Part shown: positions 1 through 64,000 of the stretch, piece after piece
How the letters are laid out: each line of letters begins with the position of its first letter
How positions within the stretch are numbered: the stretch's first letter is position 1
Origin: Fragilaria crotonensis
Taxonomy: Eukaryota > Bacillariophyta > Fragilariophyceae > Fragilariales > Fragilariaceae
Reading direction: 5' to 3'
NCBI GenBank assembly: GCA_022925895.1
Contig: JAKSYS010000014.1
Coordinates: forward strand, 207,807 to 271,806
Length of the DNA: 64,000 bases
Position numbers and translations under genes: made by a program
Notes under the pieces: model-generated
What the model was told of the DNA's origin: nothing
The model's input: only the letters and a program-made list of their open reading frames with translations
Database searches by the model: none

Positions 1-532
1 GACTACCATCAATGCACGCAACCACATCATTACCATCCTTATCGAGGACTCGCACAGATGTGAATGGGGCTTCACACGCCCTACTCGAATCAGGGTGTAT
101 TCGCACTGTGACGAACAAAGATTCTGCCGCTTCAATCACCAGAGGATGCGAGAAGATGCGAATGTCTTTTGATTCGTTGAGCATTTCATTGATTTCGAAG
201 TAAAGGATGGGTTTGCAGCTTCGTTCCGATTCGGATGTGGCTTCGTTCAGTGATGAGTGTTTACATGGGATCGTCCCGAACTCCTGGTTGTGAGGACTTT
301 TGCCAAGTTTGTACTCATATTGCGAGTGTGACAAAGTCAGTAATGCTTCTGATGGGGTCGTTGAACGGATTACCATGTGTGGAAATCCCTCTGCTGTATC
401 CGCGGCACTGACTTCAGTGTCACCAGAGAGTGGTGCTATCCCACAGTTCTTCGATTTCGATGAGATTCCCAGTGTCTGTTTCGCTTCCAACGTCCCAGCA
501 TCTACCAGCACGATGCTGGTGCAGTTCCCCAT
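1..532 (-). CDS. Unknown protein, N-terminal part, runs off the left window edge
   Basis: The minus strand is open from an ATG at 532 to base 1 with no stop, giving about 177 residues. An in-frame stop lies upstream, and no other ATG lies between that stop and 532, so 532 is the likely start if there is no 5' intron. The protein begins MGNCTS, the pattern for N-myristoylation at Gly2 plus palmitoylation at Cys4. The rest has alternating hydrophobic and polar stretches (for example SHPLVIEAAESLFVTVRI) compatible with a beta-rich fold, but I do not recognise a family. Codon-level continuity over 530 bp on the strand opposite to several short overlapping ORFs is the main evidence that it is coding. 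The C terminus is outside the window. Confidence 0.6.
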   Translation of the reverse strand, partial: MGNCTSIVLVDAGTLEAKQTLGISSKSKNCGIAPLSGDTEVSAADTAEGFPHMVIRSTTPSEALLTLSHSQYEYKLGKSPHNQEFGTIPCKHSSLNEATSESERSCKPILYFEINEMLNESKDIRIFSHPLVIEAAESLFVTVRIHPDSSRACEAPFTSVRVLDKDGNDVVACIDGS

Positions 533-1221
533 CGAGAGCGTCCCTTGTTTTCGATGATAATTCGAATCACAAGGAGATCGAACTTGGGAGGCAGGAGTAG
601 AAATTGCAGTACTCCGTTCCGGAGTCCGGAGTGCGGAGTATCGCGATAAATAACTCTACTCTACTAGAATTTCGTATGTCCGGACAGATCTGAGATGTTT
701 TGATTATGTCGCATCCTCAAAATTAATTCTTCGATTAGCAGGAGTGTGCACTGTAGAAATTGGCGGGACATGGGTTGACATCCTTGAATCCGAAGACCCA
801 CGTGTAGACATTACTTGAACACGTAGTCGTCGACGTGGAGTCTTCCGGATGACAATGAGGGTTCTATTCAAGATTTAAAAGACTCCGAGATCAGTCGTGG
901 GCCTCTCTTTGATACTACGTTCTGGAATACGAGTACACAAGAACTAGCTAGCACTCTGGCGTAACCCGAGAATAGTATTGGATTGCTAAGTATCTCGTGA
1001 GCTTCCTTAACAGATGGCACAACTGTGCCTTTTTTAATCCGAGACGACGCCCATGAAGATGTCCTAACATGCGTCTGCACTCTTCGGAAACACTGTATAC
1101 ACAGGCATGGCCGTCACTGCTCACAGAGGGTCATAGACAAGTGAATCATACACTCCAGACTCAGTAGAGAACTACTGGAGGAGGTATGATAAAAATACAC
1201 AGAGGCATACCGCATACAACT
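533..1221. other. Intergenic stretch without a recognised gene
   Basis: Between the edge gene and the MULE target duplication I see no convincing coding frame. The region is the likely promoter side of the minus-strand gene at 1-532. Around 610-640 there is a short cluster of TCCGGAGT-like direct and inverted repeats. Confidence 0.5.
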
Positions 1222-1230
1222 CCTTTTAAA

Positions 1231-1672
1231 GGGGAAATTGCAATTTAGTCCATAAATAAGTTTAAAGATTATAAAGTACAATGACCCTCTATCTAGTTTT
1301 GTACGGTATTGCAATATAGTACATTATGATTTCTAAATTGCATTGTAGTACACATCTTTTGGCCATGTTTGCTATCTAGTACATTTGTCTATTATATAAT
1401 CCATTTCTCAAATGCAGCGCCTGCCACTCCAAGCTTTCACAGAAGATATCGTACCCCGTCCTGTAGACTAAACAAAAATCAACCATGTTCACCACGCTTC
1501 TTTGGAGCCGTTCTTCGTCATTTATCTTCCCATGATAGCATCGATGGGTGCAAACCATTTCATTCTGATCCTGTCCATCAACCTCAACATTGGTCATAAT
1601 TCACTTAGGTGCAATACTCTTGTCATATTGAATGATATCCATGGTGTGTCAAATTTCCTTGGAAAACAATTT
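1231..1672 (+). repeat. Left terminal inverted repeat of the MULE
   Basis: This arm matches the reverse complement of 6292-6699 and, beyond the nested insertion, of 8035-8069. Near the tip one mismatch is visible (GGGGAAATT versus GGGGACATT), and near the inner end there is one A-run length difference (4 versus 5). Inner similarity stops after ACAATTT. Confidence 0.9.
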
Positions 1673-1769
1673 CAGTTTCGAAACAGTGTTGTACACAAAT
1701 GCTTGTACACAGTATAGTGGAGGAGATCTTCATGTTCGAAAGCTGCCACACAATGGCAATTAAACCCAA

Positions 1770-2163
1770 GTGGACATTAACACCTCATCCACGACCACCA
1801 TGAAGAATACTGGCGATGAACGTAATGATTTAAATAATAAGGACAAGTCTGCTGATGAACAAATTGTTCATGAGAATTCCAATGAAGCCAATTCCAAGAA
1901 CCCTGATGAAAACTACATCATCGAGGACGACGAGGACTATGGCAAGGTTGACATGGCAGAAGTCTTTCCAAACACTGATGACAACCCAATCGAGTACATC
2001 TACACCAGGGACAGCACTGGGAGAGTTATTTCGGTGGATTTGTCTCAAGGTACCTCGCAACGAGGTAGAGTTCATTCGCAGTCACGATGAAAATGGTGGC
2101 ATTGTTGACGTGGAATGCCGCTTCAAGAAAACAGGAGAAGATGATACGACAGGCAACAATTAG
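1770..2163 (+). CDS. Acidic ORF inside the MULE, possibly frame-broken
   Basis: Frame 1 from 1770 encodes an acidic peptide rich in Asp, Glu and Asn (residues such as IIEDDEDYGKVDMAEVFPN). After about 90 residues, a neighbouring frame continues with a charged stretch (VEFIRSHDENGGIVDVECRF) up to a stop at 2163. The switch lies near 2050 and could be a one-base indel or a very short intron. It is transcribed opposite to the transposase and protease. No family is recognised; it may be an element-specific protein or a captured host fragment. Confidence 0.35.
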
Positions 2164-2317
2164 TAACCTAGATGCAGGACATGACAAGAAATGAAGTAAC
2201 TCATAGTCTAGTAGTAGAACTATTTTTGTTACCTTCATCAAGCAACTACCATGCTGTGGTTACTCGTCTTGTGTTTCCTCTTGCATGTCAAGTGCGTCTT
2301 CTGCATCTATTTCGTTT

Positions 2318-4674
2318 TTATAATTCGTATTGCTCCTCCTTTCTTTCCTCGTCTTCTTCGTTTTCACGTTGCATTTCTTTGCCACGCTCCTCATCGTCGT
2401 TGTTGTTGTTTTCCTCGGTCTTCTCCTCAGGAAGCAATCTCTCGGTAGGCGTTTTTGGATTTGGACAAGTCCTCTTATTATGACCTCGGCGGCTGCAGTT
2501 CGAACAGATGATTGGAGAATCTTCGCCCATTCGGTATTCACTTCGATGACGAATTCTCTTGGTTTTGGGGCGCCCAGCTCCACGCTTTTTAACAATTGGC
2601 GGCAGCGTAATGCCATCAGATTTCAAAGAGTCGGTGCTTACCGGATAAACGTTCTGCTTGAGCGTTTTTTGCACGTACCCAAACTTATGATAATCACCCA
2701 CAAGCTCTGATTGTATATAGGTCAAGTCGTAGCCTTTGTGAAGCCGATACACCGCCATTGCATGTCGGCAAGGAATCATGCAGTCCTGCCATGCACCACA
2801 TGAGCACCATCGTTGTTCTGGTTTCACCATGTGCAAGTTAAGTTGCACATTTGGCACATCGACACCAACAATTATATCACCAATATCAGCATCCTCAGGA
2901 TCTCCATACCCCGGCGACACAACTTCAAAATGTCCACAGTCCTCCTCGACTTCTAGCACTGTCATTGAGGCTGCTTTCTCCCATCTTGCCTTGAGAAGCT
3001 TTTTCACTCTTGGCACAACATCACCACCGTCATGCTTGGAATACACCGTTCTCAGCCTGCAGATACGACTTGACAGAAGATTGACCAAGTGCTCAAATGC
3101 ACCCATCCACGGAAGGTCACGAGCCCCTGTGAACATACTGTTAACCGATTCGCTTGTGTTGCTTGTCACTATCCCAAATCGAGGTGGATACTGATGCTGC
3201 CGACTGAGCCACTGGGATGACTTCCACAGGACACCACCTTCCTCAATATCTTGGATGTACTTTGCAGCCTGCGGTTTCACTCGTTTTGTTTTGTCCATTA
3301 GCAACTCCACGTATCGGGCAGAGTATGTTTTGGCAATTGCCATAACATATTTGGAAGCGTTTCTTCCAAACCTCTGCGTCACATTTGCTCGTATGTGCTG
3401 TGCACAACTGAATTCTATACTTGTAGGAAACACTCGTTTCACCGCCTCCTTGAGACCTTTGTCCCGATCAGACACAAAGACAAATGGTGTTTCACGAAGT
3501 TGAGAATTGTCATCAGCCATGGCTTGGGTGCGCTCCTCCCTGCTGACAAATAATGGGGCACGCTTCCTTTAGATATGTCAACATCTGAATCCACGTTTCC
3601 CCATCCTCATTGCCGGCTGCAATCATGAAACCAATGGGGAATACATCGTTGTTCCCAGTCAGAACAGATGCAACATACAAGGTTCCCTTGAATTCGCTTC
3701 GAAGGTGGGCAGCATCAAGGGGAAATCACCGGTCTCACAAACTTAAGAGCATTATTCATGAATCCAGGAAAGAAGTGAACGCTCTGAAGCTCGAAGGTTG
3801 GCAAACGTAAGAACCCAAGCACCGACCCCGGATTTGTTCTCGCAAGCTCCTCGGTGTAGGGTCCGACCAGCTGAAAGCTCTTGTACCCCAACCTTTTTGT
3901 TACCATGGTGTCACGGTTGACGGCACGCCATGCTGTGTTGTACGAAACAACTTGGGAATCGTTCTTTCTGTTTGCCAGTGTTTTCACAACGTCACGGGCC
4001 GTGGGAGCAACATGCTTATTTTTGAGGACTTTAGTTATCGCATCAGTTAACATCTTGGAGGAATAACGTGTCTTCCATTTCCTACCATCGGCCGCGAGTG
4101 GGGGACGACGAACTTCAGCGTGGCGTGTCTTCATCCTAGAGACAGTGTACATACCATCACTCCTGCGCCTCGAGAAACGAATCTCAAATGGACAGTTGAT
4201 GTGTTCCCTACATTGGTACACACGAAATTTTCCATTGATAGAACGCTTGATGCGCAAGTGGTTGCCAGTTCTTTGTTCATAGATTTCCACAAGAGGGTTG
4301 ATGTGATCCATCTCTGCAAAGGAGTCAATTTTGGCTTCCGCCATCACCTTGTAGAAGGTTGTGTCCGATGATGCACCTGTTAGAGCACTGCTATCCTCGG
4401 TTTTGGAAGAAGTGGACATGGTGTTGATGACAAGAAGCTCATTTGAAACCTCGTTGGGAAGTTGTTGTGCCTCGTTGGGAAGTTGTTGTGCCTCGTTGGG
4501 AAGTTGTTGTGCCTCGATAGTAACCTGGTCAACGGCATCCGCCATGTCTTTGGACTCTTTGGACACCTCGGAGTCAGAGTCATTCGTTGTCATCATCTCT
4601 TCGGACTCCTCGGAGTCAGAGTCATTTTCTTTTGACTCTTTCGACACCTCGGAGTCAGAGTCATTCCTCCTCAT
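2318..4674 (-). CDS. MULE transposase with SWIM zinc finger and CCHC zinc knuckle, frame-broken
   Basis: Transposase that would cut and paste this element. From the ATG at 4674 the N-terminal part has an acidic Ser/Asp-rich leader with three copies of a QLPNEA repeat, then a MuDR-type DNA-binding region containing HINCPFEIRFSRRR. The catalytic core follows: a first Asp in LDAAHLRSEFKG, and a second in FVFVSDRDKGLKEA. A SWIM finger (CSCGAWQDCMIPCRHAMAVY) and a CCHC knuckle (CSNCSRRGHNKRTC) complete the usual MULE order. The frame is interrupted near 3717, where a run of four C would read through if it were three, and again near 3518. Both flanks remain clearly homologous to the family, so these are single indels in one gene rather than separate genes. 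Confidence 0.85.
4448..4516 (-). repeat. Three 21-bp tandem repeats within the transposase leader
   Basis: The unit containing CTCGTTGGGAAGTTGTTGTG is repeated three times in a row and encodes a seven-residue AQQLPNE repeat on the minus strand. Confidence 0.85.
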
Positions 4675-4909
4675 CGCGACGGCACCCTGCGGAAACGGAA
4701 ACTCGCCCTCGCAATAAGCCGTTCGACGGCTTGCTGCAAAGAACCTGCATCTCTTCGGAGGCGAGACTATCTATGGACGCATTGTCACACTCATTGTCTT
4801 CTTCACACTCATTGTCTTCTTCTTCAACGGCTTTCCTGATGGGGCTCTTCGGGACAACCTCGGTCAGCTTCACCTCGGTTGTGCCATTTTATCAACAACA
4901 ATGTCCGCG

Positions 4910-5982
4910 TCAGAATTTGTCTTGACCTTCAACTCCTGTTTGACCTTCTTCACAGCAATCTTCTTTTCTGTGATCCTTCTGCTGCTTGGATGTTTCTTGT
5001 TTTCGAGGGTGTAGATTTTCTTGTGGTTGCCATGCGAGGCGGAACACCTTGAGCACTATTCTCGAACTTGCCTGAGGAAGAAAGAAGCGGAAAGCACCCC
5101 TGAAGTATGTGCTGGTGGTCTCCAGCTCTTCATTGTCAACATCGATGACCGTATTGACACCAAGACAATGCGACAATAATCTCCTTGCTTCTGTGACATT
5201 GCATTGTGCAAAGGAGTTTGGGTCAACAGGCTTTGTTCCGCAAGATGCAAACACACAGCCACAGCAAATAGCCCACAGTCAAATCCGTTTTGTTGTTCCG
5301 GGCATGATTGGTAAAACACAGTTCAAGTACAGCACCGTCTGATTGCTGTAGATGATGGTGCTCAGGTCGGTGCAGAACAAAGTTATTAACAAAGGTATTG
5401 ACCTTCTGCACCAGTTTGGCTGCAGTGCTGCCACGAACAACCCTCCTCGCATTTCGCTCAAGGAATCATAGAACGAAACATGAGTAAAGAAACTCAAGCA
5501 ATGCATAGAAAATCAAAACAACCCACAAAGAAGTGGCCCACTTCACCAGGCGGATTCACCAATGGAACAATGAGACGATATGATTTCCCATTAGTTGAAG
5601 CCGGCTGTTCCATCACAAATTTTAGCTTTTCTCGAAGTTGCTTGATGGACTCCTGATTACTCTTCCACACCTTTATCTTCTTGACTTGAGCCCTCTTTAG
5701 TGATGCCGTGAGATTCATGGAGGATATGTATGTCTCTGCACCCAAACTTCCAAGAAGTGGTGCAAATGGATCCACATCAATGTCCGGCCGTATTCCAGCA
5801 CGTTGAACGATTACATCAAGAAGATGAGTGCTGAGCCATTGATCACGTTTCAAAGCAATGATGTCATCTTCAGTGGGAGTCAACAAATAGCCAAGGACGC
5901 GAGGATCACCAGAAAAATGACCGCCATAAGGTTGTTCAACATTCATACTGGACATTTGGCGGCCACGTGTGCGAAGATACAA
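4910..5982 (-). CDS. ULP1-like cysteine protease carried by the MULE, frame-broken
   Basis: Similar in motif order to SUMO-specific ULP1 proteases (peptidase C48), which some plant MULEs also carry. The N-terminal half (5982-5494) ends with GEVGHFFVGCFDF, the catalytic His block. It is followed in another frame by FYDSL (the Asp block), then AAKLVQKVNTFVNNFVLH, then the Cys block CPEQQNGFDCGLFAVAV. A C-terminal tail in the next frame (VDPNSFAQCNVTEARRLLSH, then a Lys-rich end) closes at 4910. Three or more frame switches occur between about 5494 and 5230. All catalytic residues are still recognisable, which argues for recent or artefactual breaks. The first part could include an intron near 5490. 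The protease substrate is unknown. Confidence 0.75.
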
Positions 5983-6291
5983 TAATTGCTTCTCCTGTCA
6001 CTTCTTAACTCCTGTCACACCACGCCTGTCACAGTTCTTTGCTGCTTTCTTGTCGATACGTAGCTACTGGATGGTAGTACCCTATCAGACAATACGACAA
6101 TGGTGGACCGTCGTGGTAGGACAAAGGACAAAAGAAAGGAAAAGAGCTGAATGTTCTTTCTTGTTGTTTGAAGTGGTGAGTGTCAGATGGATTTTGGCTG
6201 GATGATGATGTATAGTAGTGGAGGGAAATTGAGGAGGCGCCGTAGTATACCTCTACATAAGTGTATACGGCCAAGTACTGATAGCGCGCAC

Positions 6292-6699
6292 AAATTGTTT
6301 TTCCAAGGAAATTTGACACACCATGGATATCATTCAATATGACAAGAGTATTGCACCTAAGTGAATTATGACCAATGTTGAGGTTGATGGACAGGATCAG
6401 AATGAAATGGTTTGCACCCATCGATGCTATCATGGGAAGATAAATGACGAAGAACGGCTCCAAAGAAGCGTGGTGAACATGGTTGATTTTTGTTTAGTCT
6501 ACAGGACGGGGTACGATATCTTCTGTGAAAGCTTGGAGTGGCAGGCGCTGCATTTGAGAAATGGATTATATAATAGACAAATGTACTAGATAGCAAACAT
6601 GGCCAAAAGATGTGTACTACAATGCAATTTAGAAATCATAATGTACTATATTGCAATACCGTACAAAACTAGATAGAGGGTCATTGTACTTTATAATCT
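6292..6699 (-). repeat. Right terminal inverted repeat of the MULE, inner part
   Basis: Reverse complement of 1266-1672. It is interrupted at 6699/6700 by a second element; the outermost 35 bp of the arm lie at 8035-8069. Confidence 0.9.
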
Positions 6700-8030
6700 C
6701 GGATATTGGACCACCCTACTGAATTCAGTTGAAATTAACTGAATTCAGTTTCCAACTCAAAAATAGGATATCTTTTGAACCAGTGCAAGTATGCGAATGT
6801 GTCCACGTGAACAAATACAGAAGGAATCTCGTAGAATTCACGATATCAAGATGCGCTTTATTGGACCGGTAGTTGTTGAGATACGAAATTTTGAAGTTGC
6901 GTTGAAGCACGAAATTTTTCATCGTTAAGAATTAAAAAAAACGGCCTCGCAATGGCGACGGTGCCAACATCTCGGTGTACACGACGTTTCTACAACCCCA
7001 GACACTTGCAGCTGCAAAGCACGTAAATGAAGGCAATATAGATGTGCTCCATGAGCTTTTTGCGGTGTGACAGAAGCAGAAAACGGCTTTGACGACTAGG
7101 CAGTCGTGTATAATTAGGCGTCATGATGATTTTAACGATGGGCACCTCCTCCATACCATCACACTCATGTGGCGGAAGAAGGAGCGCTTGAACACGTCGT
7201 CAAGATAATCGACAAGACTATCTTGAAGGTGGGGGAGCTGTGGCTGTGGAGGAACAAGCAAACGAAGCTCTTGAAATCCCGACAGTTTTGAACGATGGAG
7301 ATGCGTCAAAATTCTGAGCTCTGGGTTTCTGTTTTTGACGATGATAATGACCCATCCCCAGAGAATGTTGCATCTCTTACAAGAAGAAATCCCAATGAAT
7401 GCATAAACCAGTTGTGGAATTCTGTTCCATACTGTGATCGTGGTTTTGTGGTGGTAATGATGTCCAACCGACACTGATTAGAGCTGATGGCAAGCGACGC
7501 ATCACCCAAATCGAATTCAGACCGTTTCTCGCAACAGCACTTGTTTACATTTCATTTGAGGCACAAGAGAGAAAATGTAGGCCTGAAAACTTCATCAGTT
7601 GATCGCTCTGTGGTGAGGAAATGGCACTAAAGTCTGCGGTGCACGCGACTTTTGCAGATTGGACACATCATACCCACAACTCATCTGTACGACATTGAAT
7701 TGCAAAAAAGACATCAAAACGTATTGCAGCTGCAAGGCAGGGTATTGGAAGTGCCTGGTATTTATCAGAAGACGCATTACATCGAGAGATAACGACATTG
7801 TAGTTGAGGACTGAATTCAGCGAAATAGAAAATGTCGATTTTTGCTCGAGTTACAACAGTCAATAACTCAGCACCCACACAAGTAACATCCATTTTTCTT
7901 GTTACCTGATTTAAAAGCATGTAACAATGCACAAAATGAGCCCTCGATCACCTCCAGAGTGTGTTTAGTAGTTGCGATAGCGACGTTCTTGCAACTACTG
8001 AATTCAGTAGTTAGGGTGATTTTTAAGCCG
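6700..8030. mobile_element. Nested non-autonomous element inserted in the right MULE repeat
   Basis: The right MULE arm is split exactly between bases that are contiguous in the left arm. The 1331-bp insert is flanked by a 4-bp direct repeat ATCT (6696-6699 and 8031-8034). It begins CGG and ends CCG, with imperfect inverted ends sharing CACCCTA and an ACTGAATTCAGT palindrome about 20 bp in. The CTGAATTCAG palindrome recurs near 6719, 6740, 7811 and 7998. I see no coding capacity, so it is probably mobilised by another element. The superfamily is not clear. Confidence 0.75.
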
Positions 8031-8034
8031 ATCT

Positions 8035-8069
8035 TTAAACTTATTTATGGACTAAATTGCAATGTCCCC
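8035..8069 (-). repeat. Right terminal inverted repeat of the MULE, outermost 35 bp
   Basis: Reverse complement of 1231-1265 with one mismatch. It is separated from the rest of the arm by the nested insertion and followed directly by the second CCTTTTAAA duplication. Confidence 0.9.
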
Positions 8070-8078
8070 CCTTTTAAA

Positions 8079-8843
8079 AGACGTGGATCGCTGAAGCCTG
8101 CACAGATGCAGGGAGTCATTCGTCGCCATAAACTTTACCAGTACCAAATGATGACTCCACGATCGTTGCTATCGTTGCTGGTTTTTGGCAATACACCAGT
8201 CAAGGATTCAAGTGCGCCCCAGTGAATGCTGAGGGACGAGAATTTGGATGGGTATGCACCGGTCTTCCAGATCTTGCTTTATGTTACTGTTTGTCTCCCA
8301 TCTCATCAAGGTGTGGCGCAGCTACCGGTAAGCAATTTTCCTACTTCTGCTCTGAACCCAATGCTGCTTCATATAGAGAGGAACATTGTGTGTCTGTGAA
8401 GTTTCTTAGGAAGCCCCAACAAAAAAGTTGAGAATCGAAAGCTCAAATATCAACTTGAAAAGGCAACACATTACACGAGGTCGGCACTTCTTATTCGGAA
8501 GCATTGTATACACCGCGCTCAATCCAAAACCTTGTCACAAATGCCCGATACCGCCGTGGTGCTTTTGACGCTCAAAGGTCAAAGAACACATATAACAGTA
8601 ACTCATTTGCTAGAAGTGCACATTTAATCCAGTAATGGACACTAGACAGCCTGTTTCAAAGCATTCCTCCTCGATCAGTCCAACGCGAGAATTGAACGTA
8701 CGTGCACCGGCCACGACCGATAACATTGCGATCGCATGGGTACGCCAACATTTGGAGTGACTGTAACTGCCAGGAAACCAGCAAAACTGTCCCATCACCA
8801 TTGGCGATTCCTATTCGTCAATGCCAAGCATAGCCAATTGCAA
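8079..8843. other. Intergenic stretch without a recognised gene
   Basis: Downstream of the MULE and of the ATG4 stop codon. Short ORFs are present on both strands but none has recognisable motifs. Confidence 0.45.
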
Positions 8844-10400
8844 TTACAATAGGACATACTCGTCTTCGTCGTCACCTTCGTCATCACTCTCGTTATCATC
8901 CATACCGTCGGCAAGCGACATGGACAACATCTCGTGCATTGCGGACGAGGTGTTTGCCGAGTAATCTGGCATGTTGTCAGCAACAGCAAACAAGTCTGGC
9001 ATCATTGGATGCCCTGCCTTCCATTTCTGTAACGCATCACAAAGATGGTAAAAATCACTCTGGTCGCGACAGTAAAATCCCAATGCCAGACTGGGATCGA
9101 GTCGATTCAGATTGATGCATTCAGGGTTCGTAGTGTGAACAGATTGAATATACTCAGAAGTCAATGACACGACGAGTTTTGTTTGTCCCTTGGGAAGTGT
9201 TACCCTTCTTCGCTCAGGACAAGCCTGAATGGTGTGTGGGTCTAGCCCATACAGCTTTGCTCCATCAGACGTGGCGCCATAGAACCATCTGGCCCCTCTG
9301 GGTCGACCACCCAAAACACCCACTGACTGCCTAAGGGAGAAAATGTACGCAAGCTGGACTGCATAATCTTGATTGAAATTCTGAAGTCCAAGTCGGAGAG
9401 GTATCAGCAGAAGGAGCGATGCTTCCCAAGGCAAGGTCTTAGTTGATAACTCTTTCACTCCAGATTCTGAATACATTGGGTCCAATGGGTGGGATAGTGG
9501 TACGTTGTTTGTCTTTTGTTCGCTGGACTCCGTCACTTCGTTCGGAATTTGATTCTTGCCCATGAGGGCATCGACGGCGTCTCTGTAAACACTTCCTTGC
9601 GAGGCAACATGAACGCGAAAGATCGATTGAATGCCAGTACTTCCCTTCAATTCCTCCTTCGCCTGCCACTCTGCGTGCATGGTACAGAGATCGCGCATGA
9701 CGTAACTGACTTTCGAAGGACCATACCACTCGCCAGGAAGTGTTTCATATTTTGCTAGTCCTGCGGCAACCATATTGTGAAGGGAAAAGATGCAATCGGT
9801 CTTAGATGGGTAGTCGGCGAACCATGTCAAAACTTTCATCATAAAGCTATCACGACGGCGCTGGGCAATGGCCTGTGGTGGTCTCCAATTTCTATCCTTA
9901 TAATGCATTCGAAGAGCTTGTCCCAACATCATTTGTGCGGATCGCAGCATACATCCCCAACCCGCATCAGTTGTGATTCTGTAAGGGACAATCTCGGGAA
10001 AGTCGAAGCGATATGTGAACCAAAATAGAGAGTTCTCATCACTACGCCTAGGAGCAAAGTCATGAAGAGCATCGTAGGTTTTGCCCAGCAAATAAATCGC
10101 GTATCCTGGATCACGGAGGCGCAGTGATCCGTCCAAAGTGGTTGCCACGTTCGAGACATCTAGAGGCAGGATTGGAACTCCCTGGAAACAGGCCTCATCA
10201 GCATCATCGTCGTTGCTGTCATCAGCGTCGCATTCATATTCATTACAAGTGAGTTCGTTTCCTGTAAGAGAACTCGGTGCCATCCTGTCTCGTCCAGTGC
10301 GGTCTTCAAGCTCTTGCATCCCGTCATCGTCCGCGCCAAAGATAGATTCCTCCATCGTTTTCAACTCTTCCCGCTCAACAAGAATAGCAATACCGACCAT
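8844..10400 (-). CDS. ATG4: ATG4-type autophagy cysteine protease
   Basis: Peptidase family C54: processes the C terminus of ATG8 and removes lipid from ATG8-PE during autophagy. A single exon of 518 residues starts at the ATG at 10400. The catalytic Cys is at about residue 150 in TTDAGWGCMLRSAQMML, and the Asp and His lie in GLDPHTIQ (about 387 and 389). The surrounding FWFTYRFDFPEIVPYRIT and GGRPRGARWFYG blocks are also typical. The N-terminal 75 residues are acidic and not conserved. The protein ends DDEDEYVLL; the last four residues fit an aromatic-x-x-aliphatic ATG8-interacting motif preceded by acids, like the C-terminal motif known in animal ATG4B. It is divergent from the methyltransferase at 11404, with about 1 kb between. 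Confidence 0.95.
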   Translation of the reverse strand: MVGIAILVEREELKTMEESIFGADDDGMQELEDRTGRDRMAPSSLTGNELTCNEYECDADDSNDDDADEACFQGVPILPLDVSNVATTLDGSLRLRDPGYAIYLLGKTYDALHDFAPRRSDENSLFWFTYRFDFPEIVPYRITTDAGWGCMLRSAQMMLGQALRMHYKDRNWRPPQAIAQRRRDSFMMKVLTWFADYPSKTDCIFSLHNMVAAGLAKYETLPGEWYGPSKVSYVMRDLCTMHAEWQAKEELKGSTGIQSIFRVHVASQGSVYRDAVDALMGKNQIPNEVTESSEQKTNNVPLSHPLDPMYSESGVKELSTKTLPWEASLLLLIPLRLGLQNFNQDYAVQLAYIFSLRQSVGVLGGRPRGARWFYGATSDGAKLYGLDPHTIQACPERRRVTLPKGQTKLVVSLTSEYIQSVHTTNPECINLNRLDPSLALGFYCRDQSDFYHLCDALQKWKAGHPMMPDLFAVADNMPDYSANTSSAMHEMLSMSLADGMDDNESDDEGDDEDEYVLL

Positions 10401-11403
10401 GTCTTCACCAGCAAGGGTAACATTGGTAATGGAATTTACCGCCCTGTCCGCGCGTCGCTCATGTTTATTTGTCTCACGAACAAAAGTGAACTTCTAGGGT
10501 TGCCCAGTAGACAGCGTTTTCGATCACGATAGGGATTGGAGAAGGCAGCCGTGAGGTCGCATCAACCAACAACTGACCATCGATTTGTTTATTCTAGTGA
10601 TCGGCTGCTGATAATCAGGCAAGCGGAAAGGGATTGGGGTTTCTGTCTGTGTGTCTTGAGTGTTCTGTGTTGCGGTCTTCTGGTTCATTTATCAACGGTT
10701 GCATATTACTCGAGTGCTGTACCAGGTACCATACGTCGTACACCATACACGCATTGAAACCTCGGAACCTGTGGCCTTTACATACGTATACAGATATGCA
10801 TCGAATGAAAACGTACAAATGTCATCTGTTTGGCGCGTCTACTGCATCCTCGTACTTCGTACAGTACTGAATGTGGATCCAAGTGCGTATCCATCTACAT
10901 GGAGTAGGAAGTAGACAGTAGACCCTACTTGAACTCCGTACTCCAGTACGTAATAACTCTATGTCATACGGTGTATCGAAACAAAAAAAAATCCAAGAAT
11001 TGCTGTTTTTACTTTTTACCCATGTCCCATGTCCCATGTCTAAAACACTAAAACAGCTACTGTACGTAGCTATCAGTATCTAGTTTTTCATCCTATGATA
11101 GGTCCTATGCATACGGCATACAAGTACAATCAGTACAATAGTAGAATTTCTAACTGTCGTTGAGAATAGTGTTTATCACTGGTACTAGCTACTAGTACGT
11201 TGTAGTTGGAGGACAAGACTCCATCAACGTCGTCGATGTTTGTGTTTGTTGGGACTTGTAGCATGGAATAAACAGACTGTAAAGACTGAAAACTACCCGT
11301 ACAGTACAAGTACTCTCCTTCCCAGCATATGAATACCTTCATAAACAACCGAGATAAGAAGCCTCGGATTGAATCGCTTCCGTGAGACGTCTACAAAAGG
11401 TCG
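10401..11403. other. Divergent intergenic region rich in GTAC words
   Basis: Separates ATG4 (minus) from the METTL16-like gene (plus), so it should hold both promoters. From about 10680 to 11340 it is dense in GTAC, TAGTAC and GTACGTA words and palindromes, a composition repeated in other intergenic gaps of this window. No ORF is convincing. Confidence 0.55.
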
Positions 11404-12789
11404 ATGAGTTCGAGTTCAAAGTCTCGAAAACGTCGTCGGGAATTGACACAAGACTTTGACATCCTGGCGTCAAAATACCCTGATTTTTGTCAAGAATGGC
11501 TTGCGATGAAGCAAACGAAGGGGCCTCTCGCCTCGAAGGCAACTCCCGCGTTCCAGCGGGCATTGACGCGTTCCATCCTCGATTTCCACTTTGGACTTCA
11601 ATTGCCATCGTTGCCTGACGATAGATTGTGTCCTCCAGTTCCAAACCGGTGGTTCTACTGTGAATGGATACTACAGGAGTTGATGCCCTCTTTGACAAAT
11701 CCGATGCACTTTGAAACTGCCTATGAAGCAATAAACGTTGGACTTGATATTGGAACTGGTGCTTCAGCCATTTATCCGCTCTTACTTCTCAGTCAAGATT
11801 CGAAACTGCGTATGCTGGCAAGTGAAATAGATACAGCGTCGATTCAATCAGCTATGATCAATGTTGAAGCCAACGGTCTTCAGAATCGAGTGACCTTGAT
11901 TCCCATCACTGACGGCAGGGATTTGGTCGGGGGACCTCTTTCTCAAGCATTGGCCAAGGCCAACGCTACCGATCTTGATTTCATTGTCACTAATCCACCA
12001 TTTTTTGACGAACGTCCTGCGGAACGTGCTGACGGCCGTGAACGAACTCCAATGACTGACACCGAAGGCTTATACCCCGGAGGTGAGGTTGGATGGGTGT
12101 TGGATGTTCTACGCGATAGCTTGACAACACTAACCAACATTGGTTGGTACTCAACTATGTTGTCCAAGAAGACTTCCTTTCAAACGTTGGAGCGCGTTGT
12201 GACCAACTTTTTAGGACCAGGTCATGTTAGGTCAACCGAGTTTAATGTGGGATCAATGACAAGATGGTTCTTGGCGTGGACGTACCATAGGGTTCACAGC
12301 AAATCTCCTTCCGCCAAGGCCAAAGCGCTCGAATTTCAGGTGACCTTGGCCGAGCTCGACGATGCAGTCGACGAGGTCGCCGAAAGAGTTAATCAATATT
12401 TCGATAGCATTCCGGGGTGGGACCTCATTTGTTCGAGAGTTACATGTGAGGATCATAGTCTTCTGACAGTGTCTGAGAGGTCGCCGCCTGCACCCGAATC
12501 GTGGATGGTAGAAGACAGCGAGAGGCTTCCGGAGCGCGTCATCGAAGGTTTGAATAGTGCTTCGTTGAGGGCTACTGATTGGTTGCCAGCTGTCGGTCAT
12601 TTTGTTGTCGAGGTGCGAATTGAAAGGGGGAAGGAAAATCAGATGGTTACCGTGGCTGTTGAAGGGTACCGCCATTCCAACAGAGGTGCGAGAGCTGTAG
12701 ACAAGTTTCTTAGTCGCCTCGAAGGCGAAGTATCTCGAAGCAATCGGCGATGGAGGCGCCTACTGGCAAGACCACAAAAGGAATCATAA
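11404..12789 (+). CDS. METTL16: METTL16-like N6-adenosine methyltransferase
   Basis: Belongs to the family of human METTL16 and bacterial RlmF, which methylate adenosine N6 in structured RNA (U6 snRNA in eukaryotes, 23S rRNA in bacteria). The 461-residue protein has YPDF near residue 25, then an RALTRSILDFHFGL helix, a SAM-binding VGLDIGTGASAIYPLLL block near 112, an acidic strand end ASEID near 140, and the catalytic TNPPFF at about 196-201. These are the defining landmarks, in order. A C-terminal extension (residues 300-461) corresponds to the vertebrate-conserved region of the eukaryotic proteins but is not recognisable by motif. Single exon; the start ATG follows a divergent GTAC-rich region. 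It ends 56 bp before the convergent gene at 12846. Confidence 0.9.
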   Translation: MSSSSKSRKRRRELTQDFDILASKYPDFCQEWLAMKQTKGPLASKATPAFQRALTRSILDFHFGLQLPSLPDDRLCPPVPNRWFYCEWILQELMPSLTNPMHFETAYEAINVGLDIGTGASAIYPLLLLSQDSKLRMLASEIDTASIQSAMINVEANGLQNRVTLIPITDGRDLVGGPLSQALAKANATDLDFIVTNPPFFDERPAERADGRERTPMTDTEGLYPGGEVGWVLDVLRDSLTTLTNIGWYSTMLSKKTSFQTLERVVTNFLGPGHVRSTEFNVGSMTRWFLAWTYHRVHSKSPSAKAKALEFQVTLAELDDAVDEVAERVNQYFDSIPGWDLICSRVTCEDHSLLTVSERSPPAPESWMVEDSERLPERVIEGLNSASLRATDWLPAVGHFVVEVRIERGKENQMVTVAVEGYRHSNRGARAVDKFLSRLEGEVSRSNRRWRRLLARPQKES

Positions 12790-12845
12790 ATTCTACTAAG
12801 CGGCTGGTTATTGGAGTCTCGTTCTAAACGCTTCTACACTTTTTT

Positions 12846-13997
12846 TTACAAAGTTTCGCTTTCTACTGAGTTCTGGAGTGGATCTCCGAGGCTTCGAATA
12901 TCCTCCACAAAGTTGACTGCAAATTTGATCCCCATTCTGGTGGCCAACACTGCTGGCAGGGCTGGTGAGTACACGTGTGTTACGGAGGTCATCTTGCAAC
13001 TAGTTTGATCGTCGCAAGGCTCAAGGAGATTGACTCCCAGCAAGATTTCACTTTTGCTGTTGTTACCAACATCGTCTTCGTCGTCCTTGGTGCCTACGAC
13101 TGCACGACTCACTACAAGATATGCCCCTTCCTCACTAAGTTGCCTCGCATGCAGAAAGGTAGTTGATTCGACCTTTTGGCTTGTGATGGGAGGCTGTGTC
13201 AGAGTCTTGACAATCTTGGCGATCCCGTACTGACAGGCGATCTCTCGAATGTCTTTCCTTCCGATGCTCATCTTGTTGTAAACTCGCACTCGTGAAGAAT
13301 CCAACAACAAATCGGCGATGTCCTTCGGTTTCATACCGATGACCGCTTCTGTCTTGAGCATCGGCAGGTGAGCACCGTAGTACTGATCTGAATCATCCCT
13401 GGCGCATCGTCCAATGTGGACCCGAACATCACTTGTTGTTTCGTCAGCATTGTTTCTGCTGTGAGGTTTCCACGTGATCCATTCATTATCTTCAGGTTTC
13501 GCCATGGACAGACCCGACTGTACGAGAGCGTCAATAACCTCCTGTCGGTCAAATTCTCTACCCCGTAGTCGAGACCAAATAGATTTAGGGACAAAAGGCT
13601 TCGATATGGCGTGGATTACCGTGGGGTCGATCTCCTCCCTCTGCAACACTTCAACGTCCTCCATTCTTGTCTCAAGCAATTGTTCTCTTAGAGAGGGTCG
13701 TCTTGTTCGAACCGATGCTAGCATAGTTCGTTTTGAAGACATCTTTCTGGCAGAACCACTTTCCTCGAGAAGTTCTACGCCATTGACTCGAATCGGGGCC
13801 CCATTTACGATCCACTTTGATGTGTCGAGAAGATTCGCAGATGATCGCTCTTTCGAATCTAATCTGAAGGTGATTCTACCGAAGGTAACATGATCTGCCT
13901 GCCGAGTACATTCAGCAGCGGCGAAAGAAATTGCAAAGATAACCACATTCACTGCCAACCTTCCTGCCATGATTCTCCTATCAAAGATGGAATTCAT
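12846..13997 (-). CDS. Secretory START-like lipid-binding protein
   Basis: A 383-residue single-exon protein. A hydrophobic segment near the N terminus (LAVNVVIFAISFAAAECT) reads as a signal peptide, with cleavage likely after AAA. There is no typical diatom plastid ASAFAP motif, so the ER or secretory route is likelier. The C-terminal two thirds resembles a START/SRPBCC fold: AHLPMLKTEAVIGMKPKDIADLLLDSSRVRVYNK is the usual helix and strand block. The middle contains a basic stretch (RTRRPSLREQLLE). Partner lipid and function cannot be read from sequence. The start could also be the later in-frame ATG at 13970, which begins directly at the signal peptide. Confidence 0.65.
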   Translation of the reverse strand: MNSIFDRRIMAGRLAVNVVIFAISFAAAECTRQADHVTFGRITFRLDSKERSSANLLDTSKWIVNGAPIRVNGVELLEESGSARKMSSKRTMLASVRTRRPSLREQLLETRMEDVEVLQREEIDPTVIHAISKPFVPKSIWSRLRGREFDRQEVIDALVQSGLSMAKPEDNEWITWKPHSRNNADETTSDVRVHIGRCARDDSDQYYGAHLPMLKTEAVIGMKPKDIADLLLDSSRVRVYNKMSIGRKDIREIACQYGIAKIVKTLTQPPITSQKVESTTFLHARQLSEEGAYLVVSRAVVGTKDDEDDVGNNSKSEILLGVNLLEPCDDQTSCKMTSVTHVYSPALPAVLATRMGIKFAVNFVEDIRSLGDPLQNSVESETL

Positions 13998-14960
13998 CAC
14001 TATAGTCCCTCCATGGCAATCTTGAAAGGTCGGCTATGAATATAGTCGGTCGTCCGACTGAAGTCGACTATACCGTATTACCCGTACATATTTTGGACGT
14101 TTTACGCCAGTACTGGAGGTACTTGTAGCCTGACACGACGTATGTATCATACACAATACACACATGTCATAGACTTCTTTTGGTCATAGCTCATAGCTCA
14201 TAGCCTTTTTGGGTTCCACGATGGCACAGGCGTATCGAGTAGTACAGTACGTATGACGACAAGAGCCACATTTTTCGCTCAAATATGTGTAGAACATACG
14301 TCGTATGTAGTAGTACCGGTAGAAGTACTAGCATGGCATCGTCGCTTCGGACTCCGGACTCTGGACTCTGGACTCTGGAGTATGGTAGAATGGTACAAGT
14401 AGTATGGAGCAGGGTTTTATAAAATAATACTGCACCCTGAAAAATTTGGTACATTTGGATGCCGGTACGTATTATGGTGTACCACCCCCATGTGGACTTG
14501 CACCAATGATCACTGGGTATGCGAACGTCTTCACGGTTTTTATTACGGTTGTACCGACTCGTTTATTCGCCTGGCAGTAAATAACGGGTATTTGAAATTT
14601 TGGTGTGGTATGTGATTCAGAAACTGTCAGCTACTGTACTGTCTATTCACACGACAGTACAGCAAGTACAGTAGACTTCGAGGATGATTGCGCTCATAGT
14701 AACCTTCTGGTAAAGACAGTTTACTTCACGATATGTCTCAATACTGGGTTTGAAAATATCACTGGACAAACTTGGTATGTGGCTACCACGGGGTGACGGA
14801 TACTGGTCGGGGTATTGCCCCCATTCCGGTGGTGGGATATTCCAACGTCTGACGACCTGGTGGTCGGACACTGCGGGCTGCTGCAGAGAAGGTATTGGTA
14901 CGGTATAAAACCTGCAGTATAATACCTCCGGTAGCGGTGGTAACCTTTTATCAAACCCTG
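13998..14960. other. Intergenic DNA, GTAC-rich
   Basis: No gene recognised. Contains GTAC and TACGTA words and a short TCTGGACTCTGGACTCTGG direct repeat near 14350-14375. Confidence 0.45.
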
Positions 14961-15207
14961 GTATGGAGTATGGAGTATGGAGTATGGAGTATGGAGTATG
15001 GAGTATGGAGTATGGAGTATGGAGTATGGAGTATGGAGTATGGAGTATGGAGTATGGAGTATGGAGTATGGAGTATGGAGTATGGAGTATGGAGTATGGA
15101 GTATGGAGTATGGAGTATGGAGTATGGAGTATGGAGTATGGAGTATGGAGTATGGAGTATGGAGTATGGAGTATGGAGTATGGAGTATGGAGTATGGAGT
15201 ATGGAGT
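14961..15207. repeat. Minisatellite of a 7-bp unit, about 35 copies
   Basis: The unit GTATGGA repeats without visible interruption over about 247 bp. Because 7 is not a multiple of 3, three units make one 7-codon cycle, so every forward frame reads the same heptapeptide cycle (MEYGVWS) and the reverse strand is also open. The apparent ORFs here are therefore by-products of the repeat and are not reported as genes. Confidence 0.97.
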
Positions 15208-16165
15208 GCAGCCCAAAGGGCGGAGTTTTAGCAGTGGCCAGTACAAGTACCTGTTACTCTGTTGTGTATCATACGAGACAGGGATTGGAAAATAGTTATT
15301 ACTGGTACCGGATACCAAATACCGATGGTATATACCCCCACCAAAACTGAGATTTTCCCACGGCCTGGTATCCGATAACTGAATTCATATCGGTACTGGT
15401 TCTACCTACCAGGGTGCTTTCGAGTATACCAACCAGTAACCCGTACCCCTTGGTTATTATTTACCAAGGAAGGGCGTTGGTATCTCGAAAGGCGGTATTA
15501 AGACATACCGACGTATATATGTACATTCAGCAATGCATTTTTAAACACCAATGACGGTACATTCTTAATTTTAGCAGCAAATATCTAAGTAAAAGCCAGT
15601 TCCGTTAGACGTTACAGTACTGTAATGCACCCTACAGTACGTTGCAGTAGTACCGATACCTACCAGACTGGAATGAAAGATACCGGTCATTTACCCAAGC
15701 TCGAAATAAATGGGAAATATATTTTATACCAACCACTTGGACTTCATATTATTGCATAACTATCCGTTCGTTCAAATTTACGACGGGGTATACCAGATAC
15801 TTACCAGACGCTCTCAATACTGAAATCCGAGTCCTGCAGTATTATTTTTCCAATCCCTGATACGACATATCGGGTGAGACTTCAAAAACAAAATATACAA
15901 GTACAAGTACTGGTACTCAAACACTCTACGCATAGACAGTGGTACGTAGAGAGTTTCCTCCGCCACTCGGAGTAATAGGTACTACCGTAGTAGTACCGTT
16001 GGTAGTACCAGTACTTTTTTACTATTCTACTGCATACTACGCTATCACAAACAAATCTCGCTTTTCACCTTAACCTTGACATCGAGCACAACAACTATCC
16101 AATTGCTTTCTAGAGAGGTGGAGACCTGGAGTCTACTCCTCAGCTGTCTCCAGAATCGCGCAATT
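15208..16165. other. Intergenic DNA upstream of SF3A1
   Basis: No gene recognised. The last 150 bp before the SF3A1 start contain a tight cluster of TAGTACC and GGTAGTAC words (15975-16015). Confidence 0.45.
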
Positions 16166-18249
16166 ATGGCAATAACTGGGATTATTCGTCCGCCCCCTGA
16201 TATCAGGGCTGTAGCTGATAAGACCGCTCTGTTCGTGTCCAAGAACGGCAGAGCATTCGAGAACCGCATCCTCAACTCGGAGAAAGGACAAACACCCAAA
16301 TTCGCTTTTCTGCACGAGAACTCACCGTTCCACGCATACTATGAGGATAGAATTAAGTTTTATCAAGACGGAGGTACGGATGAGAAGAAGGAACCAGAGG
16401 ATGAACAAGAAAAAAAGAAGGAACAGCAACTTACTGTCATTCAAAAACCGGCAACTCAGTCTGAGAAGAAGAGTGCACACGATCCTATCGCAAGAGCGTT
16501 GCTGCGTCAACGGAACATCATCCGAGATCAATATGCCGAAGAAGAAAGGGTTCGAAAAGAGAGTAAGGATGATATCACCGTGGACCATAAGAGTCCAATT
16601 GCGATTCGGCCACCTCCTCGCTTGGCGTACGTCAACATTGCTGCACCCAGTAACATGACGGCAGTCCAAGTCGAGACCATCAAACTCGTGGCGCAATTCA
16701 TCGCTCTCGACGAGTCCAAGAATTTTTTACAGAATCTTACGATCCGAGAATGGAATAATTCAATCTTTGCCTTCCTGCAGCCTCGTCATCCACACTTTGC
16801 GTATTTTTCAGCTCTGGTCGATTGCTACAAGCACATTGTCCAAACTGCACTCAAGGAGGGGTTCAAAGCACAATCTCTTGATGATTGTCTAGACTCGGCT
16901 GCATATAGAGCTGAGTACGAACGTGATGCTGCGGAGCGAAAGCAACAGGGCGATGGCGAAGAGGAGCAAGTAAATACCATTGACTGGCACGATTTTGTTG
17001 TAGTCGAAACCATTGATTTTGACAAGGACGAAGTGGTTCAGCCACTAGCCATGCCACTCGAAGTTGATGAAATGGAACAATCCGATGATGAAGATGGTGA
17101 AACGATACGCGTCGTTTCCAACTATACTCCTAAAGTGGTCGCCTCCGGTCAACCGAGCAAAACTCAAACGCATGTTATCGATCCCATTACTGGAAAGATC
17201 GTGCCAGCAGATCAAACTTCGGAGCACATGCGAATTCAGCTCCTTGATCCCAAGTGGGCGGACGAGAAGAGGAAGTTTCAGGAGAAACAGAAGGAATCGA
17301 ATCTTGTCGCGGGTGACACCATTGCTTCGAACCTGTCTCGAGTTATTGGTGGTGTTTCGTCAACGGTAAGTCGAGGTCTCCGTGGTGATTTAATATTCAT
17401 TATCAACTCGCTAACCAACCATCGAATCAACAGCACTCCGAGTTGCGCCCCGATCCTAAGAGGCATATTGACGAAACTTATCCGGAATTTCAGTCGCAGC
17501 AGCTTGGTCCAATGCTGCCGCCACCGCAGGAACCTCAGACCAAGCGACTTCGTTTAGATCCTTCGCAGGTGCCACCTCCTCCACCACCTGTCATTTCCGC
17601 CTATCCCACAATGCCACCTTTGCCGCCTCCAGGGATGCCACCACTGCCACCTCCGGGGATGCCACCACTGCCACCTCCGGGGATGCCACCACTGCCACCT
17701 CCGGGGATGCCACCCCTACCGCCTCCGGGGATACCACCTTTGCCACCGCCGGGGATGCCACCCTTACCGCCTCCGGGGATGCCACCTTTGCCTCCACCAC
17801 CTGCGTATAGTATTCATGGACAAGCAATGCCGCCCATCCTTCCACCAGGAAGTCAGACTCAAGGTCTCCCACCACAACCGTTTGATCCCGTCGGACTGCC
17901 ACCTACCTCTCAAGACGACGCAGAATCCGAGCTCATCCCTGACGAAGAATTTGCGGCTTCCCTTCCCTCTCCCATTGTCACACTCGAGATAGCGATTCCT
18001 CATGATCCGGCATCGCAAGAGTGGAACTTTTTGGGGCAGAGCGTGTCGTTGAGTGTCAATGTCATGGCGAAGATCAAGGCTATTAAGGAAGAACTGAGTG
18101 GGTCCTTGAACAACATCAGCATTAACAAGCTGCAGCTTAAGCATTCGCAACAAGGCTTCTTGAAAGACAACATGTCGTTGGCGCAGTTGAACTTGGGCCC
18201 GTTAGTCAGCCTCGAAATGGTTCCCAAAACGAGAGGTCGTCGAAAGTAA
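16166..18249 (+). CDS. SF3A1: Splicing factor 3A subunit 1 (two exons)
   Basis: Component of U2 snRNP (yeast Prp21) needed for branch-site recognition. Exons are 16166-17365 and 17434-18249, with a GTAAGT...CAACAG intron of 68 bp in phase 0. The ATG at 16166 is chosen because homology begins right there (MAITGIIRPPPDIRAVADKT). SURP1 is near residues 10-60 (FENRILNSEKGQTPKFAFLH), SURP2 near 170-230 (FLQNLTIREWNNSIFAFLQP), and then the conserved PITGKIVPADQTSEHMRIQL block. Exon 2 has a Pro-rich tract with about nine LPPPGMP repeats. The C-terminal ubiquitin-like domain ends GPLVSLEMVPKTRGRRK. All expected modules are present and the frame is intact. Confidence 0.95.
17366..17433 (+). other. Intron of SF3A1
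   Basis: 68 bp, starts GTAAGT and ends AACAG; phase 0. Removing it joins GGVSST to HSELRPDPKRH, which restores the family reading frame. Confidence 0.9.
17610..17800 (+). repeat. Pro-Pro-Gly coding repeats in SF3A1
   Basis: Imperfect 21-bp repeats coding LPPPGMP, about nine copies. Pro-rich linkers are normal between SURP2 and the ubiquitin-like domain in this family. Confidence 0.85.
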
Positions 18250-18404
18250 AGTCGTAAGATTGAATTGTTCTCAAGTGTCAGGTGTTATAGAAATTGCCCT
18301 CGCAGCAAGAGCATAGGATCGGAGCATTGTTCAAACACATTATCGTAATGCCTTCGCATTTTGCTCCTTTGGCCCTCGACAACATGGAGGCAACAGCTAC
18401 GTCA

Positions 18405-19316
18405 TCAATTGACACGACATTCCTCGAGCGCCATGCGGGAGTTGCAATCGTCAGCCTTGCGGCTTTGCGCCTGTTGAAGAGAGGTGCTAGTGTGAGAGCT
18501 GTTCTCAACTTCGATTTGTGAGTTCCATCCACTGAAAACGAGTATCGCAACGTTGTTTCGATCAGGTAAAAAGTAGGAAACAAAGAATTCTCTACATCGA
18601 CATTTTGTCTCGTAGTGAGCTGGGTAGTTTATCATCCTTTCGAAAACGTGCGAAATCAATTTTTTATGAGGGGAGTGAACATACCTTGCCAACGATATCC
18701 CCGCAACCTGAAAGTAGAGAAGAAACAATCAAGTGAGAACATCCTGATTACGCACCAACGCATTCCAAACCGATCTACGCATGTATCGATCATGAGAATA
18801 ATTTACTTGAATGTTTTTCTTCAATAGTAGTCAGACTGGGGCGGCATCCACTCAAGGGTGTGAATCATTTCGAATGCGTTGAAAGATGGATCATTCTGGG
18901 ATACATACCTTGTCTGGGTATGACCGACCTGCGAAGGGAACAACAAACAAGCATGAGCGCATGAAGTAGTGAAATTTTTACAACAATACGGTGAATGTGA
19001 GTCAGTGTAACTATGACATTGAAAACCATCACAGCTGGACGCTCCGTGTGTATTTCGATTTGGATGTCGTCATTCTCAGGGTAAAAATCGATCCGGAAGT
19101 TGAGAAGAGATTCATCAGCGCCATAAAGTCGATAAACAAAATGGCGTCAAGAAGGGGAATCCGATCCGCTCTATTTCGTCCTCTCGATGTAAGCCTTAAA
19201 CTTGGGACTGGCTTGATGATGTCAACTTACCAATTGATGTGATCGGCCTTCCTTCTCAATGGCACAGCAGTTCGTGTGTTGTATCCTGCAATTTCTACAC
19301 ACAGTGTGAGGTACAT
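18405..19316 (-). CDS. Small four-exon gene with two micro-exons, unknown product
   Basis: Predicted exons are 19231-19316, 18909-18928, 18685-18707 and 18405-18470. Every internal boundary has a good GT (GTAAGT, GTATGT, GTATGT) and AG (CTTCGCAG, ACTTTCAG, TTCAACAG). The two middle exons are only 20 and 23 nt, yet all phases join to one 64-residue frame with a stop. The C-terminal part reads DIVGKAQSRKADDCNSRMALEEC; it has few hydrophobics and no recognised family. The start is the first in-frame ATG; an upstream exon joining at the AG near 19287 is also possible. Support is structural only, since no homology is recognised. Confidence 0.45.
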
Positions 19317-19539
19317 CGGTTAAGAAACAACGGAGCAGGGATCTCTTCCCTTCTCTCTCGAGTCAGCACTATGACAAAGCCGTCACTGCGAGGATGGCGG
19401 GTGTCGATAAAACACCGACACCTGCCTCAAACGAGGTTGTAAAGTCTCGCCGCTCGGTTCGTTTGGTGCGTTTTCACGCGAGCCCAGGTATCATCATTCT
19501 CAATGGTCGACCGCTGTAACACACGAGAAACTCTTACGT

Positions 19540-19764
19540 TTATTCACCGTTGGCCATATTGGCTTCGGTACAGCACTTGGTCCAGGCATGGACAGCTGGA
19601 GAGAGACAGGTCTTGTCTCCACTCTCGCGAACAGCACCAACGCAAGCTACCAACAATTGTTGTTGATGCTGGCATTGCAACTGGCAAGGAGTAGGTGTTC
19701 CGTCGTCGCCTTCTTTGGGCATGTATTTCGCGTTCTCTACGAGGTTCTCCATTAGTGATGCCAT
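19540..19764 (-). CDS. Small CHCH-type (CX9C/CX10C) protein
   Basis: Encodes 74 residues from the ATG at 19764. Two helical cysteine pairs are visible: C-QHQQQLLVA-C (nine residues between) and C-LSPAVHAWTK-C (ten between), with two further Cys nearby. The CX9C plus CX10C pairing is that of COX6B-like proteins of the mitochondrial intermembrane space, which are folded through Mia40. Size fits that class. The specific orthologue is not clear. A splice acceptor-like TGTGCTGTGCAG lies just upstream of the ATG, so a 5' intron or additional N-terminal exon is possible. Confidence 0.6.
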   Translation of the reverse strand: MASLMENLVENAKYMPKEGDDGTPTPCQLQCQHQQQLLVACVGAVRESGDKTCLSPAVHAWTKCCTEANMANGE

Positions 19765-20162
19765 TGCTTGCTTCTGCCTGCACAGCACACGAGCGTCAGA
19801 TGATCAGTTGACAAGTTGACAAACTGTGCTGCCTTTTCGTTCATGAATGAAATCTGCGGCTCTCGCGGACTCTTGTGTTGAAAGTTGGCGGGTGAATGGT
19901 CGCGGTGATACGGTACATAGATTCATGGTTGTGGGGTGATGGACAGACATTTGCAAGGTTCCTTTTCGCGCTCGTGATTCATGGTTGCTGTATCATACTG
20001 TCTACTGGAGTACTAAAAAACGTCTAGTAGGTGTTTACTCAGTTCTCCAACTAGACCCCTGAACGTGATTCGTTTTCTTGCATCGACGAAATCGATCGCA
20101 TCTTCTTTTCAAGCCTGTGATTGTCAGGCGGCGACGATCCTTTTATCCACTAATCCTCAATC
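19765..20162. other. Divergent intergenic region
   Basis: Lies between the CHCH gene (minus) and the two-exon gene at 20163 (plus). Nothing beyond promoter potential is visible. Confidence 0.4.
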
Positions 20163-21074
20163 ATGTTCTCTGCCAATGAGAATATCGTGCTTAGACAGCA
20201 TAAGCGTCGCATCATTGAGTTCGTCGAAGAAACAATACCTGAGGAGATACTCGATTTGGGTACAAGTGTCCTGGTGATGCAAGTATCGTGCAAAGCTCCA
20301 GGGTGTGTGCCCCTCGAAACCATCATCACAATAGTCTTTCCCTCCAAAGAAAGCGTTCTTCCTGGTTTAGTTCTCACCAAACATCAAACAACCTTCCAAA
20401 CGAAGATATTAATGCCCATGGCTGAAGTTACCATGGACGATGTTTTGGAGGCTTTGCCACCGGCTTTCAAAGGAGGCATGCAGACGATGGAGAGACTCAG
20501 TATAAGAGCTCGTGACGTCATGCTGGCCCAAATCACGCAGCTGTTTGATGATCGAGAATCTAGAAAGCTAATGGCGGAGTACCTGCAACAGAGCCTGCAA
20601 GAGTACATTGAGCGAGATTGTGAGGCACCTGAATACGGACAGCCATTCCCAGAAGTGACGACCACAAACAGTATGGAAGCAAATCAGCAAGTAACCGGCG
20701 CTGATTTACAATCCATTCAGCACACAACTGGAAATGTTGTGATTCGAAGGGTCATGGACCACGATGATAAGGATAAAGATGAGAACGAGGAAGGTGGTGA
20801 GTAGACCGTCATCGTTACCCTGCTACCTAGAGATTATACACAGACAATTCACAAGGCTCATCCTTAATAGTGACTAGTGGAAGACCGACTGCAACAGTGG
20901 CAGCAAGAACGCCTTCGACGAATGATTGGAGACGACAGCAAGCCGTGTCAAGGCGAATGGACAGTTTGTCATCTTCAAGCCTCCTTTTGCAACTGCAACA
21001 TGCACCCGGTGTACGAAGACCTGCTTGTCCTTGCTGCGATCCAGACAATGTATCGAACGTTGTGGATTCTATGA
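20163..21074 (+). CDS. Unknown conserved-looking protein, two exons
   Basis: Exons 20163-20796 and 20878-21074 join in phase 1 (GGT G|TG GAA) across an 81-bp intron that starts GTGAGT and ends GACTAG. The spliced product is 276 residues. The unspliced frame would stop three codons after the donor, which fits an intron well. Visible features: an N-terminal EETIPEEILDLG helix; the block SCKAPGCVPLETIITIVFP (two Cys around a Pro-Gly turn, then a strand); a Gln-rich helical middle; an acidic Lys/Asp/Glu tail before the splice; and a C-terminal EWTVCHLQASFCNCNMHPVYEDLL. The Cys-x-x-Pro-Gly-Cys strand recalls small metal-handling or Fe-S folds, but I cannot assign it. Confidence 0.65.
20797..20877 (+). 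other. Predicted intron
   Basis: 81 bp, GTGAGT...TAATAGTGACTAG. Splicing replaces an early stop with a 65-codon extension that is open and in phase. Confidence 0.65.
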
Positions 21075-22987
21075 TGATGCTGTAATCAGAAGGCGTCAGA
21101 GCAGCTTGCGCAACGGCTTAGCATTCCTCATTTGCTAGTTCTTACAGCATGTTCTTTCGTCGACCCCGCTAGTGCTTGAGAATAATGCAAGGTCCGGACT
21201 TCTTCTGCTCGTATTTGGGTTTCTTTTTCTCTTGGGGTTAGCAGCAGTGTTACGTTGTACCTTAAAGTTGAGAGGATTTAGAGTCTACTCCAGTACACTT
21301 AACTTGAGAGAGTGCGAAGCATGGTCTATCAACAGAATGTTAGTAGACTGATACGGATTGATCGGGAACACCGTTGCCTCCTGCATCCTGCGAGTATGTC
21401 GCTCGCTTCCATCCATGGGTCTTGAGTGGTAGCTCTAGTAGTATCCAGCAGTCATCTTACCAGAATTCAAGATCTGTCAAGGCTTGGAGGGTTGACGCAC
21501 TCATGACCGGACAGTGACTGAATTATTTCATTGCATCAATGAGCCAAACGTGAGTCTGATGGCCTCTAAAAGCAGCTGGCATCCACTTTAAATATGGACG
21601 CTGTAAGGAGCGAACTTTTCAGTTGCAGATGACTAGGTGCTGATCAAGTGGAATGGCACACCCGTCAATGTCAGGAGCAACAGGAGGAGGAATGGTCAAG
21701 CAATCATACCACTGCCAATGATTGGATTTGGCGCTTGTTGTTGTGAATTGAGGTCGAAACAGCAGGAGGGTGATTAAGAAAGCTTAACTACTATCATTGC
21801 ACAATCAGACTTCCTGTAACTCTGTCAAAGTTCATGTATGCAATTCCATGTAGTAATTTGAATATAACTTTGGAACAGTTGCACTCCTCTGGGCTATGTT
21901 GGTGCCTCCCTTGCTTGATCATAGTACTAGTAGTTCAAGAAGAAGTAAAGTTACACTCCACTGATACTAGGTACTTGATTTCCTGATCATGTCTGCCGAG
22001 GATGTCCAACGCAAGAGAGAAAGGAAAGAATTGCTTGAAACAGTGTGCCAACAGAGTGCACTGTACTGGGATGTAGTTCAGAACATGATGAGCTTAACGT
22101 AGATATAGATATGTTAAGTTCTTGTTAGCTAAATGAGTTATAATACTGCATGTGTGTAAGAGTCTTGTTCAATAAGCAGCTGCTGATCATGGTTTGGTGG
22201 AGCCTCTTGTTGATGAGGCACAATGGCATTTTTGTCAGAGTTGTGATGCTAACAAAGCAACTTGCTAAAGTAGTGGTCAAGGAGAAGCAGCCAAGAATCT
22301 TGGCTTCACAAATTCTAGGTGTAGTGTTAGTGCTGGGCAAGTCTGAAGTGGATTCCTGTTGAGTCATTTGGGTAAAAACAATATGCAAGAAGATTGCAAC
22401 TTAATTGTTCTTGTGGTGTCATCGGAATTCATAGTGTGCCTGTCACAAGTAATTGGTACTGTACATACAAATACTGGCAAACGGCAATCGACAATCTGCG
22501 CACGGTATGCTGCACACTGTGTACTGTAGTCCTATTTCAAAATTCACAAGGAATACGTAGTTCGTACTTCGTACTGTACCACAATCGGAGTACTGTAGTT
22601 CGTTTTCGCATGCAATTTCATTTCGCTGAAACCTCCGTTCATGTTGTACTAGCAGCGAACAAATCAGTCGTCTTCCAATGAACAATCCGTGCTTTTTGAT
22701 TGTAGAACACTTCTCGAACTGCTGGCAGCAGAATCACCAATAGAAATATTGAATACAGCTGACGGGAGTGATGGTTGATATTCGGATCGCATGTTCTGAA
22801 TTCTTGTTCCGTAACTCTGAGAGGTGGGCAACATCCACAGAATTTGGATACAACGGCTCCTCACGAACGAAAATGGATCGGAGTCGCCCCAACTCACACA
22901 ATTTAATCTCCGGAGTATATCCGAAGAAAAGTTGTTGTGGTCGTAACGTTGTCGGTCTTGGATTAGAAACACGAAACAAAAGCAATC
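21075..22987. other. Long stretch without a recognised gene
   Basis: About 1.9 kb with only short unconvincing ORFs on both strands. The last 200 bp would be 5' flank of the gene at 22988. GTAC words are present but less dense than in the other gaps, concentrated around 22450-22600. Confidence 0.45.
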
Positions 22988-23566
22988 ATGGCACCTGCAA
23001 TTTCACAAAATTCTCAAATCACAATGACGAACATGACAGAAGTGGAACAAGAGAATGCTAGAATACGAGCTAACTTTCTGAATAAGCTCGGTATCGATGA
23101 GAAGAAGGGAGAACCATTGCCTCTGAATCGCATGCCATCGCGTGGCTCTCTATTGGGGAAAGTTCTTGTAACGCAGGAACCTCTGAAGTTTGAAGAGGAA
23201 AGGGAACAGCCAAAAAGTGCTTGGGCTCACTTTTTTGGGACCAATTCGAATGAGGGTTCCCTTGCGTCGTCGTCTAATTCGTCAGTGTGCTCGGGTTCTG
23301 ATGGGAAAAGAGATGTCCGGATCACTTTCAACACAGAGGTTAAGGTGGTTCCTATTCCCATGAGAGATGAGTATTCCAAACGCGTTAAGGATCGACTGTG
23401 GACCAATGCCGAAGAGTTGCAGCAAAACGCACAACGAAATGCATTCGAGTTTGCTGCCGAAGGATGGGACTGGAGAACAGCCCTCGAAGATGAGAATATG
23501 TACCGCGACTCCGTCTCGGGTGAACTCATCCATCCGGTTCATTGTGTGCATTACGATGAGGAATAG
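22988..23566 (+). CDS. Unknown protein with candidate PP1-docking motif
   Basis: A 192-residue single-exon protein. The N-terminal half is low-complexity Ser-rich. The C-terminal half is dense and conserved-looking: RDVRITF, then EVKVVPIPMRDEYSKRVKDR, then RNAFEFAAEGWDWRTALED. RITF fits the RVxF consensus ([RK][VI]x[FW]) used by protein phosphatase 1 regulators, and the following Trp- and charged-residue-rich block is arranged like the C-terminal module of GADD34/CReP-type subunits. That parallel is only one of architecture and is an inference; the protein could instead be a lineage-specific family. The start ATG is followed by an in-frame second Met at residue 13. Confidence 0.65.
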   Translation: MAPAISQNSQITMTNMTEVEQENARIRANFLNKLGIDEKKGEPLPLNRMPSRGSLLGKVLVTQEPLKFEEEREQPKSAWAHFFGTNSNEGSLASSSNSSVCSGSDGKRDVRITFNTEVKVVPIPMRDEYSKRVKDRLWTNAEELQQNAQRNAFEFAAEGWDWRTALEDENMYRDSVSGELIHPVHCVHYDEE

Positions 23567-24083
23567 AACGACACTCATGAGTCATGGGTGGTCTGCGAAA
23601 ATGAATCGCGTGTACCAACGCGGAGATGACACCTACATCCTCCAGCATTAGTGGTGCCACAGCTCCGTTGCATCGTCATAGAATAGAGCATTTCACAATT
23701 TGATAGATTAAAGTTACATTAGGTCGTCTCCCGAGAATTCACTTCATAGGCGCAGAAGGAAGGAGCCTACAGGTAGCCCTCCATGTGATCTTATGGAAAG
23801 GAGAGGAGTTCGAACGCCACCACAACTCCTAAGCAATTTGGTGCGATTCTTAACGCACGCATGACACATCCTGTGGAGGCGTAACTTCTCCTGATGATTC
23901 CTTTTTCCTCATGTTGAGCAAACCGCGACCTCCAGAACCCAGCCTCTCGAGCTTTAACTTCTAGACTCCTTTCGTTCTGTTCTTGTGGAGCAGACCGTGG
24001 GCTGCGACGGTCTCCCGATAATGCGCACCCCTTAAAATCCGTTCCAACTACTCTCTAGTCTCTAGTCCAAACGAAGGGAGTCA
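23567..24083. other. Convergent intergenic region
   Basis: Lies between the stop of the gene at 22988-23566 and the helicase stop at 24084. No gene or repeat recognised. Confidence 0.45.
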
Positions 24084-27000
24084 CTACTGCCCTAATCCAT
24101 CAGTTACCAACAAACTGCGGACAAGTTTCATTTCCACTGTGGAGGCGATGTCAAACTTAGGGTCTCCAATCTTGCGAGTCAAAAGTTCATCGATCATTTT
24201 TCGTAGGCCACCGATCAAGGCACCAATGCGTGCATTGGCGGCCAATCGGACCCAATCCGCAACGACGATGACGCCGTTACTAGCCTGGACTTCAAGTTTA
24301 CCACCAAATAGTAGCAATGCGTAAGCACTGCATTCAGTACAGTCGCGAAGGAATGGTTTGGACGTTCGGAGCATTTCGTGGAAGACAAGCCAGGGACAAC
24401 TGAAGTTGCCCGTTGCAAAGTTCGCAGAGGCGGGGTGAATGAAGACCCGTTCTTCCGCGACGCCATGATGATGATATTGCATCCCGTCACGTGATCCGTC
24501 TGATTTGGGAGAATCATCAGACGCTTGAATAAAGAACTTGAGCTCCTTTGCCTCGCCGTCTTTCTCCTTGGCTCCGCCGATGGTCTCTGCGTATTTGCTA
24601 CTTGGTCGATGGACGCGAACCAACTGACTGGGAGCCAGTGCTGCAACAGCACAAGCTCGAATGATTCTCCAAGACTTAACGTTCCGATCAGATTCCTCTG
24701 TCAAATCGTATCCTGCAGCGGCCAACGACGCGTGGAGTTGGTTAACAAGCTGTTTCATGTCGCGCATGCCATTGACATTCAATCCTATCAAATCGCAGTA
24801 TTGGCGGCGCTCACGATCACCACAACTGTCCCACTGAAGGAAGGCAGCCGCCAGCATGGCATGGTCTGAGTTTCCAACCGTTTTGAACAGCTCCTTTCGA
24901 GCCTCCAAAGTGCGCTGTCGTTTCATCTCCTCGATCGTACTTTCTTTATCATCACCTACTCGTGCGAAGTTTTCCGTTGCCATGAATGGGCTTCGTCCGA
25001 TACTCATGCCTGCCGCCATGGCGAGGGCAGCACTGCGACAACCAAGGATAGACCCCATGATCATGATCTTTCCGACGGTAGGTGGGGCAGGAATGCCAGC
25101 TAAATGCATCCCGAGGGGCGTCAGGGACACGTTTCCATCGACGTCACGTGAAGAAACCGCTCCAAGTTTCTGAAGGCCAAGAATTGCAGATTCCACACTC
25201 GCTCGACTGGGAGGATCCAGCAACTCCTGGAAAAAATTACCTGAACCATTTTCAACGCCCAGAAACAACAGCACGAGTAGAATCTGATCTAAGGCGCAGC
25301 GATGTATTTCTGGGGTCCCGTGCTCATCTAGCATGTCGTAGGTGGCACGGGAGATAAGTTTGTAGCAAGTTCCAGCTTGCACACGCCCAGCTCGACCCCG
25401 TCGCTGCTTCAGACTGGACTTGGCAGCGAAGCCCTCCGAAAGGATGGGCATACGATTTACAGGGTCATAAGAGCTCTGTTTTTCTCGACAAGAATCAATC
25501 ACGAAGGTACAGTCTGGAATGGTGATCGAAGTCTCAGCAATATTGGTCGACACAATTATTTTGGTGTGTCCAGAGCGGGCAGGGCTGAATATCTTATTTT
25601 GATCCTTCGGTTGAAGACCTCCATGGAGAGGAAGCAAATCGATCGGAATCCCTCGGGTGGCTTTTTCAATTGCATTTATTGCTTTGTTGATCTCAGGAGC
25701 TCCCGACATAAAAACAAGTATCGAGCCACTGTCATCCTTGGTCTGAATTAATGATTTAACCAGCTGTCCAATCATGTCGAAGTCACAATGACTTTCGTCC
25801 ACTCGCTTGACAAGTTCCTCGATCGGAATGGTATGTCTGGGAGCGTTCGTTCCACTTGAAATTAATTTGACAGAGTTGTCGCCCTCGGTCTCGAGTGTAG
25901 AGTCTCCCTCGTCGTCGTCATCGGACCGCTCAGAGTCTGCCCAGGGATTGGGCTTCCTCTGGTTTTGATAGTTGGATCGGAAGAAGGACTTCTTTCCCTT
26001 CTTGGGAGGAATGTAGCCCGTGAGCGCAAGCACATCTTCAAGCATAAAATCGACAACGGGGAATGTCCTCCCTGATGTGCAAACGAGGTGTACTGGGTCC
26101 CCAGTAGCCAGCGAAGCGATCTGCGTCGAGGGTCGCTGACATTAATACTACTCGGAGATGAGGTGTACGGACAAGGCAATCCTTCAAGACCCCAAGGAGT
26201 ATATCTGAGTCCAAATGCCGTTCATGCACTTCGTCAACAATGACATGCGTGATACCATCGAAGGCGCCCTCGCTCTGCAGTTGTCGAAGAAGTACCCCAG
26301 TGGTACAAAACATGAGGCGTGTTCGCTCTGACATGGCAACATCCTCTAACCACATATCCAACAGTACCTATTCCAGGCTGCGACTCTCCACGCTCGTTAG
26401 CAACACGACTTGCCACACCAGTCGCTGCAAGTCGGCGAGGCTGAGCAACGACTATTTTCGCCTCCTCGGGCGATTCCTCCAAAATAAATTGAGGAATTTG
26501 TGTAGTCTTGAACGAGGACAACACTGTGAGTTGAATGCAGAGAATCGAAAGACCAAAGATACGAAACATACCTTTCCACAACCAGTGTCTCCAGTCACAA
26601 GAACAACACGACCCGTTGAAAGACAACGTTGCATTGCAACGAGAAAGTCTCCTCTTGCTTTTGCGGCGGGCAGACTTTCACGCTGCCGACGAATCGTCCC
26701 TTTAATATCTGGAAAGGGGACAGCTTTAGGTGTCAGCTTTGGCGACATCGTCCAAAACGATGCTCGTTGCTTGGGACGACAAAGATTGGTGGGGGAACGT
26801 GTTATGGGTTTCTCTCGAAGCGCCGGCGTCCGTTGCTGGCGACTATTTCTAATCTCTCCGATGGAGGGGAGAAGGAGCGGCATTACCTTGATTTCACCGT
26901 CAGCAGCTGCTTGCAAAAGGCTTTGTGCGTGTCCATAAATCTCGAAGATCATTGGCTCCGACAGCGGTAGCTCACTCAGAAACTTAATCAGCTTCACTTG

Positions 27001-28581
27001 CACGGCCGCGGCAACAGGCGACGACCATAAACCATAGATGAGTACTTGATCAGGGTGGATAGAGGGGTAAACACCATTCCTTGTTATTATCTTCATCTGA
27101 AGTTTTTGCACGCTCCCATCTTCTGGAAAAGAAAGCACCACACTGGTGATATCGTCTTGACGGAGAACTCGACATTCGTCTTCTGGAAATATTCCTTCGA
27201 GCGCCTCTAACTCGTCACGAGAAATTTCCAAATTCTGCTCCGGCTCCGAGCTCGTGTCGGTGTGAATCAGGGTTGCAGCCGCTTTAGAGCAAAGTGCCTT
27301 CCACAGAACTTGCTCCACAGAATCGCCCTCCGCCAGTCTCAGCAAGCTTGCTGCGTCCTCTATGGCAAGCCCGAACTTCGCGGCAATCTGTTGGGCCTCA
27401 GGAGTTGTCGCGGGTTGATCCGAAGACTTGCTGACACTTTGATTGACGATAACGTCGAGCGTCCGACCTCGAGGATCGAAGCCTTCCGGAAGCTGGTCTT
27501 CGTCCATATGGATACACAGCCACTGAAGGCATTCATCGTAGACAATATCCCACTGCTCCTCGTCAATGTCGGGTTGCATACTGTGTCTAAACTGCGCAAA
27601 TGATGTTTTGGCTTGAGTTTTTGAGAAGCCTTCGGAGTGGAGCCGCTCGACGACGTATGCCTTCAGGTCATTGTCTAGGTTATCGTCGTCATTCTCTTCG
27701 TCCGCCGAATTATCTTCCCACTGAATACTGTCACCGCGTAACAGCGTCTCAATTCGTTTTCGAATCTGTGCGGACATGAACACTTGGTGATCTTTGTTTG
27801 CAAGCCGCACAGCCTCATGTCTTCGTATGCGAGCATTTCGCTCTTGCTGTGTCCTAACCTGTTCTCTTTTTCGTTCCGCGAGAGACACAAATGATCTGCC
27901 TAAACTCAGGTTTGTCGATGCCTGGGCGCCGGCGTCCGATGTCGATCCAGCTGTTCTCGGAGAGTCATCAATCTTGCATTGATCGTCCACAGCATTTTGT
28001 TTCGCTCTGTGTGGATTCTTCTTCGTATCCTTGGCAGCATTGATAGCGTGTACCCATGTCGTCTTGTATGGTTCCGGGAGCTTTCGTTCATGCGGAATAT
28101 TGGGTGTCAAGTGGAGCAAGGCAAGCAATGCTGCCTCCTCCCGGGCTTGTTCCTCGTTTCCGCAGGCTTCCGCTGGAACAAAGATCATGTCATGCTCTGT
28201 GCCTCTTTTGGTGGCTTTGGCATCTTGTATAATCACTCTGAATTTGTATTGACCAATCGATTTGTATTTGGGCGGTGGTCGGCTCTCTTTCCTCGTGACC
28301 TCTTCGAGCAATGTAGATGGCAACTTTTGCCATTGAGCCACTGTCGTCTTGCCTATCTCGGTTGTTCGAGCCTCCACGGCTACACTGGATGTCTGTCCAG
28401 AACCCCCCTTCTGCTTGTGGCCTTTTCCGCCCCATTGTTGAGTCGCGGGATCCCATCGGTGGCCCTTCGACGGTCGATCAGGTCGGTTCCCACACGAACA
28501 AGAGTACGGGTGTTCACATGTACATTTCGGGATCTTTGTTGCTCCTTTCTCCGCCCCTTTTCCTCCTTTTGCCTTTCCCAT
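24084..28581 (-). CDS. DEAH-box RNA helicase of the DHX29/DHX57 type, with two frame breaks
   Basis: ATP-dependent RNA helicase. Exon 1 is 26572-28581 (ATG at 28581), with a 65-bp intron; exon 2 is 24084-26506. Order: a Lys/Gly-rich N terminus with clustered Cys (CTCEHPYSCSCG); a dsRBD-like region; a UBA-like helix (IAAKFGLAIEDAASLLRLA); an RWD domain (DELEALEGIFPEDECRVL); motif I GDTGCGK, joined across the intron to TTQIPQF; DEAH written DEVHERHLDSD; SATL; and motif VI QRRGRAGR. The HA2 and OB-fold C terminus is intact. Two frame breaks lie in the core. Near 26345 one copy of a 5-bp TTAGA may be missing between GYVVR and LEDVAMSERTR. Near 26073 one TC may be missing between PRLHI and GRTFPVVDFMLED. 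Both flanks match the family. Confidence 0.9.
26507..26571 (-). other. Intron within helicase motif I
   Basis: 65 bp, GTATGT...TTCAAG. Removing it joins GDTGCGK to TTQIPQFILEE, the expected Walker A continuation. Confidence 0.9.
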
Positions 28582-29032
28582 AATTATTGATATGTGTTTC
28601 CGCACAGATCGTCCATGGGGTCGAAGGTGCAATTTTGGGAGTTTAGTGAGGGGTGGCCCACCGACTTACACAAAACCTGAAATGCCGGTTTGAGTGACGA
28701 GTTTTGATGGATGGAATGCTGTCCTTCTACTCGTAACTCGTTAGGACGTCGTAGGACATACGTACTGGTAGTACGTACGGAGCATACAGTATTCATTATC
28801 TTTGCACCATCGGCACCTGGTACAGTACTCAGTAGCCTGGTAGCGCTGTTACAACTACCGTAGTATCAGTATACAGTATTCTACGACGCACTGGCACTTT
28901 TTCCAGACATAGAGTACAGTACTAGTACCGTAGTGTAATACCGGTAGTCCAAATAGCTGCAACAGTGTCCCAGTTATGATACACTGCCAAGAACAAGGGC
29001 ATTAAGTGATCAACGTCTTGACTGGGTAACCC
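28582..29032. promoter_or_regulatory. Shared divergent promoter region of helicase and TRAPPC2L
   Basis: 451 bp between two start codons that face away from each other. The central part (28740-28950) is packed with GTAC, TAGTAC and TACAGTA words. No TATA box stands out. Promoter role is inferred from geometry. Confidence 0.45.
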
Positions 29033-29724
29033 ATGGCGCTGCAATGTCTTGCTATCATTGGAAAGGTCAACGAGCCTCTCTATCTCACGGACGTCAAAAA
29101 TTCAGAGGAAGCTGGGGATGAAAACGATTTAGAAGATGCCTTCGGTTTCGCCGCGGCGCACGCTCAGGAACAATTGTCACTGCGCAGAGAGGTACGTTTG
29201 TGTGGCGATCACACGATGTTCGCCGCATCGATCCTCGTCATTCTGATTCCTTCCTTTCACATCCCTTCCTGTGAAGTTCATGATGCACGCATCAATCGAC
29301 AGTCTTGAAGAAGCCATGAGTGTGCACCGTCAGGGAAAGGGTCGTTCCAGTGTCGATGCGTCTAAGTGGATAGGACTTCTCTGTCCGATGGAAGAATCCT
29401 ACATTTATGGTAAGCACAATGGTGTGTTGAAAATTGGAAACAAATCTCAAAAATATGCATCTAATGTCTCATTATCTCAAACGTGCAAAAGGTTATGTGA
29501 CCTCGACCAATATCAAGGTCCTAGCTATGGTGTCGGAGTCCATGGACCCGAACCGAGAACTCCATCTCAAGGCACTCTTTGCGAAGGTTCACAATCTTTT
29601 TGTCGAGTATATGCTCAATCCATGGACGACGTTGCAGTGCAGGATTAAATCGAGTCGATTTGAGGAAGGCGTTGACAAGGCCGTCCGTGTTTACAATGAG
29701 AGCAATGGAGTCGCATGGGCGTGA
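29033..29724 (+). CDS. TRAPPC2L: TRAPP complex subunit 2-like (three exons)
   Basis: Sedlin-fold subunit of the TRAPP tethering complex and Rab exchange factor in ER-Golgi and Golgi traffic. Exons 29033-29191, 29277-29409 and 29492-29724; introns GTACGT...GTGAAG and GTAAGC...AAAAG; 174 residues. The N terminus MALQCLAIIGKVNEPLYL is the family signature. Exon 2 starts FMMHASIDSLEE and contains KWIGLLCPMEESYIYG. Exon 3 starts YVTSTNIKVLAMV and has ALFAKVHNLFVEYMLNPW and a C-terminal helix. The frame is intact. A decayed second copy of exons 2-3, including the intron between them, lies at 31556-31965, so this is the functional member of a local duplication. Confidence 0.95.
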
Positions 29725-29849
29725 GCTCTACTCTAAGTAAATCGCTATCCAACTGGATAAACGAATAATATGTGCGTAATCACATGTACTCCATTAGTTC
29801 TCACCCAGCACAGTTGCTGGCTTGATACTAGTCGTCTTGCGATGAACGT

Positions 29850-30134
29850 CAAACGAATAAGCACTAATGTTCAAGGAGTAAGAATTTCGTCGCACAGGCG
29901 TTTTAACTATTGTCACTAAAAGGCACCAGCAGCGCGCCTCGCCCACCAACGAACAGCGCCATAGGCAAGCAAAGTGCAGCTATTTCAATGTCTCGATGAC
30001 AGTAAACGCAGACTGACTGGGAAGGAACAGTTTCGAGGTGTTCTCGTTGATCCCTCTACCCACCACGCTGACACCGCCAACAACCCAATCCGTTTCATTG
30101 ACGAGAAACATCTTGCTGTTCTAACAAACTGAAA
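29850..30134 (-). pseudogene. Decayed 5' part of the short-chain dehydrogenase gene (copy 1)
   Basis: Matches 32610-32995 with many substitutions and deletions. It retains the N-terminal start region (ATG near 30111, then FLVNE and VVGG.VSVVGRGI) and the GCCTCGCCCACCAACGAACAGCGCC block, but lacks the 3' half. It still reads across the glycine motif where copy 2 is one base short. It lies just downstream of intact TRAPPC2L, the same arrangement as copy 2. Confidence 0.8.
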
Positions 30135-30200
30135 GGAGCCCAGGAGAGGATGACATTAATGTAGTGGTAGTGGCGGCAACGAACGCCTATCAAAATGGTG

Positions 30201-31018
30201 TTACGGGAGTTTCTTGTACGGAGTTGGCCATGATTTGAGGTCGGCACTGCCGGAAGGATCACTTTTGCATTTGTAAAGTCGAATCAAAAGGCGCGCTTCT
30301 TTGGACACCTTCTTCGCTTCTTGAACTCTTCCATACAACTTCGGAATATGCAATTGATACGCTTTGCCGTTTTCGACCAGGACGGTTACGCTTAATGACG
30401 ATTGATCGTGAAGCTTGAGCTTGACATCTTGGACTTTCGCATCTTTCCATGACAAAGTGTCATCAAGTTGATCAATACGGATGGTGCCCATGGCCTTTGA
30501 TCCCCAGGGTCGTCCCATTGATACTTTGTAATAGGAACATAGGAACTGGCAACAACTCGCGTGCTGGAAGCCACTCTCGTTTCGCTGCCTGACACAACCG
30601 ACGCCTGGGTGCCTGCTCGCAAATTCAGGCCACCCTTGCTCAAAAGTCGTGGGGTCTCCATCTGAAAGTCCTCCATACGAAGTCCATCTGTGTAACCGCC
30701 CGTCTTGCGCAGACTATTGTGGGCATAGTAGTACGACGATCCAAAAGGTTTGCCGTCGCTGTCGGTCTTCTGGATCTTTTCTTTCTGTGGATCCATTGCG
30801 CTGGCGTTCCTCCCAGATGTTTTCAATTGTCCAGTCGGTTTGATGTCAGCTTTTACTTTGCTATCTCCAATCTCCTTAGTCCAATCCTTCTCCTCTGATG
30901 GTTTGTGCATGCGTTGGTAGACAACGTAGGTCGATATGGACACCAGAATGAGGATCAACAGCATCACTGGAAATCCCTCGATGGACTTTAATACCTGGGC
31001 TTCCCATTTCTCAGACAT
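30201..31018 (-). CDS. Membrane-anchored CS-domain protein, with one frame break
   Basis: From the ATG at 31018 the protein has a short N terminus, one transmembrane helix (GFPVMLLILILVSISTYVVYQ), a hydrophilic linker, and then a CS domain of the p23/CacyBP/SGT1 fold: VPITKYQWDDPG, AKVQDVKLKLHDQSSLSV, VLVENGKAYQLHIPKLYG and ARLLIRLYKC. The closest likeness by motif spacing is the CS domain of calcyclin-binding protein. The reading frame shifts near 30494-30498 in GATCAAAGG; one more A would join the two halves without loss. The role is probably HSP90 co-chaperone or adaptor activity at a membrane, inferred from the fold. The gene lies between the two copies of the TRAPPC2L/dehydrogenase duplication. 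Confidence 0.75.
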
Positions 31019-31555
31019 GATAATTGTGTGGTCAAACCCCGCCTTTCAAGATCGCCTTTTTAATTGATTGAAGGGAAGCAAATCATCCAATGCCATCGCC
31101 GCATATGAGGCTTCCAATCATTCACAATGAAAGCCTGGCAAGATTTCCCAGCTCACTGTACTCCGAGTAGACAGTGGCCTACTTGTACCATTAGACTACG
31201 GTACTACCGGTAGTACTCAAAGTAGGTGCGCCTATCATACTATCATACATCATGTACCCTCTCTACGTACTCTAGAGTAGAGAGTAGCACATAGTTATTA
31301 GAGCGCTTGCAAGTCCTGTGCTGGAACTCAGTACCTGGTACTGGAGTACTCCAGTACAATCGTCGTATGGTACATCGTGTACAATATACTGTAGTACTAG
31401 CTAGTCACTGGTAGTGTACTCCGAGTCGCAATTCTGGAGTGGGAGTCCCGAGTCCCGAATCCCGAACAACATCAAATAAAGCACTGGGGACTGAACCTGT
31501 AGACTGTAGACACACTACGACTAGCTAGTAGTAATCCAAAGTCTAGCTAGAGAGA
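31019..31555. other. Intergenic DNA, very rich in GTAC words
   Basis: Between 31150 and 31560 GTAC, AGTACT and CTAGCTAG palindromes occur every few bases. No gene recognised. Confidence 0.55.
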
Positions 31556-31965
31556 GGAAGCCTCGAATGCACACAGTCAGGGAAACGGTCGTTCTGGTGG
31601 CGACACTTCCATATTGATAGGACTTCTCTGTCCCACGGAAGAATCGTACGTTTGTAGTCAGCATAATGGTGTGTTGAAAGTTGGAACATAATCTAAAGTC
31701 TCGTTATCACGAACGTGCATAAGGTTATGTGACCTCGACAAATATCAAGTCCATGGAACCGAACTGCGAACTCCACCTCAAGGCGCACTTTGCGAAGGTT
31801 CACAACCTTTTGTGGAATACATGCCCAATCCGTGGACGATGTTGCCGTGTAGGATTAGATCGAGTCGTTTGCCGAAGGCTCTGACGAGACTGCCCTTGTC
31901 TACAATGAAAGCAATAGCATCGCATGGTATGGGCTGCACCCCAAGTAGCTGACTTTCCAACTGTT
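31556..31965 (+). pseudogene. Decayed TRAPPC2L copy (exons 2-3)
   Basis: Base-level match to 29303-29765, including the intron between exons 2 and 3, so it arose by DNA duplication and not by reverse transcription. Numerous substitutions, a TAG where the exon 2 donor should be, deletions (for example part of ATGGTGTCGGAG) and stops abolish the frame. It lies in the same position relative to the intact dehydrogenase as intact TRAPPC2L does to the dehydrogenase pseudogene. Confidence 0.9.
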
Positions 31966-32139
31966 CGCTATCACGTATACTTTGATGTTAGATGAATTGC
32001 GACAAAGGTCTTATTTTTATATTTGATGCATTGCGACAAGAGAATACAACACACGTGTTGTCTAATGTAGTCGTTACTGAGTAGCACCTCCGATTCTTCC
32101 TCATCGTTTCTCAGGTTTTTATTATCTACAACGATCCGG

Positions 32140-32975
32140 TCATGGCTCCGTGATTATCACACAAGTAATGGGAATTGGCTTGACAGTTGCATCAACAGAA
32201 ACGTGATATTCGCGCATGACATCCTGCAACTCATCAACTGAATCCAACTTGATCAGGCGCCCATGCTCTACAGGCCTGGCAGCCAACCCCGCACACAAGT
32301 CTCCAACAGCCTCCGAGATCGGTTCGTTCATACCAGCAACAGGAATACCCACGCGCACTTCACGGCAAGTCACCTTGGATCCCTTCAATTCGTGTCGCAA
32401 GGCTGCGGAGAGCCCCCACACGTGATGGGAATTGATCTCACCCATGGCGGTTCGCTCGCCACCGGGTTTGCCCGATCCATCGCCTGTGACAAAGGTGTAG
32501 GTCGGCGTGTTACCGGACAAACGAGGAATAAGCTGCTGCGCCGCACTCAAGTGAAGCGAGGCCAACTGAGATGAAGATGGACTGAACTCGTCCAATTTCA
32601 TGTTGAGCAATGAGTCGTTTGCTTTTATGTTCAACGAGTAAGACTCGTCGCATTGCGCCTTGAATTCGTAGTACTCAAAAGAACCGGTAGTGGGCCTCGC
32701 CCACCAACGAACAGCGCCATGGGCAATCACATGGTGCAAAGGCCTCTGTTTCAAGGTCTCAATGACAGTGAACGCAGACTGACCGGGAAGCAAAGATCCA
32801 TGAACAGTCACGAGGCGTTCTGGGAATGCGAGTGTTTCTTGAAGAGTTTGGAGACGGGCCTCGGATCTGGAATTAACAATGACAGTGGCTCCAGCTTGAA
32901 GCAATCCGCGGGTGATTCCTCTACCCACAACTCCCACACGCCAACAACCCAAGCAGTTTGATTGACGAGAGACAT
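32140..32975 (-). CDS. SDR-like NAD(P)-dependent oxidoreductase, one frame break near the start
   Basis: Rossmann-fold short-chain dehydrogenase-like protein of about 280 residues. The ATG at 32973-32975 gives MSLVNQTAWVVG; the frame then shifts near 32937-32942 to continue VGVVGRGITRGLLQAGATV and VNSRSEARLQTLQ, the glycine loop and basic residue of an NADP site. Comparison with the decayed copy at 29850-30134, which has one more G here, shows that a single G is missing. The usual SDR Tyr-x-x-x-Lys is not evident: the region after VTGDGSGKPGGERTAMGEI aligns with the catalytic segment but is divergent, so activity is uncertain. It is convergent with the TRAPPC2L relic and divergent from RAB6. 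Confidence 0.7.
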
Positions 32976-34819
<1,844 letters not shown>

Positions 34820-34997
34820 ACTTTAGATTGAAACCGAACGGCTTTTCGGCGTAGGATATGAAACTAATTTGATATGTGTCTTCGTTACAACCTACTATGC
34901 ATATGGTGTCAGCAGAGTTGGTCCGGAATGTATGGACATTTGCATCAGGTTCAAATAGACATTATAGACCTAGTCTCAGTGTTCTAAAGTGGAGAAA

Positions 34998-36750
34998 TCA
35001 ATCTTTCTTCGCCTTCCCGCTGTCCTCCATCAAGAGGCTTAGCGTACCCGTAATGCGGTTTATCACTGTCTTGATCTGCTGCGCCTTGGTCGCTGCGAGG
35101 ATGAACATGAAGCAAATTACAACAGCGTACAGATGCGAAAGGAAATCTGAACTGCTGCGACAAACAGTGCTCCAACTAGAACATGTATTGTCGGCAGTCA
35201 CTCGCAAGACATACGCAATTAACGCAATGGAGAGAGGAATAATGTAGCTGGGGAGGGGGGGGGGGGGGTTGATGAAGGGCAATGCGTGAGGGAAAATTGA
35301 AGAGAAGGGTAAGACACGGAACACTAGAAAACTCACGTTTCAACACCAGCAAGCGGGTTTCGGCCTTCGTTCAATTTTGTGTACACAACAAAGCTGTCAG
35401 ATACTTGGGCAAGAAGCTCCTCCCGTGCGTCAACGATCCCATTATGGGTCCCAAAGGTCGCAATGGACTTGAAAATATCCAGACCCCGATCCATTGCGAG
35501 GCGATGTTCTTCCTGCAACTCTTCCGGCTTAATGTAGATGCTGCAGTGAGGACCGGCGATACGGTCCATAGTTCCCTTGTATTCGGCCATTCCCAAGTAA
35601 ACAGCATTGTGGTTGTTGGCTGTCGCAGTCGCATGCAACAGTGTCGCAGCTTCAGGAAAATGGGCTCCAGAGGCAAAGAGATCCGCATACGCTTGCATAT
35701 ACGAACCTAATTCCACAGCAGTCAACTCCCGTCCATGAATAATTTTCGGAGCAAGTGACTCGATATCAAAGACCTTGGCGCAATATCGATCAAGTAGTTT
35801 AAGAAAGGTTGGATCAATCGCTTTGACATCCCCGCTGAACGTCTTTTTCGTAACTGCTGCTCCAGGATGAACAAAGCCGTAGCAGGTTATCTTTTCAAAA
35901 CAACCAACGATCTGTTGACGGGTCTCGTGCAAGTCTTGCGCATCTCGTTCAGCGATAACATCGTCCAGATATGCCTCCATTTCTTGCTGCATTGCTGCAC
36001 AGTCGTCTTCCTCTTCGAAGTTCTGCCAGTCCCGAACAAGGAATTCGACATGCTGGAATGGCTTGCCAATAGGTGGAGCATTGTCGTCGTCATTCGTTGA
36101 CAGTGCCATGCGTGCATACTCAGAGAAGAGCGCAAGCTGCTGAAGGTTGTCCTCTTGGATTCGTTTGTCAACGTTGTAGATTTGGTAGCTGCTCAGGAGG
36201 GTGGAGAGTCGAAGATAGATGCCGTAAGAGCCATTGTGCTTTCATGGTCAAACATGCCTTGTGTATCGACAAGTAAGATAGCGATGTTCTCTCCCGACTT
36301 CTTTTTCACAAAATGGGGCTCACTCCACATCCAGATTCCGGTAGTGTTCCTATCTGCTCCACCACGCCAGTTGAATCCGCGATTTCAAGAGATTTGTAAT
36401 GATCATACCAGTTTCCACCCTTGCAAGTATCGTCGTCAGTCTCTTTGAGGTGCTGCAGATACAGCAGAACCAACTAAGCAGAACGACTTGCCTGTACGCA
36501 TGGCTCCGACAACGCTAACGACAGCGACCTTCCATCCTGGAGGAATCATGGTCATGATTTTGTTCATTTCTTCCTTATGAAAAGAGAAGGCATATTTGTT
36601 TTTTTCTGTACCTATAGAAACGATTTGAATAGGCTTGGCGATGTTTGGAACCTCGACCAAGTCGCCGCTACTTGTTTCATCATCGGTGGAATCAGGCTTC
36701 GACTCGACAACAAGTTCCGGATGATCGACGAAGACAGCATCGTCAGCCAT
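34998..36750 (-). CDS. Atlastin-like dynamin-family GTPase, with three frame breaks
   Basis: ER membrane-fusion GTPase. From the ATG at 36750: an acidic N terminus, IQIVSIGTEKNKYAFSFHKE, P-loop VVGAMRTGKSF, GFNWRGGADRNTTGIWMWS, the G3 block LLVDTQGMFDHEST, LSTLLSSYQIYNV, and the G4 block FLVRDW typical of atlastins and GBPs. A three-helix-bundle region follows. An 89-bp intron (35248-35336, GTGAGT...CCCCAG) joins GVET to YIIPLSIALIAYV. Exon 2 (34998-35247) carries two hydrophobic segments forming the atlastin membrane hairpin, and a short Lys-rich tail. The frame breaks near 36470, 36378 and 36210; the last two are explained by one missing G each (GCGGATTC; TTCGACTC). Confidence 0.88.
35248..35336 (-). 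other. Atlastin intron with a 14-base C run before the acceptor
   Basis: 89 bp, starts GTGAGT and ends CCCTCCCCAG. On the plus strand a 14-base G run (35256-35269) forms the polypyrimidine tract of the minus-strand intron. The splice restores phase (AC|C TAC). Confidence 0.85.
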
Positions 36751-37309
36751 GTTACTTTTTCCGTTACTCCTCTTAAGCTGCTACCGAAAGGCTGCTACTA
36801 TGGGGTGTAGAGAGTGCGGCTTTTTCAATTGTGGCCTCTACTGGCTGCTGCGTGAAACAAAGGCTCAATCCCACTGTGTGATCCTGGGAAAATGCTACTC
36901 CAGTAGTAGTACACGTTTACTGTATCCTGAAGTACATGCACGATGTGCACACAGAAAATCCCAGTTCAAAAAGCTGCGGAATGCGGAAAGAGAAGGGCTT
37001 GCGTGGAGAGGACGTTCGTGCGTCGGTCGGCGTTGATTGTTCCGTTACATGTTTCATTTTATGGCTCGCGCACACAGACATATTTTCATTTTAGCTCACA
37101 CAGACACATTTCAACCACGGACAAACATACATAGACTCGTTTTAACGAAAAAAATTCAGTAGTCGACTAAACTAGAATGGTCTTTGATATATGGAATTGT
37201 GTTTCGTATTTATTACCTTTTCGACTTCGATTGCAATAACAAATGCAACGACCAGATGGGAGAGATTTAATATAAACTTGCTGCTTAATCTACTGAGTTT
37301 ATGCATTTA
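36751..37309. other. Intergenic DNA between atlastin and the decayed transposase
   Basis: No gene recognised; the ACACAGACA repeat motif occurs near 37070-37105. Confidence 0.45.
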
Positions 37310-38696
37310 CTAGTAGTATAGCGGTTCTGCTACAAGTGACAAGTATTGCTGCAGGGTCCTCAATGGCTCGCAATCAAAGTATTGCATTGTTTGATTACCG
37401 TAAAAGCATGACCGACGGTTCCTTAGAAATGCAGCTATCATGTAATACTTTGTGACAGGGCTTTTGAAAACCATCATGCTTGCTCTGAAATCCAAGAAAG
37501 CCCAGTTCTTAATCAAGTTTGCAAATGCCCACTCAACGACCTCGTCGCGAACCTTTGACATGTCATTCCACCGCGCTTCTTGAGACCCTGGGCGAGGATT
37601 CCTGTATCCTCCAAAAAGGAGAAGAGATTGGGGATAAGTCATTTCACCGCGCTTCTTGAGACCCTGGGCGAGGATTCCTGTATCCTCCAAAAAGGAGAAG
37701 AGATTGGGGATAAGTTGGATCCCCATATAGTGAAAAGATGCCAACTTCTGTAGATTCTCATGTTGATTGCCACCATCTATTGTTGGTGCTGGCAATGGCG
37801 GCATCATTTCATGAAGCTTCGCTATCAATCTGCTCTTGGCCAACATGTAGGAATCATGACGGTTCCCCGTTATCGGTCCAAACATACTACATGTAGATGC
37901 CCGTCAGGAGCCGCGACGGATTGAAACTTTATGCCATATGCTCGTTTGTGGCCGCTGTAGAGAAGCTTCTGAAAAAATAAAGGACGGCACGTCGTTCGCA
38001 ATGTGCCAGCATCAATAAAACCCCACACACATTGTACCACACCACACTTCACAAAAATTCTTTCAGCACAGTAAGCCATCCTATGCTGAAAAATGGACGG
38101 ATTGTCCAAGTTCTTGGAGGGCGGGACAATGCATGTAACGCATGAACCATTGCCTTGATTGAAGCGGAAATTTTCAAACGACGGTAGCCAAAGTACGCCT
38201 CCGTATCCTTATGGATTCGACGAGGGCAAGAAAGTCGGAACAGTACCATGAGTAGCATTGTTTCATAGGGAGCGGAATAGTTTCCCTTCTCAAACACAAC
38301 CAGAAACTGACTTGTAGCTCCTGGTAGGAATTGACGAAGCCTCGGCCAAAGCATACTATCTGACAGCTCTTGGAGTTGGTGAGTCTTCTTCCTGAAACAA
38401 AAGTGGGTGATGGCAACAGCATCATCTGAGATTTCACATATCAGCAAACCCTCCTCATGACGGTCGCACCACCTGATTGTTGAATCTTCCAAGCCACCTT
38501 CCAAGTCCCATAAAATGCTAACCGCCATCTGCATTGCCTCATCAATACTGTCATTGATATCCATCATGGAAAAATTGCTCAATGAGGATGAGCTACTACT
38601 GCTGGCTGCTGCTTCCAAGGCTACTCTCGTAATTAGAACCGTCAGAACTGGAGTTGCTGCTGTCCTGGTGTTGAAGGAAGAGAATGTCCCTTTCAT
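37310..38696 (-). pseudogene. Decayed PIF/Harbinger transposase
   Basis: Three overlapping frames carry DDE_Tnp_4 (Harbinger) landmarks in the correct order. N-terminal to C-terminal they are: HFCFRKKTHQLQELSD (helical region); VWGFIDAGTLRTTCRP, where the family normally has GFIDGTLR, so a residue is inserted; LYSGHKRAYGIKFQSVAAPDG; FGPITGNRHDSYMLAKSRL; and a C-terminal region interrupted by an internal duplication. Frame switches occur near 38050 and 37870, and a 77-bp tandem duplication at 37565-37717 disrupts the core. It is therefore an inactive relic. It is a different lineage from the Harbinger at 56279. Confidence 0.85.
37565..37717. repeat. 77-bp tandem duplication inside the decayed transposase
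   Basis: The block from TCATTCCACCGCGCTTC to GATTGGGGATAAG occurs twice in succession, nearly identical. It adds about 25 codons in a shifted frame, which shows it arose after the element was inserted or during decay. Confidence 0.9.
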
Positions 38697-38956
38697 CCAT
38701 CAGCAGGACAGACAAAATAGATGCCCATGCTTGGCAATGACGGCGTTCAAGAACAGATCCCCACCGTCGAACTGACATTGTACTGAGAGTGCTCCTACCA
38801 CGGATATTTGTGCGTCGATTCGTCAACTCACACCAAAAATCCCTACTCGAATGTGTTCCTTCGTCAATATCGATATACGGAACTTCTTAATGGAAAACTA
38901 CTTAAAAATTAAGAGAACGCTGAACCTGTCTGGGTCACCCCCGGACAATCTTTCCA

Positions 38957-39023
38957 AGAGAAATCTCTTAAGATTTCCTTTACGGTTTCTTCTAAAACAA
39001 GGGAAAAGCTAAGAGATTTCTCT
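38957..39023. repeat. Inverted repeat with 14-bp arms
   Basis: AGAGAAATCTCTTA (38957-38970) is matched by TAAGAGATTTCTCT (39010-39023), a perfect 14-bp inverted repeat around a 39-nt spacer. It could be a small MITE end or a hairpin at the 5' side of the decayed transposase. Confidence 0.75.
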
Positions 39024-39173
39024 TTGCCAGGAATTCTCTATTGTTTTCTCACGACCTGGAAGCCTGGAAGTTCATACTGGAGTACACACTACAGTACCCG
39101 TATTTCTTGTGCTGGGAACAAGTACTTCGTGGAGTCCTCTACCAGTAATGCACGCATACAGCAACCCATACGG

Positions 39174-40530
39174 GGGTTAGGGGTTTGGGGGTGGGTATAC
39201 AGCAAAAAAATTCCAAACATTGATCCAAGTTCCAAACAGAATCTTGTCCTGGTTCAGTGACATGTATGCAGCATAATAGCAGCATAATTGAAACTTGTAT
39301 CCAAGTTGGAAAGTCCCAAGTTTTCTTATGAAGAAGACAAACATTGTGAGTAGCAATTCGTCCAAAGATTTGTCATGTGCATGTCATTTACTTTTCATCA
39401 CTCTATCATGACTGCCAATGACAGCAATCTGCAGATGTGCGTCCCATGATGATGGCTTAGAGAAGTGCTTCAGGGTTTGTAGTAGCATTGCAAAAAGTTC
39501 AAACTAAGTTTGCAACTGCAAACACAAAGATAAAGAGAATGAGAGATCAAGAACGAGGTGAGACAAGGAGGCAAGAATAAGGAAGAACAGAATGAGAATG
39601 AGAGCAAGTCCAGAAATGAGGAAATGAGAGTGAGAAACAAGAGCAAAGCAATGACAACAAAGCAAGAACAACAGCAAATGAGATTAAGAGCAAGAGCAAA
39701 TGAGAGCAAAGGAATGAAAGGGAACAAGATCAAAGCAACAAAAGCAAACAAATGAGAGCAAGAACAAGAGCGAATGCAAGAAACAAGAGCAACAAAGCTA
39801 CTATCAGAGCAAATGAGGCAAAGAAAGAGAACGATAACAAAAGAAATAATTAAAGTGAACGAGAACAAACAAGAACAACAACAAGCGCAAACAGAGTAAA
39901 GCAACAAAAGCGCACAAACCAGAGCAAAAATGAGGAGAGCAAAATGAGAGCAGGAGCACGAGGAAGAGCAAGAGCAAGAACGAAAGGGAAAGAATGAGAG
40001 CAAGGACAGAAGAACAAGAACCGCCCGACAATGAGAGCAAATGAGAGCAAAACCAGAGCAAGAATGAATGGGAGCAAGAACAGGACAAGAGGAGTGAGAG
40101 CAAAAAAGAAATGAGTGCAAATATGAGAGCAAGAGCAACAAGGATGACAGCAAACAAGAGCAAATGAGAGGAGTTGCCTCAAGACCACCAGGAATACAAT
40201 CAGCATGAATGCACCCATCATCAAGTTGTTTATGAGCACCCTCTGGTGCGGTGCTATTGCTCATTGCTGCTGCCACAACCACAACACAATGTCAATGAAT
40301 GCACTCCTCCACAGAGTGAAGTGTGAAGAAGAGCACACCGATGGTGTTCATGCAAAACTTGGATTGCCAAACTCGGCTAAAGAATATGGTCAACTTGGAT
40401 ATCCAAGTCAATCCAAGTTGAGTGTTACTAGCTCGGAATTTTGGTTTTGGAGGTGCGGTTCCGTTGGAAGTTTGGAAACTTGGATCCAAGTGAAGTTAAG
40501 AATTTTTTTCTCGTTACACGGCCCCTAAGT
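39174..40530. mobile_element. Non-autonomous Harbinger-like element with purine-rich interior
   Basis: Ends are inverted: TTAGGGG on the left and CCCCTAA on the right. Inside them are a shared A-run followed by TTC, and then TTGATCCAAGTTCCAAAC/TTGGATCCAAGTTTCCAAAC. The AACTTGGA/TCCAAGTT subterminal motif also occurs in the ends of the Harbinger at 56064-61775, so the two probably use related transposases. The flanking TTA/TAA trinucleotides fit a TWA target but are not identical, so the duplication is unproven. The interior holds a 675-bp purine tract and no gene. Confidence 0.6.
39520..40195 (+). repeat. Strand-asymmetric purine tract
   Basis: Almost pure A/G with occasional C, built from degenerate AGAGCAA, ACAAGAGC and AATGAG units. 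The complementary strand reads as a hydrophobic Cys/Leu/Ser ORF of 270 codons, which is a composition effect. It breaks into no clean period, so it is better seen as a degenerate satellite. Confidence 0.8.
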
Positions 40531-40801
40531 ACTGTAGGGCTTGGGTGATAAATGACATTTCCACGACCTGACACCTGACGCACTTTTCGGCCCGAAGAAG
40601 TTCACTTCGACTCATGTCGCGTCGTCGACCGTCGTCTTGGACACACTCAAATCACTTCGTATTCTTGCAATTCTATTCACACATTTCATGTCGTACTTGT
40701 ACTCCTTACGACGTACATAGTACCCTCGGACGAAATCAAACGCTGTCCAACATCCAATAAGGACTTTCCTGGCATTATTTAACCGAAACGTCAATCAGAT
40801 T

Positions 40802-41113
40802 CTATTTCAATTTGTCTTCCTTAAATAGTATGGGTTGATTTATATGTATAAAGTCGGAATTATTGTCCGGAGGCACAAGGATTTTTTCCAACCCGAACAT
40901 CACTCGCACTATGTCATACCTTTGGTTGTAGCAAACTGTATGAGTGAATGTCGTACCAGATAACACTTCCCATTTCCCATCGAAAGGAAACGACTGAAGA
41001 GGGAAAGGACCACCAATTCCAGAGTACTTGAGGCTTATAGATCGTCGGGTCGGGCCTCGACAGTTCGAGCCTTGAGCGCATTTCTTCATTTGATCATAAG
41101 CACTTGTACCCAT
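40802..41113 (-). CDS. Hypothetical protein, unrecognised
   Basis: 103 codons from an ATG at 41113. The peptide has varied composition with a GGPFPLQSFPFDGKWEVLSG segment and C-terminal charged residues. No family is recognised. It may be a partial or spurious gene; it is kept because the composition is protein-like and the region holds no other feature. Confidence 0.35.
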   Translation of the reverse strand: MGTSAYDQMKKCAQGSNCRGPTRRSISLKYSGIGGPFPLQSFPFDGKWEVLSGTTFTHTVCYNQRYDIVRVMFGLEKILVPPDNNSDFIHINQPILFKEDKLK

Positions 41114-41358
41114 TTCTCATGTCGCATGCAAAAATGTACAACGGTAAACATCAAATGTACATTTGTATATAATTATATGAAAGAAAACCGGACTAGATAA
41201 GATGCCAACAGTCCCAACATACTTGCGAAGGGAAAAATGTCCTCAGTGAAATACCCTTCAAAACCGGACTTCGCCACAAACTCAACGAACAATGCTATGT
41301 CCATGATCATTCATAGACGTGTCGTCGTGTGAAACAACGAAAGCACAACGAACATGCA

Positions 41359-42882
41359 ATGTCAGCCGCACGTTTTGGATCAACACTCAACGAAAAGGAA
41401 GGATCGATGACTGCATCACTTCGAGGACTTTCCGTGTGCGAACTTGCAGCGTCCTGCAACAAATGTTTGTGCGCGGCGGAGAATGGCGAAGTCTACTGCC
41501 CTGCGCGAATATCACTATGTGAATCCAGTTTACCTTCTTTCAGTTCCGAGGCGCGGGAATATGCTGACTGTTCATCAATCGTCTCATCTTTTTCGTGTCA
41601 GTCCCTCGTTCTGTGGGGAGAAGAGCAAAACAGAACTCCAACATATCTCTGGACCATGGGAGACGAAGAATTTGATACTGAGGAAGGAATGTCAATTGAT
41701 TTAACACAACCGCATGCTCTCGTCAGACATCCCTCTTTGGAAGCTGCTAGCACCAACCTTAACGAACATGAAAGGCTTGAAGGAAACGAGCTGGGCGACG
41801 ACACTATCAGCTGCGCGTCGTCGGTATTTTCTTCGACCCTAAATGATGAAATGGCAAGCAAGCAGCTGATCCCGTTGGATATCAGAGAGAGCGATTCGAT
41901 GAGTGATTTTTTAGGTGTCCTACCTGATGACCTTGCGAGCTACGTTCTTTCATTCCTGGAGGTTGGCTCTCTTTGTGAGGTTTGCCTTGTATCGAGACAG
42001 GCACGAATTTTGGCAGCAAGAGAAGACGCTGGCTGGAGAATGCACTGTCGACACTTGTGGTCCCGGAAAACCTTCGTCCTACGAGAAGCGCGGGATCTGT
42101 TGAAGTCAGGCAAGGCCATGAATGCATACAAGCTCTCAATTCATGACTCCAATTCTCGCGAGGAAATACGCCCTGAGGAACTTTGCTTCGATGCTGAAGG
42201 GACCATCTGGGGATTTCGATTCAAGGAAAGTGCTGGCTCCATCTGGACTTCCCTCGATCCATGGTGGACTGGCGGGAACCCTCGGAAGATGGTGTTTCTC
42301 AGAGACGGGACAGTGAAACAGATTGTGCAGTCCCATGATCTCAGCCAGTTTGCTCTCTATCCCCCTTTCCACGATGTAGACCATGGCGCTAGTAGGCCAC
42401 TTCAAGACCATGGTATGACTTGGCGATTCGTGGAGCGACCCATGGACCTTCCTGAGAGGGCAAGAGGATCATACATTCGCATCACTGTTGATGGACGCGA
42501 AGTCCCTACATATGTCGTCCGTCGATCGCAAACGGGTGACTGGGGCTTTGTCATGGAGAGCTGTTGGGGAGTTTACTCCATGACGCCGCTTACTAGCCTA
42601 AACGTACTTGCCTCGCAGAATAGGCGAATCGGAGGACCCAGGATGAGACTGCGACGTACCCAAGATGGAGCTCGTTGGATGAATGTTGATGGAATTGAGA
42701 CTGACAGCGAAGACGAAGAGATAGACGAGCAGATGCGTCAAAGTGTTGATGCAAACTTCACTATATCAACTCGAGGTCAATGGAGAGAAGCACTACTCTA
42801 CAACTTTGGGGCAACATCACTCCCGGAAGGAGAGCACGCGAAGGCAGAATTTGATCGAGTGTGGAGTCAATCGTTTCGGTAA
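41359..42882 (+). CDS. F-box protein
   Basis: Substrate adaptor for SCF ubiquitin ligases. The ATG at 41359 gives about 507 residues; a second plausible start is MGDEEFDTEEG near 41655, where composition becomes more typical. The F-box lies around residues 185-230: FLGVLPDDLASYVLSFLEVG, then LCEVCLVSRQARILA. The following half is Trp-rich (WRMHCRHLW, GTIWGFRFKE, WTSLDPWWTGG, GDWGFVMESCWGVYSM) and may form the substrate-binding beta domain. I do not recognise the subfamily. The C-terminal 40 residues are acidic and then basic. The gene ends 72 bp from the convergent P4H gene. Confidence 0.85.
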   Translation: MSAARFGSTLNEKEGSMTASLRGLSVCELAASCNKCLCAAENGEVYCPARISLCESSLPSFSSEAREYADCSSIVSSFSCQSLVLWGEEQNRTPTYLWTMGDEEFDTEEGMSIDLTQPHALVRHPSLEAASTNLNEHERLEGNELGDDTISCASSVFSSTLNDEMASKQLIPLDIRESDSMSDFLGVLPDDLASYVLSFLEVGSLCEVCLVSRQARILAAREDAGWRMHCRHLWSRKTFVLREARDLLKSGKAMNAYKLSIHDSNSREEIRPEELCFDAEGTIWGFRFKESAGSIWTSLDPWWTGGNPRKMVFLRDGTVKQIVQSHDLSQFALYPPFHDVDHGASRPLQDHGMTWRFVERPMDLPERARGSYIRITVDGREVPTYVVRRSQTGDWGFVMESCWGVYSMTPLTSLNVLASQNRRIGGPRMRLRRTQDGARWMNVDGIETDSEDEEIDEQMRQSVDANFTISTRGQWREALLYNFGATSLPEGEHAKAEFDRVWSQSFR

Positions 42883-42954
42883 GGCTGAAGAAATACTTCC
42901 ATAACGAGAATACAAGTGTGGTTGCTAATTCTACTCTCAAATATGCCATAGTCT

Positions 42955-44721
42955 CTAAGTACAACCACGAGACTGCGGGGCAACGTAGTCGTACATGTGA
43001 ATCCACCCGTTCGCCGCGAACTTCGTTCCCGCCACCACAGGAAGAGCCTCGTGGAATGTGCGCTGGTCGTCCTTGAGGGGATCCGAGTCGTAAACGCTGG
43101 GCCACAAAACAGCCCTGCCAGCCTTGGGCATGACGGTCAAACCGAGTCTATTGAACTTAGTCCCTCCCCCACTTTCCACGTCGCTGAGGTAGAGGAAGAA
43201 TGTTAGAATGCGAGGTCCGCACTGACGATCCCTTTGGTGCTGTCATTCGAGAACAGTCGTTAGTCAAGGCCGTCAAGCGACAACATTGGTGCGGACTTCA
43301 CTTACAGGAATGTAGTCATGGTGAGCATTGTAAAATTGCGATTTCTCATATCGGAGGATTTGAAGGTCTTCGCTGTTGTTGGCCGGAATCCCCATGACAT
43401 CACTCATGCGATTCATGACCCTTTGAACAACTTCGTGGTCGCGGCACTTTTTCGCGGAAGAGCACCAAGCATTCTCAGAAGTGCGACCCGAACTCTCCTT
43501 TCCTTCAAATGACCCATCAAAACTTTGCCCTCCGACATCGCGGGAACGTTCATATCCAGCTTCGAACCCGAGATCAATCAAGGTCTGGCATTCCTCTGGA
43601 GTCAAAAAGTCATCGAATGTAATGAGCCAAGGGGGGAGGCTCTTGTCCAAAACGGAGCTGACTTCAATTGATGGCGAGGAACTCGGACGGGAGAGAACAG
43701 TGACAGTGTATTCGGGTACGTTCTTCTCCTTGAGTTCCTGGCGCTCCTCGTCCGTTAAGGTTCGATTGCCCGGTGCATCCTTGACTATCCTTTCGAACAT
43801 CTTGTTCAGATCACCAGGTTTGAGGGCAGGAACAAGGTCGGTAAGGCGAGGGCAACGCGCGCTCATGTCAATCAAGTGGCATGTTCTACAAGCCGGGGCA
43901 CAGTTGGTAAGCATGAAAGCCTGGTTCTTCTCGCATTCTCCTATAACTGCCCAAAAGGAGCAGAGTTCATTACGATTGAGGCTTGGAGCAGACATTAGGC
44001 GTTGAAGGCGATAGAATGATTGCCAAACATACTATACTCACCATTTGTCTTGAATGTGATTTGGGAGGTGCGCAACATCGGTTTTGAAGTACTCAATGGT
44101 ATTGCGAAGAACCTCAAGAACCTGGTAAGATTCGGATCCGCTTACCGTCTGCTTATCGCCGAAATCAGCACTGAGGGAGACAATGCCAAGCTCCTCGTCG
44201 GTAAGCTTAGGGACGCCTAGCTCCAAATTTCTCTTCTTGTCGACCTTCTTTTTCAAGATCTCACAAGTGCCACAACTCTTGGCACAGTTAACATGCATGT
44301 ATCCAGGATTAGCGGAACATTCACCGCTGCTCGTCCAGAAGCTGCACTGCTCGTGGCTGTCTACACATGTCGGATCCTGAGCATCGTCCGCTACAGGTAC
44401 AGCACACACGCCGCATGAAAGGGGGCAATATCGTTTCATGTTCGTTGGATTTTCATCACACTCGCCTAGGCCAGCCCAGACTGGGCATCGAACATGATGA
44501 TCTTTGCAAACCTTGTTGTTCTTAGTCGGGTAGTTTTCGTCGGCACAAGAAGCGGGGCATTCCTTCATCATGTACTCCTCATTCTTGAAGCATTCTCCAT
44601 CGTCTCTCCAAGCACCGCAACGTTGATGTTTGTCACAAATTCCCTCAGCGGTACAATCCTGAGCGGATGCTGCTGTCACAAGAAGGAAAACCAACGAAAA
44701 ACGAAACAATTGCAGAATCAT
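42955..44721 (-). CDS. Prolyl 4-hydroxylase with four ShK domains (three exons)
   Basis: 2-oxoglutarate/Fe(II) dioxygenase acting on proline in secreted proteins. Exons 44042-44721, 43306-43981 and 42955-43239 join exactly to 546 residues. Introns are 60 bp (GTGAGT...TCCAAG) and 66 bp (GTAAGT...TGACAG). A signal peptide (MILQLFRFSLVFLLVTAASA) is followed by three six-Cys ShK domains, a linker, a fourth ShK domain completed across intron 1, and the P4H core. The core has WLITFDDFLTPEECQ, the iron ligands HHD in FYNAHHDYIP and His in FHEALPV, and the 2-oxoglutarate Lys or Arg region near GTKFAANGWIH. Exon 3 starts HQRDRQCGPRILTFFLYL. The ER or secretory lumen is expected. P4H plus ShK fusions are known in algae and animals; four ShK domains are on the high side. 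Confidence 0.93.
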
Positions 44722-45486
44722 GGTACCAAGGTACAACTCCCAATGCTCCTCAAAGTAGAGACAACAGTGATCGAGAAACAGAAATTCGCATTCTGCAATA
44801 GAGAGAGGTCATGCATATATTTGCAAATGGTACAAGTACCAGGTACGAGTAATCTAGTAGGATTGTACAACTATAGGGAGTACGTGTATAGTAGCATGTA
44901 CCGTGTACGGGCATGCAGCTGTACTCGGAGTGCAAGTGTACTCCTAACGGTCGGCGTCCATGATAACAACATGATTTGCATTTTACACACATTTTACGAG
45001 CTTGGTTTCAATTATTATTGATGTACGACAGTATATGCATACTGGAGTACCTGCGGTACTGTAATTTGTTATCGAGGTGCACGAGCACGTGCACGGTGCA
45101 CGTGCTACCAGGTACAAGTAGCCCTTCCTACGGTAGTCTACCGTAGTTATACCGTTGTATGATGACTGTACAGTGTACGTGGTGATACTGCTGTACTATC
45201 TGGTACGTTGTATCGTCATCTACATCTTATGCTCGCTTACCAGCGTACGCCAGTGCATCCAGCATTAAATTGAGCAGCAACTCCATTTTATTCAAGTCAT
45301 TGCAACATTATAGGAAATGTTATTAAGGTTACTGGATGTTGAATGTGCTGGATGCCCGGATCTAGTACAGCTTACCGCGAAGGAAAGGTAGGCAAAGTTG
45401 CCACCCATCTTGCAAATCCGTCTCCGCGGATCAGGATGCTGTACTCGTACTTTCGGGAGAAGTCAGGACAACGTACAGTTGCCGCC
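44722..45486. other. Intergenic DNA between P4H and the PIP kinase, GTAC-rich
   Basis: Holds the P4H 5' flank and the 3' flank of the PIP kinase. GTAC words dominate 44820-45240, including an ACGTGCACGGTGCACGT palindrome near 45085. Confidence 0.55.
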
Positions 45487-48290
45487 TTATCCACTGACCT
45501 TAGCCTTGGCGTCATTCTTAGATACTGCTTCACCCTCTTGCTTTGGTTCATCTCGGCTGAAAACGACAGCTTCTTCACCCTCTTCAAGCTGTTCGCCAAC
45601 GCTAGGATCGCGCCTTTGCGAATATTCGTCAAAAAAGCGGATGAAACGCTCAGCATAGAGATCCGGGTGGATGCAACTGGCATCTTGCCATCCTGATCCA
45701 CGAGCACGACGGTACCTAGCCTCGACTCGTTTTCGCGTATTGTACTGCTGAAGGATATCAATGATTCCAACGTAAAAAATTTTGCCTTCGCAGATGTGCT
45801 CTTTCCCGGTACCAGTACCTGTCTTGAACTTGATGGGTAGCTCAAAACCGGTGGTATCCATCATTAAACCACCGTCTTTTCGATCAGACAGCGGCTGCAC
45901 GAAAGCGCCCACCTTCAGCTTGTCTAAAGCGGAGTCACACGTGCACGTCTCACCTAGCGAACAGAATCGACAACGCCTTGGCACCATCCGCCTGTAACCA
46001 TGGATATCATACAAGCGATGGAACGGCCAGTAAACTTGCTCAATGGTTTGTTCTTTCTTGAGGTCAAGAACTTCCATGGCCTTTCTGGACATCTTAGCCT
46101 TGTCGATAGGGTTGCTAGCAGAGCCTTCAAGGTAACTGTTGTCATCATCGTCGTCTAGCCCATATTCATGCAGGGCAAGCTGTGCAAAGCGCTTTTCGTT
46201 CTCCTTCGATACGTCGTTATGCTGGTCAAACTCGTCCATAGAAAGATCAGGAGCGGAAGAGTTCTTATTCAAAAATCGACGGATCGGAGAACGCGGAGGT
46301 GATACCGAACCGGAATCTTCTCTATACACCAGTTCGTCACCCATCGATTTGGAGCGTAAATGTTCCCGACTATCGTGCTTTGAGCTAGAGCCGATTGTTG
46401 GCAAGGAGCTGTGTCCGGGAGATGTTGCATCTCTTAAGGAAGTCCGAAGGAGCTCACGGAACTTAGAGGTTTCTTTTCGAGAATCGCTGAAACGAAACCC
46501 AGTGGTGCCACTGCCCTTCTCCTTTCTTGTTCCACTTTTGGTTGGGGGGATGTGATGAATGCCAATCAGTAGCGAATAGTCCATAATCTTCATTTCTTTC
46601 ATGAACTCGCAGTCAGCGACAATTTGCTTCCGTACTCGTGCACGCGTGGTCGGATTAAGGACCAGAGCACTATCAGGCAAACCTTCCCTCAGGTCGTTGT
46701 CCTTTTTAACATCTTGTCCTGGTTTGGCCCATCGGCCTGTTACAGATCCCTTAAGATCATAAAAAGATTGGAGGTACTTGTCAGTGTAGTAGACAGAGTT
46801 CATGATGACGAATTTGACATTTCTTCGCAAATGAAATAGCTTCACACGATACATTCCAAGAAATTTGGTCAGCATGGTGTTCGGATTCTGACTGCAGTGA
46901 CGAAAATAATGGGGGAGAACTGGAAACGCACAAACATTAGCGAACGAAAACGTGCACAAATGAAGAGAAGACCGTAACTTACTTCGACGCAAGAACTTGC
47001 TTTCAGCGTTGGTCATGGTTTTGATCATAAATTTACCATCGCTCGAGTAAAAGAAAAATTGCCCGCTTTTTGCATTCGAGATAAATTCGATAAAGTTCGC
47101 GTTTCCGCACACCGAAAGCAGAAAGTCAAACTCGTTTATTCCAAAAAGACGACGCAAGTAGGCGAAGGCCACAGGAGAGTAATCTTTGAATTTGAAGCTG
47201 TGACCCAGCTGGTGCGAAGGAGTCCTGGGACCGCCGGTGGGCTTAAGCTTATACTTCTCTGTCGCCATGAAATCGTCACTTGTCAACCATCGTTTTTCGT
47301 CGTTGGTCATACGCGCATTTGTTGTGCCAATGGAAGTTCGCACTCCCAACATCACGGCAATCGATAAAGCGTAGAGCTCGTGTTTACCATCGATAACCTG
47401 CACCACTTGTGAGAGCCAGAATATAGCCCAGGGAAAATCGAGCGCATCTCTTACCTTTCCTTTGACATAAGATTTGCGGTTTTGTCGTTCGACACCTCGC
47501 TTTCTGCGTCGTCGCCATCTCTGGTTAGAAATTATATCGTGAGGATCAGCGAGGGCAAGCACTGCAGAAAAAATATGTTAGTTTTTCGATCCGTTCTCAC
47601 GCTGCCGTCTGATAGTTGATGTTGCTTACACTTTTTTCCAGTTTCAATCGTGGCAGCCATCACGTCCGCAGGGACATGTTGGACTCCATCAAAAACGCCG
47701 AGATTCTGATTGTCCCTTTCAGCTACAAAGCCAGGCAAGTTGTCTTCATGGTGTTCCTCCAAAACCTCATCATCTGGGTCTGAATCTTCGTCATCCTCTT
47801 CTTCAACAATGTAAATCTCTCCCGACCCATGTTGGTCACGATGCGGGGGGATGCGAGGGGGTTTTCCACGCTTGTTACCCATACCCCGCTTGGTTGCTTT
47901 CTTGACAATGTTGCGAACTGTCTGAACATGGATCTTGCGTGCTAGCTTAGCGGCCTTGTTCACATGCACATCAGCATTAGCTCGAAGGGCTTCCGCTGCC
48001 GGCGTATCATCGTCAATGCTCGGGTTGTTCAATGATCCGAGTATTTCAACCGGGAGTCCACCGGGAGATTCAGATGGGAGGAATCCAATGACAGTGCTCG
48101 AAGTTCCCGAGGAAGTTGTCATGCTATAAGTGTACTCTTCAGCAGAGTCGCTGTCTTCTGGTGCGGAGGGCAGGCACTCAGACTTGAGGCTCATTGGCTG
48201 TCGGGAGGGAAGACCCTCGTCCGTTACGGCTCCTCTATCCGTCTCTGGATGAGGGTCGAGAGCAACAATTTCGTCTTCAACGACGGTCAT
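45487..48290 (-). CDS. Phosphatidylinositol phosphate kinase (three exons)
   Basis: PIP kinase of the PIP5K/PIP4K family, producing PtdIns(4,5)P2 or a related lipid at membranes. Exons 47630-48290, 46983-47561 and 45487-46919 join to 890 residues; introns are 68 bp (GTAAGC...TCTGCAG) and 63 bp (GTAAGT...TTCCAG). The second intron happens to be a multiple of three without a stop, but splicing restores FLRRILPHYF. N-terminal part: acidic, then basic. Kinase core: FKDYSPVAFAYLRRLFGI, the G-loop SGQFFFYSSDGKFMIKT, YDLKGSVTGR, MDYSLLIGIHH and YVGIIDILQQYNTRKRVE. A long insert between MDYSLLIGIHH and the C-terminal lobe is Ser- and Asp-rich. Type I versus II specificity cannot be fixed from the visible activation loop. 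Confidence 0.92.
46920..46982 (-). other. Phase-1 PIP kinase intron that leaves the frame open
   Basis: 63 bp, GTAAGT...TTCCAG, no in-frame stop. Retention would insert 21 residues into the conserved ESKFLRR|ILPHYF junction. Confidence 0.8.
47562..47629 (-). other. PIP kinase intron 1
   Basis: 68 bp. Donor GTAAGC follows ACTGGAAAAAAGT and acceptor TTTTCTGCAG precedes TGCTTGCC; the join gives ETGKKLLALADPHD. Confidence 0.75.
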
Positions 48291-48931
48291 CGTGTCTGGT
48301 TTGACGAAGTCCCTTCGCTTTGAGTCACGATTCTACAAGGTGCAAAATAGGAGAAACGTGGACAGCAGTAAGATCTCAGTCCAGTTAGAAAGATTCGTTG
48401 CTGTTTTCCTCACGTGATGGTGCAAAAGGTTGCTGCAACAAAAACGTTAGCGAAAAAAGCCTCTCGGTCTAATTCTTGTAAACTACCAAGAGGAAATCCC
48501 CTCTCGATGATCAGCAGCTTCCTTCACTTCACAAGTCCTTCTAGGAGAACAACTTGCAGCAATTATTGTGGTTGCGTAAAAGTTGAACTGATGCAAAAGC
48601 AGCACAAGTTCCGTTCAACTTTTAGGTGTCTGTGAGTCACTGTAGTTAACCTGATGCACGGGGCGCAACAAAATTTCAGCGTATCTGCAAATATTCCTCC
48701 CGGTTTTATTGACGGTGCACAACGTGTGAAACATGTTAGTTTGTAGTTTGTAGTTGTAGTACTCCCGTAGAACCAGTCGGTTGATGTGACATATGACATA
48801 CTCGAGTACAAGTATTATTTGTGCAGTAGATAGTCCCAAGGATATGCTACTATAATAGGCGACGGTAGAGAGAGTAGAGTTGTACATAGTACAAGGTATC
48901 TGGTACCTGGTACCAGGTACCAGTTAGTACG
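48291..48931. other. Intergenic DNA between the PIP kinase and the DIRS element
   Basis: No gene recognised. The last 40 bp before the element are repeated GGTACC words. Confidence 0.45.
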
Positions 48932-48932
48932 C

Positions 48933-49029
48933 GGGATGCGTATCCTTTCCCGCCTCAGCGGCTGTTCGACGTCCTGGTCGGTCCTATGACGGTGTAGTGT
49001 TATGTGGTAGTGGCTAATAAATAGTGGTA
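48933..49029 (-). repeat. B2 repeat, outer part
   Basis: Matches 50023-50119 almost exactly. Interrupted at the TA at 49028-49029 by the MITE. Confidence 0.9.
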
Positions 49030-49626
49030 CCACATAAAAAGTGCCTGGAGCCGTTATTTTAACCCCGTTGTGGACTAAAGATATCTCGCTCAAAAATGCT
49101 TTGATTTCAAGTCTGTTTGCTTACAAATAGTGTTCAATGTTCTTGACTATCCAGTGCATTAATCATTCTTGTACTGAAGCAAGAATTGACAAAGTTGTTG
49201 CTGAACTTGCGAAGCTCATTTTTGCATTTAAAGGCTCCAGGCACTTCATTTAAATGTATACGTACCTTAAGACATTTTTTAGGCATCGGTTGAGATTTTT
49301 CACCCCATTCGACCATGATTTCTCGTACTAGGTTTTTACTGCTACAGAGTTTTTCCCTATTGGTGGTACGCGATCAATGAGGTGAAAACCCGAAGGGGGT
49401 GAAAAATTGCCGACCCTCAACATGCAGTTGCATTCACAACCCCAGTTTACTAATCGGTTCGTTAACTGCTCTAGATGACATTGCTGTATTGCATATCAGA
49501 GATCAACTCGGCTGTGCTTATGTCCATTGAATTCTTGAAATTGAGTGACTTCTTTGTAGGAGGAGTCGAAAAAACCCCGTTTAACGGCTCCAGCGGTCGA
49601 AACGGCTCCAGGCACTTTGTATGTGG
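49030..49626. mobile_element. 597-bp MITE with TA target duplication
   Basis: Splits the B2 repeat exactly where B1 is continuous. Ends are inverted repeats CCACATAAAAAGTGCCTGG and CCACATACAAAGTGCCTGG (26 bp with one mismatch, continuing GAGCCGTT), flanked by TA on both sides (49028-49029 and 49627-49628). A TA duplication points to the Tc1/mariner superfamily. No coding capacity is seen. A second internal copy of the CGGCTCCAG end motif lies near 49580-49600. Confidence 0.9.
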
Positions 49627-49628
49627 TA

Positions 49629-49728
49629 GTGGGTGATTGGTGGTGGTGACAACTTTACTAGGTGTTACCGTAGCCAGCCACCCCGGATGGACTGTAGCGC
49701 TGTCTGACAGTGCCTACCGTCCGGTGCG
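49629..49728 (-). repeat. B2 repeat, inner part
   Basis: Matches 50121-50220. It is followed by a 15-bp linker (GAGTGGGCGGGTGGG) before A2. Confidence 0.9.
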
Positions 49729-49743
49729 GAGTGGGCGGGTGGG

Positions 49744-50022
49744 CGAAAAACTTCCGCTAGCTCTGTAGCTCCTGCTCTTCACACACCGTGGTAGCCTAAC
49801 TAGTAGTAGGCTCCTCGACACTCGTGTGAGATGATCTTGCCGTCGCAATGGTAATTGCCACAACAATGAGCGAATTCGAGCTGCTGTCGTCTCCTGTTCA
49901 AGTGCCGAGTTCTTTAACGAAGTTGTCCACGCCCCCCGTCGTACTGTGGACATGTAGTGAACGTGTGTGACGGGGGCGTCGTGTGTCTGACCTCAACCGT
50001 CCGTCTTCCCTGCCGCTGACGG
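49744..50022 (-). repeat. A2 repeat of the DIRS element
   Basis: 279 bp, apparently identical to A1 (55713-55991). It encodes the same N-terminal peptide as the start of the gag ORF, which here is cut off after about 70 codons. Confidence 0.92.
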
Positions 50023-50220
50023 CGGGATGCGTATCCTTTCCCGCCTCAGCGGCTGTTCGACGTCCTGGTCGGTCCTATGACGGTGTAGTGTTATGTGGTA
50101 GTGGCTAATAAATAGTGGTAGTGGGTGATTGGTGGTGGTGACAACTTTACTAGGTGTTACCGTAGCCAGCCACCCCGGATGGACTGTAGCGCTGTCTGAC
50201 AGTGCCTACCGTCCGGTGCG
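50023..50220 (-). repeat. B1 repeat of the DIRS element
   Basis: 198 bp, continuous copy of the B repeat. The recombinase ORF stops inside it (50206). Confidence 0.92.
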
Positions 50221-51465
50221 TCCCAAAGGCCAGCGGCAGAAGGAGGGGCCGAAGGCGTGGGTGGGGAGAAGATTAAGAAGGGTGAGACGGAAGGAGCCGC
50301 CGCGCAACATGGCGGCGGAGAGACCCGTCATCACCGGCTGTGCTTGCATGTAAATAGCGGTACATTTCGTCGGACCGCCAGCGCCCGACAGGCGAATACG
50401 GTCGCTGTCGATGCCGGCACAGAGGAGGGCCATCGCGCCACCGGCACGCGTGGAGCGAACGCTGACATCGGTGACGGTGTAGGCAGGGTCAGGGTGGAGG
50501 AGGAGGGCCGCACGGATGCGGCGGGTCAGGTCCGTAGCAGCCACGTAGCGGAAAGGCGATGATGCGGAGTCGCGAAAGGCGTTGAGAGGAGTGTCGGCAG
50601 TGGCGGCGGACTGTCGAAGCGTCGCCACCCGAGCGGCGACACTGAGGACCGGGCATAAGTGCGGGTGACCAGAGCGCCCGTGGCCGATTGTTTCGTTCCG
50701 GACGCCATTTTTCTGTTCACGGAAGGTGAGGCAGACAAAAGTTGCCGCGAGGAGTTCCGAGAGAGGACATGTCAGCGTGTCCAAGGAGCGCGAGCCAATC
50801 CAGAGTTGGACGTCACGCAGGCGAAACAGGGGCCCCCCAGTAGGATGTTTAGGGGCGCCCAAATATTCGCCGGGGCGAAGGAGGAAGTAAAAACCGAGGA
50901 CGAGGCAATCGGCCGCTGCCTGAGCAGCCATGCGGCAGGATTCTAACTGGGCATGGGCCCACACACGGGCAACCACCGAGAGCGGCAACGGTTTGACGCG
51001 GACTGGAGGTGCATCGTCCTTTTTCCAGGACTGGAACAATGTGGTCAGGCGAAAGTCGACATCCCCATGGGTGTTTAAACGAGGGTCAGGGGCCCCCATC
51101 CCGGCGTACGCCTGACCCACCGCTCGTAGGGCGTCCTCCACTGTCCTAGAGCGGACAGCGTGGCGGCCGGGCGCAATCGATCCGGTTCGATAACGCTGTG
51201 CAAAGAGCTGCAAGAGTGGGATGGGGTCTCGGGCCAAGCGATATGGGCTGAGATTGAGGCTGGTACAAAATTGCTCCCACAGTTGCCAGCTGGAGTGGGC
51301 GGAGGCAGTGCGCTGTCGGGAAACCCGTCGAGCCGTCGCTTCTTGCACAGCGCCCCAGTCAAGGCAGAGTTGGTGGCGCTCGGGAGCCGGTGCAAACTCC
51401 ATGAGAGAGCCTGAGGGAAGGAGTGTTGAAAGAAGGTGAGAAAATCGGTGTCGGACAAATCCCAT
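50206..51465 (-). CDS. Tyrosine recombinase of the DIRS element
   Basis: Would integrate the circular cDNA by site-specific recombination in place of a DDE integrase. 419 codons, overlapping the RNase H frame by about 390 bp, so the true start is probably inside the overlap. A SAM-like core-binding region (AYAGMGAPDPRLNTHGDVDF) precedes the catalytic part. First Arg lies in the DIRS-typical block GFYFLLRPGEYLGAP. Box II reads VRSTRAGGAMALLCAGI, then IRLSG, and the candidate nucleophile Tyr is in TAIYMQAQPVM. The usual HxxR is written S-T-R here. The C-terminal tail runs into the B1 repeat, a normal feature for such elements. Confidence 0.88.
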   Translation of the reverse strand: MGFVRHRFSHLLSTLLPSGSLMEFAPAPERHQLCLDWGAVQEATARRVSRQRTASAHSSWQLWEQFCTSLNLSPYRLARDPIPLLQLFAQRYRTGSIAPGRHAVRSRTVEDALRAVGQAYAGMGAPDPRLNTHGDVDFRLTTLFQSWKKDDAPPVRVKPLPLSVVARVWAHAQLESCRMAAQAAADCLVLGFYFLLRPGEYLGAPKHPTGGPLFRLRDVQLWIGSRSLDTLTCPLSELLAATFVCLTFREQKNGVRNETIGHGRSGHPHLCPVLSVAARVATLRQSAATADTPLNAFRDSASSPFRYVAATDLTRRIRAALLLHPDPAYTVTDVSVRSTRAGGAMALLCAGIDSDRIRLSGAGGPTKCTAIYMQAQPVMTGLSAAMLRGGSFRLTLLNLLPTHAFGPSFCRWPLGRTGR

Positions 51466-53455
51466 CGGCGGCTGGCGGCATCAGCCATGGCATTGACGGG
51501 ACCAGGAATATAGTGGTGCCGTGCCAGGTACCGGTGATGGCGTTGATGCAATGCATTGTACCGGAGCAGGTAGGCGCGGGCGGCCACCGACGTGGACGAC
51601 CCTTTGGTGGACCAGGATACGGCGGCACGATTATCGCCGGCGAGCCAAATGGTGCGTTCGCGTACATCGCTCGCCTGAGCGAGGACGTCCTTGTGCGCGA
51701 TCATTCCTGCGAGCTCGAGATCTGAGATAGAGAGCGTGCCCGAAGGATTGTCGAGCGTCACGAGCGCGCGGGAAATGCGAGGCTCAAACCGTTCGCGCCA
51801 TACAATGGGGGCTGTGTGACCATCAACGGGCAGCCAGACGCCCCCCATGCCAATCTGGCAAGCGTCACTGGCCCCGACATGGGTCGGCCACGTTGGAACA
51901 AGCTCGGGCAGTCGTGTCGAGCGAGTTGCCAGTGTCCGGAGAAGGTACTCGAAATCCGCTGCGGTATCGTAGATGTGTTGGTTGAGGCGGACGTCGTCCG
52001 TCGCCGTGGCTGAGCGCCGCTTGCAAGGCGGAGAATAACCCCCTGGCACCGGGCAATGCAGGCGACATTGAGCGGAGTTCGCCCAGCAGTTGGTGCCACT
52101 TGGTGCGAGGAAGGCGCTTTCGGGGCGGTCGCAGCCAGGTGAGAGCCTCCTGCAATCGTTCAATTCGATGTGGGGGGAGGTTGAGCGTCAACCCCTCCGT
52201 GTCAATGTCCCAGCCGAGCATGCGCTTCTGGGTGGACCAGTGAGCGTCCCCTTTGAGCATTTTCTTGCGTGACGCTGGTTCTTGGCGGCAAACTGGGTCG
52301 CCCGCTGTGACCGGACGAAAAACGTCGTCGATGGCGGATAACGCCGCGCGCAAGACTCGCCGCTGTTGCGGGCGCGTTTGCGCCAGTAATAAGAAATCGT
52401 CGACGTATACGTCGACGGCCGCCAATGGTGGACGCGGACGTGTTGGCCGACGCGTGGGGGGTTGAAACGTGGCCCGCGTGTTGTGTTCATGACCGTCGGG
52501 GGAGGTAGCAGCAACGGTTTCCAGCCGGTGCTGGCTATGCAGACGTGCGTCGACGTTGCGGGCCAGCATCGCGTTGGCCAGATCGCATGAGGTCTCGGTT
52601 AAGGCGGTGAAATACGGGGGTGATTCTACCCACCCCATCGGTAAGGCAAGTGGAAAAGCCACCAGTGGTTCACGGCCAGGTGAGTTGGGTAACGCAACCC
52701 CTAGTTGTGGTATATCCGCTATCTGCAACCATACGCGGTAAAAACCGTCAGCAATATCAATCTTTGCCATATAGACGGGTCCATATCGGGGTCCGCGTGA
52801 GCGATACTGGCGAGGATTTGTTGGAGTGCCCTCCCAAACTGCATGGCCTCGCGCGGTGCCAGGAGGACAGTTTCGCCGTTGACACCCGACCAGGTGTAAT
52901 CAACTATCAACCGGGGCGTCTGTCCCGCTGTGGGACTACCCCCAAAGGCGAGATCCGTAGCCGTGGCCAGTTCCGCACTGCACGATATGGGACCACTACC
53001 CAGTAGCCTTGTCGGCAGAAGTCCAGCATTTCTTGTGCGACAAACTCACGTTCGCCGTGGGAGGACTGATGGGAGCCTCGTTGCATGGCCATGTCCCTGC
53101 GCTCGAGGTCCCACGGCGGTGTTGCCATCGGAACCGAAGCGCCTCGTCGACGCAGATGCTCTAGCAAGCGACCGGCTCTGTGTGGGATATTGCGCACTGT
53201 CGGGGTAACATTGGACTGTCCTCGCAACTCCGTTACCAGCTGGTGCCAGCCTTTCCTTACCATCGCGCGTTCCAGCTCGAGTGCTAACTTACCGAGTGCC
53301 GCCTCCGCTTCCGTGATGTGATCAACTTTCCTTTTCTTCTGGTTGTCCGCCTCGGCTGTAAGCGTGGAAGCGCCAAGGCACCGCTCCGACGTGGCGAGGG
53401 GGTTCTCCCCCCAGGGCGGAGCCTCGAGAAGCCAGGGTGCTGCGTGTGGACACAC
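51075..53455 (-). CDS. Reverse transcriptase / RNase H of the DIRS element, frame-broken
   Basis: The RT starts within or before 53455. A Gln/Lys-rich leader is followed by FCRQGYWVVVPYRAVRNWPRLRI. The frame then shifts near 52913 (a C run) to LIVDYTWSGVNGETV, and near 52780 (a G run) to MAKIDIADGFYRVWLQIAD, the first catalytic Asp. The YxDD box is VYVDDFLLLAQ. After about 51865 the RNase H domain continues in another frame (SDACQIGMGGVW, LELAGMIAHKDVLAQ, IWLAGDNRAAVSW) down to 51075. RT and RNase H order and the DIRS-type recombinase downstream agree with the order. Three reading frames are used; at least two switches look like single-base indels. Confidence 0.85.
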
Positions 53456-53476
53456 GCCGTCACCCTGGCCGACCCG

Positions 53477-53846
53477 TCAGGTACGGGAACCCCCCGCCGC
53501 CGCCGCGGCCGGCGCCTGCAGATGCTCGCGCACGTAAGCCAACAGCCGGGTACGTTCGGCGGCCGATGCAAAGGCGCGATGTGTGAGCCTGCGCCCACAG
53601 TTCGGGAAGCAACCCCCTTTCGTCCACCATGCGACGCAAAACTCGTTCCCTGCGTCATTGGAAGGTGGGCGATGCTCCTGCATGATGCGCCTTGTCCCTC
53701 CGGCGCGGAGGGTGATCTGCGTGAATTCGCTGTCTGGCTCCAGATTGTTGATTCGCGCGACGCGTTCGGTATCCGTCGTGATGGAGGAGACACCCGTGCG
53801 TGTTGTTGAGTGCGAGGCGGCAGTCGAGATCCCGCTCGAGTACTCG
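53477..53846 (-). CDS. CCCH zinc-finger segment between gag and RT
   Basis: One minus frame in this stretch reads NEFCVAWWTKGGCFPNCGRR followed by LTHRAF, a CX8CX3CX5H cluster of the kind found at the C-terminal end of Gag-like proteins. It is followed by a helix (ERTRLLAYVREHLQ) and an Ala-rich tail. It lies out of frame with the gag ORF that stops at 53847. It may be the end of gag displaced by a frame break, or a separate small ORF. Confidence 0.55.
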
Positions 53847-55922
53847 TCACGCTCCTACATGCTGATGTGTTGTCGGTGTTGCGTCAAGGTAGATGTCCGG
53901 GATGCTCACCCAATTCGTTGACTGGTGGAATGTTCCCCTCTTCAATTCGGTCAACATACCGTCGAAAACCGGAACTGGTATACCGGCCACGCCAGCCGCA
54001 ACGTTCGTTGCCACCGACGAAAGATAGTCATGCACATTGAGCTGTATAGCTCGAACAATACGGGCGTGGTACGTGGCGGCGATGCCTGGGTGCCGCGCGA
54101 GATGCTGGTACTGCTCCGTGATGAAAGGCGCGATGTTCTGCAAGCTTGCCGCGGCATTCCACATGGCCACAGTGAACGGGTGTGGTGCGCCCGCGCCTTG
54201 AAACAAGCACTGGCACAGCACGGCGAAGCGCGTCATAGTGATACACACGTCCGAGATATCTCGAGGAAATTGTACCTTCTCCGACTCGCGAATCGTCCTA
54301 TAATCCGCCAAGCTTGCGTTGTGCTCACCTTGTGCCAGTTGGTTTCCTACGTTGGCTGCTGACAGTGCGAGGTAATGTTGATCCGTGCCCGCATATGCGA
54401 CCAAGAAAGGCTGGCAGCCGGAGGTCAAATCGTCCGCGCCATATCCCGTGAACTGAAAGCTCACAACCATCTGCTTGAGTGTGGATGTGATTACGGGAAC
54501 GTACAGCTCTGTGGATAACCCCCTGGCCATGCAGACCTTCTGGAGTTCTTGGGTGAGCACGGTGTGTTGCTCCCCTTTGTGACAGTTCGCCAGGCGATGC
54601 CACAACGGTGCCACACCATCGACCGCCTCTGCATTACAGTACTTGAGCAGCGTAGGAAACGTCTCCTTATAGGCATCCACAATGGTTCTTGGCGCTCGAA
54701 TGACGTCCTCACCCTCGCGCCCCCCTCGCGTCGCTCGTGATGCTTCGAGGATTCGCAAGGCACCGGCGAGTGTTTCGGCTCCTGGACCGCCGCCGAGTCG
54801 CTCCGGCGCCACCAGTACGGGGAGGTCGGATTGCACTTTCGCGGTAACGTACCGGTAGACCTCCGGTGGAAGGTGCAGTGGTGTGAAAGCGTGTAACACA
54901 CTCGGTAGCGCCGTCTGCGCTCCGCCACCCCCGCGTGCTGTGCATGCAGCTCTGAGCCACGCAATGACATCGTGACACGACTCAACTTCGTTTTGGGCTT
55001 GGATGGCCCCAACTATTTCTTGGTATGCCTGCTTAGGGCGTACACGACGTCGATGGATGATGAGCGAGGCGTATCGACCAGGAATGAGTTGCACGTGACG
55101 GGTGCGGATCACTTCAGTCTCTGGGTCCTGCTCTGTAAAAGGGCCTATGACGGGATCCCCATCGTTCCACGTGAGCAACAGCGTTGCCATCGCAGCTGTA
55201 GTCGGCACCCGTACTGCGTTACTGACAAGGTGAAACGTAGTGTTGGGTACGTCCACTACTGGATATTGGTGCGGAAGTATGTCGCCCATGAGACCTAGAA
55301 CGTAGTCGTTCAAACCGGTGGGATCGTCCCCTGGTGCCTCTACGTATCGAAGCAAGCGATGCACGACTACCACCTCCAAGCCCCCGTCAGCTCCTGTCAC
55401 CAACGCAAGGAATGCCATAGGCTGTCGATCGCTTAGGAATACCGTTTGGTCACGCAGTGTCGCAGGTGCAGGTACGACACCGCCGCCCGGGTCCGCGAAA
55501 CGATAGCCAGCCAGGTAGCCCCCAGTACGCGCGGGAGAGGGATTGTTAGCCGCGTCGGCATACAGCTCTCGGTAGGTGCGTGGCTGAGCTGGTACCGCCA
55601 TTGGAGCAACTGCCGGAATGGCTTCAGCAGGCGGTAGTTCTCCGCCTACCGCTGCACCATAATAGGGTTGGGCCATGTTGCGTGTATACGCTTGCTGCGC
55701 CCTAAGCCCCTCCGAAAAACTTCCGCTAGCTCTGTAGCTCCTGCTCTTCACACACCGTGGTAGCCTAACTAGTAGTAGGCTCCTCGACACTCGTGTGAGA
55801 TGATCTTGCCGTCGCAATGGTAATTGCCACAACAATGAGCGAATTCGAGCTGCTGTCGTCTCCTGTTCAAGTGCCGAGTTCTTTAACGAAGTTGTCCACG
55901 CCCCCCGTCGTACTGTGGACAT
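53847..55922 (-). CDS. Gag-like structural protein of the DIRS element
   Basis: 691 codons on the minus strand. The first 69 codons lie in the A1 repeat (ATG at 55922); another good start is the ATG at 55676 (MAQPYYGAAVGGELPP), just downstream of A1. The body is Ala/Val-rich and partly helical with no zinc knuckle of its own; a CCCH cluster follows in another frame. Identity as Gag rests on position (5' ORF of a retroelement) and size. Composition (high GC) differs from the surrounding host DNA. Confidence 0.7.
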   Translation of the reverse strand: MSTVRRGAWTTSLKNSALEQETTAARIRSLLWQLPLRRQDHLTRVSRSLLLVRLPRCVKSRSYRASGSFSEGLRAQQAYTRNMAQPYYGAAVGGELPPAEAIPAVAPMAVPAQPRTYRELYADAANNPSPARTGGYLAGYRFADPGGGVVPAPATLRDQTVFLSDRQPMAFLALVTGADGGLEVVVVHRLLRYVEAPGDDPTGLNDYVLGLMGDILPHQYPVVDVPNTTFHLVSNAVRVPTTAAMATLLLTWNDGDPVIGPFTEQDPETEVIRTRHVQLIPGRYASLIIHRRRVRPKQAYQEIVGAIQAQNEVESCHDVIAWLRAACTARGGGGAQTALPSVLHAFTPLHLPPEVYRYVTAKVQSDLPVLVAPERLGGGPGAETLAGALRILEASRATRGGREGEDVIRAPRTIVDAYKETFPTLLKYCNAEAVDGVAPLWHRLANCHKGEQHTVLTQELQKVCMARGLSTELYVPVITSTLKQMVVSFQFTGYGADDLTSGCQPFLVAYAGTDQHYLALSAANVGNQLAQGEHNASLADYRTIRESEKVQFPRDISDVCITMTRFAVLCQCLFQGAGAPHPFTVAMWNAAASLQNIAPFITEQYQHLARHPGIAATYHARIVRAIQLNVHDYLSSVATNVAAGVAGIPVPVFDGMLTELKRGTFHQSTNWVSIPDIYLDATPTTHQHVGA

Positions 55923-55991
55923 GTAGTGAACGTGTGTGACGGGGGCGTCGTGTGTCTGACCTCAACCGTCCGTCTTCCCTGCCGCTGACGG
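55713..55991 (-). repeat. A1 repeat of the DIRS element
   Basis: 5' terminal repeat, 279 bp, same as A2 at 49744-50022. The first in-frame ATG of the gag ORF lies within it. Confidence 0.92.
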
Positions 55992-56063
55992 TTAGCACCA
56001 AATGACATTAGTACAAGGTGCACAGCAGTCTACTGTACCACATCACCACCTAAAAATGGGTTA

Positions 56064-56117
56064 GGGCCTGTCCATTCGTTTTTTTTTGTACATCGAAGTT
56101 TCCAAGTTTCCAAGGGC
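56064..56117 (+). repeat. Left terminal inverted repeat of the Harbinger element
   Basis: GGGCCTGTCCATTCG, a T run, then AAGTTTCCAAGTTTCCAAGG; matches the reverse complement of 61722-61775 with a few differences. Confidence 0.85.
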
Positions 56118-56278
56118 ACATAACCAATAAAATTAGGGTTCGATTTTTACTTCGACTAGTAAGTTGTGTCCATTCGTAAAAACGGAAATCCAAGTTCCGA
56201 ACTTCCAAGTTTGACCAAACTGGTGACGAACATCCTGTTTCTCGGACAACACGGCATAGCTTTTTTACAATTTTCAAG

Positions 56279-57262
56279 ATGACAATAAAGTCAAGGGTGT
56301 CCAGCTATCAATCCTCATCTGTCCTGAACATAGTTGCCCATGCGGCAGCTATCATAGTTCAAGGGCGCCAACATCGTAGAAGGCAACGGCCAAAGACAAC
56401 TGTAGGATCTAGGCCAGGACGTGTTTTTCGTATAGTACGCCAACGAAGGTCAGTGAGGGACATTGACAATCAACTTGGGGATGTCTATTTCCGAAGGGCA
56501 TATCGAATGAAGTATGAGACTTTCCAGAATCTTGCCTCAATGCTCCGCCAGCACATAATTGCTGCATCTGGAAAGAAAGAACACTCAAGGAATTATCGTC
56601 AGAATGGACAAATATCGACGGATGTCCGACTTGCGTGTGCCTTGCGTTGGTTTGCAGGAGGATCTCTATACGACATAATGACTACTTATGGAATCGGTCA
56701 TACAGATGCCATCGACAGTTGTTGGTATGTTGTTGACGCTATCAACAGTCATCCAAACTTCGAAATTGCATACCCTGAAGAACACGACAAGCAACAATCC
56801 ATAGCTGAAGGTTTCCGGCAAGTTTCTGGTGCCAATTTTGCATGCTGTGCAGGTGCAATTGATGGAATCCTAATTTGGATTCATAAACCGTCTGAGAGAG
56901 ATTGTGCAAAATCTGGCTGCAGCTCAGGAAAGTTCATGTGTGCGCGAAAGAAGAAGTTTGGATTGAATTGTCAAGCAGTGAGCGATGTTCGCGGCAGGAT
57001 ACTGGACATATCCATCATGTATCCCGGATCAACTTCCGATTGTCTGGCATTCGAAGGCATGAACCTGTTTCAGAAGCTGGAGAGCAGCATGTTAGCTCCA
57101 GGGTTGTGCCTTTTTGGCAACAACGCTTACCTAAACACATCCGACATGGCAACTCCGTATGCTGCTGTTTCAGGTGGCTCAAAAGATGCATATAACTTTT
57201 ACCAATCGCAGTTGCGAATTCGAATCGAATGCACTTTTGGTATATTAACGCATCGATGGTAG
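56279..57262 (+). CDS. Harbinger transposase, C-terminally truncated, second catalytic Asp replaced
   Basis: 327 codons from ATG at 56279. Family blocks: LACALRWFAGGSLYDIMTTY; GAIDGILIWIHKP (first Asp); KKKFGLNCQAVSDVRGRILD; ISIMYPGSTSDCLAFE; LFGNNAYLNTSDMATPYA; and RIRIECTFGILTHRW, with the catalytic Glu. The second Asp normally sits in GDxAY, but here it reads GNNAY, so Asp is Asn and DDE chemistry should fail. A stop directly after THRW removes the usual C-terminal helix region, and a matching C-terminal piece lies on the other strand at 57536-57787. This copy is therefore probably a non-functional source of DNA, though the ends may still be mobilised in trans. Confidence 0.88.
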   Translation: MTIKSRVSSYQSSSVLNIVAHAAAIIVQGRQHRRRQRPKTTVGSRPGRVFRIVRQRRSVRDIDNQLGDVYFRRAYRMKYETFQNLASMLRQHIIAASGKKEHSRNYRQNGQISTDVRLACALRWFAGGSLYDIMTTYGIGHTDAIDSCWYVVDAINSHPNFEIAYPEEHDKQQSIAEGFRQVSGANFACCAGAIDGILIWIHKPSERDCAKSGCSSGKFMCARKKKFGLNCQAVSDVRGRILDISIMYPGSTSDCLAFEGMNLFQKLESSMLAPGLCLFGNNAYLNTSDMATPYAAVSGGSKDAYNFYQSQLRIRIECTFGILTHRW

Positions 57263-57535
57263 ATCCCAGCAATGAACAAACTCCAAGGCTGTCGGCATTT
57301 TATGTTAGTGAATGTTGCCAAATCGAAGCGGAAATTCGGAGCCTCGAACTTGAAAATTTTTAACGACAATGCTTTAAATGATACTTGACTTTGCCGTAGT
57401 ACTTATTCACTCGTCCTACTTATTTTAACGACGAGCAAAAAGTGATGGTCGTGTAAGATTGGTAGAAGCAACAAAATCATGTAGCCTATCCCGTGGCAGT
57501 GGTGTCCCTTCAGTCTGGCTTATGTAGTTATACCG

Positions 57536-57787
57536 TCATTGTCGGTTATAGCAACCACTGATTCCAATGTCATCAAAATGATTCCCACGGTCAAGCAACT
57601 GTCGAGGAGTAATCCCACTGTTGGAATCGGAAGGGTCTATGGGTACCATCGGAACTGCTCCATGGATCTCATGTTGCCACTCATCTGAGGCTGTACTCGA
57701 CAAAACAACAGTGTCGTCCGCATCGATACAGTAGTTATGTAACTTGGCAAGACAAAGAACGAGTGCAACAGTCTTTCGAATACTCAC
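57536..57787 (-). pseudogene. Inverted C-terminal fragment of a Harbinger transposase
   Basis: The minus strand reads IRKTVALVLCLAKLHNYCID, the conserved C-terminal helix of DDE_Tnp_4 transposases, then an acidic tail. It is missing from the plus-strand transposase that ends at 57262. A GTGAGT-like donor lies at the upstream boundary, so it may be an exon of an inverted copy. It implies an internal inversion or fusion of two elements. Confidence 0.75.
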
Positions 57788-58319
57788 ATGATCCTCGGAA
57801 CGGTGCGGGTTTTACACCCATGCGTAGGCAGTACACTATGCTACATTTTTGTGACATTTGGATATGCTGATTTGTAGCAATTTTCTCAACGTAGATAAAC
57901 TTGTACATTTCCATTTATCAATATGCCATTGTTCCAAATTTTTGAAATGAGGCGCATGTATAGTACAATTAATTGTACACATTTCACATAGGTAACCCAA
58001 GATGATTCTCCTGCCTGTCTAAATTTTCACACCAGTACCACACGACAATGCTCCAATCTTTCACATTTCACATATCTATTCCAAGAAGACACAGTTGTTG
58101 ACATAAATGCTACTCAAGTAGCTACATTTGACCATTGTATTGCTCATTTTGTATACTCCCGTTTAGGTTGTTGATTTAAAGCAAAAGTGTACTGCTTATG
58201 AAACAAGCAAACTCATAGCGTTACTTGGATGCTTCATTTCCTGATCAACTATCACTTACCCCTGAATGGCTAAATGGCTTCCTGTCCGATCATGACCACC
58301 TAGTAAGTGGAGGGGGCTT
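57788..58319. other. Element interior without a recognised gene
   Basis: A/T-rich, with TTGTACA/TGTACA words and repeated CACATTTCACAT near 57970-58075. Confidence 0.4.
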
Positions 58320-58740
58320 GATATGGATGAATTTTTTCAAAGAACAAGTGTAGAATGGAGAGTGGCTTCACGTCCAATCACCACCTCTAAATGGAGAGTA
58401 GAGTGGCTTCACATCCGTTTCAAAGCTTCACATCGAATCGCCACCTCTAAATGGAGAGTGGCTTCATGTCCGTTTCAATGCTTCACGTCCGAGTGCCACC
58501 TCTAAATGGAGAGCGGCGCGCACATCCGTTATACTCCTACTTACTGGTTGATTAAGCTTGCTTCACGTCCGAGTGCCACCTCTACATGGAGAGCGGCTTC
58601 ACGTCCGTTCCAGTTGATTGAGCTTCACGTCCGAGTGCCACCTCTACGTGGAGAGCGGCTTCACGTCTGTTCCAGTTGATTGAGCTTCACGTCCGAGTGC
58701 CACCTCTAAATGGAGAGCGGCTTCACGTCCGTTACACGCC
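58320..58740. repeat. Tandem repeat of about 55-80 bp, six units
   Basis: The core CCACCTCTAAATGGAGAG recurs near 58381, 58441, 58496, 58576, 58638 and 58700, followed by CGGCTTCACGTCCGTT. The last three units are the most regular (62 bp). The inner CCACCTCTA...TGGAGAG part is weakly self-complementary. Confidence 0.85.
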
Positions 58741-59079
58741 TTCGTACTGATTGATTGTTGTTTCTGGATTTGAACCCTGAGCCTCCTTTTACACTAGTCA
58801 CTCATCCTATGCTCACGGCACCGTGAACACAGGTGTAAAATAAGGTATAAAACCATTGAAATGAGCAACCACTTCGATCAAGCGCATCCAATGGAAGATG
58901 CTAAAACAACAAAATGGCATCAAGAACAAGTCAACCCATCCACATCAGTGGGGCTACAAAATCTATGCTGCACATAATTAGCTATTCAATACAATTGCAT
59001 ATATGAAGGAAGCATAATCAATATTTGATATTGTATACATTTCTAGTAGTACTTTGTGAAGGAGGTAAATAAATTTTTA

Positions 59080-60661
59080 GATGAAGCGAGTAAGTCAGCA
59101 TGAAAAATTGAGAGCCGTTTCTTCAAGTACTTTTACTAACTCTGCATTTAGTTTCCTGTATAGCCTTGCTGCATCAGTCAACTCGGCCTTTCGACGGAAA
59201 AGGCATTCATTCGTTGCTCGTGATTTCGATCCTCATCTCGATCATTTAACAATTGTCGCTGGCAATCAGCAAGTTCTCTAATTGACTGGACCAGAGGAAG
59301 CAATGTTGATTCTTCATTGTTGTCGTCTTGTTGGCGACGTTTGCGTTTGCGGCTGCTGCCACGACTACTTGTGCTGACACCAGCACAAGATGCATCGGAT
59401 GCACCAGTACCATCGCTCAGACGCTGCAGGGATGATTGAAGAAGTTGGTGGCGGTCTGCTACCTCCCAAAAGTACAAAAGATAGGAAGGTCGACCGTTAA
59501 GGAAGGCGGCTCGAGTGTGCAAAGCACGAGCTGGCCGTCCAACAAGTGACCCATGAGGATATCTTGGTCGGCCTCATCTCCGGCCTTGATCTTGTTCGTC
59601 ATCACCAGCTTCGTCATCCGAAACAGACGACGATGCACAGGACAAGAATTCCGCTGCATCATGACTTTCATAGTCTGCTTGATCAATGCCACCCTCGCCC
59701 TGTCCGCTCTGCTCCCACCTACTGATGATACGAAGTAAATCAGATCGCATCGACGCAAAAATGTCTTGAATCTACTGTGGAGTTGCTGGCGAGAGTGCAG
59801 CTACTAGTTCGTACGAACAAACAGTTGCACTCACGTAGTCAACGTGACAATCCGACGCCGGTGCAATTGGATTGAATTCCGGACTATTCCATAGGTCAGA
59901 AATTACTTCGAATACAGTTTTAGGTCTGTCGTGATTGTGGAAACGAGTTGTTAGCAAACATAAGATGCAGCACAAGCCAGCGGGAAGCATTCGTCGTCAT
60001 GGTGCTTACCTACGTTCACTATGGCGTGCATCTAATTCTTGTCGAGTTTGGACGTCAGCACTTGTGAGGAAAAGAGCCTTCACTTGATCCTGTGTTAGAC
60101 ACATCATAACACGAAGGTAAGGAACACTTCCGCGCCATCGCCCGCCAATGTTGCTGGTATTTGCCGCCACCAACTCACAAGTCTCTTGTTGTTGCTGCTG
60201 GGCCCTCATCAAGACGCAGAATGGCTACTTCCATAGTAAGAAAGTCAACGTCCACATCCACATGAACTGGGTTTTGTTGGAGCCACTCTATCGTTTGCTG
60301 TCGAGTCCAATTACTTGGGCGAGGGATTGGGGATATGTTGAACAGCTTTGCTCGTCTTGCAATTTCCTTACCATAATCCGTGTTTTTTGGACGCAACGAT
60401 GTTTTGGGAAGTAGTGACCATGGTTCGGTTTCAAAACTGAAAAGAGGAACATTATCGCATTGCAAGCCAACACAGCCACATTAGATACAGTACCTTCTTC
60501 TCATTGCCAGATTCTTCGTACGCTTTCTGGCACGGACACAACTCCTCATCTTCAGTAGAGGCAGCAGGCAGTCTAGCAGCAAGCAGCAGCGGTGATTCAG
60601 CATTTTCCTCGTCAGCCACAGGTGCAGCACTTTCATCAAGTGAGCCTTCGATGCTGCTCAT
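59080..60661 (-). CDS. Harbinger accessory protein, multi-exon and frame-broken
   Basis: Second gene of the element, likely the DNA-binding partner. A start at 60661 gives an acidic MSSIEGSLDE leader. A splice from about 60489 to 60436 (GTATCT...TTTTCAG) joins to FETEPWSLLPKTSLRPKNTD and PSNWTRQQTIEWLQQNP. Later segments read GRWRGSVPYLRVMMCLTQDQ, TRQELDARHSER, RPKTVFEVISDLWNSPEFNP and GRPSYLLYFWEVADRHQLLQ, ending in a basic KRKRRQ tail. At least one frame switch near 60205 and introns near 60000 are needed. The blocks are consistent in order and strand, but I cannot fix all exon ends. No catalytic motif is seen, as expected for the accessory protein. Confidence 0.6.
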
Positions 60662-61721
60662 CGTGTACACCAGCCCACGAGGTGCTGTTATGATTCGTCT
60701 GCTTCTTGCTTTTGGTTGTACTATGTGAGAATTGTCAAAATCAAAGATACTCCCAGAAGGCAAAGAACACATGTTCCTCGTGCAAATGCAGTCAATCCAA
60801 TGGTCAGCATAAAAGGTTATGAAACTTGGATTTCTGAACTTGGCTAAAAAAATCTCGTTAAGGCCGGTGCTTGCAGCGAACGAAACGTTTTCAGCAGAAC
60901 GGACGTCACGTACTGTTCCGTGAAAACGTGAAATATGGTCCTTACAGGCGTACTCCCTAGAAATAACCACAAAACCGCAGAATCGGAGAGCATTTTATAT
61001 ATACTATATAGACATGTATAGGTGTAAAAGAAATCAGGCGTTGAATGTAGTTGCGTGAAAAATGTACTAAAGTTATCATGTGGATCAGTCGTCTCGTTTG
61101 TCGCTTGTCACGTCGTTCGTCGAACAAATTTGCCGCCATGAGCAAATGGGCCAAAAAAACCGCAAGAAGCACTCGACAGACATGCCGCGCGGCTCGTAAA
61201 AGAAAGGCAGGCGCTCGTTTCGTTCGGATGCTACGATTCGCCGTCTCGGATCAAACGACGAGCTTCTCTATCGGATGCGGTTATCTGTGACAATCAGATA
61301 AGTTCCGAAGACAAGAATTGCCGCCTGCCCGCGCACCGCAACTCGCATTGTACTCCATTGTCACAGCGTACTGTAGTACCACACCGTCCCATGCCTGGTC
61401 CCATTTAGTCCAATTTCTAATTACGTAGCACTTCATACACAAACTCGATTGTTGCGTTTCGTGCGAACCCGGCTTTCACACAGAACGCCCGCGGCGTTCT
61501 GTGGTTTCGATCAAAAGTACCCGGATCCCCGAAACGCGCGCGCCTTTCGGGGGCAGTTTTGGGGGCTGTAAGGACCATTTTTCCCCAGAATGGACGCGGC
61601 GTTCTGTTTTGCGGGACGTTTCGTTCGCTGCAAGCACCGGCCTAACTTGGATTTCCAAGTTAACAAAAGACGAGTCCCACTAAATCAAAAATCCAAGTTG
61701 ATTCACGAATCAATGGGTTAT
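60662..61721. other. Right part of the Harbinger element, no clear gene
   Basis: Contains the upstream flank of the accessory gene, an inverted pair of about 30 bp (GGCCGGTGCTTGCAGCGAAC at 60862 and its complement near 61622), and repeated AACTTGGATTT motifs near the right end. Confidence 0.55.
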
Positions 61722-61775
61722 GCGCTCTTGGAAACTTGGAAACTTAGATTTAAAAAAAACCGAATGGACAGGCCC
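61722..61775 (-). repeat. Right terminal inverted repeat of the Harbinger element
   Basis: Complement of the left end: CTTGGAAACTTGGAAACTTAG, A run, CGAATGGACAGGCCC, followed by TTA. Confidence 0.85.
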
Positions 61776-61778
61776 TTA

Positions 61779-63389
61779 GAGCCACTAAAAGAAATTGAGC
61801 CATTCTTAAATGGTACTCCAGTACTCAATATGAATTAAATTAGTACCAGGTACTACACACATATGGCAATGATGTTCCTTGCCATGTGGAGCAACTTCAC
61901 TTTGTTGTGCTGAACACCAATTTTGGACACCAGTGTTATGTTAATCACACTGGAAGTTGGTACAAGTACCTCTGAAATTATGCACCTGCTCCCGAATTTT
62001 ACACCATTGAGCCGGGCCTCCAATTTTGCATTGCGTATCATTCAGTACTGGTTCATGTCGATGCGAGAAATATATTTAACATTTTCGCGAAATACATTTT
62101 ACTTGTTGAACGAGTTGGAATGACACTCGTACACCTGGTACTCCAGAGTACCGGTTGCAAACCGATACCAATGCTAAACTTTACAATCAGCAAGCGTAGC
62201 AGTACCTCGAACTGGTGTAAATTTTCCCTGGAATGATGTAAAATTATTCAAAGGATGAATATAAAATACTATTAGGGTATATATAGAGTCAACAAATTGC
62301 TTGGAGCCACTAAAAACAAAATGATGCTTCCAAATCATCGATAACTTCATCAATTATTTCTCCAGTGCACAAATGATTGAACCATGTGATACCTCAAAGC
62401 ATTATCTAACTATGCTACATTTGAAGTGAACTAGATTAAACAGATTTTCATTTTGATATTTTTAGTCCAACATGATGTAATTCTAGTGTCTCGAAGCCAT
62501 TTTTAGGTGATACTCCGAGAACACCTACCGGTACCAGGTAGCTAGCAGGCGCAAGTATCATACTAGAATCCAACTCGAACAGCTCGAAGTATGCGATGTA
62601 CACTGCCTGGTAGACCCCTACGGAAGCTCGGAGCTCGGAAGTCGATGGTTGGTGGTCGATGGTCGGTGGTCGATGGTCGATGGTCGATGGTCGGTGGTCG
62701 GTGCCCGCATTCAGAATAGTCGGTAGTTTTTCGAAACTCGCCCACAAGCCGCTCACAGAACCCTACCGGTAGTCGTACAGGTGCAGTAGTGCTGTGCACC
62801 CCAGTACTCAGTACGAGCCGAAGTACTGGTTGCGAATACTGGAGTCTACAGGAAGTCCCGCGCCTCCCGTACTCCTATCTCCCCTATGACAAGATGCCGG
62901 TATTGTACCATTTACCATTCTGTACCAGGTACTACCGGTAGTCTCTAGTACCTGGTACCACAGAAATGTGGAATGCAATGATATGACGTCACAATTTCAG
63001 CTGGTTTCACGTACGTAATACAAGCACTGCAATACGACAGTACGGCAACGACAGCATCCTTGTTGGCATCTCAATAGGCGTCCTTCACTGCATTCTACTC
63101 AAATCTGCCTCCCAAATTGCTTATGATGGATGAGAAGGCGAAGCATTCACAACCGCGAGCTATCTATGAGACGAAGGATGCATGGCAAGTGGTAAGTCTC
63201 ATCTCTGGCGCAAAGCCATTCGGTAACCTCATTGTTAAGTATTTCGATGACTTGTTTCGAGAAAAATAAGCATATCAGAGAACCAACACTTCTCTTGATG
63301 AACCTTCGAACGTATCTCTCGTGTCGTTGAAGGATAATGTTCAATGTCAAAAGGACGTAATTCATAAATGTAAACAGGCCTCTACGAGC
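61779..63389. other. Intergenic DNA without a recognised gene
   Basis: About 1.6 kb. GTAC words are frequent from 62500 to 63060, a heptamer repeat lies at 62641-62703, and a GTACCAGGTACTACCGGTAG cluster lies near 62925-62945. Confidence 0.45.
62641..62703. repeat. Short heptamer minisatellite, nine units
   Basis: GTCGATG/GTCGGTG units (consensus GTCGRTG) repeat nine times. Same period as the larger repeat at 14961-15207 but unrelated in sequence. Confidence 0.85.
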
Positions 63390-64000
63390 CTAAGAAAGAA
63401 CAGGAAGAGACCCAGAACTTTCTCCGTTGTTTTCAAGCAGTGCAGAAACAAACGCATGTTCCTCCATTGGAGTGTCGAAAACATCAAGGTCATCATCCAT
63501 GTCAGAAAGGTGGTGAGATGACAACTTCTGTCTCTTCGACGAGGGTTCTGATTCAAATAGGGAGGGTAGAGGTGGAACCACGTCTTGAACGCAACAAGGG
63601 AGCGAATCCGACGAAAGGTTTGCTACGCTGTGAGGCTTCAACATAGGGATCTCGTCGCTATCGGTGCGATCGTTGAACGAGGAGTGTTCAGTGGCTTGAC
63701 AAGAGGAAGGTGGTGGCTCGTACGTCTCGTGAAGGTCACCAGAGTCGGTCAGCCAGTCAAGCGTATCCGCAACGTCCAAGAGGCAGTCGATATCGGTGCC
63801 CTTTGAGTACCACGAAGGCATATCCTTGACATCCGTCCACGATGGGAAGATGGCATCAGAAACTCCAGTTGGACTGACTTCTCCGCAAGAAGGAAGAAAC
63901 GTTGGATAATCGGAAGGCAACGTTATAGGATTCGCACCTACTTGACGTGCAACTTCGTTGACTTGAACAGCGTCGTTGCTGCCATGAATAGGGGCTGGAG
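63390..64000 (-). CDS. Unknown acidic protein, C-terminal part, runs off the right edge
   Basis: The minus strand is open from the window edge to a stop at 63390, at least 203 residues. There is no ATG in this part, so the N terminus lies outside. The visible part is rich in Asp, Ser and Pro, with SKRQKLSSHH (a possible basic nuclear signal) and an acidic end (DMDDDLDVFDTPMEEHAF). This composition resembles activation regions of transcription factors, but no DNA-binding domain is in view, so no family is assigned. Confidence 0.6.
   Translation of the reverse strand, partial: PAPIHGSNDAVQVNEVARQVGANPITLPSDYPTFLPSCGEVSPTGVSDAIFPSWTDVKDMPSWYSKGTDIDCLLDVADTLDWLTDSGDLHETYEPPPSSCQATEHSSFNDRTDSDEIPMLKPHSVANLSSDSLPCCVQDVVPPLPSLFESEPSSKRQKLSSHHLSDMDDDLDVFDTPMEEHAFVSALLENNGESSGSLPVLS

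Follow-up and report, generated by a model that had tools for sequence, protein, structure and literature searches.

The locus described here lies in a 64-kb window on contig C66 of the Fragilaria crotonensis assembly (62.1 Mb, 881 contigs, searched as a whole); the window is the entire stretch of DNA that we analyzed. Two copies of one unit are found in it, each made of sequence from a TRAPPC2L-like gene (T) and a weakly SDR-like gene (S). At the left copy (site A), T is intact on the plus strand (29033–29724) and is followed by a remnant of S on the minus strand (29867–30151). At the right copy (site B), a T remnant (31554–31963, plus strand) is followed by a near-complete S (32140–32975, minus strand). 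The order and orientation are the same at both sites, i.e. T converges on S. As delimited by BLAST, a repeat search, and a comparison of the edges with shuffled sequences, the duplicated unit runs from T exon 2 to the 5′ end of S, covering 29307–30151 at site A and 31554–33015 at site B, and a CS-like gene (30201–31018, minus strand) sits between the copies. Neither structured RNA nor tRNA genes were found in the window (Rfam at the gathering threshold; ARAGORN). By eye, many short GTAC/CTAGTA words are present in the intergenic stretches at 28740–28960, 31140–31550, and 33390–33440.

T consists of three exons (29033–29191, 29277–29409, and 29492–29724) with open frames and GT-AG introns. Its product matches the Pfam domain Sedlin_N at 77.5 bits (cut-off 23.1; E = 1.3e-21), and TRAPPC2L (7b6d_H, E = 1.5e-13) is its only PDB match at E ≤ 0.001. 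An intact TRAPPC2L gene is what a sequence-only reading of this DNA had recognized here, and the label is well supported by these matches. Sedlin_N pieces occur at two further places in the assembly, on contigs C225 and C493, neither of which is matched by the T-S DNA query. In the viral_contigs collection, which is not meant for eukaryotes, 0 of 7 matches to T were confirmed. As for other families, the chlorophyll-binding family has 61 matched pieces in the assembly, and the closest PDB entries to its plastid RbcL are 7yk5, 5n9z, 5mz2, 5oya, and 6ftl, all diatom enzymes.

The same reading took S for an intact dehydrogenase. The gene at site B is indeed near-complete, but its frame changes near position 32938 and its SDR matches all fall below threshold: 16.7 bits against a cut-off of 26.6 for Pfam adh_short, and at best 22.1 against 238 for the NCBIfam SDR models. 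The one match among PDB sequences (E = 0.14) is at the level of chance. SDR proteins typically carry a Gly-rich cofactor motif and a Tyr-x-x-x-Lys motif; the S frame contains VVGRG, shows no clear YxxxK by eye, and yields a single-sequence model with a pLDDT of 37. We treat S as SDR-like at most, and the label dehydrogenase as weak. The S protein has only 1 match in the genome, and 0 of 30 pattern matches were confirmed in the genome_contigs collection, which is also not meant for eukaryotes. The long frame of S (32140–33093) lacks an ATG; the ATG at 32975, which is common to the S remnant, lies in the other frame, with the switch near 32938, and 786 nt stay open.

The frame change might be real, in which case the copy at site B would have lost its frame recently, both S copies would be dead, and the locus would have kept T and lost S. 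The long frame without an ATG, the frame change itself, and the fact that no other S was found in the genome all speak for this reading, which we nonetheless hold to be improbable. In particular, 786 nt are still open and past constraint is visible, and the chance of so long an open stretch is about 0.02 if S has been dead for half the age of the duplication and 0.15 if for a quarter. This estimate uses the gap rate of the T remnant (6 in 410 bp), with two thirds of gaps assumed to be frame-breaking, and is rough because some of the one-base gaps may be assembly errors.

Conserved genes with similar defects also argue against a dead S. For example, the Rab6 gene at 34132–34819 (plus strand) switches frame near 34608, at a place where an intron would not fit; its alignment runs in one frame up to the RKAKE region and continues in another, and its next best genome match is 44% identical. 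A frame switch in this conserved region points to an indel that the assembly introduced into an essential gene. A DEAH-box helicase gene (24084–28665, minus strand; best PDB matches DHX29 and DHX36) switches frame near 26340; a second switch, near 26098, is seen by eye. Elsewhere in the assembly, tables read by eye show HSP70 genes on C452, C358, and C548 and CCT genes on C485, C238, and C12 as pieces that adjoin or overlap but differ in frame; other members of these families (C38, C218, C140, C257, C138, and C497) are unbroken over their matched length. On the plastid contig (C881), a 3.2-kb dnaK/groEL segment is present twice in inverted orientation; aligned over 3232 columns, its copies show 0 substitutions, and homopolymer length differs by one base in 4 places. 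In this assembly, a one-base break of the frame is no safe sign of gene death. Given the similar small defects in the Rab6, DEAH helicase, HSP70, and CCT genes and in the plastid repeat, an assembly indel is the likelier explanation for the frame break in S. The proposal that function is preserved at the locus would hold if the break is such an error, as the neighboring genes make likely without proving it.

BLAST finds three blocks of similarity between the sites. The T block (29307–29755 vs 31554–31963) has 74% identity including gaps (E = 1e-81), and two S blocks (29867–30027 vs 32627–32793 and 30048–30151 vs 32913–33015) have 76% (E = 1e-24) and 83% (E = 8e-21), respectively. The blocks are collinear and the repeat search agrees with them. 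When 29033–30134 was compared with the whole assembly, 4 matches were returned among the best candidates scored, i.e. the segment itself and the three blocks. The similarity is significant well beyond short exonic motifs, as it runs from T exon 2 through intron 2 and into exon 3, and the paired T-S duplication proposed from sequence alone is supported by the shared order, orientation, and similar divergence of the blocks. The T block has 76 mismatches in 410 aligned sites and the S blocks have 46 in 261 (approximately 18% overall). Because T and S diverged alike, one duplication event suffices. That the duplication was created in assembly, for instance from a misplaced allele or as a chimera, is extremely improbable. 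Indel errors do exist in this assembly, but sequencing error does not produce substitutions at approximately 18% of sites, deletions of several bases, flanks that differ, and divergence structured by codon position.

Self-matches of at least 100 bases give 11 rows in the 64-kb window, a number that is no firm guide to rarity; 3 come from the T-S locus and the remainder are near-identical or short-range repeats. Several direct repeats of 99–279 bases with 100% identity lie at 48931–50220 and 55713–55991, and represent a very recent duplication, a mobile element, or an assembly artefact. A 408-base inverted repeat with 99.75% identity (1266–1672 vs 6292–6699) possibly marks the ends of a mobile element.

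The remnant of T, established by alignment and a frame check, comprises exon 2 from base 31 onwards, followed by intron 2 and exon 3. Significant homology to its parent and the retained intron 2 characterize it as an unprocessed pseudogene. The decayed TRAPPC2L with an intron that had been described at site B is present as far as intron 2 goes, but exon 1, intron 1, and the ATG are not there. The parent protein can no longer be encoded: exon 1 with its ATG is missing, a TAG occurs in frame two codons upstream, and exon 3 carries a 21-nt in-frame deletion along with three one-base gaps, part of which could be assembly errors. With each piece read in its own frame, the remnant has no stop before the position of T's own stop. 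Between 1.4 and 2.0 stops are expected (chance of none 0.14–0.24), and the stop-free remnant leans slightly towards slower decay.

In the remnant of S at site A, alignment and translations show the ATG kept at 30111, an in-frame nonsense codon, and a net internal loss of about 99 nt, and the alignment detects no counterpart for the C-terminal 487 of 836 nt. The coding sequence is thus disabled, as in an unprocessed pseudogene. The nonsense codon and the missing part are independent of the question of assembly indels. The left site therefore does hold a decayed gene, as had been proposed, although the label dehydrogenase stays below the cut-offs. The statement that each copy kept a different gene may hold: T is whole at site A and S nearly whole at site B, but the S frame is broken, probably by an assembly error.

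The edges of the unit were assessed by comparing the best flank alignment score with 100 shuffles. No standout similarity is found to the left of 29307/31554 (score 27; shuffles mean 21, maximum 28, with 3 of 100 reaching the score), nor any clear similarity to the right of 30151/33015 (score 28; mean 23, maximum 34, 6 of 100). Crosswise flank controls, in which homology is not expected, score 25–28, with 1, 6, and 4 shuffles per 100 reaching the score. We regard both positions as edges of the unit, with slight reserve for the left one, which is borderline (3 of 100 shuffles). The spacers between T and S at sites A and B are no more alike than shuffled sequence (29 of 100 shuffles reach the score), nor does spacer A resemble the part of S that is missing (21 of 100).

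Because the left edge falls on base 31 of T exon 2, T at site B has neither the start codon nor exon 1, intron 1, or any known promoter. The right edge precedes the S start codon by approximately 40 bases, and the S copy thus had its coding sequence and little old upstream DNA. Since detectable homology starts inside T exon 2, the simplest reading is that T at site B was truncated at birth and that only S clearly had a "choice." The sharp 5′ edge inside exon 2 weighs against clean reciprocal degeneration of two complete pairs, as the sequence-only reading had it. In that scenario, two complete T-S pairs were formed and each later lost a different gene, with exon 1 and the promoter being deleted from the second T. 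We find this unlikely, although T exon 1 could have been deleted at site B afterwards: large deletions in both remnants make a later 5′ deletion there possible, T and S have diverged to a similar extent, and the coding part of the T remnant is free of stops, though not significantly so. Against it stand the homology edge within exon 2, with nothing clear upstream, and the codon-position data given below.

The gene between the copies (30201–31018) was defined by its frames and weak fold matches. It encodes an N-terminal hydrophobic segment and a C-terminal beta sandwich, with an apparent frame switch near 30520–30546. Neither piece has a Pfam match over the cut-off. In a model with a pLDDT of 58, the best fold matches are Hsp20 and the SGT1 CS domain (E = 0.01–0.02), and none reaches E ≤ 0.001. 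The sandwich is possibly of the CS/alpha-crystallin type, so the CS-domain gene proposed here is backed by a weak fold match and by no Pfam domain. A perfect 8-base tandem repeat (30531–30546) lies beside the frame switch, which could be a real mutation there rather than an assembly error.

The direct orientation of the copies and the position of the CS-like gene exactly between them would also fit a tandem duplication of T, S, and the CS-like gene together, followed by complete loss of the second CS-like copy. We judge this to be slightly less probable even than a dead S, as 30152–31553 has no clear trace to the right of 33015, where 6 of 100 shuffles reach the score of 28. Furthermore, no second copy of the CS-like gene was found in the genome but only a 30-base match elsewhere (about 31330–31359, recurring exactly on contig C284), although the equally old remnants of T and S are easy to recognize.

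Between T and its remnant, differences at codon positions 1, 2, and 3 number 12/105, 19/104, and 27/103, and those in the intron and 3′ sequence 23/103 (18/98 for non-coding sites on the trimmed alignment). For S, the values are 12/93, 8/89, and 20/89 in a global alignment in which some columns are uncertain, and 11/73, 5/72, and 16/72 in the BLAST blocks alone. The ratio of positions (1 + 2) to position 3, after JC correction and with bootstrap intervals, is 0.51 (0.29–0.90) for T, 0.45 (0.21–0.95) for S, and 0.49 (0.32–0.77) for both pooled. A ratio of approximately 0.5 is expected for one constrained and one neutral copy, and of 1 for two neutral copies. The data fit one copy being constrained on average and the other mostly neutral, each gene alone being weak evidence given its wide intervals. 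A ratio near 0.5 leaves scant room for the long shared function that two complete pairs would have had, again within wide intervals.

Divergence per site ranges from 0.21 (T intron and 3′ sequence) to 0.30 (pooled third positions). For Phaeodactylum, PMC6604790 gives 4.77e-10 substitutions per site and generation; at this rate the duplication would be approximately 2.2–3.1e8 generations old, provided that F. crotonensis mutates alike. With such divergence and age, decay is not at an early stage. The locus had been presented as caught in mid-process, which does not agree with copies that differ at approximately 18% of aligned sites and have a silent divergence of about 0.2–0.3, and its use as a natural clock holds for a single locus only.

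Taken together, we consider it probable that a segment of approximately 1.46 kb, reaching from inside T exon 2 to a point some 40 bases before the S start codon, was duplicated with T truncated, and that the copy landed beyond the CS-like gene in direct orientation. Site A would be the simplest source, as it is the only one with a complete T. The T copy at site B would have been inert from birth, never having worked without exon 1 and a promoter. S would have been redundant at first, with the copy at site B surviving, its frame break being an assembly indel, and the copy at site A losing its C-terminal part and decaying. The net effect would be that S shifted past its neighbor through duplication and loss. 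Survival of S at site B rather than site A would have been roughly a coin toss, and in one gene pair this makes the complementary pattern little surprising.

Unprocessed (duplicated) pseudogenes arise from small segmental duplication. The T-S locus resembles them in its retained intron, its closeness to a functional parent, its disabled sequence, and its relaxed constraint, but differs in that two linked genes form one unit and the survivors lie on opposite copies. Reciprocal gene loss, or divergent resolution, is usually described between lineages or after genome duplication. As in those cases, each copy of the unit would retain a different gene; here, however, this occurs within a single locus of 4 kb, in which S was probably the only gene with two complete copies. 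The locus is also like partial gene duplicates, in which a breakpoint within a gene leaves a truncated copy (PMC3449122). Such duplicates are common in the animal surveys that this review quotes, at 63% of events in mutation-accumulation lines of Caenorhabditis elegans and 76% of duplications among natural lines of Drosophila melanogaster, but few in yeast, which has a compact unicellular genome (PMC3449122).

The T-S locus looks like an ordinary outcome of small duplication, with some local value as a record of decay. Taken alone, the locus is an example of a common type of process. It is possible, though we hold this only tentatively, that S was relocated by partial duplication: the daughter S, with its coding sequence but no more than about 40 bases of the former upstream DNA, would have come under new regulatory DNA next to Rab6 and taken the place of the parent S, which would have decayed where it lay; if true, the regulatory neighborhood of S changed while its protein stayed nearly the same. 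The paired record probably stems from one event and offers two remnants of the same age near their surviving parents, with exon and intron both comparable. With relatives, it could gauge the rate at which dead sequence is deleted from a compact algal genome, and could show whether small duplications move genes between promoters.
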